Assembly (NCBI GenBank): GCA_963576725.1
Contig: OY755237.1
Location: forward strand, 66,126,269 to 66,190,268
Origin: Azorinus chamasolen
Taxonomy: Eukaryota; Mollusca; Bivalvia; Cardiida; Solecurtidae
DNA: 64,000 nt
Direction of reading: 5' to 3'
Made by a program: the position numbers and the translations under genes. Of this stretch, positions 1 to 64,000 are shown piece after piece. Below the pieces are notes generated by a model. That model was not told where the DNA came from. It made no database searches and saw nothing but the letters and a program-made list of their open reading frames with translations. The first letter of the stretch is position 1. Every line of letters starts with the position of its first letter.

Positions 1-51
1 CATGAAACTTGTAAAACAGTAATGTTGTACCCACACAAACAGTACAACATA

Positions 52-284
52 TTAAGCCTTTACTCCTTGAATATTAATGACATACATAATGACATCATAA
101 ATATTAATTAAACTAATTGTCATAATATCACATGAACACGGGAATGTCTGTCCTTTGCAGATACTCTATAATCATATCTATATCATAATTTAACAGCGCA
201 GACCCTTATCAGATGGTTCATACAGGAGCCGTCTGATCTGGGTCTACTCTGTTTGCAAATACCTTAAAAGGAGTAAATCGTTAA
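52..284 (-). mobile_element. Family A MITE (TTAA type)
   Basis: TTAA ends at 52-55 and 281-284 enclose a 233-bp element. The subterminal AATATT-rich stretch is on the left and the hairpin is on the right. The left hairpin arm (about 196-224) has lost several pairs against the better preserved right arm (GGAGCCGTCTGATCTGGGTC). Confidence 0.75.
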
Positions 285-285
285 A

Positions 286-715
286 AAGATCGTGGAAAAC
301 AAATATTGCGTAATGCAAGGACAGATTCATATTGTCTGATGATGTACCGTGTAGGCGAATGTGTTATAACTTTTGCAAAGACAATGGGGCCAAATGAGAC
401 GACGAAAGACGAAAGGAACTAAACTAAACGAGTTGAAACTCTCATTGTCTCAACGAAATATCACGAGGGAAAACGTTCTTGAAAGTTAATACAGGCGATG
501 TGTTTAGGTAAATAACAATTATTCAGCACGTCAACTATGGTGGAATATATGCCAACAAATAGAATGCTGGAGCCAGGCTTATTAACTCATTTATTCCAAT
601 ATTATTTAAGGAAAATCCAGCCATCTCTTATCTGGGAACCAATGTACTTTTCATGTTGAGAGGGGGAGCAAACACAATATATGTTAGTATAAACTATTGG
701 CATCGATGGGTTCAG
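286..715. other. No recognisable feature
   Basis: AT-rich sequence with no ORF of note, no palindrome and no repeat that I could match elsewhere in the window. Confidence 0.6.
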
Positions 716-777
716 CAAACAGTGCAGCCCTGATCAGAAGACTCCTTCAGGGTCTATATAATCTTGGTTTACACTGT
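716..777. mobile_element. Family E hairpin remnant
   Basis: AAACAGTGCAGCCCTGATCAGA opens a decayed hairpin that closes near TTACACTGTCTGTTT. The centre (ACTCCTTCAGG) is recognisable, but most pairs are lost and no TTAA ends can be assigned. Confidence 0.45.
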
Positions 778-813
778 CTGTTTGAATATGTGTGTATTAA
801 GGGACACTGGGCA

Positions 814-1046
814 TTAACCCTTTCCCTGTTCAATATTCATGTAAGAAATAATGACGTCCGACATATTTATTAGCTGATTTTTTATAAGGGTATATGCATA
901 TAGGATGTTTTTGATATTGGTAAAAACCGAAGAGTCAAATCTATTATAATTTCATAAGTAAACAGAGGAAACCCTGTTCTGGATCTTCTCTGTTTCCAAA
1001 TGCGTGAAAGTCGTCTTTTATATGAAGGAAATGATTAATGGGTTAA
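814..1046 (-). mobile_element. Family A MITE, old copy
   Basis: It runs from TTAACCCTTTCCCTGTTC to a GGGTTAA end. It keeps the subterminal AATATTCATGTAAGAAATAATGA signature, but the central hairpin is reduced to AAACAGAGGAAACCCTGTTC...CTCTGTTT. Confidence 0.6.
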
Positions 1047-1803
1047 AGACTGTCGTCAGTTTTAAAGCGATACTCTCTACAATAAACACATGAGTATCAA
1101 TACAAATCATAAATCATGTTCACTTGGATTTTATATCTACGAGCGTAGCATGACCATGTGATACAATATACACCGCTTTTGTCGACCTTTATAATATTTT
1201 TGGGTATAACATCGGGGTCTTCAATATGAAATACTACAAAGTTTTGTTTTATTCAGCGTCTATTTGATACAATTCTTTAGGTGCCGTCCGACAAGGTTCT
1301 GCCTTCTTGCAAATGGAATTATATATATCTCTGAGTCTGCAGATCCAAACTGCTCTTTTGCATGAAAAATGCACTAGTGCATTTCCGCGATTTACGGCAT
1401 TCTGTTTCGGCACTCCCACACGGCAGATTATGTGATACAGATTTGATTCTATAGTTCCCGTAGTGGTCAGCTTTTTTTTTTTCATCATTGTGCCATTACA
1501 AATAATCACCTAATCAATATTCACGCAAACAATTATTTCCCACATAAATTGATATCCATGCGGTAAAGTGTTAAAACGAGTAAAATTTCCGATTAATCGC
1601 AAGTGAATCAACAAAGCGTTTTTAATGTTATTGATTTCACTGATTTATTTCAATATCTGTTAAAGGTGAAAATAAACTCACTTAATCAATCTTGAATTTG
1701 CTCGTATTCGACATGTCGGTTTTCGATCAATAGATATTGCTGAAATGTCAATTTCATATGTATATTTACGCATTGCCTATGTATGGGTGTATATATAATT
1801 ATA
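1047..1803. other. No recognisable feature
   Basis: The longest reading frame here, 86 codons on the minus strand at 1249-1509, resembles nothing I know and has no coding-like composition. No repeat is evident. Confidence 0.6.
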
Positions 1804-2001
1804 CAATAAAACCCCGCTAATGCGACCACCTAAAAGAAGTATAATTCTGAGTGCTAGATGCAGGTGGTAGCTTAATGCAGGACAAAAGTAACGCAGAAAG
1901 CTCCTAGATCTGCATTACTTTTGTCCTGCATTAAGCAACCACCTGCTTATAAAGGCACCCATGTTTATTCATTAAGTGGTCGCATTAGAGGGGTTATACT
2001 G
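1804..2001. mobile_element. Family G2 MITE (pogo/Tigger-like, TA type)
   Basis: Near-palindrome of 198 bp flanked by TA on both sides (1802-1803, 2002-2003). Termini read CAATAAAACCCCGCTAATGC on the left and GCATTAGAGGGGTTATACTG on the right. The core pairs AGGTGGTAGCTTAATGCAGG with its inverse, and the hairpin tip is shortened to GCTCCTAGA. Confidence 0.8.
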
Positions 2002-2062
2002 TATATGCGTTCGAATGTGCTCCCTGATGGAACTGCCTTATGTTCTGATGGAGCTGTCTAAT

Positions 2063-2158
2063 GACCTGAACTGTTTGCTTATTAATGACCTGCTCTGTTT
2101 GCTTATTAATGACCTGCTCTGTTTGCTTATTAATGACCTGATCTGTTTGCTTATTAAC
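2063..2158 (+). repeat. 24-bp tandem repeat, four copies
   Basis: Four consecutive 24-bp units of the form GACCTGCTCTGTTTGCTTAT plus TAAT. The unit contains CTGTTTGCTTAT, the distal hairpin edge of family A, so the array probably grew from a family A fragment. Its last unit runs into the TTAA of the next family A copy. Confidence 0.85.
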
Positions 2159-2406
2159 CATTTACCCCCATCAATATTCATGTACGAATAATAGCATCAT
2201 GAATATTAATTAAAGTAACTGTTATACATTTAATAGCACATGGACACAGCAATGTTTGACCATGGCAGAAACTGTAGACTCATGTCTGTATTATTTCATA
2301 AGCAAACAGAGTAGACCCTGATCAGACGGTTCCTATAGGAGCCGTCTGATCTGGGTCTAGTCTGTTTGCAAAGACGTAGAAAGATGTATTTATGGAGGAA
2401 AGGGTA
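2154..2406 (-). mobile_element. Family A MITE with well preserved hairpin
   Basis: TTAA at 2154-2157 starts the element and GGAGGAAAGGGTAA ends it. The hairpin at 2302-2369 pairs GCAAACAGAGTAGACCCTGA with TCTGGGTCTAGTCTGTTTGC around GGTTCCTATAGGAGCC. It carries the recurrent CCCTGAT versus CCCAGAT arm difference. Confidence 0.85.
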
Positions 2407-2687
2407 ATGCTACTCGTATGGTATAACATTGCCTTGTTCATAGTGCCATGATAAAACATAGCAAATCAATAATGCATATTCGTCAGGTAAAGTATTAATA
2501 ACACCCATCGGGGAGTGGATGGAGTCATGGGATGGAGTTACTTTCTAGTTAATCAAAGGGGTAATTCGCCGATTCCAAATAAACTGTGACAAGGATGGTG
2601 ATAACTGACAAAATGATTAATTACTGAATGCAATAAAATATCACCACAGACCACTTGATTTATTATCATAAGAGTTCGTACAGAAAG

Positions 2688-2830
2688 CAGGTGGTTGCTT
2701 AATACAGGGCAAACGTAATACAGAAAGTTCTTGTACTGCATAAATGTTCGTCCCGCATTAAGCTAGCATCTGTTTTAATTTATCCAGAATTAGACATGTG
2801 TTGAGTGGTCGTATTAGCGAGACTTTGCTC
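2688..2830. mobile_element. Family G2 MITE, left end lost
   Basis: It begins inside the core at GCAGGTGGTTGCTTAATACA and runs to a decayed right terminus (GTGGTCGTATTAGCGAGACT). The left terminal inverted repeat is absent and the tip is scrambled. Confidence 0.6.
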
Positions 2831-3161
2831 TAGAATGAAATCATATCATTAGTTTTCCTTCGCTGTTATTAACCTAAGTTTGAAATGTATGATAAAGTAA
2901 TATACTATTTAAATACTTTCAGTGATACTTGATATCTATTAATAAAATATCTAATAATTGAATTACTCACACGAGGTATAGTAACATGTGGGTTAGCTTA
3001 ATCCCTTATTCCACGAACAGTTATGTAAAACATTATGATATCAGATCAGAACAGAATCTTTATTAACAATTTATACATTGAGTACCTCACTGATATCGTG
3101 ACTACTAATGAGCTCAATTCTTATAAAGCTAGAATAATTTCTATATTAAATCATATTCAAA

Positions 3162-3234
3162 CAGGAGCCGTCTGATCTGGGTCTACTCTGTTTGCAATGG
3201 TGTATACAGGCGTATTTATGGAGTAAAGGGTTAC
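3162..3234 (-). mobile_element. Family A half-hairpin fragment
   Basis: Only the right arm (CAGGAGCCGTCTGATCTGGG) and the right terminus (TATTTATGGAGTAAAGGGTTA) remain. The left part is missing or unrecognisable. Confidence 0.65.
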
Positions 3235-3449
3235 TGCAGAATGGGCGTAGTTCGTTTCGTCCTGCATAAATTTACTACCTGCACGAAAGAATCAGTATCA
3301 TACTATCGTTTAGTGTTAGGTGTAGAGGGGTTTACTGTAGTCTTGAAATTTGTATAATTATACGTCCGCCGCCATGCAGAGCAATAGAAAAGACGAATAA
3401 AGCGGAACCTGGCTTAAGCGGCCATCAAAAAGATGTCTAATTATGGGTC

Positions 3450-3535
3450 TGTAAGGCAGATGGTGTCTTACTTCAGGTCAACAGTAATACAAGAGCTTTC
3501 TCCATTATTTTTGTCCTGCATTAAGCTACCACATC
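3450..3535. mobile_element. G-type core remnant
   Basis: Degraded core with TACTTCAGGTCAACAGTAAT on the left and TTTTGTCCTGCATTAAGCTA on the right. Termini are not identifiable. Confidence 0.45.
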
Positions 3536-3539
3536 ATTT

Positions 3540-4278
3540 TTAAAAATGTAGTTTTTTAAACATTCAGTAAATGAATGGCCGCAGAAGTATAGTTCTATTG
3601 TACTGAATTATCAAAGTGTCTTAAGGTGTCTCAGCCAATCTCTATGTTGCTGAAAAAACAAGTAGCAGCAAGGAAGGATCTGGCGGAGAAATATCAAAAC
3701 AGTTTTACACTGATTTACCAGTACAGCTCTGCAACATATATGGAAAGTGCTTTGCTGCAGCTGTAAACAGTATGCACTCCTATTAGTCGATCACATGGGA
3801 TTGATCAGTGCCGTCAGTCTGACTTGAAAACATGTTGGCATGTGTTTGACAAATCACGTTTCTATTGCAGGGACTGGAGAAAAGCTACATAATGGTAGTT
3901 TAATCAACCTGTTTTAGATTATTTTCTCCATGCTTATGTCCGATGTTTCTGTTCTTTTGTCTGTCCTCCCCATAAGTTGCGTCAAGCTTATCTCCAAGAG
4001 TATTTGATTTAGAGATTTAGAGACATTTAGAGAAATGAGTGACAGACAGTATATTAAAGACCATTCCACAAGTGAACAGCTCTGAAAAGAAATGATTTCT
4101 TACCAAAGCTGTTACATGTATGAGAGCACCATATGTGAACTTGTCAAAGTGTATCCTTTCAAATAATCTAATTACCAGAATTATTTTGTCTGCGGGCTCT
4201 TTGTGAAGAGGGATCCATGCATGGCTTGGTCAACACTGTGTACCTGATAACTATTTCAATGTGGCATTCTCAGAGCGG
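3540..4278. other. No recognisable feature
   Basis: No ORF, repeat or structured element that I can support. Confidence 0.6.
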
Positions 4279-4428
4279 AATAACCCTTCCGTATTTAACT
4301 ATATTAGTATGGAACAGTTAATTGTGCTAGAGGATTTGAATGACATGCAATGCAGACCATGATCGGTGGGCTCCTCTAGGAGCCATCTGATCAAGGTCTA
4401 CACTGTGTGTCACTCATTCAAGGGTTAA
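4279..4428 (-). mobile_element. Family E MITE
   Basis: The left end is ATAACCCTTCCGTATTTAAC and the right end is TTCAAGGGTTAA. The hairpin near the right end reads GCAGACCATGATCGGTGGGC, then TCCTCTAGGAGCC, then CTGATCAAGGTCTACACTGT. Here both arms carry T at the position that differs in most copies. Confidence 0.65.
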
Positions 4429-4605
4429 AAGATACTAGATTGTAACAAGCTAAGGACCTGTCCTTACTGCGCGGGTATTTTGGGTGTTTAACCTTTGTTT
4501 AAAGGATATAAAGTTAAACTTCAATATCTCGAACTCGGATAACTCGAACTTCTGGATAACTCTAAGTCAAGGTTCGGTCCTTCCAAAAGTAAAAGCTCTG
4601 AAAGC

Positions 4606-4838
4606 ATCGACGCTTTTTCACGTGCTTACAAACAGAGTAGACCCGGATGAGATGACTCTTATAGGAACCGTCTGATCAGGATATTCTGTTTTTTGATGAA
4701 TTTATTTTGGATCTAACTCTACAGTTTTTGTCCAATACCAAAACATCCTCAGTACATGTTATTATAAAAATTAATTTAATAGTTATTCATGATGTATTTC
4801 AGTATTTCTTCCAAGAATACTCACGGAGTAAAGGGTCC
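4606..4838 (+). mobile_element. Family A MITE, decayed
   Basis: A hairpin from AAACAGAGTAGACCCGGATG to ATCAGGATATTCTGTTTTTT (4628-4696) is followed by a family A right end, ACTCACGGAGTAAAGGGT. The exact left end is uncertain. Confidence 0.6.
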
Positions 4839-5055
4839 CAGCCAATTTATATTGTATATAACGATGTCAACTCTTAATTCTGTGTGAAATTTCACGCCTT
4901 TTGATTTTATATAAATTTGCAACAAATAACGTTTATGTCATGATTGGCAATATAGTATCCTGTGATAGTAAATATGTGACACATCTTTAGAAATGCATGT
5001 ACTTTTGTAACTCTAATCAGTAGTGTACCCTTTAGATATGACCCTTTATTTTATT

Positions 5056-5126
5056 ATTATTATTATACCACATTTATATAGCGCTCTTTTCATACAGGAT
5101 ATGTGCGTTCAAAAGCGCTTCACAAA
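5056..5126 (-). repeat. Dispersed retroposon tail ending in (TAA)n
   Basis: On the minus strand this reads GCGCTTTTGAACGCACATAT, CCTGTATGAAAAGAGCGCTA, TATAAATGTGGTATAATAAT and a TAA-rich run. Very similar segments lie at 39955-40025 and 53696-53810. A conserved block ending in a short microsatellite is typical of LINE/SINE 3' tails; the parent element is not recognised. Confidence 0.6.
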
Positions 5127-5840
5127 GATACATTTTCTGTACAATAATGCGTAAATTACAGAACATTTAAAATAAAATATATTTAATACTTATATATAGA
5201 TAAGAATAATAATAAAATAGAATTTATTTAGGACATTGGTAAATAAGCTACATCTTTTCCGTAAGTTTTTGTCGTATTATGTTCTATTATAGTGTGTCAA
5301 CGCACTCAGATTATAAAAAAACAAAACCCTTTAACAAATACAGTTTATACTTGTGTATTTTACCAATATTTAACTTTTTCTGATTTTAATTTTGTACTGT
5401 GTATTACCCATGCTTTGAAAAGCTTCTATCTGTTTTCAACACCACAGGTTGCCATGTTAAACTGTTGTTATTTTTATACATAGTCGGCAAATAGTTTATT
5501 GTAGACCTGTCGTGTTATTTGTTGTACGACCGACTCCAAATAAAGATTTTTGTATCTTGTAAATTCATCTTCCAGAATCAATTTTCGGTTCATGTTTATG
5601 TTTTTACACGTACTATCGATGTAATTATCATCAACGATTGCACCATAATCGTTTTTTTAATTAATTCTAACAGATGTTTTCAAAGTGCTGTCAATGTTTC
5701 TGTTATTGTTTGCATATCAGCTGTCAGTCTTTTTGCCCACCAAGCTTTTCTCGGCTAAGATAACAGATGCGCGTGACGTCACGGCGATTCGCCCTGTACA
5801 GAACTGTTCTAAAATGCATAACTATGCACATCTAGAAATA
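5127..5840. other. No recognisable feature
   Basis: AT-rich; several short frames (60-80 codons) overlap here but none resembles a protein I know. Confidence 0.6.
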
Positions 5841-5930
5841 CTTGTGACAGCTTAATGCAGGTCGAAAGTAATGCTGAACGCTCCTACAGGAGCGTTCAGC
5901 ATTACTTGAGTCCTGCACTAAGTTGTGAAC
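5841..5930. mobile_element. G-type hairpin core, solitary
   Basis: A strong palindrome: GCTTAATGCAGGTCGAAAGT and ACGCTCCTACAGGAGCGT mirror each other across the centre. Neither a CAGTA-type terminus nor a TA target duplication is visible, so this is a core without its ends or a further subfamily. Confidence 0.65.
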
Positions 5931-6019
5931 TTGAGAAATTATTCAGATTCGAATTCGGATGATTCAAACCTCTGTTATCTCGAATTTGTATGGTCCCTTG
6001 AAGTTCGAGATACCGAAGT

Positions 6020-6252
6020 TAAAATGTAATTATAAGAAATTATGACATCATTCATAGCAATCAGAAAAGGTGTCATAATGACATATGAGACACATGCCAT
6101 TTGGGTTATGGCAGAAGCAGTAAAATCAAATCTACACTTTTCCATGTGCAAACAGAGCAGACCTCGACTAGACACCTCCTGCGTGATATGTCTGATCGAT
6201 GTCTACTCTGTTTGCAAAAGTGTTGAAACGCGTATTATGACGTGAAGAGTTA
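6020..6252 (-). mobile_element. Family A MITE, diverged
   Basis: The hairpin 6148-6215 starts GCAAACAGAGCAGACCTCGA and ends GTCTACTCTGTTTGC, but the tip is substituted (ACACCTCCTGCGTGATATGT). Subterminal TATGACATCATTC on the left and GTGAAGAGTTA on the right mark the ends approximately. Confidence 0.6.
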
Positions 6253-6737
6253 GGTAACGACTGTTGGCTACTAGATCATGATAATGACCGCTATTTATGT
6301 AAGGGTAACACATCACCATGGACACGATAATCAGCTTGAGTACTTCCAGATACGAACGAACGGTCTTTGTGACAGACAGAAACAGGACGATGTCACTTGA
6401 TTGATTGGAATGAGCTAATGTGAAACACTAATTACACAATCATGTCAGATGAACAGAAGCATCATCTTGCATTGAAGTCATTTGCCACCGGTAGTAATCA
6501 TTCCCCGTAGGTAAAAGATTAAACCAGTGCCCGGTATCTCAGTATAGCTTAGTATTTAAAAAAGCCACAAACGCTTAAATACTAAACATGTCAGCGCCAA
6601 ACATTTGACAAAACCAAGATTTAAAACATCCACCATATATATATTTGTATCAGTCAATAGTTATGTTTGGTGACGATTGTTTTCCAGTTTGATATTCAAT
6701 ATCTATTTGGTTAACGTGTGTGTTGACGATTTGATGT

Positions 6738-6966
6738 TTAATCCATTCCCTCATATTGACGACTTTTGGCGGCTCTGTAAAGGTCACTTTGTGAAACCAT
6801 TGTGTTAAATAGAGCATTTGCTCCTATAGGAGCAAATGCTCTATTTATCACAAAGATTTCAAACTACACATTTTTTAAAATTCCCTTTTCTCTAATTAAT
6901 GCTCCATTTCGGTAGATTAATTCAAAGAGGTTGTACCTAAAAATAGCCTATGAGGTAATGGGATAA
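6738..6966 (+). mobile_element. Family C MITE
   Basis: TTAATCCATTCCCTCATATT (from 6738) and TATGAGGTAATGGGATAA (to 6966) are the ends of a 229-bp copy. Its hairpin at 6796-6864 pairs AAATAGAGCATTTGCTCC with its inverse around GCTCCTATAGGAGC. Confidence 0.85.
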
Positions 6967-7079
6967 ACGATATCCAACCTGAATGAAGTCAGAACACACG
7001 AGATATAATTATAAATATACAGTAATGATTGTCTTAAGCGGTCATAATTATATTGATTGAAGACAAAACTCTTAAAAGA

Positions 7080-7169
7080 CAGGGGGTAGCTTAATGCAGG
7101 ACAAAGGTAATGCAGAAAGCTCATATAACGTTCTGCATTACTTTTGGCCCACATTAAGTTACGACCTGC
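7080..7169. mobile_element. G-type core fragment
   Basis: GGTAGCTTAATGCAGGACAA pairs with a decayed mirror ending TAAGTTACGACCTG. The tip has degenerated (GCTCATATAACGTTC) and the termini are missing. Confidence 0.6.
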
Positions 7170-7332
7170 CTTACTGGCCTTTATTTAGATATTTTGCTGT
7201 ATTTGTTGATGTTAATTGTGTTTTCTCATAAAGATCGGTGTATTTCCTATTTACAGGAACAATAAACATTTTCGTAGTCGAAATTCAAATTTTCTCAATA
7301 CATTTTTGTAGTTATTTAAAACGCATAACACT

Positions 7333-7574
7333 TTAATTCGTAAATACGCATTTTCTACGCCTTTGCAAACAGAGTAGACCCAGCTCAGGCGGCTCCCTTA
7401 AGAGCCGGCTGATCAGTGTCTGCTCTGTTTGCTTATGATATAATATAGATATGAATTCTAGTTTCTGTCACAGCCACACTTTCCTGTCTTCATGTGCTTA
7501 TATAAGAATGGATGTAATTTAATATTCATAACGCCTTCATTTCTTACATTAACATTCATGGAGCAAAGGGTTAA
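7333..7574 (+). mobile_element. Family A MITE
   Basis: It runs from TTAATTCGTAAATACGC to CATTCATGGAGCAAAGGGTTAA. The hairpin is 7365-7432, with arms CCCAGCTCAG and CTGATCAGTG. The tip is altered to GGCTCCCTTAAGAGCC. Confidence 0.75.
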
Positions 7575-7587
7575 TGTGTGTTTAGTC

Positions 7588-7789
7588 CTTTACCTCTTGT
7601 AAAAAATAGTGCTATCATGAATATTTATTTTATGAATTATCACAATGGTATATGAACACAGGTTGTTTTACATTGACAAACACTACATAATCAGACGCTG
7701 TATAATTCATTTAACAAACAGAAAATACCCTAATCAGGCGGCCCATACTGAAGCCATCTGACTTGGGTCTGACCTGCCTATATAAAAGT
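7588..7789 (-). mobile_element. Family A MITE, decayed
   Basis: The left end CCTTTACCTCTTG and subterminal ATCATGAATATTTATTTTAT precede a weak hairpin (ACAAACAGAAAATACCCTAA to TCTGACCTGCC). Its right end abuts the TTAA of the next copy at 7790. Confidence 0.6.
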
Positions 7790-8032
7790 TTAACCCTTTC
7801 CCTTATATAAACGCCTTTCATGCGTTTGCAAAGAGAGAAGACCCGGATCAGACAACTCCTATATGAGTCGTCTGATATGGGTCTGCTGTTTGATGGAATT
7901 TGGTAGATCTGTTTCTTTACTTTTTAAATTGGCTACAACGCTCCACCTTCCATATTTCATTATAACTATTTTGCTCATGAATATTCAGTAGGTATTGAAA
8001 TTTGGAATAAACATAGAATAGGGAAGGGTTAA
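7790..8032 (+). mobile_element. Family A MITE, variant with GAATAAA-type right end
   Basis: TTAACCCTTTCCCTTATATA starts it and GAATAGGGAAGGGTTAA ends it (243 bp). The hairpin tip is ACTCCTATATGAGT. The right half (CCATATTTCATTATAACTAT, AATATTCAGTAGGTATTG) matches the copy at 37101-37323 closely and differs from other A copies, so the two form a subfamily. Confidence 0.8.
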
Positions 8033-8430
8033 AATATGCTGTATCATGTAGATGGTTATTATACGCTTGCAGTGAAGGTTTGTGCCTATTCCTAACAGGT
8101 GTCAGTGTGTAAATGATATGCTAGCAGAGTAAATGCCTACTATTGTCAAGTGACATTACGCAACTATTTTATTTGGTGGAATTACGAATTTATGAACACC
8201 AGGTCCATATGGGCTCAAGCGTTATGTTTGCATACAAGATGGTGCATTAATGTTTGGAATACGATTAACATTATCTTATAATGTGTATGCTAAGTTTGTG
8301 TAAATAATTACAACATCTAGTAAACTGATAGCAAATTCAGCATCTGAACACAAACGTATTGTTACCGATCATTATAATAGTAATATAGATTTACACGCTT
8401 TCATATTAATTGCACTTTTTAAATATAATT

Positions 8431-8635
8431 CAGTAGAACCCCGCTAATGCGACCACTTAATGAATAACCATAGTTGTCTTTATAAACAGGTGGTTGCTTA
8501 ATGCAGGACAAAAGTAATGCAGAAAGCTCCTATAGGAGCTTTCTGCATTACTTTTGCCCTGCATTAAGCTACCACCTGCATCTAGCACCCAGAATTATAC
8601 CTCTTTTAGGTGGTCTCATTAGCGGGGTTTTACTG
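8431..8635. mobile_element. Family G2 MITE, nearly perfect palindrome
   Basis: CAGTAGAACCCCGCTAATGC and GCGGGGTTTTACTG are the termini of a 205-bp palindrome. The core (8487-8580) is almost mismatch-free around AAGCTCCTATAGGAGCTT. TA follows on the right, but the left flank reads TT, so the duplication is not intact. Confidence 0.88.
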
Positions 8636-9014
8636 TAATTGTGTAAAGTATGTCTCAATAAACTACACAAAACAACCCGGAGTAGATCAATGTATTTATC
8701 CCGTTGCAAAAATATGTGAGTAGGAGATATTTCATCGCCACAGTACGGTCATGTGTCGAACATATGTATTAACTTTGTAAATGGTATAGCATACAGAATA
8801 GTCAAACATTGCACGTTTGTTTTCATATAACAAATGTTGAATCTTATTGATTGGCATTGCTTTTGAATATCATAGGTCACATTTCAGTGACACGAGACAT
8901 AACTTGAAAATAACTTGTGAACACGACACTGTACGCACAAAGGGTTATCAAACATAATTAGCGTGTTCATCTTAAGACTACATGTATTTTGAAAGTGATA
9001 TAGCCTATCGGTGT
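8636..9014. other. No recognisable feature
   Basis: Nothing beyond AT-rich sequence. Confidence 0.6.
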
Positions 9015-9156
9015 TTAACTATAGAACCCAAACAATATGAAAAATTGCTACAGTTTATTGAATGACAAAGATGCCGACCCTGATCAGAGGGCTCCTCTAG
9101 AGTTCTACACTCTTTGTAACTACCAGTGCATGAGTGTACCGCATTAAAAGGGTTAA
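9015..9156 (-). mobile_element. Family E MITE with deleted right arm
   Basis: The hairpin left arm GCCGACCCTGATCAGAGGGC and the tip TCCTCTAGAG are present. Most of the right arm is lost, so the copy jumps from the tip to TTCTACACTCTTTGTAA. It ends AAAAGGGTTAA. Confidence 0.6.
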
Positions 9157-10283
9157 GCAATATTCATGTTCAAGACGATAGGTCAACAGGGAATGGTACA
9201 GGAGGCTTTTGTTCAAAATGTAAACCGCATACAGAATGCGACCTTCAGCTCATAGATACGTATCAACGGTGAAGCACACTATAGACTTTAATGAGTAGTT
9301 AGAATAAAGTAATAACGTAGTTAATGTATAGTAATAACACTATAGGAATAAATAAAGAGATATAGAATATAACTCCTTGTCATATTATAATTGCTTAATA
9401 AAGGAAAATTGTATTGAACATGTATAAATGTGTACTGTGTAATGTAGCAACAGTGGCGTGGAGTACAGGAGTAGACTAGGACAGACTAGAGTAGACTAGA
9501 ATGGAATCTGATATGTATATATTATAAGCTACACAGTTTAACTCATATGGAACATACCCTGCCAGTAAAATCCATATGAGACGAGAGTGGAGAGCCTCTG
9601 CTTTCTCCAGCTATGGTTTTTAAAGTTCGTTGTTCCTATGTTGCAAATTGATGTTGAATAGTGTTTCTGTTTATATGTACGTACCACAACACATAGACTT
9701 AAGAAAACTTGTCGTTTCAAACAGATCTAAAAACCTAACGATTGGCCTCTGTACTACAACCAATACAGCACTATGGTCAAATAAATATTTGTACACGATA
9801 CAGTTTTCATTAAAAACTCATATATTTTCTCTGTAGCTCCAACATTCCTGACATATATGACAAATCATATTTGTAGAACTTTCATTTATTGTCAACCCTT
9901 TTCCAGACATTTGCGATCTGACTCGCATATTACAACAGTATGGGTCTAGACGAGACACAGAGTAATTCAATAGGATCCTAGCCACTTGATACTTGATCTA
10001 TAATATTCTCAAGAGCTTCATCGACTCGGAAGTAGTCAAAATTGAACCAGATCCAAATCTGAGCAGAGATTTGTTTTCACATCATAATAAGGGTTAACGT
10101 TATTACTTTGTTTTTGATAATCAACTCGTCGGTTACAATTTCCATCATGATCGGAAGTTCCTGGAAGATGTATTCCAGCGATATCGATACTGATTAAGAA
10201 TATCGGACAATGCAACACAGCAAACATAATTGAAGTACAGTGGAACTTCTCTAGATCGACAGCTTGATGGATAAACATTATTT
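9157..10283. other. No recognisable gene
   Basis: A short run of related GACTAGA/GACTAGG motifs occurs near 9470-9500. Frames of 60-80 codons occur on both strands but look like chance. No element boundaries are seen. Confidence 0.55.
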
Positions 10284-10533
10284 TTAACCATTCGCTGGCT
10301 ATTCACGTCAATATACCTACCTGTAAATAGTGAAGACCCAGATAAGACAGCTCCTGCAGGAGCTGTCTCATCAGGGTCTGCACTATTTACAAGTTGATTG
10401 TGCAACCAGGGCACTCCACAGCAGTGATTGCAAAGCGAAATACTTGTACACAGTGAAGATATATGTAATTATACAACAGGGCATGGGTAAAGAAGGAGAA
10501 ATGTATTTTTAAATTCAACAAGCGAAGGGTTAA
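10284..10533 (+). mobile_element. Family B MITE
   Basis: TTAACCATTCGCTGGCTATT to AACAAGCGAAGGGTTAA, 250 bp. The hairpin at 10325-10391 joins AAATAGTGAAGACCCAGATA and ATCAGGGTCTGCACTATTTA around ACAGCTCCTGCAGGAGCTGT. The long non-hairpin half (CACTCCACAGCAGTG, TTATACAACAGGGCATGGGT) is shared with the copies at 16283, 52644 and 57961. Confidence 0.88.
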
Positions 10534-10534
10534 A

Positions 10535-10597
10535 AGCAGGTGACTGTTCGATACAGTTTGAAAGTAGTACAGAAAAACTAAAAAAGGAGCTTTCGGC
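10535..10597. mobile_element. G-type core cut by the Naiad 5' end
   Basis: GCAGGTGACTGTTCGATACA begins a G-type core that reaches the tip (AAGGAGCTTTC). Its second arm appears to run on as GGCATGCCTTTCGTACTGCA to about 10613, where Naiad sequence takes over. The retroelement therefore begins inside this MITE. Confidence 0.5.
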
Positions 10598-13438
10598 ATG
10601 CCTTTCGTACTGCAGTATGCTGTTAATCGGCTAGAGAACCGATACTTTTTTTTACCGTCGCCGAAGAGAGGTCTTTATGTTTTAACTTGAAACGCGCCTA
10701 GTTGCGGTATACAGTACGTAGGACAAACAGGACGTGCTTTGAAAACTCGATTTCGTGAGCATGCATATCAGTGTCGAAATCGTAAACTAAACAATTTTTT
10801 ATACCAACACTTTCGGAAATCTGGCCATTCTTTTAAAGATGTTTTAGTACAAATTGTTGAGCATATAACATACGATAAGGAGGCGACTAGTAGCTTTAAA
10901 TCGAAAGCTAGATTTATATCTGAATTAAATTGGATCAAAAAATTGCAAACACCTTTTCCTTTAGGACTGAATGATAATATTTACCAGACTGGAAATATTT
11001 CAAAAGAACCAGATATAGATATTTTTTCAATTTTTTCTATTAGAAAACGCAAATCTCGATCGCATGGCATTCGCAAGAATGGTAATATTAAACGAAAATC
11101 TCGTTTGAAATTGACTCTTCTTGATCTACATACTTTACGCCTAATTTCGGGTAAACATGCCATGCTTTCTAGACTTTCCTCCTTATCTATATGTTCATTA
11201 AAAGAAATTGACGAGCAAGCCGATAAAATTATTTTTCGATCAGATCCTCTCATAGGAACTGCTAGTTTGATACAAAGCTTTACTCTACATGTTCTCAGAC
11301 CGCACATCGACAAATTATCTGAACACCAAAGATTCTTCTTGAAAATTCCTTTTATTAATAAAGGTATTGATTTTATTGACCTACAAAGTATTTTTAGAGA
11401 CAAAAATGTAATTGACACTATTCCTAAATACTTTAAAAATACAGAACCACCTATCATCTGCTACAAATATAACAAACCCATCAGAAATACAATTTTCAAC
11501 TACAATAAAATTGTGGCCGACCTTAATATTAATGATAATATTCCTGATAATTGAGATTGCGCCACCTCAAAATTTTGCTATTCTCCGGCTGGTCATGTGA
11601 TTACTGGTAATTTTGAGATAATTAAAGATAAACGTCTACGATCTCTTTTGAATAAAGGTCCCAAATATAGAATACCATCCTTGATAGATTTTAACTCTTG
11701 TCGAGTTCAGATTGCGGAGGGTTTACAAAATTTTAGTATTAAATGGTGTCGAAGAGAACATGTTGAGTCTACTGCCCTTTCTTGTTGGAAAAAACTAATT
11801 TTTGATATAATTGATAAACGCATTTCCTTTTACAGCTCTAATAAACACCTTCTTCCACCTAAACCTAGAACTTCATTTAGACATCTTAAAAAGGGTTTAC
11901 AGGATTTCCATTCAAAATACGTTTTTGTTCCTGCTGATAAGGCATCAAATAATGTGATTATTATTTGACGATTACATTATATCGATGTCTTGAAGCAGGA
12001 AATTACTAATACCAAGTCATACATTTCAGTTACCACTGACGAAAAGACCATCATTTCAGACCATGTCAAAAAGTGTGAACAATTTGGAACCGATATTAAA
12101 ATTACACAACATAAACTTCCTACTATGTATTGGTTACCAAAACTACATAAAAAACCATATAAAGCGCGTTTCATTGCAAATTCTAGTTCATGTACAACTA
12201 CTAAATTGTCTATACTTTTGACTTCTTGCTTAACGAAGGTAAAGGAACATTTAAGATTTTACTGTGATAAGACTTATGAAAATTCTGGAATAAATCTCTT
12301 CTGGTCTATTAAGAACTCTTCAGAAGTCTTAAACAAACTTAAGAACAAAAGGTATCTTGCATCCACTGTAAGCACGTACGATTTTTCTACTCTGTACACA
12401 ACTCTTCCTCATGTTTTAATTAAGGATAAGCTTACTAACTTGATCCAGAAAGTATTTGCCCGAGAAAAAACATCATTCTTGGCATGTAATGCTGAAAAAG
12501 CTTTCTTTACTGACGAGCAAATGAAGTATTACACCAATTGGACTTGCTCAGAAGTTTGCGAAGCACTAACCTTTCTTTTGGACAACATATTTGTACGTTA
12601 TGGGAATGCTATATACCGTCAGGTAATTGGTATTCCCATGGGTACGAATTGTGTACCACTTGTCGCAGATTTGTTTTTGTACTGCTATGAGAGAGATTTC
12701 ATGTTGAGTTTGAATCCTCAATCACAAGAAGATGTTATAAAAGCCTTCAATGATACTTGTCGATATTTGGATGATATTTTTAACTTAGATAACCCTTTCT
12801 TTAATGCTCTGATTCCTACAATTTATCCTAAAGAACTCAAATTGAATAAAGCTAACCCGTCCGACAATTATGCAGCGTTTCTTGACCTAGACCTTAAAAT
12901 TAATAATGGAATGATTTCTTCTAAAATATATGACAAAAGAGATGATTTTGATTTTAATATTGTAAATTTTCCTCATCTTGACGGGGATGTTCCCCGTGCT
13001 CCATCTTACGGGGTTTATATATCTCAACTTCTTCGTTTTGCTAGAGCTTGTTCATCTATTGACGATTTTAACAGTCGAAATCTCATTTTAACTGAAAAAC
13101 TGCTTAAACAAGGATATAGATACCATAAACTAAGAAAAACTTTCTCTAAATTTTACTATCGAAATCTCTCGCTTATTGGCAAGTACAAATGTAATCTCAA
13201 GGTACTTTTGCGACACGGTATTTCACATCCTGAATTTTATGGTGATGTGATTTACAATCTTCGTAGAATTATTGGACATACCCATTTTCTCACTTTGTTC
13301 ATCAAATATATAAAACAATTCATTAAAAAGGGATATGATCCTGTATTATTACAACATACTGCATGTTTGGTTGTGAACCCTTTTACAGTTGGCAATCACG
13401 CTGGCCTCTTTGCATGTACGCCGACAAGAAAGGTTTAG
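10598..13438 (+). CDS. Naiad ORF: GIY-YIG endonuclease plus reverse transcriptase, with three in-frame UGA (likely selenoprotein)
   Basis: The protein should nick target DNA and copy the element RNA into the chromosome. Residues count from the ATG at 10598, which may be a fortuitous start. Residues 31-75 form a GIY-YIG domain: GIQYVG at 37-42, TRFREH ending at His55, with a CCHH-like set in which the first position is UGA-coded 31 and the second is Cys36. The linker CxC is UGA319-Asp-Cys321. Ala-Asp-Lys-Ala at 446-449 matches the DKG-like motif of Penelope RTs, and UGA457 follows it. RT motifs are LPKLHKKP (about 513-520), YDFSTLYTTLP with Asp595, GIPMGTN (about 678-684) and YLDDIF with Asp725-Asp726. 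The only in-frame stops are the three TGAs; there is no TAA, TAG or frameshift before TAG at 13436. Family and domain order are known from literature; selenocysteine decoding is inference, strongly supported by the SECIS-like structure just downstream. The alternative is a recently dead copy. Confidence 0.85.
10688..10690 (+). other. In-frame TGA 1: putative Sec in the endonuclease zinc motif
   Basis: It lies five residues before Cys36 in LT-UGA-NAPSCGIQYVG. In related elements this position is the first cysteine of the CCHH motif next to the GIY-YIG core. The frame is open on both sides. Confidence 0.8.
11552..11554 (+). other. In-frame TGA 2: putative Sec in the CxC linker
   Basis: The local reading is PDN-UGA-DCATSKFCYSPAGH. 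The UGA takes the place of the first cysteine in the CxC motif that joins endonuclease to reverse transcriptase in N-terminal-EN Penelope-like elements. Confidence 0.82.
11966..11968 (+). other. In-frame TGA 3: putative Sec just before the RT fingers
   Basis: The local reading is ADKASNNVIII-UGA-RLHYID. Relatives that I recall carry cysteine between the hydrophobic run and the Arg-Leu. The Sec lies directly after the conserved DKA motif. Confidence 0.75.
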
Positions 13439-13500
13439 TACTCTATGAAGGCGACCTCTTAAATCCAGAAATGGAAGGAGAACGTCGGATATCTGTACTA
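13436..13500 (+). promoter_or_regulatory. SECIS-like element (type II) starting on the stop codon
   Basis: All expected parts are in register. Helix I pairs TAGTAC (13436-13441, which contains the TAG stop) with GTACTA (13495-13500), followed by an internal loop. The quartet is ATGA at 13445-13448 facing GGAT at 13487-13490: U46 with U90, G47 with A89, A48 with G88 (last two digits of the coordinates). Helix II has 12 positions on each side (13449-13460 and 13476-13487), nine of them paired. Unpaired AAA at 13461-13463 follows. An apical mini-helix TCCA/TGGA (13464-13467, 13472-13475) is closed by a GAAA loop, which makes it type II. It was folded by hand only. Confidence 0.85.
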
Positions 13501-14040
13501 TTTCATTTTTGTCGTACCCTTTATTACTTTTCTACAGTTACTCTGTTTGCAGCTCAATCATTGAGTACACTAGCGATAGGTGGATACAGTATGTTCAATT
13601 AAATGTTTTTTTGTTATACATGCACTTTACCACTGTATTTGCTGTCGCGGTTGTTGTAGATTAGTCGGAGAGGGGATACGTTTATTTACACTGTTTGTCT
13701 TTTAGGATGGGGATGGAATAAGGGTGAGGTTGGGCGCCCATAAACCGGTTTAAACCCCCGGTGACTTTTGTCACTGACCGTTCCAAGGCGGTACTTCCAT
13801 CTTCCTCCTATTGAATGTTTGTTTTGTCTTTGTGCGTCTCTTGTTGTTTTTTCTACCCATGTACATTTGCTGTTTCCTTGTGTTGCTGTTCGGGCGAGTG
13901 TTTGTTCTGTATGTGGTATTTCCTGCATGACTCTTTTTTGTACTTTTACCACAGTGTTTATAGTTTTGTTCGATATGGTTTATATTATAGTGTGAAGGTC
14001 GGGTCTATTGATACTCAAGGGATGCGATGCAATTTCGTGA
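13501..14040 (+). other. Naiad 3' untranslated region (probable)
   Basis: Non-coding continuation of the retroelement. It includes the palindrome TAAACCGGTTTA (13741-13752) and a small hairpin CGGTGACTTTTGTCACTG just after it. Frames of 75-88 codons here overlap each other and are not convincing proteins. The 3' limit is inferred only. Confidence 0.5.
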
Positions 14041-14079
14041 TACTGGTCCACGAAATAACTTCTATCTAGAATTTTTTTT

Positions 14080-14190
14080 TTCGATGGATAAATAACGGAG
14101 CTGTTGTTGAACATGTTTAAATTTACGCATCTTATCTGGACCTCTGTATGTTACAAGGGAATTGCCTTCTTGCAAAATGTTACAGACTCG
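14080..14190. repeat. Family I fragment
   Basis: GTTGAACATGTTTAAATTTA followed by CGCATCTTATCTGGACCTCT matches the right flank of the family I hairpin at 27198-27345 (TTGAACATGTTTTAATTTAC). The hairpin itself is absent here. Confidence 0.5.
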
Positions 14191-14801
14191 AATAGTCAAA
14201 TCGGTGACACGTTTTAGCCCACTTCAATCTCGGTGAATTCGTACATATATTTAAACATTTTTAAAGATGTTTCAGCGAAGAGCCTTTTGTGAATGGGACA
14301 GTTGGGTGATATTTTGCGCATCAAAAGATCTCATTCAGGGACCCATTTTCACCTATGCATCGTTTTACGGGATACTAGACACACCCTGGTTGAAAACACT
14401 TTTCAGAAAGCTGTAAAGACGTATTGTGTCCTTGCTTAACAGAAATGCGCGCATGTACTCTCATATTTACATTATTTTGTACACTTTCAATTTGTAGTTT
14501 TAAGCTGTGATCAAATTATTATACAGCGAAAGTTCCGCTAGATCGAACGCTAAAACAAGTGCCGTTATGGTTTATACTTATATCTAGTAATATACTAAAA
14601 GTAGTTTAGTACACAGTATGACAGAAACGGGCGTTAACCATATCTACCAACCAACATTTTATAATTCGCAAACCAGGGAGACGATTACTTATGATCCAAT
14701 CATGTTATATTGTATACTGTATGTCATAAAGAGATTAAATAAAATAAGTTAATCTCATCCAAAGCAATCCAACAAAAACGTGTAAACCCTCTAGGGTCAT
14801 G
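14191..14801. other. No recognisable feature
   Basis: No structure or ORF that I can support. Confidence 0.55.
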
Positions 14802-14900
14802 AAGGCAGGTAGTGGCTTGATAAAGGAAGACATTTGTGCAGAATGTTCATGCAAGAACTGTCTGCATTACTCTCGCTTCGCATCAAGCAACTGTTTTGAT
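14802..14900. mobile_element. G-type core, strongly decayed
   Basis: GGCAGGTAGTGGCTTGATAA opens it and CATCAAGCAACTGTTTTGAT closes it. The tip reads ATGTTCATGCAAGAACTGT, so inner pairing is mostly lost. Confidence 0.5.
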
Positions 14901-15010
14901 AGACACAAAGTTTTATATATAGTTCTACTATATGTTTATATCGAAACGTTGATTCAATACCACAGCCATACTGCATAACGCAACTGCGCTCGCGCTCGCG
15001 CGTTTCGAAC

Positions 15011-15240
15011 TTAATCCCATTCCCTCATATTGACGACTTTTGACGACTCTGTAAAAGTTACTTTGTGAAACCATTGTGATAAATAGAGCATTTGCTCCTA
15101 TAGGAGCAAATGCTCTATTTATCACAATGGTTTCAAACTACAAAATTCAAAAAGTATCCTTTTCTCTAGTTAATGTTCCTTTTCGGTAGATTTATTCAAA
15201 GAGGTTGTATCTTAAAATAGCCTATGAGGGAATGGGTTAA
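15011..15240 (+). mobile_element. Family C MITE, best copy
   Basis: TTAATCCCATTCCCTCATAT to TATGAGGGAATGGGTTAA, 230 bp. The hairpin around 15070-15134 is essentially perfect (CATTGTGATAAATAGAGCAT and its inverse around TTGCTCCTATAGGAGCAA). The single-copy half carries TTTCTCTAGTTAATGTTCC and TTATTCAAAGAGG, shared with the other C copies. Confidence 0.9.
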
Positions 15241-15289
15241 GCAGTAGAATGATAGTGGATGCATCAAAGAGTAAGGTTGTTTGCTGATG

Positions 15290-15291
<2 letters not shown>

Positions 15292-15354
<63 letters not shown>
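15292..15354 (+). repeat. (CA)n microsatellite
   Basis: About 31 uninterrupted CA units ending ACACGTACGTG. Confidence 0.98.
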
Positions 15355-15356
<2 letters not shown>

Positions 15357-15373
15357 ACGTGTATCATAATATA

Positions 15374-15561
15374 CAGTAAAACCTCTCTATAACGGCCACT
15401 AAATTACATCAAGTATTTTTTTGTAAAGGGAGGTGGCTGCTTACAGCAAGGTGAAAGTAAAACGAAGCGTTCTATTTCACTTTTACCTCGCTTTAAGCAG
15501 TCACATGCCCTAAATACCAACTAATTAACCCAATGTAGTGGCCGTTATAGAGGTTTTACTG
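15374..15561. mobile_element. Family G1 MITE
   Basis: TA target duplications (15372-15373, 15562-15563) flank CAGTAAAACCTCTCTATAAC...GTTATAGAGGTTTTACTG. At 188 bp it is shorter than most because the hairpin tip is deleted to ACGAAGCGTTCT. Confidence 0.85.
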
Positions 15562-15574
15562 TATACCGTATAGT

Positions 15575-15814
15575 TTAACCCTTTACTCCATGTATACGTA
15601 TGCCTTTGCAGACAGAGAATATCCAGATCAGATGGCTCCTATAAGTGCCGTCTGATCAGGGTCGGCTCTGTTTGCTTATGATATGGTATAATTCTGGGTT
15701 TTTTCTCAGTTTTTGCCATGGCCGCAAATTCCTATGTCCATGTACTATTTGTTCAATTTAATTAATACTTATGATGCCATTTCTTGCATGAATAGTCATG
15801 GAGTAAAGGGTTAA
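15575..15814 (+). mobile_element. Family A MITE, full length
   Basis: TTAACCCTTTACTCCATGTA to AGTCATGGAGTAAAGGGTTAA (240 bp) gives a matched 14-bp terminal inverted repeat. The hairpin at 15608-15676 has CCAGATCAG on the left arm and CTGATCAGGG on the right. Confidence 0.88.
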
Positions 15815-16282
15815 TTGTCTATCTGTGACATTCTCTTTCAAAGGATTAACATGTACATTGACCATTTACAGATAAATTGTGCATGTTTAGTCCCCTACAG
15901 GCAAATCATTCTGTCCGTCCGTCTGTCACTCAAACTTCAGCTCTGTGGACCTTTTTCGAAACATCTGATATCAAAGTGATATTTGGTACATGTATGTAGC
16001 TTTATAATAATAAGCTGCAAAATAAGTTTCAAGTTTGATGTTTACGTTACGTTGATTACAGCATTTTGACTTAGAAAGGTTCGGGTTTTCCGGACCTTTT
16101 TTTATAAATTTTAGCAGATATTGAATTGATATGTGTTTTATAGCTTTATAATAATTAGCTATAGATCAGGCTTGATTTTCGTTATACTGTGTTGGTTCTT
16201 CAAAACATTACAGCTGTTGGACTTAGAAAATTTCAGCGTAACTAATGCTTTTTTTCTTCTTTTGAAACAAATAACATGTACA
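15815..16282. other. No gene; possible unassigned repeat
   Basis: The stretch around 15895-16110 (GTCCGTCCGTCTGTCACTCA and following) has the look of a bivalve dispersed repeat, but no second copy is in this window. Confidence 0.35.
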
Positions 16283-16532
16283 TTGACCCTTCTCTTGCTG
16301 AATTTTAAAATGCATTTCTTCTTTATTACCCATGCCCTGTTGTATAATTAAATATATCTTCACTGTGTACAAGTATATCGCTGCGCAATCACTGCTGTGG
16401 AGTGCACTGGTTGCACAATCAACTTGTAAATAGTGCAGACCCTGATGAGACAGCTCCTGTAGGAGCTGTCTCATCTGGGTCTTCACTATTTACAGGTAGG
16501 TATATTGACGTGAAAAGCAAGCGAAGGGTTAA
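16283..16532 (-). mobile_element. Family B MITE
   Basis: TTGACCCTTCTCTTGCTGAA to AAGCAAGCGAAGGGTTAA, 250 bp; the left TTAA has mutated to TTGA. The hairpin at 16425-16495 is intact around ACAGCTCCTGTAGGAGCTGT. Confidence 0.87.
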
Positions 16533-17097
16533 TACCATTTATAGTCTGTAAATCCTCATATTTTTAACTTTTCCAAGCCGGTAGGGGACATTGTATTGCA
16601 AAAGCAATACTGTCAGAATACTTGATCTATTTACTGACTAGTTGGGTGTTCAGTCATTCTAATTCGTTTGGGTTTGGATTTGCCTTTGTCGTTTAATTTG
16701 TTCAAATTTAAAATATATAAGAACATTCTTAAGTCTGTTATTTTTTAATCAAACTTTCGACAGAAACGACAGGTATTGATAAAACAAAATGAGGTTTAGT
16801 AATTCAATAAAATTAAACAAGTTGATTTACTATATTCTATTATGATAAACACGTTAATTGTTTGAATTTTAATAGGCTTCAGAAATTTCGTGAAGATATG
16901 GCCAGACTCCATTTAATGATAAACAAGAATGTCAAAAATACGACGATCCGAACTTGGTTGTAATATATTAGGTGACTGGTCAATTGAGGGAGCAGACACA
17001 TTTTGGAAGCCTATCAACCAAAAGGGTTACACTGGGCATCTAAGAGAACCAGAGGAACTCTATCGAAAAGAAGAGTGGAGCATCGCGCCCTGCCTTC
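16533..17097. other. No recognisable feature
   Basis: The reading frames at 16929-17401 owe their length to the CT microsatellite that follows. Confidence 0.55.
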
Positions 17098-17148
17098 TCT
17101 GTATCCACTCTCTCTGTCTCTCTGTCTCTCTGTCTGTCTCTCTCTCTA

Positions 17149-17192
<44 letters not shown>

Positions 17193-17209
17193 TTTCTCTC
17201 TCTCTCTCA
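17098..17209 (+). repeat. (CT)n/(CTGT)n microsatellite
   Basis: Pyrimidine run built of TCTC and TCTG units. Confidence 0.95.
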
Positions 17210-17862
17210 ATTGTACTCAAGTTTCACATTGGTCAAATTTTGACACTGTCAAAACTTGACCAATCTGATGTTTGGATATTATTTCAAGCTACATTTATGT
17301 CAAAGTCTAAACGATTTAGCCAGCATATTACAAAGAAAATGCTCGAGTATAAAATGGATACTCATACTCAAAACACGTGCGTGCTACAGATTTTGCCTTG
17401 ACTAGAATTGTTACGAATTCCTGTGTTTATACAAGATTACTAAGTCAGCTTTGAACATCCATAATGACACTATTTCAAACATGAATATTCATTCAGTAAC
17501 GGTTAAACATATATCTAATTGGATATAATACGGTATATAGAATTTGTTTCAATAATAAATGGTTTCTTCTAATGAATGCCAATTTGTAATTCTGTGTAAC
17601 CAATATATTGTTTACAGAAACAAGAAGTATTATTTAGCTCTAGCACGCGATGTCTGTTGTGAAATAAGTGTAAAATTTAGCGTGATGAAGGAGATTGTTT
17701 TAATTATTTTAGATAACAGTTGTTACACCCATCTGCTTACTGTAATATAAATAATTACCTTTATAATTGAGGTTAAACAGTGCTTAATTGAAGCCGTTGA
17801 GGCGTTACAGATCGTATACGAGCTATGAATTATCAAGCATATTTGTTAATGGTGTGGTGATG
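17210..17862. other. No recognisable feature
   Basis: AT-rich with no identifiable ORF or repeat. Confidence 0.55.
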
Positions 17863-18180
17863 GTGGTGGTGGCGGCGGCTTGGCCTAGTGGTTGAACGTT
17901 GAGCTGATAACCCAGGGGTCCGGGTTTCGAATCCCGGCTGGACCAGCTCGAAATCAGTGTCCCTCCCACCCGCACGAGGTTGCCTCCTCTCCACCTAGGG
18001 GTTACAATAGTGATATGTGAAAGTCACTAGCCGGTACGGCGGCTGCGTAATCGCGCCATATGTTAGCAGTGCTCAATATTTTAGGCGAATGACTCAATGA
18101 CCAGGGGAGTAAATATACAGCAGGCTGAGCGGTCATTCGGACGACTGAAAGTAGACTATAATTCGGTACTTTTATTTTAC
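17863..18180 (+). mobile_element. tRNA-derived SINE
   Basis: A tRNA-like head at 17871-17946 contains a pol III A box (TGGCCTAGTGG, 17881-17891) and B box (GGGTTTCGAATCCC, 17922-17935), with an anticodon-stem-like CTGATAACCCAG. It continues into an unrelated body (CTCCCACCCGCACGAGGTTG, AGCCGGTACGGCGGCTGCG) and an AT-rich end. The acceptor stem does not pair cleanly, so a SINE is likelier than a functional tRNA gene. The 3' limit is approximate. Confidence 0.65.
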
Positions 18181-18397
18181 TTTTTTAATTGGTCAGTATT
18201 ACATGTATCTAAAGGTATATGTACATACTAAAAAGCCATTTAAAGCATTCCTACCTTTACACTTGGCCGTTACTAACAATAAATTGAGATTTCTCATATG
18301 GAAACTTTCAATGATATAATTAGAGTTCGCTTCGCAATACTTAGTTATGAAGTTTGAAAGAATCCCCGTATTTTCGTTAAGCTCATCATCTAACATA

Positions 18398-18601
18398 CAG
18401 TAAAACCTCTCTATAACGGCCACTAAATTACATCAAGTATTTTGTGTTAAAGGCAGGTGGCTGCTTAAAGCAAGGTGAAAGTAAAACAGAACGCTCCTAT
18501 AGGAGCGTTCTGCTTTACTTTCACCTTGCTTTAAGCTGCCACCTGCCCTAAACACCGACTAATTAACACAATTTAGTGGTCGTCATAGAGAGGTTTTACT
18601 G
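18398..18601. mobile_element. Family G1 MITE, near-perfect 204-bp palindrome
   Basis: TA duplications at 18396-18397 and 18602-18603. CAGTAAAACCTCTCTATAAC and its mirror flank a core with only scattered mismatches around AACGCTCCTATAGGAGCGTT. Confidence 0.92.
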
Positions 18602-18782
18602 TAGCATGTACACTTTATATAATCAACATCATGGTCGACAGAAAGCCTCATCGTAAAGTACTAATATACACAATCAACAACAGTTTTATTGCATCTTTTG
18701 AATATATATTTATTTCCTTTAACAATACATAAAACACATCCTACGATGTCTTTTGTTTTACTCTATGATCATTCTATTTTAG

Positions 18783-19001
18783 AACCCCGTGGGAGAAATA
18801 GAGTAAATCTAGATCAGACAGTTGTTACAGCAGCTATCTGATCAGGGTCTACTATTTTGCTTATGGAATTATAAAGATCTGTTATTCAATTGCGTCCAAG
18901 ACAAATAATACCTGTTTTCTTAAACAATTATAATAGTTCAGATGAAAACATCTATGACGTCATTATTTCGTGAAATGAATATTCAACAAGTAAAGAGTTA
19001 A
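18783..19001 (+). mobile_element. Family A MITE, diverged
   Basis: A weak hairpin (AATCTAGATCAGACAGTTGT, CTATCTGATCAGGGTCTACT) is followed by the usual right half with ATGACGTCATTATTTCG and AAGTAAAGAGTTAA. ATGACGTCAT is a perfect CRE-like palindrome. Confidence 0.6.
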
Positions 19002-19144
19002 AGCAGGCCTCGTGGTTTGAATGTTGTTCAACGGTGTTAGGTTTAGGTCTTCAATGTTTGTAGATGGTCACTTATCCGGAAAAGCTGAATTTGGCTAACG
19101 TATGCAAACAACAGGATATCAGGATAAATCAACACCAGGATATA

Positions 19145-19348
19145 CAGTAAACCCCTTCTAAACCGGAATTCTAGTTGAGAAACATTTACATACTTTTAAT
19201 CAGGTGGCTGCTTAATGCGGGGTGAAAGTCATGCAGAAAGCTCCTGGGCGAGCTTTCTGCATAACTTTCTCCCTATATTAAGCTGCCACCTGTCTCCTAA
19301 ACCGATATTTATTCTAAATTGAATGTCCGCTTTAGAGGGATTTTACTG
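19145..19348. mobile_element. Family G3 MITE
   Basis: TA-flanked, 204 bp, with CAGTAAACCCCTTCTAAACC at the left and GAGGGATTTTACTG at the right. The core has AAGCTCCTGGGCGAGCTTT at the tip. Confidence 0.88.
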
Positions 19349-19869
19349 TAAGATGATTGCCATTCGGACATTTGTTTCTAAAACGCTTGAATATATCGGA
19401 GGTATGTAAATATTGTAAAAAACAAATGGAATGTAAGCAAACATACTTTTTTTACAACATGAAAAGGTTTTTATACTGATCCACGGTCGATTTCTTTGCC
19501 AAAGCCCCAGTGACCAAAACTAGGGGATTAATTGAGTCCAAGTAATCAGCAATGAAGGCAATGACAGTTTATGATAGATTACCGAATAGTATCTAAAGAA
19601 TTCCTAATAATTAGTATTACTGTTTTGCTGCTGTTATTGATGCAATAACGATGACACGATATAGGGCTAACACTGCTGGTCATCATATGCGCTCGATAGT
19701 ACAGTAATACCTTTAGTGAAAAATATCCAGCTAATGACCTTAAATTTGTATATACATGTACCACATTACCCTAGGAATTCGAACACCCAATCTCACATCT
19801 CCAATAGTTTATAAATCTAAATATATAAGCTTGGTCCCATTTTTATAACTTTACAATTAAACTGACATT
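19349..19869. other. No recognisable feature
   Basis: No ORF, repeat or palindrome that I can support. Confidence 0.55.
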
Positions 19870-19942
19870 TAAGCAAATGGTGTAGACCCTGATCAAACGG
19901 CTCTGTCAGGAGCAGTTTCATCTGGGTCTGTACTTATTGTCC
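19870..19942 (-). mobile_element. Family F hairpin
   Basis: GCAAATGGTGTAGACCCTGA opens the hairpin and TCATCTGGGTCTGTACTTAT closes it, with CTCTGTCAGGAGC at the tip. It resembles the duplicated F hairpins at 61692 and 63111. Confidence 0.55.
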
Positions 19943-20309
19943 GATTTTGTTTGTCTGAATATCTAGGGGTTTCCTGCATATCATTCTATTAACAAAAAAC
20001 ATTTTTTGCCATTAGAAGTGATAGGAAAATGTTTGTTTATATGTTTATGAATTGAAACCATATTTTGTGCCAAAGGTCGCAGAGCTCTGTTAGAACAACG
20101 CTCAACGCTGCAACTCCATCGTCGCGAAATGACTGACATACTGATAAAGCGCGAAAAAAACCCAGATAAACACATAAAGCATGATGTGTAGGAATACACA
20201 CCATATAAAGTAACAACAATAATGAATTCGTCATATGTGTTACTCCTAAGTTGTGTTCCTTGATAAGTAATAGCATAATCAAAGTTATTTGAAATTATAT
20301 AATTATATA

Positions 20310-20513
20310 CAGTTAAACCTCTCTATAACGACCACTAAAGTGTGTTAATTAGTTGGTATTTAGGGCAAGTGGCAGCTTAAAGCAAGGTGAAAGTAAAACA
20401 GAACGCTCCTATAGGAGCGTTCTGTTTTACTTTCACCTTGCTTTAAGCAGCCACCTGCCTTTAACACTAAATACTTGATGTAATTTAGTGGTCGTTATAG
20501 AGAGGTTTTACTG
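20310..20513. mobile_element. Family G1 MITE, near-perfect 204-bp palindrome
   Basis: TA-flanked. CAGTTAAACCTCTCTATAAC and GTTATAGAGAGGTTTTACTG are the ends. The core mismatches are few and the tip is AACGCTCCTATAGGAGCGTT. Confidence 0.92.
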
Positions 20514-20559
20514 TATATATTATGCAACAATGTCAAAACGCTGACATCAGGATTCTCAT

Positions 20560-21480
20560 TAAAACTTTGGACCGACGGAGAAGACTGGAACCTGGGTTAA
20601 ATGGTGTACGACACTTCAACAAGTCACAATTCAGTCGTATAACTGAGAATATACACGACGGAGTATTAGTATCGTCTATGAAGGTTGATCTCTTGTACTG
20701 GAAGCATTATTGGATTTATTCCATAACTCGAACAAGTCACTTACAATTTAGGAATTTTCGATCGTACGAGCGTATCTCACGATCTTCATCAGCTGTTGTG
20801 CTGGATCTGTGGATTGAGTCACGTGACGTAGGAAGGTCACGTGACACAAGGAGGGTGTTGTAGACTGTTGGTAGCTTAACCCCTCGTCCCTGTTTAGTAA
20901 AAACCGTCGCTGTTTTTATTGCAATCACCTCTTTAACCTGTCTCTTGACGTGTGTGTCCTCTTACGTGATTAGTTATGTGGATTGATGTGATGTCCGGTG
21001 TGTGTGCAATGCTCATATATGGCCAAGTTGGATCTGGCTGCATGTTCTTTAAGTCTGATATCTAATGAGTGCCCTGTTTCTCCTGTGTAGTCATTATTGC
21101 ACTGTTCACATTTGATGTAATACACTACATCACTTTTTTTTCAGTGTTTCTGTTTTGTCTTTGACATAGGTAAGTTGTTGGCGGATGGAATTGTATGGGC
21201 GGTGATACATGTTGATGCCATGTTTCTTGAACATTCTTAGTAGGGCTTCTGATGTTCCACGTATGTATGGTATTCCCACGTTCACCTTCTGGCCACTCTT
21301 ATTGAACTTATCTTTGTCCTGGCTTGCCTTTTTCTTTGGGATGACAAACATCAACACTGGGTATCTATTGGCTCTGAGAGCTGACTTTACATAATCTTTT
21401 TCTGCTTCCATGTCCTGTTCTTCTGTTACTAAGGATTCAGACCGGTAAAGTACGCACTACTGATGTTTTATGGCCAATGT
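20560..21480 (-). pseudogene. Canonical Penelope-like element fragment: RT end plus C-terminal GIY-YIG endonuclease, broken
   Basis: Read on the minus strand from about 21480, a reverse-transcriptase tail (EEQDMEAEKDYVKSALRANR; IPYIRGTSEALLRMFKKHGI, ending near 21134) is followed by an endonuclease with VVYYIKCEQCNNDYTGETG and RLKEH. This is the usual Penelope/Poseidon order, opposite to the Naiad in this window. A run of eight A residues (minus strand, 21134-21141) coincides with a frameshift between the two parts, and a TAA plus a further frame change follow near 20975. The 5' part of the element is missing. Everything seen agrees with a dead, 5'-truncated copy. Confidence 0.8.
20740..20795 (-). 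ncRNA. Hammerhead-ribozyme-like motif
   Basis: On the minus strand CTGATGA (20786-20792) precedes a stem II formed by 20779-20784 and 20760-20765 (GATCGT/ACGATC), followed by GAAA. This is the conserved hammerhead core spacing, and hammerheads are known from the terminal repeats of canonical Penelope-like elements. I could not form a convincing stem III with a cleavable NUH triplet, nor a good stem I, so the copy may be inactive. Confidence 0.5.
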
Positions 21481-21540
21481 GGTGATTCGAGTTGAAAATT
21501 AAGTACTGATCAGTGTGAGTGAGCTTCCTGTATTTAGTGA

Positions 21541-21660
21541 AAAGCTGAGCACCACATAGTGAATAGTGTGGACATCGTACAGAAGATACGATCGAAAATT
21601 TGTAAATTGTAAGTGAATTGTTCTGAATTATGGAATTAAACCTAATATTAGTATCGTGTT
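21541..21660 (+). repeat. Inverted copy of the Penelope-like element tail
   Basis: The segment around 21585-21641 (ACGATCGAAAATTTGTAAAT, TTGTAAGTGAATTGTTCTGA) repeats in opposite orientation the sequence just 3' of the endonuclease at about 20690-20765. The hammerhead CTGATGA is here degraded to CTGAGCA. Inverted partial copies around one insertion are typical of Penelope-like elements. Confidence 0.65.
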
Positions 21661-22212
21661 TCTGATGAACATTGATTTATACTCCCAACTGCATTTTCTT
21701 GTAATACAGTCTTCAAGATATATTTACAAATAATATAAAAAAATCAAATGTCTTCAAGACCGAAAATAAAAGTTTATGGAGATCATTTATTTCGGTCGAA
21801 ATTCGGTTTGTCAACTGGATTGTGAGTGCTGAAACGTTTAAAGAAAATGTAGTAAATGTGATAAATGGCCTTTTCAGTATAATTGACACTTGATACACAA
21901 CAGAACAGATATATTATCTGTATCATTTCAAAGGTGTATTTCATACATTGCATAAGTTGTATGGGCAACATAAGGTCACATACATAAAAAAGTGAAAAAC
22001 ATAACGCTGAAAGGCAAACAGAAGATGGCACACAAAACGCTCAGCGACCAATGCAGCACAAAGGAATTTGAAAATAGCGTTTGTCTCTAAAATTTAATAG
22101 AGGAAACGTCTGTTATTTTCAGAGTAATAGGTTTAAATTAAACCGTTCAACCTCAACGTGAAATCTAGACACAGTCCTACTCAAAATCTCTATAATCAGT
22201 TGATGGAGAGCA
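21661..22212. other. No recognisable feature
   Basis: AT-rich; overlapping short frames only. Confidence 0.55.
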
Positions 22213-22700
22213 AAAATGAAAACGATTTGTGTTTAAGCAGATACTGTTATTACAGCAGGACTGACACGCACACACATTACCGTTGTTTAAGTGGACACTG
22301 TCATTACAGCATCACTGACCCGCACACACATTACCGTTGTTTAAGTGGACACTGTTATTACAGCAGGACTGACCCGCACACACATTACCGTTGTTTAAGT
22401 GGACACTGTTATTACAGCTTGGTATGATTAACGCACACACATTACCGATGTTTAAGTGGACACCGTTATTACACCAGGAGTAGGATTAACACACATAGAT
22501 TACCGTTGTTTAAGTGGGCACTGTTATTACAGAAGGAGTAGGATTAACGCACACACATTACCGTCGTTTAAGTGGACACTGTTATTACAGCAGAACTGAC
22601 CCGCATACATTACCGTTATTTATGTGGACACTGTTTTTACAGCAGGAATAGGATTAACGCTCACACGTTAACCGTTGTTTAAGTGGACACTGTTATTACA
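22213..22700 (+). repeat. Minisatellite, 54-59 bp unit, about eight copies
   Basis: Each unit contains ACCGTTGTTTAAGTGGACAC and TGTTATTACAGCAGGA, followed by a variable joint. Units with CTGACCCGCACACA are about 54 bp; those with TAGGATTAACGCACACA are 58-59 bp. The 89-codon frame at 22158-22427 is a by-product of the repeat. Confidence 0.9.
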
Positions 22701-24214
22701 GAGGATTCAGAAATCGACACAATCCACGCGAAGACGATGACAGGTGAAAAAACCATTAAGAGAAATTAAGCTGGACCAGATAACAGAAATTCGATGTAGG
22801 CTGGATAGTGTAATTTGTTAATATCAAACATATTCGTAAAACATATACTTTTTTCAACTTTTTAAATTGAAGGCGCTGAAAAGTTATAGGCATTTAACGT
22901 TTCACCACCTTTCTGTGAATATCTATTTATTATTGACAGTAGTTGCAATAAACATTATATTATGTTTGATGCAATAACATTGAATGACTGATTGATTGAT
23001 TGATTGACAACGGTTATAGGTTAACCTACACGCATTACCATTGTTAAATCGGCATTTTTATTACATCTTCAAGTCCAAAGTTGTTAGCATAGCATCAGGA
23101 TCCGAACGGATCTCTTAGTTTGATCTTAATTGTGAACATCCTGCAATAGACATATGAGTATTGTACAAAGTTTGCTAATTGAAATAGACGAATAATTTAT
23201 TTACGCAATAAAACAGACATACACGCGCGTGCGCTAAAGAACACACACGCCTCTATATTAAGGTATATGACGCGTGGTTTGACTGGGTAAAATGTTTGCT
23301 TTTTTAAATAGGAATCTGAGTAGCTTGTTGATCTGATTGCAGTTGCGTCTTTGTGCGGGCGAAACTCTTTAAATCAATGTTTATTTGAAGCCGTCTATTC
23401 AGTATTGATCATAAATGGCTAAATTGTTTGCTCCTTCTTTATAAATTGGTCATTAATGCAAATCGATGAAGCATCTGCTCATTTCACTTAGTAAATAGAG
23501 TTGTTTATTTTCGCTTGGCAGATATCAAGATAATAGTGGTACATTTGAAAGTTTTCTGTTCAAAAGTGTTAGCATTACCTATGCTTAGAAATAACCTACA
23601 TCATAAAAACATATGAAATATTAACCTTTTACTTGAAATTGAAATTCCCTTCTTTGAACGCATTTGCAAAAAGATTACTCCCCAATCTGGCAGTTTTCGG
23701 GCCAGGGTCTACTCAGTCTGCTTATAATTATATTAGTTTAAACAGAATTTATTTCAGTATTTAAGTCATAACCATGCATACCAAGTTAGAATGAAAAGGA
23801 AGGCACGCAGTCTGATAGTTTTTCTATATGTACTATACAACAGCGTCTCGCTACTCTGACAAATAATTTAGTAACAGATGAGTCTGTAAAGCAGCTATGT
23901 TATCGGTGTTAGGCTTGTGTGCATGGTATATATGTGTATCATGTGTGTATGGGCGCTATGACCGGTTTTGTAGTGGTTCTTTATATTCTACAGCCTTAGG
24001 CACTACGTGATTATTTTTGTGTCGCAGTGCCGTAAATGATTTTGGTGTGGAACAGGCAAGGAACAGTCTATAAAGGTCGTGTACGAACGCGCATTTCATT
24101 TATGCTTCTGGTGTTGCTGTGCACTGTCGTGGTGTCATTTTCAAATTCCTGACTTCTATTCTATTTTTAAAATGAGGCAAACTGATAACAGCCTATTTAC
24201 ACTGTTTGCTTGTA
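22701..24214. other. No gene; one old family A hairpin
   Basis: A (GATT)n run lies near 22988-23007, and a decayed family A hairpin (TTGCAAAAAGATTACTCCCC to CTACTCAGTCTGCTTATAAT) lies at 23655-23722. Nothing else is recognisable. Confidence 0.55.
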
Positions 24215-24411
24215 CAGTAAAACCTCTCTATAACTTAATTGTGTTAATTAGTTGGTATTTAGGTCAGGTGGCTGCTTAAACAATGTGAAAGTAAAACAGA
24301 ACGCTCCTATAGGAGCGTTCTGTTTCACTTTCACCTTGCTTTAAGCAGCCACCCGTCTTTAACACAAAATACTTGATACAATTAAGTGGTCGTTATAGAG
24401 AGGTTTTACTG
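24215..24411. mobile_element. Family G1 MITE
   Basis: TA-flanked, 197 bp. The left subterminal part has lost CGGCCACTAAA, which the right side keeps as GTGGTCGTTATAG. The core is near perfect around AACGCTCCTATAGGAGCGTT. Confidence 0.9.
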
Positions 24412-24879
24412 TATTTTGAAATATGGAAATTGGACCTGCCTACTAGTGTCAAATCAGAACATAAATCGTAGTTAATATCAAAGCTAAATTCTAAATATAT
24501 TGTCACCTCACAGATATGAAATCAAAGTTGGTACATATAAATTTGAAATGTACTTGTTATGTGGATGTACTTGTCAGGATGCTGGGTGATGCCCCAATGA
24601 CAAGACCCAGCTTCAGACCTTTTTAAATATTTCGGGCGTTCCGTGAGGTGACAATGTCTTGAGCCAAACACAGCACAAGGTTTAAAACTATAAAATTGAT
24701 GTGGCTGGGCTATGCTAGCCGGTGATGAATATATGGTGTTCTGAGGCTACTTTGCCTGAGATGAACACTATGAAAACATGAAATTATATACAAAAACCTA
24801 TGTTATGGTGATCAACAATACCTCAGCTTTGGGGCCAACAATTAAACAATAAACTATAACTGTGAACAACTACTACATC
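24412..24879. other. No recognisable feature
   Basis: No ORF or repeat that I can match. Confidence 0.5.
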
Positions 24880-25390
24880 CCCAAGCCAGCGAGACGGCTG
24901 GTCGATGCCTCAACTTCAAAATGGTGCTTGGAACAAAATCCTCAAGCTATGTCATGAAACTGTATAAATGTGAGCTATATAACCCTAGACTATGCGAGTT
25001 GAGACCCTAAGCATCAAACCCTGTTGAAACTTGTGGTTTGAAGCTATCTCAACACTACTGCGACTTCAAACCTACGTATCAGACCCTATGTCAAAGCATG
25101 TATGTAACCCTACGCTCTGAAACCTGCTTCAAGAAGCTTATAACGCTTTGAAGCCTGCCTGCAGTATGTTCCGAGCCCGGCTCGAAAACACTGCCTCAAA
25201 AAGACGGCTTCAAAAAGACGCTTCAAAAATACAGCCTCAAAAAGACGGCCTCAGGCAGACGGTTCAGCAACGCTCCGAACCCTGAGCACGGTCTTCAGCA
25301 AACCTGCTTCAAACCGAATATAACCCCAGGCTATATCAGTCTGAGCAACACTATCTCAATGCCTCAGCTAATCTGAGACCGCTATGAAAT
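24880..25390. repeat. Cryptically repetitive stretch
   Basis: Imperfect reiteration of short words such as CTTCAAA, CTCAAAAAGACGGC, AACCCT and GAAGCTAT, densest at 25190-25265 where AAAAAGACGGCTTCAAAAAG recurs with changes. There is no fixed period. Confidence 0.55.
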
Positions 25391-25942
25391 AGCAGTATAA
25401 TATTATTAAAAGCTGGTTGGACTGTCTAAACGTGCAATTTTCATGCCCAAAGAGAGAACTCAGAGGACAGTTACTTAGCCCATTCAAAGAACAGGTAACT
25501 GCATAATTACGTAGCCCAAGCAGACAAAATATTCGCCAGTCTTTAACCTTAATTCTTGCACAAAACGTGCTGTTGTAGTCCCGCTAGACCATGTGTTAAC
25601 AAGGCGATTCTCGTGCTCACGCGCTGTTGTTGACCGGTTTTAATTATACCTATTCGTGGCCTAAGGTAAACAATGGACGCGAATGCTATAGCGTTTTGGC
25701 CTAAGCTAGGTGAACGGTGTGAGTATTTCAGGGGCATCGACAATGAATTGTTTTTAGACACATAACATGAAATTCCGTGTAAACGGTATTTGATACAATC
25801 ATGAAATGACATCAGAAAGAAAACAGTGGCCCGGAAACTGCATAAATCGAACGAAGTGTCAAAGAAGTGTATAGTTTTGCTTGTATTTGGAAGAATTAAA
25901 CTGATGCAGGAAAGCAGAAAATGGGTTTTATGCAAGAATAGC
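25391..25942. other. No convincing gene
   Basis: A 152-codon frame on the minus strand (25549-26007) overlaps the palindrome that follows. It has no recognisable domain. Confidence 0.5.
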
Positions 25943-26059
25943 GTTAATACACGTTTGTTTTCGGGCAATAACATCTGCAGTGTCCCTTGGGAATGTTGTG
26001 GCCCCAACAGTCCCTCGGGACACTGCAGATGTTATTGCCCGAAAAGACGTGTATTAACC
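25943..26059. repeat. 117-bp inverted repeat, unassigned
   Basis: Arms containing CGGGCAATAACATCTGCAGT and its inverse, flanked by GTTAATACACGT and ACGTGTATTAAC, surround a loop of about 25 bp (AATGTTGTGGCCCCAACAGT). The arms keep GGGACACTGCAG intact. It resembles neither the TTAA nor the TA families and has no copy elsewhere in the window. Confidence 0.8.
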
Positions 26060-26555
26060 CTCTATGAGTGCAATACTCTATCAGTCAAAAAACAACGATA
26101 TAGCTTCTATACATAAGTATATAAAGCCGTCACTGAAAGTTCTATGAATATTCAGTGCTCTGATCACAAAATAACCAGCAGTGATCGTTGAATAAGTTTG
26201 CTCCAGACTCAGCATTTGTATACAGCTTCCATTAGTTTGAGGTACTTCGGCAAATTAGCATATAAATATATTTCATTCATATTAATTATTTCGATTGACC
26301 AACCGCCTCACTCATTTGAATATATACACAGTACTAATTTTTATAAGGTATAAAACAAACAAAATGAAGTTTAAAAGTGAACTTACTTTGATAAACAACA
26401 AATTAATGAAATCTAACTAACAGTTAACAAGGGAGATAATCCTGTATATACAAAACTACAGATAACTCAAATCGCTTACCTAGCGATATACTACAGGTTT
26501 TCTTGACAGTACTTTTACCGCTACATTCTCTTTTAAGAATCAAGCAGATAGTTGG
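26060..26555. other. No recognisable feature
   Basis: AT-rich, no ORF or repeat. Confidence 0.55.
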
Positions 26556-26801
26556 TTAACCATTTACTCCATAAATACACGTTTTTACGCCCTTGTAAAC
26601 AAAAAATACCAAGATCAGACGGCTCCTTTAGGTGCCGTCTGTTTAGGGTCTGCTCTGTTTGCTTATGTGATATTAAATATATGACTACAGTTTCTGCCAT
26701 GCCCAGATATTCACGTGTTTATGTGTCATTATAACAATTACTCTACTGAATAGTCATGATGTCATTATTTTTACATACATATTCATGACGCAAAGGGTTA
26801 A
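26556..26801 (+). mobile_element. Family A MITE
   Basis: TTAACCATTTACTCCATAAA to TTCATGACGCAAAGGGTTAA, 246 bp. The hairpin (26597-26662) reads ACCAAGATCAGACGGCTCCT then TTAGGTGCCGTCTGTTTAGG. TGATGTCATTATTTTTACAT is in the right half. Confidence 0.8.
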
Positions 26802-27197
26802 GCTCGATGTTTCCTATTTTAGAGACTGAAATTTAAACGTTTGCTTTACTTTTACAAGAAACACAACTTGTTTTATGCCACTTATAAGTAACCGACTATG
26901 CTGAGTGTAATTAATCAAAGCTACCATTACAAAGATTTTTATAACTGACAACGCTAACGGCACTCCATGGCTGTCTGCGTGTATTCCAAGCAACTGGTAA
27001 ACAACCACTAACGAAATGCAAACAATCGAAGGTTTTATATAAGATTTCAGTCTTTTGTATGATGTATTATGTTAAATTTATATAGGGGTGCTCCATAAAG
27101 CAGTTTTAACTTTCTAACTAACGCTCAGTCGTAAGTCAAGTAAACATAGTAGGGAACAGTCCAGACCAACAGGTGCATGTGCATACTCAAATACTAA
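26802..27197. other. No recognisable feature
   Basis: Nothing that I can support. Confidence 0.5.
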
Positions 27198-27345
27198 TAT
27201 TGTTATTTCTCCATGAAACCCTATACTGTGACCATTCTTTAGAAGAGACGATTCTAAAGAATGGTCACACCATAAGGTTTGGTGGAGAAATAAAGGAGTT
27301 ATTCTTGAACATGTTTTAATTTACGCACGCATCTTATCTTGGCTT
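27198..27345 (+). repeat. Family I hairpin element
   Basis: Arms TATTTCTCCATGAAACCCTA and AAGGTTTGGTGGAGAAATA enclose a tight stem of GTGACCATTCTTTAGAA with its inverse. The right flank (TTGAACATGTTTTAATTTAC) recurs at 14080 and part of the hairpin recurs at 48830. Confidence 0.65.
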
Positions 27346-28724
27346 CTGGAATAATGAACAGTATCCTTGCTATGTACACGATGGTGGTGTGTACAGTAAT
27401 GTTCTTACTTGTTACAGACACCGCTTATCATGAATATGAACGCATTCGCAAAAGTCGTGGACCTATATTAGATTTTGACCGAGGTTTCTCTGAAAACGTG
27501 TGTAAAAATACATGGGTTGTGCGTTTATAAGATAAATATATTTGAGGCATCATAAAATGCATGTAAAATCTCGCAAATATAACACACAGATGCGTGTACA
27601 TGTATACCACTATCGGTCTTTAAGACAGGTGGCAGGTAAATTCATGAAGAAAGTCCTGCAGAAAGGTGCTTAATTACTCTTTGGATTAGCGGTATTGCAC
27701 TGTATTTCACATCTCAGTGTCAGACGTGTCCAAGTATTCGATCTTGTATATATTTCATCATCCTGATGCCAGCCTTTCGTGAACATTTTGCCACATTGGC
27801 TGTTGTTTTTCACACATGCCTTATCCGAAACGATGCATACTTTACAGTAGAATTTGCTTATAGATAAATGGAAATATTTTTACTCATTTGCGTTTAGGAC
27901 ATGTTTCATTTACATATGAAAATAAACAGCAAACTACAACTGGATTCATTAGATTGAGAAGTAATACATATGCAACTATTATAGTCATATCAAAGGAAAC
28001 ATTTTCGGGAAGGTTTGTTGTATGTTGCCATGGTTGTTCTATTTGTAATTATGCTCTAAATCAAAAGTGCCATTTTCACTTACTGCATTATTTTCTGAAC
28101 CTCGTTGCTTTACTTTTCACATATAATTATTATTTAAAGTGATAGTCTTTACAAAACATGCATATAAGATAATAAAATATGGTGTTGGATATGTTCAATT
28201 ACATGTATTCATATGAAAATTGTCAACTTTAACTTTTATCGAAAAATGCCACACTGGTTCAAAATAAACCATTATCATCGATAGTTTTATTTTTTGTTCT
28301 TCAGCAAAATATTACCGGTCTGTTTCGAAAATTTACGAAAGTAAAACACAACCTGGATAAATACTAATACATTGGCGAATAACATCGGGGTAGTAGATAT
28401 AAATACATGGAAGTTTTGTCTTCTTAAGCGTGTGTTCGATTGTATTGCAATCTACTTCTTTTCAACATATCAACAAATGATTTATGTAATGTTTCAGCAT
28501 TTTAAAACGCTTTGCAGGTCATTTTAATTGAATATGGATACATGTATAGCCGTATTGCTGAAATAATATCAAACTTTTCGTGTATGACTGATACATTTAT
28601 CAATATCAGGTCAACGAATCCGATGTGTTTTAATATTTGCGATTCGGTTTGATATAAATGTACCATGGAACCTCGATATCCCGAACGCAGATCTATATCA
28701 GAGTTCAACTGTATCCAGAGAATA
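27346..28724. other. No gene; faint G-type remnant
   Basis: GACAGGTGGCAGGTAAATTC at 27624-27700 is a possible G-type core remnant. Otherwise only AT-rich sequence and short frames. Confidence 0.5.
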
Positions 28725-28928
28725 CAGTAAACCCCTTTTAAACCGGAATTCTAGAAGAGAAGAATTTAGCTACTTTTAGGCAGGTGGCTGCTTAATGCAG
28801 GGTAAAAGTCATGCAGAAAGCTCCTAGAGGAGCTTTCTGCATGACTTTCACCATGCATTAAGCTGCCACCTGTCTCCAAAACCGATATTTAACCCAAAAT
28901 TAACGTCCGGTTTAGAGGGGTTTCACTG
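28725..28928. mobile_element. Family G3 MITE
   Basis: CAGTAAACCCCTTTTAAACC to GAGGGGTTTCACTG, 204 bp. The core is perfect for many pairs around AAAGCTCCTAGAGGAGCTTT. The left flank is TA; the right flank reads CA. Confidence 0.9.
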
Positions 28929-29139
28929 CAGTAATATGACACATTATGCTTATTATCACTCTTTCAAATTTGTAATTCATCTGTGACATGACCAACATAC
29001 TGTACCTATGTAAGCAATAAATTATCGATGTGCTTTAGAATGCATATAAATAAGGAAAGGCTATCATTAAGCTGCTTCGACAAACAACCCCATGCAAACA
29101 TAACCCGTTCAATGCTAATATGTCAGAGTGGAATAGCTG

Positions 29140-29282
29140 TTAAACTACAGAGTCCATTCAGTATGAAAGGTATACACTTGCTAGAGGATTTTGAATGATA
29201 AACATTGCAAATCGCTGATCGGAGGGCTCCTCTAAGAGCTGTCTGATCTGGGTTTACACTGTTTGTAAATGCCAACGCATAT
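29140..29282 (-). mobile_element. Family E MITE, truncated by the foldback element
   Basis: The hairpin at 29199-29268 (ATCGCTGATCGGAGGGCTCC and AGCTGTCTGATCTGGGTTTA) is intact. The expected right end is missing, because the 5.2 kb element starts at 29283. Confidence 0.6.
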
Positions 29283-30870
29283 TAGGCTGGGTCCTAGTAG
29301 TGGTTACCGTAACATCCCCCTAGACTTTTTTTCATGGGTACCAAATTGTTCGTTGGGGTCCTCAGAACACATTTTGAGCATGCCCCCAAAAATAAGTTTG
29401 TCCCAACTATGTTTTATTTAACGGTTTCCATGGTAACCCGAGGTAATTTTCGAAACTACCTTGGTTCAGAAAATGCGCCATAACTTTGTTTTTAGAAGCA
29501 ATAGAAGGACAAAACAAGTACCAAAGTAAAGCAGAGACATATAGCTTGAATATGATATATGGTTTTATTAATATTCATAAATGCATTCTTATGAATATTA
29601 ATGAGGAAGTAAAAAATGTGATTTTTTTAGAAAAAAGGAGTTTGTTGTTTAGTCTGAGAGGCTTATTAATGCACAGAAATGATTGAGTTTAGGTTTAAGT
29701 TGTTTGTTGGGGTCCTCAGAACACATTTTGAGTATTTCCCCAAATAATGTTGTCCCATCTATGTTTTATTAAACGGTTTCCATGGTAACCCAAGTTAAAT
29801 TCCGAAACATCCTTGGTTTAGAAAATGCGTAATAACTTTGCTTTTAGAGGTAATAGAAGGACAAAACAAGTACCAAAGTAAAGCAGAGACCTATAGCTTG
29901 AATATGATATATGATTTAATTAATATTCATAAATGCATTCTTATGAATATTCATGAGAATGTAAAACAATGTGTTTTTTAGAAAAAGGAGCTTGTTGTTT
30001 AGTCTGATAGGCTTATTAATGCACACACATTATTGAATTCAGGTTTCAATTGTTTGTTAGGGTCATCAGAACACATTTTGAGCATTCCCCCAAAGTAATT
30101 TTGTCCCATCTATGTTTTATTGAACGGTTTCCATGGTAACCCGAGGAGGTAAATTTCGAAACATCATTCGTTCAGAAAATGCATAATAACTTTGCTTTTA
30201 GAGGCAATAGAAGGACAAAACAAAAACCAAAGTAAAGCAGAGACATATAACTTGATTATGATATATTATTTTAATAATATTCATATATGATTGCTTATGA
30301 ATATTAATGAGGAAGTATAAAAATCCGCTTTTTTAGAAAAATGAGTTTTTTGTTTAGTCTTAGAGGCCTATTAATGCACAAAAAGTATTGAATTCAGGTT
30401 TAAATTGTTCGTTGGGGTCCGCAGGACACCACTTGAGCATTCCCCAAAGTAATTGTGTCCAAGCTATGTTTTTTAACGGTTTCCATGGTAACCCGAGGTA
30501 AATTTCCATGGTTAATAAATGCGTCATAACTTTGCTTTTAGAGGCAAAAGAAGGACAAAATAAGAACCTGAATAAAGCAAAGACATATAACTTGAATATG
30601 ATATGTAATTTAACTAATTTTCATAAATGTATTCTTATGAATATTAATGAGGAAGTTAAACAATCCGATTTTTGTTTAGAAAACAGGAGTTTATTGTTTA
30701 GTCTGAGATGCCTATTAATAAACAAGAGTTATTGAATTCGTGTTTGAATGTTTTCATGTGATCATACAAGGAAAATAAACCATCTTTGTTCCAGGTAATA
30801 TTTCTATAAAGCATGCGTATTTCAGCTAATTTGCATATAATGTGCGTATAGGAATAAGCAATTTTCTATG
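29283..30870 (+). repeat. Left arm: four ~352-bp tandem units
   Basis: Landmark GTTTCCATGGTAAC occurs at 29424, 29776, 30127 and 30479, giving periods of 352, 351 and 352 bp. Each unit has GTTCGTTGGGGTCCTCAGAA, CATAACTTTGTTTTTAGA (or close variants), AGGACAAAACAAGTACCAAA and a palindromic TTAATATTCATAAATGCATT block. The arm ends with a stretch (TTTGTTCCAGGTAATATTTC, AATTTGCATATAATG) that recurs inverted in the right arm. Confidence 0.9.
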
Positions 30871-30899
30871 AGCATTGTATTTATTATTATTTTGAATAT

Positions 30900-31060
30900 A
30901 CAGTAAAATCTCGATTATTCGAATTTTCTTTATAGAAGCATTTAGACCCTTTTAGGCAGGTGACTTCTTAATGCATGGTGTGAAAGTCATGCAGAAAGCT
31001 CCACTAGGAGCTTTCTGCACGACTTTCACCATGCATTAAGCTATCACCTGTCTTAAATAT
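30900..31060. mobile_element. Family G4 MITE, right end missing
   Basis: CAGTAAAATCTCGATTATTC starts it, and the core reaches AAGCTCCACTAGGAGCTTT and CATTAAGCTATCACCTG. The right terminus is replaced by unrelated sequence near 31060. It lies inside the foldback element. Confidence 0.75.
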
Positions 31061-31139
31061 CGATAATAATACGTACGTCAATGATAATACTACAATGTTT
31101 GAAGCGAACTCCATCTGTTTGATGCAACTCCCGGTGCTA

Positions 31140-31150
31140 AAGAAGTGAAT

Positions 31151-31195
<45 letters not shown>

Positions 31196-31196
31196 T
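31140..31196 (+). repeat. (GA)n microsatellite
   Basis: Purine run of GA units with a few interruptions. Confidence 0.9.
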
Positions 31197-32830
31197 CTGA
31201 TAAAACATCCCAGGTCGATTTTCATTTGAAACCGGAGGCCTAAGAGATACCCAGGGAACCCTTGTCCGTAAGAGTTTAGCGGACATGATCCACCCAGTTG
31301 CCGGGCTGGCACAAAAATCTTCGTCCAGGTCAGGCAAACGGGAAAGAAGTCCCATTGAAGGAGAAAGAGACTCCCTAGACTTAATTAGGTTAGGGAGGTC
31401 CACTTTTTCGACTGACACTAGCACGGAAGAGGATAGAGGACCCCTGTGAATAGGATTCGGGGGTCTTTGGCAGACAGAGGGTGGGAGGATTCTAAACCAA
31501 TCTTCACACGCATTCTAAATAGAAAATATTGATGTTCAGAATCATCTAAAGAAAAAGAGGACTAAGTCCCGTCTAGATCTGAGTGAGAGGCTTCCACAAA
31601 GTCTGATTCCCTTAAAAAATAGGACCATCCCTAGGAGCCATTATGGACAAAGTGTCTTCCTGCTCTCCCTCAGAATCCGCCCTGGTGAACGCCATGGATG
31701 GCAGCACCCGGGAAGAGTGGGACCCGCCACAGACATAGAAGTGTGGACTGTGGGTTCACGTGAGAGCTATTCTCCCTCTAGGCGAAGCTTGCTGGTTCCC
31801 AGAATGAGTGTCGGCTAGCGATAGCGACCAGCCGGCGAATCTGAGGAGGCAAAGCGATGTCTTCACATAGAAGAGTAATGGTAAGACCTCGATATGCGAT
31901 GAGAGCGGTGCGAGTGCCGGTTCCCATTAGAAGAATAAGAAGGTTTTACGCCTCCTACGGGGTGGATGGGATGGGAGCTGGGGAGTCCGAAGTGTACTCA
32001 GAAGACGAAGAGTAATTGCAGGGTCTAGACGACCAAGAACGTCTAGACTTAGCCAGAGCAGCTTCCTGTTGACTTTCACCACTGTAATGCGGTGTAGAGA
32101 CAAAATGCCCTGTAGAAAAGATTGAACTGGTAGATTTACCGGTCCACTTCGGTATCCCGGTCCAAAGGACCAGACCGGGTCACCGGTGGACAGTTGGAGA
32201 GCAAACTTAGGACACCGGGCCAAAGAATACACAATGACATCTTTGGGCTGGGGCTCGGTAGACCGGTCTGCTGGTGACGTCATGAAACTGAAGCACTAAC
32301 GCCAGGACACCGGGGACCGGTGACGGATAACTGGGCCTAGATTCAGCGGGACCATGCAAAACTCTCCACACAACAAGCGGACCGGGAGACCTGGCAACAA
32401 TAATACCTGGGACCAGTACAAAGGGCACCATTCAAGTGGTAAACGGGGAACCCGCGCCCGGGCCAGCAGTTGGGTGCCGATCTGCAACTTACAACTGGGA
32501 AATCGACTGCACCACAGGGGCTGTTGACGAAAGAGATTTTAAAGAAGAAACAGGCTTCTTCTGAGCTTTAGAGGACAGTGATGTGTCTGTTGCGAGGGAG
32601 TCGCTGACCAAAGAGAAGAATACTTCTTCCGTCGGGCAGCAAGCTCCCACGTCTCCCCTGTCCAGAGGGATGAAACTGGACAGGGAGCTGACGCGGAGCA
32701 TCCGCAGCAGGCCAGACACACTTAATGAGTTGTTCAGCCTGTCGCGAAATGCTCGCAAGAAGCCTTGCGTTGCTCTGGCATGCTGTGGTAAATAATCAAG
32801 CAAATGCATAAGACATCGCGAGTAAGTTAG
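31197..32830 (-). other. GC-richer interior segment, possible decayed retroelement Gag-like coding
   Basis: This interior is clearly richer in G and C than its surroundings. On the minus strand it gives overlapping proline/serine-rich frames, for instance 32489-32809 (106 codons) and 31137-31424 (95 codons, with RLPDLDEDFCASPATGWIMS). The proline-rich style reminds me of Gag-like proteins of DIRS-type elements, but no catalytic domain is visible and the frames are broken. Cargo of unknown origin is equally possible. Confidence 0.3.
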
Positions 32831-33339
32831 AAGTCACGCAAGGCTAATATGGGTAAACATAAGCTGATGATTACAGTCGAGATGCAATATATTTTCTATT
32901 GCATTGCAAAACACCCATAACAGTAATATTCTTCATAAAACATGCAGGAGGCTCAATTCCTCTGCTGTATTTTCTTACAAGAAATGTGTTGTTCATACAT
33001 GTATATTGCAATATAATAGAAAAACTTACTTTCCTACAACAGTTTACATTCTCATTAATATTCATGATTTTGAAAATAATATTAATTATCTACATATTTA
33101 TATACATGAACATCAATATCGCTGTTTCAGTCAGTATCAAGCTCTATACTGGTTAACTAAAATAATCTCAGATAAAAAGAACAGCTCATTCAAGTGTGTT
33201 TATTTTACATCTCATTAATATTCATAAATATGCATTAATATTCAAGAACCCAAAGTAATGACCCTCTGCTCTTGTCAATTTTTGTTCAATATCTGGTATT
33301 TTACGTAAAATAAATAATAGAAAAGATAGTACACTCGAA

Positions 33340-34458
33340 ACAATGCTAAATATAGGGCTTATGTTAATTTGCTTATTCATTTACGCACGTTATATGCAAA
33401 TTAGCTTAAATATACATGTTTTTAGAAATATTACATGAACCAAAGATGTTTTCCTTTATTTGTATGTTGATATTAAAACATTTAAATCTAAATTCAATAA
33501 CTATTTGTATATTATTAGGCCTCTCAGACTAAAAACAAACTCGTCAAACTAAAAACGCATTTTTTACTTCCCCATTAATATTCATAAGAATGCATTATAA
33601 GAATGCATTATGAGTATTAATAGAATTACATATCGTATTCAAGCTATATGTCTCTGCTTTACGTTGGTTCTTGTTTTATCCTTCTATTGTCTCTAAAAGC
33701 AAAGTTATGAAGCATTTTCTTAATCAAGATAGTTTCGAAATTTACCTCGGGTTACCATGGAAACCGTTTAATAAAAAATAGCTGTGACACAATCATTTTG
33801 GGGGAATGCTCAAAAAGTGTTCTGAGGACCCCAACGAACAAGCTACATGTCTCTGCTTTACTTTGGTACTTGTTTTGTCCTTCTATTACCTCTAAAAGCA
33901 AAGTTATTACGCATTTTCTGAACCAATGATGTTTTGAAATTTACCTCGAGTTACCATAGAAACCGTTTAATAAAACATAGATGGGAAAAACTTATTTGGG
34001 GAAATATTCAAAATGTGTTCTGATGACCCCAACGAACAACTTAAACCTAAATTCAATAATTTGTGTGCATTAATAAGCCTCTCAGACTAAACAACAAACT
34101 CCTTTTTTCTAAAAAAAACAACATTTTTTACTTCCTCATTAATATTCATAAGAATGCATTTATGAATATTAATAAATCATATATCATATTCAAGCTATAT
34201 GTCTCTGCTTTACTTTGGTACTTGTTTTGTCCTTCTATTGCTTCTTAAAACAAAGTTATGGCGCATTTTCTGAACCAATGTAGTTTCGAAAATTACCTCG
34301 GGTTACCATGGAAACCGTTAAATAAAAGATAGCTGAGACAAACTTATTTTGGGGGGCATGCTCAAAATGTGTTCTGAGGATCCCAACGAACAATTTGGTA
34401 CCCACGAAAAAAAGTCTAGGGGGGGATGCTACGGTAACCACTACTAGGACCCAGCCTA
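33340..34458 (-). repeat. Right arm: about 2.5 inverted units
   Basis: The same unit on the minus strand, with landmark GTTACCATGGAAAC at 33751 and 34302 and a mutated copy (GTTACCATAGAAAC) at 33950. The interval 33751-33950 is only 199 bp, so one unit carries an internal deletion. The arm is shorter than the left arm by about 1.5 units. Confidence 0.88.
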
Positions 34459-35162
34459 TATGTATTCCATATCCAGATGGTTATAGATAAACTACAAAGC
34501 TTAATTTGAAAAGCGCACGTTCAATTACATGTATCTTTAATCATTACCCCCATATCTGCGAGCTGACTAACGTTACATCAGGATCCCAGATGTATTTTAC
34601 TGTCGGCCAATATATTTCAAAACACTTGTTCGAATCAGGAGTAGTCAAACTTGAAGCAGGCCCAACTTTGAAAAGATATTGTAAAATGTTAATATTTAAC
34701 CATGCTTTAGCAGTTGCTTCAGGCCTAATGATTCATACAAAGGTATTAATATTTCCAAACCATTGAACTTTCTTGTCTAAAGTTTAGGCCTGTGTCTTTC
34801 AGTTGCTTTTAGCTTGATAAGAACACTCCGGCTCTTTTCAAAATGATGGTGTCAAGTTTTACCTTACGACGCAGCACATACTTGCATTTTATGAGATAGA
34901 TCTTTTCTCTATATACATTTGTCAGTGTTGTTTAATCGTATAAACATCATACAGGCAAAATGAAAAGACACACTGTCTATTTAATCATTATGCCTACGCA
35001 ATATATTATTGGTAATTATTACATAAGGACTCTGTGTTGCTTAAATGCGTCAGACAGTATGTATGTTATCTAACATGTTGATTTGGTTACGGAAATGTCT
35101 GTGATTTATATCAGGTTATCATGCTCTTGTCCCGATAATTTCCGGTAAGGGCCTATTACATA
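34459..35162. other. No recognisable feature
   Basis: An 86-codon frame at 34506-34766 is without recognisable domain. Confidence 0.55.
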
Positions 35163-35364
35163 TTAACCCTGTAAGGAAATAATGTCGAATCCAATTTCGA
35201 TTTGTTGCAATTGTATCTACTTTTGTGATCAAGCGCTTGAGAAACTATTGACCAAGTGTCAAACAACCTGGACCCTGGTGAGACGCCGAGTTACTCGGCA
35301 TCTCATCTGGATCCTAGCTGTTTGCAAATGCTGGTTAGGTTTCGATTATGCGGATAAGGGTTAA
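35163..35364 (-). mobile_element. Family D MITE
   Basis: TTAACCCTGTAAGG to TTATGCGGATAAGGGTTAA, 202 bp. The hairpin at 35256-35327 has TGGACCCTGGTGAGACGCCG on the left and CATCTCATCTGGATCCTAGC on the right, around GCCGAGTTACTCGGC. Confidence 0.8.
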
Positions 35365-35522
35365 AACGTGTTTACATTCCGAAGAAACAAATTTTCCCTA
35401 TCTGCCATTGTCTGTGAACCAAAGCTTCTTTGACAGTAAAGGAAATGAACAACACAGATCGTAACATCGCATAATTAAGATAACAATACTCGTCTAGTCA
35501 AGCAAAACAAGAAAACTGCACA

Positions 35523-35728
35523 TTAACCCTTTCCCTGTGTCATGTTTATTCATGCACAGAATCAATACAATGGAGCATGGAAAATGGTTTTTCTTCACTG
35601 TTGTGAACACTTTATCATAAGATCTTTAAGTTTTCTTATGCATACAGACCAGACCCTAATCTATATGAGCCGTCTGATCCGGGTCTACTCTGCTTGTAAG
35701 CGCGTTTTTATATGAGGGAAAGGGTTAA
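35523..35728 (-). mobile_element. Family A MITE, tip deleted
   Basis: TTAACCCTTTCCCTGTGTC to TATATGAGGGAAAGGGTTAA, 206 bp. The left hairpin arm is short (ACAGACCAGACCCTAATC) and joins TATATGAGCCGTCTGATCCG directly. Confidence 0.75.
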
Positions 35729-35821
35729 AAGCGACAATGGGCATGTGACTTACACCGCCAATTTTGGGTCATTTTTAGACATTGTCTCTGCCGATTCTCA
35801 ATACTAGTCCCTTAAATCTTC

Positions 35822-35996
35822 CGAAAAGGATCATTAACTAGAGAAAATGACAATTTTAGAGAATTTTGTAGTTTGAAACCATTGAGATAAATAGAACATT
35901 TGCTCCTATATAGCAAATGCTCTATTTATCACAATGGTTTCAATAGGTGATTTTTACAGAGGCGTAGGTAGGCGTATCTATGGAGAAAAGGGTTAA
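35822..35996 (-). mobile_element. Family C MITE, left end lost
   Basis: It starts within the single-copy half (GGATCATTAACTAGAGAAAA). The hairpin 35876-35942 has a shortened tip (TTTGCTCCTATATAGCAAA). It ends TATGGAGAAAAGGGTTAA. Confidence 0.7.
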
Positions 35997-36001
35997 AATA
36001 G

Positions 36002-36209
36002 TTTACCCCTTATCCCGCTGATCACGATTTGCCTCGCATTTGCAAACAGCTTGGATCCAGATGAGACGCCAACGGACTCGACGTCCCATTATGATCCAAG
36101 CTGTTTAACACTCTCGCTATTTTATCAAATTATTCTTCGAATCGGAAGTAGACAAACAACTCACAAGTTCAGAATCTGAGCATATGTTCTACAGCAAAAT
36201 ACGGGTTGA
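36002..36209 (+). mobile_element. Family D MITE
   Basis: TTTACCCCTTATCCCGCTGA to AAATACGGGTTGAA. The hairpin left arm is AGCTTGGATCCAGATGAGAC. The right arm has lost its TCATCAGGATCC core (CCCATTATGATCCAAGCTGT). Confidence 0.7.
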
Positions 36210-36419
36210 AAACTTCGTTTCCATGCAAAAGAACCAGACTAAAAATAAGCAAATTAAGCTATAAATGTTCTCCAAAAGAATATAACTGACAACGGGACAA
36301 TGAGATCATTACTTCACAAAGACTTTGATAGCAGTGATGTAGACTAGGGCATGAAAAGGTTACATACATTATATCCAAATAACCCAAAAGTTGTGTCATG
36401 CCTTACCCCATAGCGTAGA

Positions 36420-37080
36420 CGGAATTCAAACGGATACAAAATGCAATAGAAAGTTATCCGGTGATGACAGTCATCCACACTGCCGTCCGAGGTTCGCGCT
36501 ATCGGTGTATGGAGCGCATAAAACGCACAATGACCGCACGATTACCGGACAAGTACAGGAAAATTGACGACCAATTAACTGACATCACCGCACGATTAAC
36601 GGGCACGTACCGAATAAAACGAAAGTGCAACACATGAAAATCTGACCAAACGTTCTTTGAATGACGTTGTCCGGAACACCTCCGGTTGAACCGTAGTATG
36701 TCAAGTAGTCGTCCGGTCGCGAATCAGGTCCAGCGGACAACAACAGATGCGAACCGGGCAAGCCGAGTAAGAAGGAACGCACGTCCATAGAAGGAAAGTA
36801 CGAGTTCCGAACAAACCGCATGCCAGCATAATTATAGTTACCATACGTCCAGCGGGCGCCTTTGTCCGGTGGAGTCCGTTCTGAGTTCTGTGCATGTTTA
36901 AAACTTCCAACCGGACTGAACGGACCTTTATGGACAGGAAGCGCATACGCTGAATGAGAAACGGAGAAAGAACGCATGCGAACGGAGACGAACGGATTAA
37001 AAATTATGTTATCCGTTTGACGTCCGTTAATGCTTTCCGGTAAGGTGTGACAGACGCTTAAGTATCGGGACATCCAGCCT
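36420..37080. repeat. GC-richer stretch with CGGAC words; 162-codon minus-strand frame of unknown status
   Basis: ACCGCACGATTACCGGACAA and ACCGCACGATTAACGGGCAC are two imperfect copies about 60 bp apart, and GTCCG/CGGAC words recur throughout. The minus-strand frame 36585-37073 has no domain that I know. The word repetition argues for a dispersed non-coding repeat rather than an exon. Confidence 0.4.
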
Positions 37081-37100
37081 GCCCTTTAAACATTTCCAAA

Positions 37101-37323
37101 TAATCCCATGTTGTAACGCATTTGCAAACAGAGTAGACCAAGATCTGACGGCTCCTATAGGAGTCGTGTGATCAGTGTTTGCTCTGTTTGCTAGTGGAAT
37201 TTAAAATATCAATTTCTTTACTTTCTAAAATAACTACCTTCCATATTTCATTATAACTATTTTGTCTTTGAATATTCAGTAGGTATTGGAATTTGGAATA
37301 AAACAGAACAGTGTCGGGATTAA
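37101..37323 (+). mobile_element. Family A MITE, same subfamily as 7790-8032
   Basis: The hairpin 37122-37190 is intact (AGATCTGACGGCTCCTATAG, AGTCGTGTGATCAGTGTTTG). CTACCTTCCATATTTCATTA and AATATTCAGTAGGTATTGGA mark the subfamily. The right end is decayed (GTCGGGATTAAA). Confidence 0.75.
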
Positions 37324-37489
37324 ACCAGTTTGAAAAGCTGAATTAGGCAGTTAGGCACCATTTTGGTACATTTAATTAGACTGACATAGTAGCAAATAGT
37401 GTAGACTCTGAGCAAACTGCTAGGGTAAATGTGTTCATGTAAGTAGATTGAGGTGAATAGTAGAATGTTTAGTAAGATTCTATTTATCA

Positions 37490-38035
37490 TACCCCCGCGT
37501 AAGTTGAGAGGGGGTATATAGGAGTCAGTGTGTTGGTCGGTTGGTCGGTTGTGTCTATTTTGTCTGTCCGTGGCACAACCTGGCACATATCTTACGACGC
37601 GAACTACTGCTACATTTCTTTCCCGATTTGCATCAAACTTTGCATATACATTATTTATGATGTGGAGATGTGTATGAAACAATATCACGCGTTTAAACCT
37701 GGGCATTGTAGAAGTATCCCCCTTGAGTATTTTGTCATTTTGGCATGAAACATCGGGAGTTGGTGTAGCAAACTCCTCCTTCAGTTTTAAAGTTATTGCA
37801 TTTATATTTGGTATACATAATAAACACGAATGCTATATGTGCAAAACGATATGTTAAGCTTTGGGCATTGTAGAATTATCTTCCCCTGAACTTTGAGTAC
37901 TTTTGTTATTTTGTCATGAAACATTGGGAGTTGGTGTCACGAAATCCTCATTCAATTTGAAAGTTATTGATTTGATACTTGACATACATAATAACCATGA
38001 ATAGTACATGTGCAAGACGCAATTGTCCTGTGTTT
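37490..38035 (+). repeat. Dispersed repeat with internal duplication
   Basis: It begins ATACCCCCGCGTAAGTTGAG and continues GGGGGTATATAGGAGTCAGT. CATGAAACATCGGGAGTTGG at about 37744 and CATGAAACATTGGGAGTTGG at 37915 each start a related unit containing TTAAAGTTATTG (or TGAAAGTTATTG), TACATAATAA and CATGTGCAA-like words, so a block of about 170 bp is duplicated in tandem. The element is not identified. Confidence 0.6.
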
Positions 38036-38779
38036 ATTGGTATTATCTCCACTTGCTCTCTATGTTTAGTAAATATGCATGTTGTTGATGCATGGCATGT
38101 CTAAACTAACTACTTGAAGTTTAAACAGCATGTTGTTTAGATGGCAAATATCTTGAATAGACACTTGACATCTAATGTTGAGAATGTAAACATAAACAAT
38201 CTAAATAATCGAAATAGATGCTATTTTAAGTCAATGTGGAATCAATTTTGATGTGCATCACATCTCCATAATTACTATATGTAAGCCCTTCCTTCAGATA
38301 CACGCATTTTAACACATTTTCAAACAGAAACTGTCATTTTTCATGACTACTCTTACACAACATATAGGGCCATTACACCACCTGGTAGCAATTGTCCAGT
38401 TAACCTTTAAAGACAGTAATCCCGTTTTGTTGCTGTTTTGTTTTAGGTGTTTTATTTTTTTATTTAATGTAATATATATATATTTATTTTTTAATGAACT
38501 ACAGTTAAAGGTGTTAAGATACGCAGATATGAATACAAACAAAAACAGAGAATGTGCTTCGTGGGGTTTTCTTATTTCAATAATATTTCAATTTCATGTT
38601 GTTATTTCATCGAAAAATGTTTACATCATTTGAATAGCTTTGATATAGAATAACAGTGCAGCCACTAATTGTGCTACGTTTTTTCAGGAGTATATGATCA
38701 TGTTTGTATTTTATGGAAAGCTTTTATGACATTTTGTCAAAATGGATTGATGTTTCTCATTTGTTTAATACTCATTCTA
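38036..38779. other. No recognisable feature
   Basis: AT-rich. The frames at 38309-38633 are without domain. Confidence 0.5.
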
Positions 38780-39790
38780 AAATTTTGTTCCATGTAGCAT
38801 AATTTGTTATTTACCTTCTCAACCAAGCTGTTTGTAAACCTTCTACAAAACATGTAAATTATTATTTGTAGAGCCCCCATCAAAGTATTGTTCAACTAAG
38901 AGTGCTTTTTATCGTTGCATTTCCTTACCAAATATACTAAAACATTTCTTTTATTTCTTTTAAGATTCGAAAGTGACATAATGAGGTGATTAAGTAGTGG
39001 AAGAAGTAATGTCTTAATTACTATGATATTTCCTATTGGTGTTAAATACCGACGATTCCAATTTAATATTAGAGCTTTTAGTTTTTTGTATTTTTCAGTA
39101 TATATAAGCATGACCATGTTTGAAAGATCCACGTAAAATATAATCTTTATCAATATAAACCTAGTTAATGTTTTACACTTTTTGTTCTGTATGTTTTGCA
39201 CCCGTACTGTACTTTTTGCATCCTATCCATATAGCATGTTGTGTTTTTATCGAAGTTGGCTTTCAAACCAGAATATTTTGAAATTCTGCGTTATTCAGTC
39301 AATGTTTCGTTTAGAGACAATCAGATTCATCTAACATTGCAGATAGGTCATCTGCATATTGGAACACATTGTACTCTGTACCATTGATTGTGAGTCCTTT
39401 AATATGTATGTTTTGCTTAATTTTAGCTACTAATTCTGCACATAATAAAACGATAAGCTGACATTGGACCCTTTCGCCTGAAACCTAGACTGATAGTGAA
39501 GACATTTCATAGATGACCACCCTGGTTGATTGTTATCCTAGCATTCTTATACAACAAAGTAAACCATTTAATGAAAGGGTCGCCAAAGTTAAAAGGTTTG
39601 TATCGGGAAAGTCTGGCGGGAAAATTGAAATCATCTGCATGTCTCTGGTTGTGAGTGGTCTTTCCGACCAACTTTGGATTGTGACTTCGGAAGGCTGTAT
39701 CGTTTTTAAGATATTGCCATTGTTTGCACTGCACTCCTATGGTCACTGTAGGGTGTTCATTCACTTGGGCTACTGTATGCACAAGATTCC
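38780..39790 (-). pseudogene. LINE reverse transcriptase fragment, broken
   Basis: Read from 39790 downwards: KPFNFGDPFIKWFTLLYKNA (fingers/palm region), then VLLCAELVAKIKQNIHIKGL, then the catalytic FQYADD at about 39350, then LNWNRRYLTPIGNIIVIKTL (39060-38990) and finally GLQTAWLRR near 38830. This order is that of non-LTR retrotransposon RTs with a YADD box. Frames shift several times and stops intervene, so the copy is dead. Both ends are truncated. The clade is not determined. Confidence 0.75.
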
Positions 39791-39954
39791 ATAATTATAT
39801 TTTCTCTGTTTTGTGTATATAATGGCTCGAGTGGTATTTGGGTCGGTTCATTTTGCCGCCCATTGCCATAGTATATGCCATATTGTATATCTATTGTATA
39901 TATTTTATTGTCCGGATAGATAATCATGCGGTTCGTTCCGGTGATTTCATCCAT

Positions 39955-40025
39955 GTGAAGCGCTTTTGAACGCACATATCCTGTGTGAAAAGAGCGCTAT
40001 ATAAATGTGGTATAATAATAATAAT
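39955..40025 (+). repeat. Dispersed retroposon tail with (TAA)n
   Basis: GAAGCGCTTTTGAACGCACA, then TATCCTGTGTGAAAAGAGCG, then CTATATAAATGTGGTATAAT and a short TAA run: the same block as the 5056-5126 copy, in the opposite orientation. Confidence 0.65.
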
Positions 40026-40095
40026 AGTATGTACATAGACACTAGGTGGGTTTGTGCTATATTTTTACACGCTTGATTCATGACAAAAACTGAAA

Positions 40096-40341
40096 TTAAC
40101 CCTTCCCTTCATGTAAAATCGTTTACACGCATTTGCAAACAGAGTACACCCAGATCAAACGACTCCTATAGGAGCCGTGTGATCAGTGTCTGCTCTGTTT
40201 GCGTATGACTTGTTAGAAATCTGATTCTACAGTTCTTGTGAACTCAAAACCTTCCTTTGAAAATACAACGTTATGAGATGTCAGCTGGTAATTATCCGTA
40301 GTGTTATTTTGGGCATGAATATTGAACAGGGAAAGGGTTAA
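40096..40341 (+). mobile_element. Family A MITE
   Basis: TTAACCCTTCCCTTCATGTA to TTGAACAGGGAAAGGGTTAA, 246 bp. The hairpin is CACCCAGATCAAACGACTCC, TATAGGAGCCGTGTGATCAG. The terminal repeats match over CCCTTCCCT/AGGGAAAGGG. Confidence 0.85.
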
Positions 40342-40525
40342 AGAGCCAGACATTGGTATGTTTGGTATATATAAGTATACCTTCTTGCATTTTATATTCG
40401 AGCTTCATGTGGTAATAGCACGGTTTATCGTAGTAATTCAATGGCAATTTAAAATAACATTTCGTAAGGATAATGCTTCTTTCACAAAGAGTGGTACTTT
40501 TATCAGACTTAATTTATTGTGCGTA

Positions 40526-41863
40526 CGAGGGGTGTTCCAAAAATAATGTCACTTGCATCGGTGCTCATATAGCGGAAGTGCTTTTGTTCATTTTAATTTG
40601 CTCTGCCCTTCAAAATACTCTCCGCCAGCCAGAATACGCCTTTTTAGCCGGTCAATCCATTTTTGGAAGCATTTTTCATACTCTTCAATGGGGACACCCA
40701 TCAGACACTGATAAACAGCAGATCCAAGGGCATTTCTCGAATTGTATATCCTTCCAGATAAATGATATTTAAGTTTTGGAAAGAGAAAATAGTCGCAGGG
40801 GGCCAAGTCTGGCGAATACGAAGGGTGCGGAAGGACGGTAACCTTCTCTGACTCCAAAAAGTCAGTCACAATACGTGCCTTGTGAGCGGGTGCATTATCA
40901 TGCAAAAGTCGGACATACTTAAGTCCTGTTTTGGGGCGGCTACTTTTGTAGTAGTTCTTCAATTTTCTCAGAACAACGTTTTTATAGAACTTGCCTGTGA
41001 CCGTTCTGCCTTTTGGCACCGGGATTTGAATAGCTGGACCCTTATTAGTGAAAAAAATAGCATACAAAACCTTCTTTACCGTTCGTATTCGTTTGGCAAT
41101 ACTTGGGCGTCTGGCATTTTTAGTGGTCCATATTCGGTTGGAAACCTTCCGCTTTGGTTCAAAATAATATACCCAGGTCTCATCACCAGTGACTATATTA
41201 TCAAAAGCCTTTTTACTATATTTTGGGTACATTTTGAGAAGGTTTTTTGCCATTGTTACACGCGTCTTCTTTTGCTCATCCGTTAACAAATGGGGTATCC
41301 ATTTTGCATTTATCTTTCTAACTTTTAGGTGTTTCTTCAAAATTGCATGAACTCTTGCTAACGACAAGTTTGTCATTCGAGCCAATTGTCTTACGGTGAA
41401 TCGAGCATCAGTTTTGAGGATATTTCGGATTTTTTCTATGTTACCTTTGGTCGTAGTTGTTGCAGGACGACCTGGGCGAGCAGCATCTTTCAGTTGCTGC
41501 TGCCCAGCACTAAATTTAGCTACCCACCTACAAACAGTCCTGTGGGACATTTGGCCCTCCCCATAAATGTCACACACCTCGCGGTGAATATCTACAGCCT
41601 TTATGCCGAGTAATGACCTACCTTTTATATAGGCTCTAATTTCAAGAACATTTTCAGCTCGTTTTCCTGTCATTTTGTGTATAGTCTAACGAATAGGCTA
41701 TGAAACGATGTACACTGTACCGAGGCAAGTGAACGTGTGGACGAGATATTTACCTGTGTCACGAGCCAGTGATCACTCAATCGACACGAGGTGGTTTTGT
41801 GCATGAATTGCACGATTTCCGCGAAATAAAGCACAGATGACATCATTTATGGAACACCCCTCG
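40526..41863 (-). mobile_element. Mariner (DD34D), complete 1338-bp copy
   Basis: TIRs of about 26 bp: CGAGGGGTGTTCCAAAAATA at 40526 and the inverse of CGAGGGGTGTTCCATAAATG ending at 41863, with two differences in this span. TA target duplications are intact on both sides (40524-40525, 41864-41865). The transposase frame is uninterrupted, so the copy may be competent. Confidence 0.93.
40588..41673 (-). CDS. Mariner transposase, intact, 361 aa
   Basis: Cut-and-paste transposase of the mariner branch of IS630/Tc1/mariner. Residues 1-110 hold two helix-turn-helix segments joined by RPGRP (66-70). The WIPHLLTDEQ linker (125-134) corresponds to the WVPHEL motif. The catalytic triad is Asp164 in TGDETWV, Asp259 in LLHDNAPAH and Asp294 in YSPDLAPCDYF, with 34 residues between the last two, hence DD34D. 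Length is within the usual 345-360 aa range. The ATG at 41673 gives the expected N-terminus, 190 bp inside the right TIR end. I saw no stop, frameshift or missing catalytic residue. Subfamily not assigned. Confidence 0.93.
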   Translation of the reverse strand: MTGKRAENVLEIRAYIKGRSLLGIKAVDIHREVCDIYGEGQMSHRTVCRWVAKFSAGQQQLKDAARPGRPATTTTKGNIEKIRNILKTDARFTVRQLARMTNLSLARVHAILKKHLKVRKINAKWIPHLLTDEQKKTRVTMAKNLLKMYPKYSKKAFDNIVTGDETWVYYFEPKRKVSNRIWTTKNARRPSIAKRIRTVKKVLYAIFFTNKGPAIQIPVPKGRTVTGKFYKNVVLRKLKNYYKSSRPKTGLKYVRLLHDNAPAHKARIVTDFLESEKVTVLPHPSYSPDLAPCDYFLFPKLKYHLSGRIYNSRNALGSAVYQCLMGVPIEEYEKCFQKWIDRLKRRILAGGEYFEGQSKLK

Positions 41864-42195
41864 TATTTAGTAGTTCTAAATACTTATACATAGATGGGCT
41901 ATTATAATATTTACGTGTATATTTACTGCGTATATCATCAAAACAGGGACATATAGATACAAAGTGGTATTCGTCTTCTAAATCAAAAGATTTACAGCAC
42001 TGGCAATATCTTTCGTCACGTGGGGCGCTATTTCTACTATAACGGCCGGTTTATGTACGCAGTTGATGTACAGAAAGTCTTAATCTACAAACGTACAATC
42101 TATATTTTCTAGGTAATATGTCTAAATATCTCTCATAACCAAACAGTGTTTTATAAAAGTTATAACTACTAAGAACAGAACTATGATGCAGTACA

Positions 42196-43530
42196 CGAGG
42201 GTCCTGCAAAAAGTTCTGTCACTAACGGGTTTCCGTAGTTTTAAACCATGTATATTTTAAAACGCTTGACTGCACCTGAATAGTGTGTTCACTATCAAAC
42301 GATATCCGTTTATTTCGTGCAAATTGCTTTACAAATGACAGAGTTATTTCAAATTGAAATATATGCAGTCATATATACTGACCAATTTACGTGTCTCAAT
42401 GTAAAATGGACGAAAAGGCTGAAATTCGTAGCTACAATGTATATCAAATGTCGCATTAGGCTTGATATAGATTCAAAGCAGATATTTGAAGAATTGTGTG
42501 GTATATATGGACCTAATGCCATTTCAATACGCACAGTTTTTAGGTGGGTCAAGGCTTTTAAAGCTGGGAAATTATCTGTTGAAGATGACACCCGTCCTGG
42601 TAGACCTAAAACCTCTGTTAGTAAGGCAAACATCGCTGCTGTAAAGGTTGTGGTCGAGCAGGATGCGCGATTGTCTGTGAAAGATATAGCTAGTTGTACT
42701 GGCATATCAGAAGGCAGCATGAAACAATTCTGAAAAAGCGTTTGGGCCTGAGAAAGGTTTGCGCTAGGTGGGTACCTCATTTGCTCACTGACGAACAAAA
42801 TAAACAACGCCTTAAATGTGCCCGGAAACTTTTGAAAACATACAACGGTTGTGATAGTCGGGTTATTTCTAACTTGCTTACAGGTGACGAAGCCTGGGTG
42901 CACATGTTTGAGCCACAGAGAAGGGCTGATAATAAGCAATGGAAGCGAAAAGATCAGAAACGTCCATGTATTGCCAAGAGAACCATAAGTTCAAAAAAGA
43001 TGTTGTACGCAATATTCTTTAATTCGAGTGGGCCAGTCGTTCAAGTGCCTTGCCCATCTGGTCGTACAGTCACTGGACGATTCTACATGAACTCTGTACT
43101 AAAAAAAGTCCAAAGTTTTTACAATAAGAAACGTCCAAGCAAAGGATGGGCAGGTGTCCATCTTATACACGATAACGCCTCCTCTCACAAGTGCGAGGCT
43201 GTTAAGTCTTTTCTGGCTTTTGAAAATGTGAAAGTTGTAAACCATCCAACTTATTCACCTGACCTGAGTCCCTGTGACTTTTTCTTATTTCCTAGACTGA
43301 AGAAAATGTTTTCTGGAAAGAAATATAAGTCCAGAAGTTCTCTTGGCAACGCTATCTATCAGTGTCTCCAACAGATACCTAAAGAAGACTATTTTTCGCT
43401 TTTCGAGACTGGGTAAAAAGGTTACAAAAATGTGTTTCGGTAAAGGGGGAATACTTCGAAGGTTTGTAATAAAAATATTTTTAATTACACGTATCACTTA
43501 AGAAATCCGAACCCAGAACTTTTTCCCTCG
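42196..43530 (+). mobile_element. Second mariner (DD34D), degenerate copy
   Basis: About 1335 bp. The left TIR reads CGAGGGTCCTGCAAAAAGTT. The right TIR, inverted, reads CGAGGGAAAAAGTTCTGG, which lacks the TCCTGC block. TA is visible on the right (43531-43532); on the left the motif reads TACA before CGAGGG. It lies 330 bp from the intact mariner, in the opposite orientation, and is a different subfamily by TIR and protein. Confidence 0.85.
42406..43469 (+). pseudogene. Mariner transposase, three frameshifts
   Basis: The coding line starts MDEKAEIRSY at 42406, changes frame near 42440, continues through a helix-turn-helix part with DDTRPGRPKTS, changes frame again near 42720 and resumes at TILKKRLGLRKVCARWVPHL. 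It then carries TGDEAWV, IHDNASSHK and YSPDLSPCDFF (34 residues between the last two aspartates). A third shift near 43400 leads to a C-terminus ending at TAA 43467-43469. All three catalytic aspartates survive, so inactivation comes from small indels only. Confidence 0.9.
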
Positions 43531-44108
43531 TACCAGTCTTATTTAAAGAGATCAATTAATCTAGTTTTAAACTGACTAATAAACAAATTAGGGTTATTAA
43601 TATCGCTATTATAAAATACATAAGCAACCACACATTAACTGAGAGGGTTTCGTAATATTCGATACCCAGTTTTTGTAATCCTCCCTGCAGTCCAGCAGAC
43701 CTTGTTTAATAATTCTAATATAACGCGAAATATATCATGGGAAGCGCCCTGTCTCACCATATACTCCTACAGTACATGTATTTAACTTTACTCTCAACAA
43801 TATTTCACAACATTTAGGATGTATTCTCTCATTTGGTTAAGTATAACCCCAGATTTCCGAAGCATAACCTAATAAAGAACCAACGAAAGCATCAAATAAC
43901 TGGCACTTATATAATAAAATATTCAAAGCTTTTAGTTCTTTCCCGATTAAATGTTCTTGATTTAGCGTATAATTGCCTGTATAATTAAAAACAATGCCTA
44001 AATAATTAAAATTGTCAACCACATCTATATTATAGCCGTCATAGGTAATTTGGTAACATACGGCCACGCTTACGGAATACTACAATTTTAGTTTCAACCG
44101 TGTTAACC

Positions 44109-44306
44109 ATAACCTTTTATTCCATAAATACGCCTTTCTACGCCTTTGCAAACAGACGTTTGCTTATGAAATAATGTACATATGATTCTACCGTTTCTGA
44201 CATGGCCCAACCTTTCCTGTTTGCATATACTACTATAGTAATTAACCTAATTAATATTCATTATGTCATTATTTCCTACATGAATATTCATGGAGGAAAT
44301 GGATAA
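44109..44306 (+). mobile_element. Family A MITE with collapsed hairpin
   Basis: AACCTTTTATTCCATAAATA to ATTCATGGAGGAAATGGATAA. The normal ~70-bp hairpin is reduced to GCAAACAGACGTTTGC (44148-44163), leaving only the hairpin base. The rest of the element is well preserved. It truncates the LINE tail on its left. Confidence 0.8.
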
Positions 44307-44649
44307 TACCCCAAGTACTACAATATGTATGTACCTAATCTAAATGACTTTGTAATCCTGAAGGCGATTTGCATAGTACAGCCATGTCATTAAGGCTTAC
44401 ATTCACGTGAATTGTCATATAATACGTTAATTCTATGTTTTGATCCATTAATGTTTTTTTCTGAGTACAAGTATCTCTAGTATTTCTGTTTTGTGTTTCG
44501 AATCATCGCATGAAAAGTCGTTATGGATTTTAATTTACAGCATTAATAATTAATTATCCCAACTGAACAAGAAAGAAACGAGAATCAGTTGACTTTAACT
44601 TCTGCCTCGTGTATACAATAACTTCGCAAATATTGGTATAGTTTAAGTC
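44307..44649. other. No recognisable feature
   Basis: AT-rich, nothing identifiable. Confidence 0.5.
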
Positions 44650-44877
44650 TTAATCTATTCCCTCATAGTAACGCCATTTGACGCTTTTGTAAAAGTCACA
44701 TTTTGAAGCCATTGTGATAAATAAAGCATTTGCTCCATAGGAGCTGCGCTATTTATCACAATGGTTTCAAAGCTACACAATTCTAAAAGTTTCTTTTTCT
44801 CTAGTAAATGCTCCATTTTCGGTAGATTTATTCAAAGAGTCTGGATCTAAAATAAAGTCTATGAAGTAATGGGTTAA
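44650..44877 (+). mobile_element. Family C MITE
   Basis: TTAATCTATTCCCTCATAGT to AGTAATGGGTTAA, 228 bp. The tip is changed (TTGCTCCATAGGAGCTGCG). Its terminal TTAA is shared with the family A copy that follows. Confidence 0.85.
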
Positions 44878-45027
44878 TCATTTACCCCATGAATATTCAT
44901 GTAAGAAATGATGGCGTCATGAATATTGATTATATTCATTACTGTAATGACATACGAACATGCCTGATCTGTATCGACTCTGTTTGCAAAGGCATAGAAG
45001 GGCATATTTATTGAAGAAAGGGTAAAT
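44874..45027 (-). mobile_element. Family A MITE with internal deletion
   Basis: TTAATCATTTACCCCATGAA and AGAAATGATGGCGTCATGAA lead, after a deletion of the left hairpin arm, to CCTGATCTGTATCGACTCTG and the right end GAAGAAAGGGTAA. Confidence 0.75.
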
Positions 45028-45078
45028 TTAACAATTCGTAACTATCATAGGAGTTGCAGAATATGTGTTACAGAAATA

Positions 45079-45275
45079 CAGTAAAATCTCCCTGTAACGG
45101 CCTCTAAATTGTGTTAATTATTTGGTATTTAGAACAGGTGGCCGCTTAAAGCAAGGTGAAAGTAAAACAACTATAGGAGCGTTCTGTTTTACTTTCATCT
45201 TGCTTTAAGCAGCCACCTCCCTTTAACACAAAATACTTGATTTAATTTAGTGGACGTTATAGAGAGGTTTTACTG
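45079..45275. mobile_element. Family G1 MITE
   Basis: TA-flanked, 197 bp. CAGTAAAATCTCCCTGTAAC and GTTATAGAGAGGTTTTACTG are the ends. The left arm lost GAACGCTCC at the tip (AAAACAACTATAGGAGCGTT). Confidence 0.9.
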
Positions 45276-45589
45276 TATCAGGTACGACTTAACATAATGC
45301 AACATGCAACTTGACACGACACAGGTATATATATAACATCAGTTTAATTATGTCCATCTGCAATTCGTTTATTGTTGTAAGACTCTGAGACGAGTATGCC
45401 TTTAATTGTCGTAGCAACAATAAACCTACATAATATGTACCAACTCAACTCAACTCAACTCATATTTTATTATACCAATGTCCGCCAGCTGTTATGATGC
45501 TGCGAAGAACATGTTATCATAATTAATTATGATTTCACACTACGACACTGATTAAAGGTTTATTGAACTCTCTGATGGTCGCTGGAAAC
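45276..45589. other. Mostly unannotated; short CAACT array
   Basis: CAACTCAACTCAACTCAACT at about 45434 is a small pentanucleotide array. Nothing else is seen. Confidence 0.6.
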
Positions 45590-45791
45590 TAATACCGAAG
45601 AACTTCTCAAAAGCGACCACATAATGAATAAACATTTGTGTCTTTAAAAAAACAGTTGTTTGCTTAATGCAGGACGAAAGTTATACAGAAAGCTCATGCA
45701 AAAAAGCTTTCGTCCTACATTAAGCTGCTACCTGTTTTTATGACCCAGTATTACACCTCGTTTTGGCGGTCGTTTTAAAGGGGTTTTACTG
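45590..45791. mobile_element. Family G2 MITE, left end decayed
   Basis: From AAAGCGACCACATAATGAAT to AAGGGGTTTTACTG. The core reads TTGCTTAATGCAGGACGAAA and, after a decayed tip, CTTTCGTCCTACATTAAGCT. Confidence 0.7.
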
Positions 45792-46213
45792 CACATATTT
45801 ATAACTATTATTACAAATAACGAATTATCGAATACCATTGACAATGCGTGTTAGGTTTTAGTATTGAGACTAGTTAATTAGTAATTGTAGGACTTTACTG
45901 ATAATTCTGAGTGTGGTCCCTGCTAAATCATTCTATCACTTGTGTCCAGATGGAAATTAGCAAAATGGCATTTGAGTTTCATGAAGAGGAATTAAGCAAT
46001 TTTTTATCCAGAAATTAATGAAGATATGTCTGTTATTAATGAAAATAAATACTCAATCGCTACTGAAATCAGAGAAAAACGAAAGCAACAGATTTTCCAA
46101 ACCATCTACCACAGATACAATAAACGTCTCATGCGGTTCCCCGAAAAACGCGGAACAACAACAAATGGTCATTGACATTGTGGTCTGACTGGGGAAACAT
46201 GTAAATATTTAAG
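45792..46213. other. No recognisable feature
   Basis: No ORF or repeat. Confidence 0.5.
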
Positions 46214-46470
46214 TTAAACTGTACCATTTACTGCACAAATACTCACTGTAGCACATTTGCAAACAGAGTAGACCCAGATCAGACGAATCCTGTATGAGCC
46301 GTCGGATTTGGGTCTGCTCTGTTTTACTAATTATATGATATAGATCTAATTATATAGTTTCTGAAAATAATAGAATACACTTGTTCATTGGCTTTTATAA
46401 ACTTCAACTGTTAATGAATATTCATGAATTCATTAATTCTTGTATAAATATTAATGAAGCAAAACTTTAA
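46214..46470 (+). mobile_element. Family A MITE
   Basis: The hairpin 46258-46325 (AAACAGAGTAGACCCAGATC, GGATTTGGGTCTGCTCTGTT) has a diverged tip (GAATCCTGTATGAGCC). Unusually, both arms carry A at the polarity position. Terminal repeats are weak. Confidence 0.7.
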
Positions 46471-46550
46471 AACATGATGTCAACGTTCTGGCTCCGACAC
46501 CACGACAGGTACATGTAAGTAGGCACCGTTACTTTAGATCAAAGCCATGT

Positions 46551-46787
46551 TTAACCATTTAGTCCATAAATACGCTTTTCCATGTCTTTACAAACAGAGT
46601 AGACCAAGATCAGACGGCTCCTGTAGGAGCCGTCTGATCAGGTCATGCTCACTTTGTTAGAGACATAGATCTAACTGTACACTTTCTGTGTCTTGATTAA
46701 ATATTCGTGTGTTATTTAAAAATGCAGCCAAATAATATGCATGATGTCATTATTTCTAACATAAATATTCACCGAGGAAAGGGTTAA
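46551..46787 (+). mobile_element. Family A MITE
   Basis: TTAACCATTTAGTCCATAAA to TCACCGAGGAAAGGGTTAA, 237 bp. A perfect tip lies in AAGATCAGACGGCTCCTGTA followed by GGAGCCGTCTGATC. Confidence 0.85.
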
Positions 46788-46969
46788 ATTAGGCTTCTGA
46801 AATTTCTGCGCTGTATAAAGATGCGATGCGAAAATAAGGGTCTGAAAGATTTCAGTGAGTGAGAAACGGTGTAGACCCTGATCAGTGGCCCACCGGAGAA
46901 GCTGTGGTTAGTCTACCAATCACTTAAGGTTGAGATGATGTGACTATGTATATTTTCACCTAATCAAAT

Positions 46970-47195
46970 TTAACCCATTGACTAATAGTCTTTTTAGATT
47001 CAACCTCTTTAAATAAAGCTTCAGAAAAGGAACATTTACTAAAGACAAGGAAAATTTAGAATTGTGTAGTTTTGAAACCAATTTGATAAATAGAGCATTT
47101 GCTCCTAAGGAGAAAATTCTCTATTTATCACAATGAGTTCAACAATTGACTTTTACAGAGGCATCAAAAGGCGTCAATATGAGGGAATGGTTTAA
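46970..47195 (-). mobile_element. Family C MITE
   Basis: TTAACCCATTGACTAATAGT to CAATATGAGGGAATGGTTTAA, 226 bp. The tip is TTTGCTCCTAAGGAGAAAA. Confidence 0.82.
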
Positions 47196-48485
47196 CCAAC
47201 TCCGCGACATGAACTGTATAGACATATATCATGCCTCTCATACCCTAACAGTCTTTCAATGAGGTACTTTAATTCTTTAGATGGTTTGAATGTCTGTCTG
47301 TCTGATCTAAAACAAAGTGTAAGGGTTTATTTAATAAATATGAAATCATTTCTGTCATTTTAATACATGAGTATTTTAGTCATATGCCTTTCCAGCAGTT
47401 TAAACGAATGTAGAAGAAGTGACAAAAGTGTGTTAGTATGGTACATTCATTTTTCAAAGTTGGACACCAAAGTGCGGTGCATAGTTTATCGCACTCTGGT
47501 ATCGGAAACTAAACTCATCGGACACCAAAGTGCGATGGCGGACACCTTTGTGCGTTGGAGACTAAAATGCGGCTTTACAACGTTCTGTATCTATAAAGCT
47601 CATGAGCTGTTAGGGTATGATAGCCATATTTGCCTATACAGCTCACGTCGATGATTTTTCACAGTAATTAGCAAATTCAATGACAATATAGATATCCATA
47701 TTGAGTCGTAGAGGTGATGAGAACAAACATCCGGCCCCAGGGTTATAAGTCTTCTGAGTCTCAGTTTGAGATCATTCTCAAGTATCTGATTGGTCAGATG
47801 CTTGAGAATGATCTCAGAATGAAGCAAAAAATTTATCCTGGGGGGGGGGGGGGGGGCTTTGTGATTGCCAGCAGTGTAGATCCAGATTAATCACATTTTA
47901 GACGCGGCGTCGTTATCAGTTTTGATATCAATCACTCATACGAAGATAGGCACCAAAGTGCGTTGGACACCAAAATGCGGCGTCACAATGCAGTACAATA
48001 TCAAGCAAACACTATGTTTTATCTATATATTTTATGAACACTTTGAATGCAGGAAACGAGTGGGGAGTTGCAAACAGTGTGGTGACAAATGATTGAAAAT
48101 TCTCTGTTAAATTAAAGCTTTTCTCTTACTGAATGGACTCAACTGTAAGACACTGATTGACTGCTCCACTTTGAATCTTCAGCACTCAAAACATTTTTGG
48201 AGATTGTTCAGTCGCAAAACATGAGAAAACGACCACACCCATCATACAAAATATGGTGAAGAGCAATCACGCAGTTGTCATTTCTGCTAGAGAATATACA
48301 GGGCTACGTAGATGTGCTCTGTGACTGTGGTTATAAGGTTTCTATTTGTTTCTTTCTTTCATTCGTTGTTGCTACTTTTTACTTGCCATGGCTGTGCCAT
48401 CTTGACATACCCGAGAAACGATGGCCTATCACTATCAAAAAGCAGCATCGCCTCGCATTGTGTCTCGCATGTAATTGCCAATTTA
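47196..48485. other. No gene; short repeated words and a poly-G run
   Basis: GACACCAAAGTGCG-like words recur at about 47463, 47520, 47540 and 47950-47975. A family H-like palindrome (GAGATCATTCTCAAGTATCT and inverse) lies at 47755-47822. A run of 17 G lies at 47840-47856. Confidence 0.6.
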
Positions 48486-48746
<261 letters not shown>

Positions 48747-48829
48747 CTACATCCTCATCGGTATCATATGCAGAGCTCCGTAATAAGATGCGTAAATTAA
48801 AACATTTATAAGAGTAACTCCTTCATGTC

Positions 48830-48900
48830 TCCTCTTCGAGACGATTCTAAAGAGTGATCACAGCATACGGTTTAGTGGAGAAATGACGGTTTTAGTATTT
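48830..48900 (+). repeat. Family I fragment
   Basis: GACGATTCTAAAGAGTGATC, then ACGGTTTAGTGGAGAAATGA, corresponds to the right arm of the hairpin at 27198-27345. Confidence 0.55.
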
Positions 48901-49129
48901 ACGGACAATTATATGTTGCTTTAGGTATGGGTTATTGTTTGAAACAAGATGTTGCATATTTATATATTTAGCTAGCTTTAAGGGTTTTAAACAGGTTAAA
49001 TGGTATCTTAGCTGCATTTATGAGCATATTGCATGTCACAAATGAATATAGTTTTATATAAATGTAACTTAGTAAATACAATAGTACATGTCTTAAACGA
49101 CAATCAATACAAGGTCTAATTATGGGTCT

Positions 49130-49227
49130 CAAAGGCAAGTGGTACCTTAATGCAGATCAAAAGTAATGCAGAAAGCTCCTATAACTTTCTGTATTACTTT
49201 TGGCCTGTATTAGGCAACCACCTAGGT
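49130..49227. mobile_element. G-type core
   Basis: GGCAAGTGGTACCTTAATGC to TATTAGGCAACCACCTA, with an asymmetric tip (AAGCTCCTATAACTTTC). No CAGTA termini are seen. Confidence 0.65.
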
Positions 49228-49458
49228 TTTAATATGCACGTGACAAATTGATATACGTCACTAACGACAAATTCTACTAGAATATAAACGCTAGTTTATG
49301 GAAACAGCTAAACTTTGCAATAAAACGTCTTGGATTTATCTGTTCGTGCAGATGTATCTTATGCTAGTGAGAAATCCTGCATGGTCCAGAAAAAGTGTTA
49401 CCTATAAAAACCTACAACTCCTACAGGGGCTTTTTGCATTACTTTCCTCCTGTATGAA

Positions 49459-49769
49459 GAACCTTGTCCTTCATAGAAACGCCTTTTCATGCCTTTGCAA
49501 ACAGAGCAGATCCAGATCATGAAGGAGCCGTATGATACGGATCAGGGTCCGTGCTTATAAAACTTTTAGTTGAGTCTGAGTTCGTTCTCAAGTTTTTGAT
49601 TGGTCAGATTTGAGCCTTTGGCTCAAATCTGACCAATCAAAAGCTTGAGAACTCAAATCTGACCAATCAAAAAAGAGAACTGATTGTACAGTTTCAACCT
49701 ATAACAAACAATCATGTATACACTGTTGTCATTCTTTCTTACATGAATATTCAACAGGGAAAGGGTTAA
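49459..49769 (+). mobile_element. Family A MITE carrying a nested family H palindrome
   Basis: The left part ends in GATCCAGATCATGAAGGAGC...GATACGGATC. The right part resumes at ACTGATTGTACAGTTTCAAC and ends CAACAGGGAAAGGGTTAA. The insertion lies in the hairpin's right arm. Confidence 0.75.
49545..49680. mobile_element. Family H palindrome, right end truncated
   Basis: GGGTCCGTGCTTATAAAACT starts it. Arms with GATTGGTCAGATTTGAGCC and the inverse meet at GAGCCTTTGGCTC. A second CTGACCAATCA copy follows, then the element breaks off before its usual GGACCC end. Confidence 0.8.
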
Positions 49770-50119
49770 GCACGCCACCTGGTTTTACAGACCACCATAT
49801 CTATCAATTTAGTGATGGCTATAGTGTTTCTACTGTTCTTCGCAATGTCAGATTTCGCATATCAACAGAGAATATCTAGACGAAAAATATTTTCACAGTC
49901 AAATATGAAGACATGTAAATCAATCTGAATCATTATTCAATATATTCTCCCACGTTCCGGTTGGTCAATATTACCACCACTACAGGATGGTGAAAAATAC
50001 CGTGTTTATCTATTCTTCAATCAAATGAGTCCTTATCATCGAACGTGCAGAGGCGGTGGCAGCTGCCGAAATATGAACTCCTACCCTGCTGCTTTAAACA
50101 TAATAACTGCTCAAAATTT
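49770..50119. other. No recognisable feature
   Basis: Nothing that I can support. Confidence 0.5.
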
Positions 50120-50288
50120 GATCAAGCGCAAGTTTGACCACTTCCGGTTCGATCATGATTTTAAGAAACTACTGATGGAGTGTCAAACAGCTTGGATCCA
50201 GATGAGACGATGATTTACTCGGCGTCTCATCTGGATCCAAGGTGTTTGCATATGCAAGTGAGTTCGTGATGGAGCGGTATAAAGGTTA
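50120..50288 (-). mobile_element. Family D MITE
   Basis: The hairpin 50184-50250 reads AGCTTGGATCCAGATGAGAC and GCGTCTCATCTGGATCCAAG. Here both arms carry A at the polarity position. It ends GCGGTATAAAGGTTAA. Confidence 0.7.
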
Positions 50289-50618
50289 ATTGTCAAATAA
50301 CATCGAAATAAATTCCAATTTATTATTTTCGTTAGCCTTAATTGACACAACAATCAAACCAATGTTTTAAGATCTAGACAACATAAAATCGACCATCTGT
50401 TGATGAAATAATATAATTGTTATTCGTTGTTTTTAAAACAATCAATCTTTGATATATTCGTACTAATTAAAACATGCGAATGATATTTTCACAATGACAA
50501 GCAAATTGTTCAATATAATGAAATAAGTTTAATGTGTTATTTCTAATATTCGGGTTAATTGGAAACAGATGGTGGAACCGGTTATCCATTAGCCGGCTAT
50601 CTGTGGCCTGAATCACAT

Positions 50619-50790
50619 TGGCACACAGTTTGTATCCAGATGCGATATCAACTCACTAGGTGTCTCATCAGGATCCATGCTGTTTGATACTCGGTCAATA
50701 GTTTCTCAAATTGAAATTTTGAACCAGATTCAAATTTATACAGACCGAAAACAAATCACAGAAGGATAAGAGTCAATAGATTGTTTGCCC
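50619..50790 (+). mobile_element. Family D MITE, diverged
   Basis: The hairpin (CAGTTTGTATCCAGATGCGA, GTGTCTCATCAGGATCCATG) is followed by the D half with TCGGTCAATAGTTTCTCAAA and GAACCAGATTCAAATTTATA. Confidence 0.65.
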
Positions 50791-50903
50791 TTTAAATCAA
50801 GCTTAAACTAAACATTTCAAGCACAGTTCTGTTAAGATATATTGTAACACAGAACAATAAAACGCCCCTAAAACAGATTTTCAATTTGTATAATTACTGT
50901 TAC

Positions 50904-51141
50904 TTAACCCTATATTCCATAAATACGCTTTTCTACATCTTTACAAATTGAGTAGATCCAGATCAGACGTCTCCTGTAAGAATCGTTTAATCAGGGTCTG
51001 CTTGGTTTGCTTATGAAATAGATTACTTCTACAGATGCTGCCTTGGCCAATATTCCTTTTGCTGTTGTTTATGTGCAATTATCGAAAATAATCTCTTCAA
51101 TAGTCATGATATTTATTTCTATTCATGGGGTAAAGGGTTAA
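50904..51141 (+). mobile_element. Family A MITE
   Basis: TTAACCCTATATTCCATAAA to TTCATGGGGTAAAGGGTTAA, 238 bp. The hairpin tip is GTCTCCTGTAAGAATCG, partly unpaired. Confidence 0.8.
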
Positions 51142-51169
51142 ACACGAGTTTTAGGTAAGTGTCGACTTC

Positions 51170-51695
51170 TGTACCATTTATCACCTAAGGTCATGAATAA
51201 TCATGTGAAACATGACATCATGAATATTTATTAGCCGACCTGTTATAATGGTTAATGAACGCAGGATGTTCTGGCTTAAGTAGAAACTTTAGAATCAGCT
51301 ACAGTAAAACCTCTCTATAACGACCACTAAATTACATCAAAGTTTTTTGTTAAAGACAGGTGGCTGCTTAGAGCAAGGCGAAAGTAAAACAGAACGCTCC
51401 TATAGGAGCGTTCTGTTTTCCTTTCACCTTGCTTTAAGCAGCCACCTGCCCAAAATACCAACTAATTTACAGATTTTAGTGGTCGTTATAGAGAGGTTTT
51501 ACTGTATATATAATTGCATAAGCAACCAGGGCCGTCTGATCAGAGTCTGTTCTGTTTGCTTATAAAATTATATCAGTCCTGACCCTACAGTGTCTACCAA
51601 TGCCAAACTATTCAATAAGCCATTTTAAAAGTTCTTATAATAAATATTCATGATGTCATTAATTCTTACATGAATATACATCAGGGAAATGGTCA
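51170..51695 (-). mobile_element. Family A MITE(s) interrupted by a G1 MITE
   Basis: GTCATGAATAATCATGTGAA and TAGAATCAGC lie left of the G1 insertion. AATTGCATAAGCAACCAGGG, the right arm GCCGTCTGATCAGAGTCTGT and a second family A right half (ATGATGTCATTAATTCTTAC) lie to its right. Two A ends in inverted orientation suggest two fused copies. Confidence 0.55.
51302..51504. mobile_element. Family G1 MITE, near-perfect palindrome
   Basis: TA-flanked (51300-51301, 51505-51506), 203 bp, with an intact AACGCTCCTATAGGAGCGTT tip. Confidence 0.92.
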
Positions 51696-51717
51696 ATGGC
51701 ATGCGCTAAAGTGGTAC

Positions 51718-51900
51718 AAACCTCTCTAAAACCGCTACTAAATTACATGAAGTATTTTGTGTTAAAGGCAGGTGGCTGCTTAAAGCAAGGTGAAAGTAAA
51801 ACAGAACACTGGTTTACTTTCATCTTCCTTTAAGCTGCCAACTGCCTTAAATACCAACTAATTAACACAATTTAGTGACCGTTGTAGAGAGGTTTTCCTG
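51718..51900. mobile_element. Family G1 MITE, tip deleted
   Basis: CAAACCTCTCTAAAACCGCT to GTAGAGAGGTTTTCCTG. The tip is reduced to ACAGAACACTGGTTT. Confidence 0.8.
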
Positions 51901-52114
51901 TATACATTTGATATTTAGCACGCTTTCTTGTTGATGCCTATTTATATACATTAATCACCCGATTTGTGTCACGTTTGTCTTCAAATATATTAAGGTCTTG
52001 ACAAGAAACGGGAGTTAAGTTGCGAGATATGGAATGGAAATTAGATATCTAAAACTGTAATGAACGCATATCATGATGCATTTTGACCAAACGTTGGAGA
52101 ATCACGTGACCGGG

Positions 52115-52195
52115 TGTCAAAAAGTTTGGATCCTGATAAGATAAGAGTTCAAATGGATCCAACCTGTTTGCAAATGGCAATCCGTTAATCAGCGC
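52115..52195. mobile_element. Family D hairpin remnant
   Basis: AAGTTTGGATCCTGATAAGA and AAATGGATCCAACCTGTTTG remain. The tip is lost. Confidence 0.5.
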
Positions 52196-52475
52196 TTAGC
52201 ATGACAACATGCTGCGGAATTTTGAGTAAAACATATGTTTATGACTGCAAGGTAGATGGCGATATTCCCATCTTACCATTTATTTCGCTTTGAAGTGATT
52301 AATAATTTCTATAGAGAGCGGGTGTGCCAATTATACAAATATGAATATGACAAGGTATGTGACATTAGACAAGAGAGACACACAGAAGAACGCAGAGTGT
52401 CGTAGGTGGTTGCTCCTCTGAGTGGGCGAGACATTTATCCTTACAATGCTGCACAAACGTTTCAGCTGCGATCTA

Positions 52476-52630
52476 CAGTAAAGCCTCGATTATTCGAACA
52501 CACAAATACATATCATTATCGATCATTGAGACAGGTAGCAGCATAATGCAGGGTGAAAGTCATTCCGAAAACCACTCTTTCAGCTTTCTGCATGACTTCC
52601 TCCGTGCATTCAGCAGTCACTTGCATAAAA
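52476..52630. mobile_element. Family G4 MITE, right end lost
   Basis: CAGTAAAGCCTCGATTATTC starts it after TA. The core (GCAGGGTGAAAGTCATTCCG, CAGCTTTCTGCATGACTTCC) is decayed. The next family B element starts 14 bp after its right limit. Confidence 0.7.
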
Positions 52631-52643
52631 CGGTTTAAATTCT

Positions 52644-52893
52644 TTAACCCTTCGCTTGCTGAATTTTAAAACGCATTTCTCCTTCTTTACCCATGCCCTG
52701 TTGTATAATTACATATATCTTCACTGTGTACAAGTATTTCGCTGTGCAATCACTGCTGTGGAGTGCACTGGTTGCACAATCAACTTGTAAATAGTGCAGA
52801 CCCTGATGAGACAGCTCCTGCAGGAGCTGTCTCATCTGGGTCTTCACTAGTTACAGGTAGGTATATTGACGTGAATAGCAAGCGAAGGGTTAA
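52644..52893 (-). mobile_element. Family B MITE, best copy
   Basis: TTAACCCTTCGCTTGCTGAA to ATAGCAAGCGAAGGGTTAA, 250 bp, with 13-bp perfect termini. The hairpin has GCAGACCCTGATGAGACAGC and GCTGTCTCATCTGGGTCTTC. Confidence 0.92.
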
Positions 52894-52937
52894 TTTATCA
52901 TTTTCTCCCTGTTCGTAGAAGCTGTTGAGGAACTACA

Positions 52938-53008
52938 TATGACCACGTGACAAACAGTTTAAGCCATGACGGATTACTCGGCGACTCATCTGGGTCTAAT
53001 ATGTTTGC
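52938..53008. mobile_element. Family D hairpin remnant
   Basis: GTGACAAACAGTTTAAGCCA and GGCGACTCATCTGGGTCTAA; the left arm is mostly lost. Confidence 0.45.
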
Positions 53009-53045
53009 AAAAACGGGCCGAGCGTAGGAGGATAAAGGCTAAATC

Positions 53046-53695
53046 AATGCATGTTGAAAAGCTGGTTCTGTAATATTGAACATAAATGTCTAAATTATTT
53101 GCCAGTTTGATTGAATCAGTTATAAATGCAAATCGATGAGGCATATGCTCATTTTCCTGAGCAACATGTTCATTGTTCCAACAAGTGGTTGTTTACTTTC
53201 AATCAACGATACTAACAGTATGGGCGGTGCAATTCATCGATCTCCATTCGCTCCGCGTTGATTAATAACTTGTATTTAATTGGTTTTATAATTATAAACA
53301 GTTTTATGTTAAATGTAATTTGTCTATGAACTATCTCATAACCACTGAAATAATACTGTTTGGGCCATTTGAGGGAGATTTCCCTGAATAACTTGTATCG
53401 TAAAATGAATTTGTGAATCAATAATATGGATTAGATAGCCACTCACAATTTCTTGTTCTAGAACGAAATATTATTGCAATATTGCATATGGTGAACACAA
53501 ACACGGAACCAGCCGGAACACCGCTGAGTATGTAAAAGATTGATACGGACTAAAACGCACACGAGTTGTGTCAAAAACACGGACAAATAACAATTTAAGT
53601 GATTATTCCTTGCCCGCTTTTAAGAACCGGCTAACCCGGTCTGCTCTGTTAAACTAAATTTCCGGTTTAGAGAGGTTTTTCTGTGTACTTGATAA
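53046..53695. other. No recognisable gene
   Basis: AT-rich. TTTCCGGTTTAGAGAGGTTT at 53659 looks like a lone G3 right end. Confidence 0.5.
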
Positions 53696-53860
53696 CACTG
53701 ATTAGCACTTTTGAACGCAAATACCCTGTGTGAAAAGATCGCTTTGTAAATGTGATATAATAATCATTATTATTATTAATAATGAATATAATATAATAAT
53801 AATAATAATAATAATTCATAATAATAAATGTAAATATAGTAATAATGATAATACATTGTA
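53696..53860 (+). repeat. Dispersed retroposon tail with expanded (TAA)n
   Basis: GCACTTTTGAACGCAAATAC, CCTGTGTGAAAAGATCGCTT, TGTAAATGTGATATAATAAT, then about 90 bp of TAA/ATT units. Confidence 0.75.
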
Positions 53861-54120
53861 CTATAAGCCGTAAAGTAACTATCCTTATCACTCTAATAAT
53901 TCGGACAGAAAAACTTGGACTACTCCTTCAAGAGCAATTTGGACAGGGTCTTCACTATGTGCTACTTTGTCAGTGTAATTATCAAATGGTGCCAACTTGA
54001 ATGTATGTAATTCAGTGTTACAAACCCATCGAAAGAGGCGAGTGGGTGTCTGATAACTAGGAGTTATAAGGGCAGGCCATATTCAGCATTAACTCACACC
54101 GTTTGCATTGTGGGACACCT

Positions 54121-54333
54121 TTAACCCTTACAACGCTGAATTTTTAAATGGACTATTCCAAACTTCAAACAGGTTAAGCTTATGATGACTATTTAGGAAT
54201 ATTTCTAAGGAAAAGTGTAACATGACAAACAATGCAGACCCTGGTGAGAGGGTTCCTCTAGAAGCTCTGTTATCTGGGTCTACACTGTTTGCAAATGACG
54301 TAAGTGACTCGTGTCCCACACTATAAGGGTTAA
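54121..54333 (-). mobile_element. Family E MITE, full length
   Basis: TTAACCCTTACAACGCTGAA to CACACTATAAGGGTTAA, 213 bp. The hairpin is ATGCAGACCCTGGTGAGAGG, GTTATCTGGGTCTACACTGT around GTTCCTCTAGAAGC. Confidence 0.8.
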
Positions 54334-54530
54334 CCCTTTCGCTGCCGGTGGTTTCGTGGTTACATATGCCAACAGTTTGGATCCAGATGCAAATCGGCGT
54401 CTCATCAGGATCCAAATTGTTTGTTACTGTGGTATGGTTTTGTTGTTGTTGTTGTCCAGGAGCTGTCTCGTCTGGGTCTTCACTATTTACAGGTAGGTAT
54501 ATTGAACGTGAATAGCAAGCGAAGGGTTAA
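54330..54530 (+). mobile_element. Chimeric TTAA element: family D left part, family B right part
   Basis: It shares TTAA 54330-54333 with the preceding E copy. TTAACCCTTTCGCTGCCGG, CAACAGTTTGGATCCAGATG and CGTCTCATCAGGATCCAAAT are D-type. From CAGGAGCTGTCTCGTCTGGG to AATAGCAAGCGAAGGGTTAA it is B-type. A GTTGTTGTTGTTG run lies at the joint. Confidence 0.75.
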
Positions 54531-54783
54531 CCCGTCTGGCAATTTAATATAGGTTAAGGAACATGGAGGCAGATTTTGAAAAGAAACGTGCGAACCCGAT
54601 GCGGAAAATATAGAAAAAGATTGTCATAAATGATGATTGAATAGCTAAATCTAATATATTAAATGTAAGTAACTCATCAACACTTTTTAGGTCTAGACTA
54701 ATAAATCAAAAGTTAAAGCCTGGTATTATCTAAATACTTAACCATAATCACTGCAATAGAGGCTCTCTTCGGTAAGCATATAT

Positions 54784-55012
54784 TTAACCCTTTACTTCAT
54801 GAATATTCATATAAGAAATGATGACATTATAAATATTAATTGGATTAATTTTTAAGATAGCATTTTAACACATGACTGGTTAACGAAAGTAGGAACTATA
54901 GAATCAGATCTATATTTTCCTATAAGCAAGCAGAACATATCCTAAAGGAGCCGTCTGACCTGGTTTTACTCTGTTTGCAAAGGCGTAGAAAGGCGTAATT
55001 ATGGAGGCAAGT
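54784..55012 (-). mobile_element. Family A MITE
   Basis: TTAACCCTTTACTTCATGAA starts it. The left hairpin arm is shortened (GCAGAACATATCC) and the right arm GGAGCCGTCTGACCTGGTTT is kept. The right end is decayed (TTATGGAGGCAAGTATTA). Confidence 0.75.
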
Positions 55013-55319
55013 ATTACAATGGGTGGTATTAATAGGGTGTGCTCCGCTTAGTGGTGCGTTTGTTGATTTTTATCAAACGTTTATGTAAGCTATGTATATA
55101 TGAACATTCCAGTGACACTGTCGGAACTTATTCAGAACTCAGAGACAAGAATGAAACCTGTATGTGTGTCTTATAACAGATACCTAAATAATAAGAGTAT
55201 TTAGGAAATTAGATGAAATAGTTTCATAGTTGTCCGACCCCCCCGATCTTGCATCTGTTTTAGATGTGATTCTAATGTTTATCAAGAAAATAAGGGTTGG
55301 CTGAAATCTAGTCTTTTAT
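55013..55319. other. No recognisable feature
   Basis: Nothing that I can support. Confidence 0.5.
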
Positions 55320-55363
55320 AATAATGTTTAAGGCATTATTTCATAGATACTCTTTTGAAAGCA

Positions 55364-55432
55364 TTTGCAAAAAGAGTAGACACATATCAGACTGTCAATG
55401 TTAGAGCCGTCCGATCGGGATCTACTCTGTAT
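55364..55432 (+). mobile_element. Family A hairpin, old
   Basis: GCAAAAAGAGTAGACACATA to CGGGATCTACTCTGTATGG. The tip is GTCAATGTTAGAGCC. Confidence 0.6.
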
Positions 55433-55627
55433 GGTTTCATTCTTGTATAGACACGCACTAGGAAAAGTGTAAAAAAGGTTTTGTTAGACCACATTCGTTA
55501 TGGATCACATTTGTAACAGATATGTAAACTGTGTTGCAAATGTGAGTGTCCAACATGGGGTTGACATTATAATCACATCTGTAACAGGTTGGGTTCCTGG
55601 TTGACAATATTCATTTATTTAATAGTA

Positions 55628-55826
55628 CAGTAAAACCTCTCTACAACGGCCACTAAATTATGTTAATTAGTTAGTATTTAGGACAGGTGGCTGCTTAAAG
55701 CAAGGTTAAATTAAAACAGAACGCTCCTACAGGAGCGTTGTTTTACTTTAACCTTGCTTTAAGCAGCAACCTGCCCTTAACACAAAATACTTGATGTAAT
55801 TTAGTGGCCGTTATAGAGAGGTTATA
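55628..55826. mobile_element. Family G1 MITE
   Basis: CAGTAAAACCTCTCTACAAC after TA. The right end is lost after GTTATAGAGAGGTTAT. The tip GAACGCTCCTACAGGAGCG is kept. Confidence 0.85.
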
Positions 55827-56451
55827 GGATTACCATTGTATATTAGCCGCCCGTACCATTGCAAGTTATCATCATTACTCACCACATACTATGTTATTTA
55901 ATAAAAATATTCATTTTTAGAAAAGGTGTATCAGTATTGGAGTTCGTTTCAACGTCTTTATAAGCTCGGGACTCCGTGGAGTACGAGAAACGGAACAGTG
56001 ATCGCCGGTCCAATCTCAATGGTTTTCTCCGGGCACTAATTAATCAGGTCTGGTGTAATGTCATTCATTGTATTAGAATATTATTTCAACTCTTTTGTCG
56101 CAATACACCGTGCTAACCTTTGCAAACCCACTGGAGGCTCCTTAGGATCGAACTGGTTTATTCTGGTGATATGTCCGTAAAAACGCCGACGAAAACGCAA
56201 TTTTGAAACCTAATACAGACGCCAATCTTATAGATAAAATGTATTTGGCGCTGGAAGGGTTAAACCCATTTTACAAAACAATATTCTACTAGAATTTTTC
56301 TTATGGTACAGCAAACAGTGTAGAGTGTTGACCCTGGGTGTACAATGATTGCCTATGCACCATGCATGGGATCAAGGGAGTTTTTGCGCTAAATGTTGGT
56401 TGCCATATAGCCGAACTCTGATATGTATTTCCTGTGCGATACATTTTGTAT
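55827..56451. other. No gene; decayed hairpin traces
   Basis: CTGGAGGCTCCTTAGGATCG near 56130 and TGGAAGGGTTAA near 56252 suggest a very old TTAA-type copy. Confidence 0.4.
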
Positions 56452-56518
56452 GCAGACAGTTTGGATCCAGATGATACGCCGAATAATGCGGCGTCTCATC
56501 AGGATCCAAACTGTTTGT
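56452..56518. mobile_element. Family D hairpin, near perfect
   Basis: GCAGACAGTTTGGATCCAGA to ATCAGGATCCAAACTGTTTG around GCCGAATAATGCGGC. The rest of the element is not recognisable. Confidence 0.75.
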
Positions 56519-57047
56519 CATCTTGGCCAAATTTAAGAAAGTTTATTTTAAGAATTGAAGCGGACGACAATTGTTGCAGACGAAAACTTACTTAGTGTGC
56601 AAATAGTTAAAATTGTCCTTTTCGCTCAATGTGGTAAACAGATGAGACATCTTCCAATCCAAGTGATGAAGATTGCGATTAGCCCTTGAATGCGGGGAAA
56701 CGAATGTACTTACATTTTGCAAAGTTTGTAGACCAAGATTGAAGGGTTCCTAGAGGATCCCTTGTACCTACACGTTTTGCCATTCCAGATCATCTTGCCA
56801 ATTATATCATTTCATACTTAACGGACCCTATCGTTCAACGATGATGGCATAATCTACTTTGAATATTCAGCATTCAAAGGTTTAGTATTATTGAATACAA
56901 ACACAGCACTAGTCCAATCCACGTGAGCAAATTGTTTGTTTGCTTTGATATGTTATAACCGTCATCGATATTTGCTGTGCTCATTGATTAGCGAGAAATC
57001 TACTATTTCTTGAATATGTAACTTTAGTCACTCTGTCGGGAAGCGTT
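56519..57047. other. No gene; one decayed E-type hairpin
   Basis: TTGTAGACCAAGATTGAAGG, GTTCCTAGAGGATCC and TGTACCTACACGTTTTG at 56720-56780. Confidence 0.45.
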
Positions 57048-57302
57048 TTAATCCTTTCCTCCGTGAATATTGATGTGAGAAATAATGACGTCATGATTAA
57101 TAATAAAACGTTTTCATAGTTATATGTGAGCATAAAATATGCTTATTTGTTTCAAACGCTTTAGATCTACCTCATAATGATGAAAACACCTTTGAAAACA
57201 GAATAGGTTCAGATCAGATTGCTCACGTGGAAGCCGTTTGATATTGGGTAGATTTAATTAAAGAAGTTGGATCTAATAATAGCCTATGAGGTAATGGGTT
57301 AA
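57048..57302 (-). mobile_element. Chimeric TTAA element: family A left part, family C right end
   Basis: TTAATCCTTTCCTCCGTGAA and ATAATGACGTCATGATTAAT are A-type, as is the weak hairpin (TTCAGATCAGATTGCTCACG). The end AATAGCCTATGAGGTAATGG plus GTTAA is the family C terminus. Confidence 0.7.
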
Positions 57303-57566
57303 GGCCGTATACTGTATATCATTGTAAATAAACAGTAAACTAGCACAGTTAGATATCTAGAGCTAGGTACCCTCGATTTATAACATACTCAGGTACCACC
57401 TGCTTCTAAGACACACAGTTAGCCCATTTTGGAGATAGGTTTATTGCACAAATATAACAGTAGTGAAATATGCACCCTATATTTGTCAAACATGGCACGG
57501 TTTATCATTCTTATTACGCTAGCACCTGTATTTTCCTTATCATAGTTTGTCACCTTTAGCACCATT

Positions 57567-57637
57567 GAAAACAGTGCAGTCCCAGGTCAGATGCCGCCTT
57601 TTCAAGGCGGCATCTGACCTGGGAATTCACTGTTTTC
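57567..57637. mobile_element. Perfect-stem palindrome related to the A/E hairpins
   Basis: AAAACAGTGCAGTCCCAGGT and GGTCAGATGCCGCCTT pair with their inverse across TTTTCAAGG with only a couple of mismatches near the base. No TTAA ends could be assigned. Confidence 0.75.
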
Positions 57638-57873
57638 TGTATTGTTTTAGCCCAGTCATACAGGTTTTTAAAAACATATGTTTTACTAATATACCTTTAT
57701 TATTTAGTTTAGAATTATAATTAATATGAAATTATTGTTGCAGACGACACTTTTAAATTTGGCGCCAAAAGAGAGCTAAGCAATAACGTGTGTCTGCCAA
57801 GTACGACCATTGGCCAAATTAGACCAATATGTCTATAGTTGTATGTCCTTAATTTAAATGGCAATGAAATGCA

Positions 57874-57964
57874 CCTGTGGAGCAAATGCTCTATCTATCA
57901 CAATGGTTTCAAAAATGACTTTTACAACGCTGTCAGAATTTGTCAGTAGGAGGGAATGTGTTAA
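57874..57964 (+). mobile_element. Family C right part
   Basis: GGAGCAAATGCTCTATCTAT to AGTAGGAGGGAATGTGTTAA. The left half including the first arm is missing. TTAA is shared with the next element. Confidence 0.7.
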
Positions 57965-58196
57965 CCCTTCGCTTGCTATTCACGTCAATATACCTACCTG
58001 TAAATAGTGTAGACTCATGCAGGAGCTGTCTTATCAGGGTCTGCACTATTTACAAGTTGATTGTGCAACCAGTGCACTCCACAGCAGTGAGTGCACAGCG
58101 AAATACTTGTACACAGTGAAGATATATGTAATTATACAACAGGGCATGGGTAAAGAAGGAGAAATGTATTTTAAAATTCAGCAAGAGAAGGGTTAA
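57961..58196 (+). mobile_element. Family B MITE
   Basis: TTAACCCTTCGCTTGCTATT to TCAGCAAGAGAAGGGTTAA, 236 bp. The left arm lost about 14 bp (TGTAGACTCATGCAGGAGCT). Confidence 0.88.
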
Positions 58197-58315
58197 TTAA
58201 TCTCCATTATGGGCGAAGTCTGGCATGACTATCAGGTAGACGGATAATCCTTTCAACACTACGTACTTTTCGTCTGAAAAGAAAATGTTGTCTGTTACAA
58301 TTCTCACAGAAATGT

Positions 58316-58606
58316 GTTATTTACCATTTATTACATAAATACGCCTTTCTTCTCCTTTGCAAACAGGGTAGACCCAGATCATATGGCTCATGTAGGAGCC
58401 GTTTAATCACGGTCTGCTCTGTTTGCTACTGAATATAGATATGATAATAAACTTTCTACCATTGCCAAAGTTTCCTATGAGCATGTGTCTTTATAAAAAA
58501 TATATAACATATTCTTTATTAACCTTTTTTGACAGGTTAAAACTTTCTTATTAATATTAATGATGTCATTAGTTCTTACATGAATATTCATGGAGCAAAG
58601 GGTTAA
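58316..58606 (+). mobile_element. Family A MITE with insertion
   Basis: ATTTACCATTTATTACATAA to ATTCATGGAGCAAAGGGTTAA, about 290 bp, longer than usual because of extra AT-rich sequence around 58490-58550. The hairpin is CCCAGATCATATGGCTCATG, TAGGAGCCGTTTAATCACGG. Confidence 0.78.
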
Positions 58607-58797
58607 ATCTTTCAAAACACAGTGTCTATGTCAGGATGTGACTCCAAATGACCTCGGCGTTTTATCTGGAAAATAACTGTTCGAAACAGTCAACTAAACG
58701 TGATTCATGTTGTTTGAAAGAGCTAAAAAAAACGTAAATTACGGGCGAATAACAATTCCAAGAGAGTAAAATCACAATTTAATCTCAGATGTCTTGC

Positions 58798-59005
58798 TTA
58801 ACCCTTATCCCGCTATCTGTGACGTAACCCGCATTTGCAAACAGTTTGGATCCAGATAAGACGCCGAGTAACTCGGCGTCTCATCAGGATCCAAGCTGTT
58901 TGACACTCGGTGAATAATTTCTTTACGGCTTTATTGAATCGGAAGAAGAAGAAGAATACACAAAATCTGAATTTGAGCATGTTTTGACAGCTGTGTAAGG
59001 GTTAA
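58798..59005 (+). mobile_element. Family D MITE, best copy
   Basis: TTAACCCTTATCCCGCTATC to GCTGTGTAAGGGTTAA, 208 bp. The hairpin 58836-58901 is nearly perfect around GACGCCGAGTAACTCGGCGTC. The other half contains GAATCGGAAGAAGAAGAAGA. Confidence 0.88.
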
Positions 59006-59299
59006 TGGAATTAATTGTTCCAAGCTGTAAAATATTGATACCACTTGTAATTTGCAGTTAATTCTTATCATCCTGATCGTAATAGATTCGACATTTGCAA
59101 ACAAACATACAAGAACTCGGGTAGCTTTTTGTCTAATCAAGATCTAAATTCTTCCTTAATATTTCTCAGTAGTATTCTCATATGGCTGAGCGAATCGTAC
59201 GGAATTTAGAAATTAATTACGTGACCATAGACTGTGAACAACATTTTGTCAGCAGGAAACACGTCAGCTATTATTCTGCAGTAAACATTATGTCCCCTG

Positions 59300-59711
59300 G
59301 TACCTTTTCCTGTTGCATATTCATATAAATTATGTAAGAAATAATGAGGTCATGAATATCTATATGCTTTGTTTTTTAAACAGGATTTATTGGTATTGGG
59401 AAAATCTGTAAAGCCAGGGTCCATGCTTATAAAGCTTTTAGTAGAGTCTGAGTTTCGTTCTCAAGCTTTTGATTGGTCAGATTTGAGTTCTCAAGCTTTT
59501 GATTGGTCAGATTTGAGCCCTTGGCTCAAATCTGACCAATCAAAAACTTGAGAACGTACTCAGACTCAACTAAACGTTTTATAAGCATGGACCCAGATGT
59601 ATTATAAATTTATAAGCAAACAGAACAGAACCTGATCCTTCTGGAGCCGTCTGATCTTGGTCTACGCTATTTACAAAGGTGTTAAACGTCGTTTATATGA
59701 AGGAAAGGGTA
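59300..59711 (-). mobile_element. Family A MITE carrying a nested family H palindrome
   Basis: TTATGTAAGAAATAATGAGG lies on the left. Hairpin GCAAACAGAACAGAACCTGA / CTGGAGCCGTCTGATCTTGG and end GAAGGAAAGGGTAA lie on the right. The H element splits the AT-rich half. Confidence 0.7.
59417..59594. mobile_element. Family H palindrome, full length
   Basis: GGGTCCATGCTTATAAAGCT to TTTTATAAGCATGGACCC, 178 bp. It contains two GATTGGTCAGATTTGAG units on the left, one inverse on the right, and GAGCCCTTGGCTC at the centre. Confidence 0.88.
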
Positions 59712-59796
59712 AAACTCAGATTGTTTTACTCTTTTAATTCATGCTCTCGACTCGTTGGAGTTCTTCAAAAAGTATTTACCAGCTGTCCTGATCTAG

Positions 59797-59921
59797 CTAT
59801 TATAAACTTTATGCTTGAGTCTGAGTTCATTCTCAAGCATTTGATTGGTCACATTTTGAGCAAGCTAAAAACCTGACCAATCAAACACCTTAGAATGAAC
59901 GCAGACTCAGAAGCTTTATAA
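59797..59921. mobile_element. Family H variant
   Basis: CTATTATAAACTTTATGCTT then GAGTCTGAGTTCATTCTCAA, centre TTTTGAGCAAGCTAAAAA, and the inverse ending CAGACTCAGAAGCTTTATAA. The ends have diverged. Confidence 0.7.
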
Positions 59922-59963
59922 TCTGGGATTCTGATGAGATGCCGAGGCGCATGTATTTGATCT

Positions 59964-60142
59964 GGGTCCATGCTTATAAAACGTTTAGTTGAGTCTGAGT
60001 ACGTTCTCAAGTTTTTGATTGGTCAGATTTGAGCCTTTGGCTCAAATCTGACCAATCAAAAGCTTGAGAATTCAAATCTGACCAATCAAAAGCTTGAGAA
60101 CGAAACTCAGACTCAACTAAAAGCTTTTTTAAACATGGACCC
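59964..60142. mobile_element. Family H palindrome
   Basis: GGGTCCATGCTTATAAAACG to TTTTTAAACATGGACCC, 179 bp. The direct repeat is on the right side here (two CTGACCAATCAAAAGCTTGAG units), the mirror image of the 59417 copy. Confidence 0.85.
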
Positions 60143-60224
60143 AGGACCACAGTTGTTAGCAATTGCAGGTTACGATGATCTTAGCCAGGAAAGTGTTACC
60201 AGGTGCCTGGATGACTAGGGAAGC

Positions 60225-60425
60225 AATCGATCATTTCCCCCAATGAACATTTAAGCATAAATTGATAACTTCATGAAAATTCATTAACTTAACTTTTATA
60301 AAGATAAATATTAAAGCGAATGTTTAGCTTAGAGAAAAACTGTAATATCATAAGCACATCTTTCCTACAGGAGCCATGTGATCTGGGTCTACTCTGTTTG
60401 TAAATGAATGAATTGGCATTAACAT
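60225..60425 (-). mobile_element. Family A MITE, decayed
   Basis: TCATGAAAATTCATTAACTT on the left; only the right hairpin arm is clear (TACAGGAGCCATGTGATCTG GGTC). Confidence 0.5.
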
Positions 60426-60485
60426 GTCCAAAACATATCTAACGTTTGAAAAACACACATAACAGTTGTCACGGAAAAGGGATTA

Positions 60486-60635
60486 CAATAAAACCCCTCT
60501 AAACCGGAATTCTAGTAGCCAAGAATTTAGATACTTTAAGGCAGGTGGCTGCTAAATGCAGTGTTCAAGTCATGCAGAAAGCTCCTAGACCGATATTTAT
60601 ATCAAATTGAGCGACTGGTTCAGAGGCGTTTTACT
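60486..60635. mobile_element. Family G3 MITE with one core arm deleted
   Basis: CAATAAAACCCCTCTAAACC to CAGAGGCGTTTTACTG. The sequence jumps from AAGCTCCTAG at the tip directly to ACCGATATTT beyond the second arm, so the whole second core arm is missing. Confidence 0.82.
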
Positions 60636-60760
60636 GTACGCAAGTCTTGTGTACATGTATCTGTGTAATACATGTCTGCTTCCATACGTGTAGATGCAGC
60701 ACAATATGAATATTCACGGAACTTAACACTTACCGCTTCCCAGTTTCTGATCTGGTAATA

Positions 60761-60964
60761 CAGTAATGCCTCTCTTAACCGGAATTCTAGTAGATAAGAA
60801 TTTAGACACTTTTAGGTAGGTGGCTGCTTAATGCAGGGTGAAAGTCATGCAGAAAGCTCCTCTAGGAGCTTTCTGCATGACTTTCACCCTGCATTAAGCT
60901 GCCACCTGTCTCCAAGACCGATATTCATACTAAATTTAACGGCCGGTTAAGAGAGGTTTTACTG
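60761..60964. mobile_element. Family G3 MITE, near-perfect 204-bp palindrome
   Basis: TA-flanked. CAGTAATGCCTCTCTTAACC to GTTAAGAGAGGTTTTACTG. The tip is AAAGCTCCTCTAGGAGCTTT. Confidence 0.9.
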
Positions 60965-60999
60965 TATGTCTGCCTACTTCCTATGCGCTGAAACTTTTG

Positions 61000-61080
61000 A
61001 GAAACTATTGACCCAGTGTCAAACAGCTTGGACCCTGATGCGCCCCCGAGGTACTCATCTCGATATACGTTGTTTGCAAG
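61000..61080. mobile_element. Family D hairpin remnant
   Basis: GTGTCAAACAGCTTGGACCC on the left; the right arm is decayed (CTCATCTCGATATACGTTG). Confidence 0.5.
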
Positions 61081-61327
61081 TGCAACTTAGGTCGTGCTTA
61101 ACAGTCCAAGGGCTCATCTCATTGATTAAAACTGTTTTTCCAAGCTGCGCTTAGCAGACATTTAGGAGCACAAATATTTATAACATAAATTTCCTTCGAA
61201 TTGAACTTAGATTCATTTAAAATACATATTTGAATGAGTTGTTTATAACAGTTTTGAAAGCAAAATCGACGTTTCTACAAATATATAAGTTTACCTCCGT
61301 TGCCGCCATAACCGAATCAGTAAAACC

Positions 61328-61400
61328 GTGTGCAAACAGTTTAGATCCAAATGAGGTTTCAATTAACTCGGTTTCTCATCATTTGTCAGTCCATTTGATA
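61328..61400. mobile_element. Family D hairpin remnant
   Basis: GCAAACAGTTTAGATCCAAA with centre TTCAATTAACTCGG; the right arm is incomplete (TTTCTCATCATTTG). Confidence 0.5.
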
Positions 61401-61669
61401 TCTGATTATGTTTTATGAAAAACATAAGATGAAGATAAAATTAGCAGAAATTTATGTGGCTGCGAAAAAGGTTTTAACTCTCAAAGCAGAATATTGCTGT
61501 ATGGAATATTGATGTATGGGAAAGTAAATATTTATATGAACATAATTATGAATAATGTCATATTGATTTCAGCTAAGACAAAGCATTGTTCGTGGTAATG
61601 GGCAAATTGCTGTTTGGAAGAAATAAATATTTCATGTGTTTTAAAATCAATGTACCCTAGTTATTCTAT

Positions 61670-62565
61670 GTGCACGGAAGGTTTAACTTAGGCAAATAGT
61701 GCAGACCCAGATCAAACTGATCCTTCAGGAGCAGTTTGATCAGGGTCTACACTATTTGCTACTATGACAGTTAAATATATAGTTATCAAAATGGTGCTAA
61801 GTTGGCTTATTCATACATGTGCATGAAGTGCGACTATTTGGAATAAGAAAGGTACACACTTTTCATAAAGGTTTGTATTTCGTGGGCATAAATCGTGTTT
61901 GTCTTCTGTGCGAAAGTTACTGTTCGTTTTATTCTATAAGTTTGAAAACAAAACAACTCGGGGTTTTAACATTGGATTCAGGGAATAAATAATAATAAAA
62001 CATATGACAATAAAAGCTCTCTGCAACGATTTCTACAAAGGTTTTAGTAGGCAGGCGATACACGTAACTGAACAGCGTATGAAAGCATGCAGCCCGTTCC
62101 AATGGTAGCTTTCTGCTGCATTTTCCTTTTGCATTACAATAGAACCTGTACTAAGTGGTCATTCATTTATTGAACGTAAGAGACTTAAAAAGCAGGTGGT
62201 TGTTTAATACAGAGCAAAATTAATGCAGAAAGTTCCTATAGAAGTATTCTGCCTTACTTTTGACATTAATTAAGCTACCACCTGCCTTAGAGAACAATAG
62301 TTAAACATGTTTTTGATTGGCCGCTTAATACAGGTTATACTGTGGATATCTACTGTACTTTAAGACAGCCATACTTTATACAGTAAACCCCTTTAATGCA
62401 ACCACCACAAACTCTAATAATAAAACTCTAAATCTAAGTCGTTGAGGGCGTACGTTTTGCAGAAAGATTGTGTCCAAAATTAAACAACAACCTGCTCTAA
62501 GAGAATCAAATGTCTATTCACTATGTGATATCTTTGGAAGGTTTCCATAGAATAATAAATACATC
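61670..62565 (+). repeat. Left copy of a ~0.9-kb recent duplication
   Basis: It starts GTGCACGGAAGGTTTAACTT and ends ATACATCAAGGTCCATGCTT. It holds a family F hairpin (61692-61759, perfect around GATCCTTCAGGAGC), a G2-type core (62138-62342) and a partial second G2 terminus (CAGTAAACCCCTTTAATGCA). The other copy starts 1419 bp downstream. Confidence 0.9.
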
Positions 62566-62683
62566 AAGGTCCATGCTTATAAAGCTTTTTAGTTGAGTCT
62601 GAGTTCGTTCTCAAGCTTTTGATTGGTCAGATTTGAGTTCTCAAGCTTTTGATTGGTCAGATGGTTTTATAAGCATGAACCCA
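62566..62683. mobile_element. Family H element, truncated
   Basis: GGTCCATGCTTATAAAGCTT, two CTTTTGATTGGTCAGAT units, then directly GGTTTTATAAGCATGAACCC. The opposite arm is deleted. Confidence 0.78.
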
Positions 62684-63088
62684 GATCTCTTTCACGACCG
62701 GACAAATATTTCCTTACAACCTGGTTCGGGTTTCAAATTGATAGTGTCTTCCATATTCTTTACAAAACGTAGTAAGACTGTAAAAGCTTATATCGACGAA
62801 AGAGTTCAATGCTTATTATAGAAATGGTCTACTGTATTTTATGACTCTTCTTTGCGAAGGTTACTGGTCGTTTTACACTCAGATCAGATGGCTCTATAGG
62901 AGTCCAATGATTAGGGTATACACTGTTTGTAATCCTTCATTTTCTCACAAAGCATACCCTTTCAAACTGAATGGACTATATGGTTAAATCATGAACGATT
63001 CCACTTTGAAAATAAGGTACGCTCACAAGTGGTGCAAAATAGAAGTGGTCACGATGTTTTTCTTCAGAAGCTTTGAATCACTAAATAT
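62684..63088. other. Spacer between the duplicated copies
   Basis: It contains a decayed hairpin (CTCAGATCAGATGGCTCTAT, AGGAGTCCAATGATTAGGGT) at 62878-62940. No gene. Confidence 0.5.
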
Positions 63089-64000
63089 GTGCACGGAAGG
63101 TTTAACTTAGGCAAATAGTGCAGACCCAGATCAAACTGATCCTTCAGGAGCAGTTTGATCAGGGTCTACACTATTTGCTACTATGACAGTTAAATATATA
63201 GTTATCAAAATGGTGCTAAATTGGCTTATTCATACATGTGTATGAAGTGCGACTATTTGGGATAAGAAAGGTACACACTTTTCATATAGGTCTGTATTTC
63301 ATGGGCATAAATTTTAAATGTTTGTCTTCTGTGCGAAAGTTACTGTTCGTTTTATTTTATAAGTTTGAAAACAAAACAACTCGGGGTTTTAACATTGGAT
63401 TCAGGGAATAAATAATAATAAAACATATGACAATAAAAGCTCTCTGCGACGATTTCTACAAAGGTTTTAGTAGGCAGGCGATACACGTAACTGAATAGCG
63501 TATGAAAGCATGCAGCCCGTTCCAATGGTAGCTTTCTGCTGCATTTTCCTTTTGCATTACAATAGAACCTGTACTAAGCGGTCATTCATTTATTGAACGT
63601 AGGAGACTTAAAAAGCAGGTGGTTGTTTAATACAGAGCAAAATTAATGCAGAAAGTTCCTATAGAAGTATTCTGCCTTACTTTTGATATGAATTAAGCTA
63701 CCACCTGCCTTAGAGAACAATAGTTAGACCTCTTTTTGATGGCCGCTTAATACAGGCTATACTGTAGATATCTACTATACTTTAAGACAGCCATACTTTA
63801 TACAGTAAACCCCTTTAATGCAACCACCACAAACTCTAATACTAAAACTCTAAAACTAAGTCGTGGAGGGCGTACGTTTTGCAGAAAGATTGTGTCCAAA
63901 ATTAAGCAACAACCTGCTCTAAAAGACGCAAATGTCTATTCACTATGTGATATCTTTGGAAGGTTTCCATAGAATAATAAATACATCAAGGTCCATGCTT
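63089..64000 (+). repeat. Right copy of the ~0.9-kb duplication
   Basis: It matches 61670-62580 with few substitutions and short indels, including the family F hairpin at 63111-63178. It reaches the end of the window inside GGTCCATGCTT, so the copy probably continues into another family H element. Confidence 0.9.

Follow-up and report, generated by a model that had tools for sequence, protein, structure and literature searches.

Penelope-like retrotransposons of the Naiad type carry an N-terminal GIY-YIG endonuclease, a CxC linker and a C-terminal reverse transcriptase (RT), are arranged as pseudo-LTR tandem units and lack a canonical hammerhead ribozyme. Naiads of clams and spiders have reportedly come, independently, to encode selenoproteins with multiple selenocysteines (Sec), a result attributed to Craig and colleagues; on this basis, the kind of element is already known and the family described below is a member of it. 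Our literature search for Naiad or Penelope-like selenoproteins found no relevant paper in the collection searched; the study in question lies outside that collection and is cited as Craig, Yushenova, Rodriguez and Arkhipova 2021 (Mol Biol Evol 38:5005) in PMC11167929. Canonical Penelope/Poseidon elements, represented by PAc of Anolis (PMC11167929), share with the present element a GIY-YIG domain and a telomerase-like RT in one ORF, as well as pseudo-LTRs, but their endonuclease is C-terminal, whereas here it is N-terminal. PAc also contains a hammerhead ribozyme (PMC11167929), whereas a search of our reference copy, locus L002, with the Rfam hammerhead families detected none at E ≤ 1. Several Sec residues per protein are likewise found in selenoprotein P (SelP) and SelL; SelL uses one SECIS for two Sec and SelP has two SECIS elements (PMC3316567), whereas one was found per unit of the element analyzed here, and it starts in the stop codon. 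SelP and SelL are cellular proteins, whereas the present Sec residues would lie in a transposon enzyme.

The window, i.e., the whole stretch of DNA analyzed here, comprises 64 kb of the genome of the bivalve Azorinus chamasolen. Translation of positions 10598–13438 (plus strand, as for all features of this element) gave 946 codons and a terminal TAG (13436–13438); the only internal stop was TGA, occurring three times (10688–10690, 11552–11554 and 11966–11968), and there was no TAA or TAG, which bore out the single frame described in an earlier note on this DNA. The motif placement proposed there was also right by our own reading. In the endonuclease, two Cys positions lie between a GIY-like and a YVG motif, and the first UGA, codon 148 of the full-length protein, takes the earlier of them; the second, codon 436, opens the CxC linker; and the third, codon 574, directly follows the DKA motif (PADKASNN). 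The GIY-YIG region (residues 155–235, positions 10709–10951) matched Pfam PF01541 with 20.1 bits (E 8e-4), below the cut-off of 22.6, and the relative P0009 scored above it (28.7 bits). A YLDD read from the sequence at 12764–12775 is presumably the RT catalytic motif; Pfam RT matches in relatives were weak and below cut-off, and the RT was assigned from the motif together with these relatives.

The 5' end of the element had been placed at 10598, and this proved wrong. When the stretch 10598–13438 was used to search the organism's own genome (1.72 Gb, 137 contigs), the best 40 of 3142 first-look candidates were scored, and all were about 100% identical to the query; 39 of them started at query base 77, i.e., window position 10674, and the remaining one was the window copy itself. 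Upstream of this point, the seven other copies compared have a common, different sequence that codes for the real N-terminus, and in L002 it extends the frame to a Met 143 codons farther 5'. Because the other copies match from 10674 and carry this different upstream sequence, 10598–10673, with its apparent start ATG, is flanking DNA that is open in frame by chance. The element copy spans 10674–13948 and matches L002 at 99.94% over 3275 bp. Its remaining frame (10676–13435) covers residues 144–1063 with UGA read as Sec, and carries substitutions relative to L002: K1004N and, within the RT motif GIPMGTNCAPL, A803V. The segment 13501–13948 is the 3' untranslated part, which in other copies is repeated upstream of full units as a pseudo-LTR (L002 1–816 = 3962–4777). 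The earlier note had also suggested that this copy may be functional, and that was not supported: without a start codon and residues 1–143 of the 1063-residue protein, the 5'-truncated window copy is a dead-on-arrival insertion.

Elsewhere in the window, a remnant of another GIY-YIG element was observed at 20991–21140 (minus strand), 33–37% identical to the endonuclease region of the families described below and with Cys at column 148. A mariner-like transposase ORF of 365 aa lies at 40588–41685 (minus strand), with HTH_48, DDE_3 and Transposase_1 above cut-off, and a second, at 42284–43416 (plus strand), is broken into two frames that overlap, the latter of which scores above cut-off for DDE_3 and Transposase_1. 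Hairpins matching miRNA models below their cut-offs, on both strands, were found at 1862–1944, 8488–8577, 25939–26062, 49566–49666 and 59483–59559, and are possibly short inverted-repeat transposons.

The family to which the window copy belongs, F1, has a full unit of 3961 bp, as given by the tandem period in L002. At many fetched loci the unit stands in tandem with a partial upstream unit, and others are 5'-truncated at various points; L019 and L020 each hold two F1 reading frames in tandem. The family thus has the pseudo-LTR/tandem organization of Naiads, together with an N-terminal GIY-YIG endonuclease followed downstream by YLDD, and a CxC linker formed by codons 436 (UGA) and 438. TGA occupied codons 148, 436 and 574 in all 30 fetched F1 copies (28 loci, window copy included), none having TGT or TGC at any of them, and only two TAA/TAG and one extra TGA were found among the 31,344 codons compared; the outcomes that the earlier note would have taken as refutation thus did not materialize. 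Similarity was the criterion by which these copies were chosen, and their ORFs share 99.78% or more identity with that of L002, and TGA conservation within F1 was set aside as evidence, since in copies so young nearly any codon would persist. Locus L021 holds two old F1-like fragments that have decayed, showing frameshifts and additional stops; one keeps TGA at 148, and the other keeps TGA at 436 and 574.

Protein searches of the own genome, in which only the best-scoring candidates (40 to 60 per search) were scored, gave a similar picture. With P0006 as the query, 41 of 46 matches had TGA as the only internal stop, exactly four times in 39 of them, and with P0009, 43 of 46 had only TGA stops, three or four in number. 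Two TGA were found in 60/60 matches to P0013, and three in 49/50 matches to P0022, the other having four. All 58 matches to P0002 contained two TGA and one TAG; all 48 matches to P0003 contained two TGA, 47 also a TAG, and one of these also a TAA. By our own reading, the P0002, P0003, P0013 and P0022 queries return mainly F1, several of the places being those found by the nucleotide search, and the TAG inside the P0002 and P0003 matches is the normal F1 stop, because these queries extend past it.

Two further families in the same genome, F2 (L037) and F3 (L038), of which one copy each was read, encode 1063 residues and have TGA at codons 148, 436 and 574, like F1. In F2 there is a fourth TGA at codon 137, where F1 and F3 have TGT and where all 22 covering homologs have Cys. 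The three proteins are 69–72% identical, and the frames end in TAG (F1 and F2) or TAA (F3). Between families, pS was 0.69–0.71, i.e., silent sites were near saturation, and pN was 0.17–0.19. The ratio pN/pS was 0.20–0.49 in every segment between TGAs and 0.21–0.25 after the third TGA, which indicated purifying selection after every TGA.

Next, we analyzed the residues aligned with the UGA codons in 38 relatives found with the full-length protein, a set in which the distant rows P0036–P0038 were kept and are possibly misaligned. At column 148, 21 of 22 covering homologs had Cys and one had Lys; at column 436, Cys was present in 34 of 37, with two Trp and one Leu; and at column 574, in 33 of 36, with three Trp. 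The second Cys of the CxC linker, Cys438, was found in 38/38. Alignment of the UGA columns, as the earlier note had proposed, therefore gave Cys nearly throughout. Every UGA site coincides with one of nine Cys columns that are nearly invariant; the chance of this for three random codons is 4e-7, a post hoc figure, as the nine columns were picked after seeing the table. The rows with Trp are near relatives (P0002 and P0004 at 436 and 574, P0003 at 574), and they probably represent genes called with TGA as Trp. Records of clam-symbiont MAGs (P0148, P0250 and P0274) and of Pinctada (P0036) also contain close relatives. The clusters P0239, P0275, P0260 and P0104 contain 1412 to 4545 member sequences, suggesting very high copy numbers in some genomes. 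No relative was found in the viral contigs searched, and bacterial and archaeal genome contigs gave two: L039, from a MAG labelled Maribacter, which has Cys at 137, 148, 436 and 574, and L040, from a Bathymodiolus symbiont MAG, which has Cys at 574. By our own reading, both are animal contamination. A sequence search of solved structures returned one match, which was not meaningful (E 2.8).

Analysis of the 3' end revealed a SECIS element at 13436–13500, identified by the Rfam SECIS_1 match and by covariation. In the structure alignment, helix I is formed by 13436–13441 pairing with 13495–13500, the core by AUGA (13445–13448) and GA (13488–13489), and the apical AAA lies at 13461–13463. The match in the F1 window copy (13437–13499) had 26.0 bits, below the gathering score of 35, with E 0.0073 over 501 bases and 0.94 over the whole window, and it was the sole SECIS match at E ≤ 10 in the 64 kb. 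The gathering score was exceeded by F3, with 36.3 bits, but not by F2, with 20.8 bits (E 3). The offset was identical in the three families: base 2 of the stop codon is the first base matched in each. In an alignment of five rows, amounting to about four lineages (two nearly equal F1, F2, a decayed F2-like copy and F3), 92.6% of cells were paired, versus 35.8–50.5% when the partners were slid, and 7 of 19 pairs had changed on both sides, versus 1–3 when slid, indicating compensatory changes. None of 500 shuffled controls reached the paired share or the covariation score; the number of two-sided pairs was reached in 32 of them and that of pair types in 434. At base 3 of the stop codon the pair is G-C in F1, G-U in F2 and A-U in F3, and since this base varies together with its pairing partner, the stop codon is itself part of helix I; in the window copy, the terminal TAG forms the base of this helix. 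The distance of about 1.47 kb from the last UGA to the SECIS falls inside the 207–5207 nt given for mammals in PMC3316567.

The component of the Sec machinery searched for in this genome was tRNA-Sec, and one was found with 80.7 bits and the anticodon tca according to ARAGORN. Clusters of matches to the same model with 41–47 bits, below cut-off, were observed on C1 (60.68–60.70 Mb) and C8 (93.46–93.51 Mb), and other matches in this range, L030 (C2) and L031 (C1), were tRNA-Ser by ARAGORN. Both marks of a selenoprotein gene were present in the element, namely in-frame UGA at Cys-aligned positions kept across divergence and a SECIS at the 3' end. Collectively, the three families, the Cys homologs and the SECIS upheld the proposal of a Naiad-like family encoding a multi-selenocysteine protein; the selenoprotein case of the earlier note stood, and the SECIS, its decisive element, had gone unmentioned there.

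We then analyzed where related database proteins end. The 287-residue stretch between the first and second UGA found 722 proteins, and among the 120 listed, 69 ended immediately before codon 436, 37 immediately before codon 574 and 14 elsewhere. To place these ends, the local alignments were extended ungapped, and in some rows a few residues stayed unaligned. The 37 ending before 574 all had Cys at 436, and those ending elsewhere included three with Trp and three with Cys at this codon. The codon that interrupts the 69 relatives at 436 is presumably TGA. This search admits proteins of 0.55–1.75 times the query length, and the interrupted share is inflated because the filter drops uninterrupted, Cys-only proteins; the two exact end points are unexplained by the filter. 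Codon 436 switched between Cys and interrupted 22 times on a FastTree tree of residues 149–435, which comprised 136 rows after P0002 had been removed because its overlap was short; starred branches force 14 or more of these switches. A quick IQ-TREE tree, limited to the 112 rows whose state was clear, gave 20 switches, 11 or more of them forced. Weak branches are numerous in both trees, and the counts could be lower if elements are mosaic or the trees are in error. Such frequent exchange favors Sec and Cys being nearly interchangeable at 436 once a SECIS exists.

A search with residues 575–1063 gave 3310 relatives, and 112 of the 120 listed ended at 1055–1071, the natural C-terminus; the other eight ended at no common conserved Cys, and no further Sec sites after 574 were seen among the 120. 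In 31 of them the end was at 1071, with the tail S/P/A-M-(M/T/N)-x-x-x, of the form S-M-M in 25. Past their own stops, F1, F2 and F3 would read YSMKATS, YSMMVYS and YSMKIPS, and a TAA in the apical loop of the F1 and F2 SECIS is codon 1072. The simplest reading is that these 31 relatives translate into the SECIS core AUGA and stop at the apical UAA. Whether the SECIS has become fused to the end of the ORF, with the stop in helix I in F1–F3 and, in a large sister group, an ORF running through the AUGA and probably stopping at the apical UAA, one segment then serving as coding sequence, terminator and Sec signal, while conserved Cys have flipped to and from Sec many times, is a proposition that we consider evenly balanced. 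The stop codon within the SECIS helix, the fourth Sec at 137, the apparent translation into the SECIS in 31 of the 120 listed relatives and the exchange rate at 436 are possibly new.

Our preferred reading is that the window copy is a recent, 5'-truncated insertion of an abundant Naiad-type Penelope-like retrotransposon whose full-length, 1063-residue protein is read with UGA at 148, 436 and 574 as Sec by means of the SECIS and the host machinery, and we regard this as very probable. Were the TGAs ordinary nonsense mutations in a decaying pseudogene family, the truncation of the window copy and the splitting of its frame into three by a mechanical ORF listing would be accounted for, and when the F1 frame was mutated at random to the F1–F3 divergence, all three TGAs survived in 5.6% of 1000 runs; TGA survival alone is, therefore, modest evidence. 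The same simulation generated a mean of 33 TAA/TAG codons and at least 18 in every run, versus none in F3, and the identical three codons are shared by families saturated at silent sites, with low pN/pS. What weighs strongly in these comparisons is that the frames lack other stops and that pN/pS stays low behind every TGA, and decay was rejected for the family on this account, to which we give next to no credence; the window copy is dead for a separate reason. Reading of UGA as another amino acid, through Trp or near-cognate readthrough, would agree with the Trp of some database relatives, read above as translation with a TGA = Trp code, but the aligned residue is otherwise Cys, the SECIS keeps its position and shows compensatory changes, and the genome encodes tRNA-Sec. 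Trp recoding was rejected on these grounds, and we consider a non-Sec residue extremely improbable.

Two other possibilities concern how the TGA copies work. They could be non-autonomous and mobilized in trans by unseen, Cys-encoding master copies, since rare Cys copies could be missed when the best 40 to 60 candidates per search are scored; against this, no fetched F1 copy had a Cys codon at the three sites, the P0006 and P0009 queries returned mostly matches with only TGA as internal stops, and purifying selection acts within the TGA lineages themselves, so that such masters seem highly improbable. Alternatively, the UGAs could be regulated stops that yield mostly truncated endonuclease and little full-length protein, transposition then being throttled by Sec insertion according to the selenium supply. 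Sec codons commonly cause partial termination, and here three UGAs stand in series with one SECIS found per unit; this idea is, moreover, compatible with the preferred reading. The 20–22 changes at 436 on the trees fit a near-neutral exchange better than a conserved switch, and we consider a throttle unlikely.

The comparative evidence strongly supports a family encoding a protein with multiple selenocysteines. The full-length RNA would be translated through three UGAs with one SECIS and the host Sec machinery, Sec being actually inserted in place of near-invariant cysteines of the endonuclease, the linker and the RT fingers. The replaced cysteines look like structural or metal-binding positions, and some may bind metal. 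The encoded protein would presumably carry out retrotransposition, nicking DNA with its GIY-YIG domain before target-primed reverse transcription, a mode of synthesis suggested for Penelope-like elements in PMC11167929, and the window copy would be a 5'-truncated product of this process. Once a SECIS had been acquired, the change from Cys (TGT/TGC) to Sec (TGA) would be a one-base, nearly neutral exchange at conserved cysteines, and this is, in our view, the likeliest evolutionary route.

These results carry a warning for annotation, as 106 of the 120 listed database relatives of the stretch between the first two UGAs stop exactly before the column of a Sec codon. The related sequences with Cys or an interruption at one codon also provide a natural experiment on the interchangeability of Sec and Cys at structural cysteines. 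If the enzyme needs three Sec insertions, the spread of this family would be tied to the selenium supply of the host and to its SECIS pathway.
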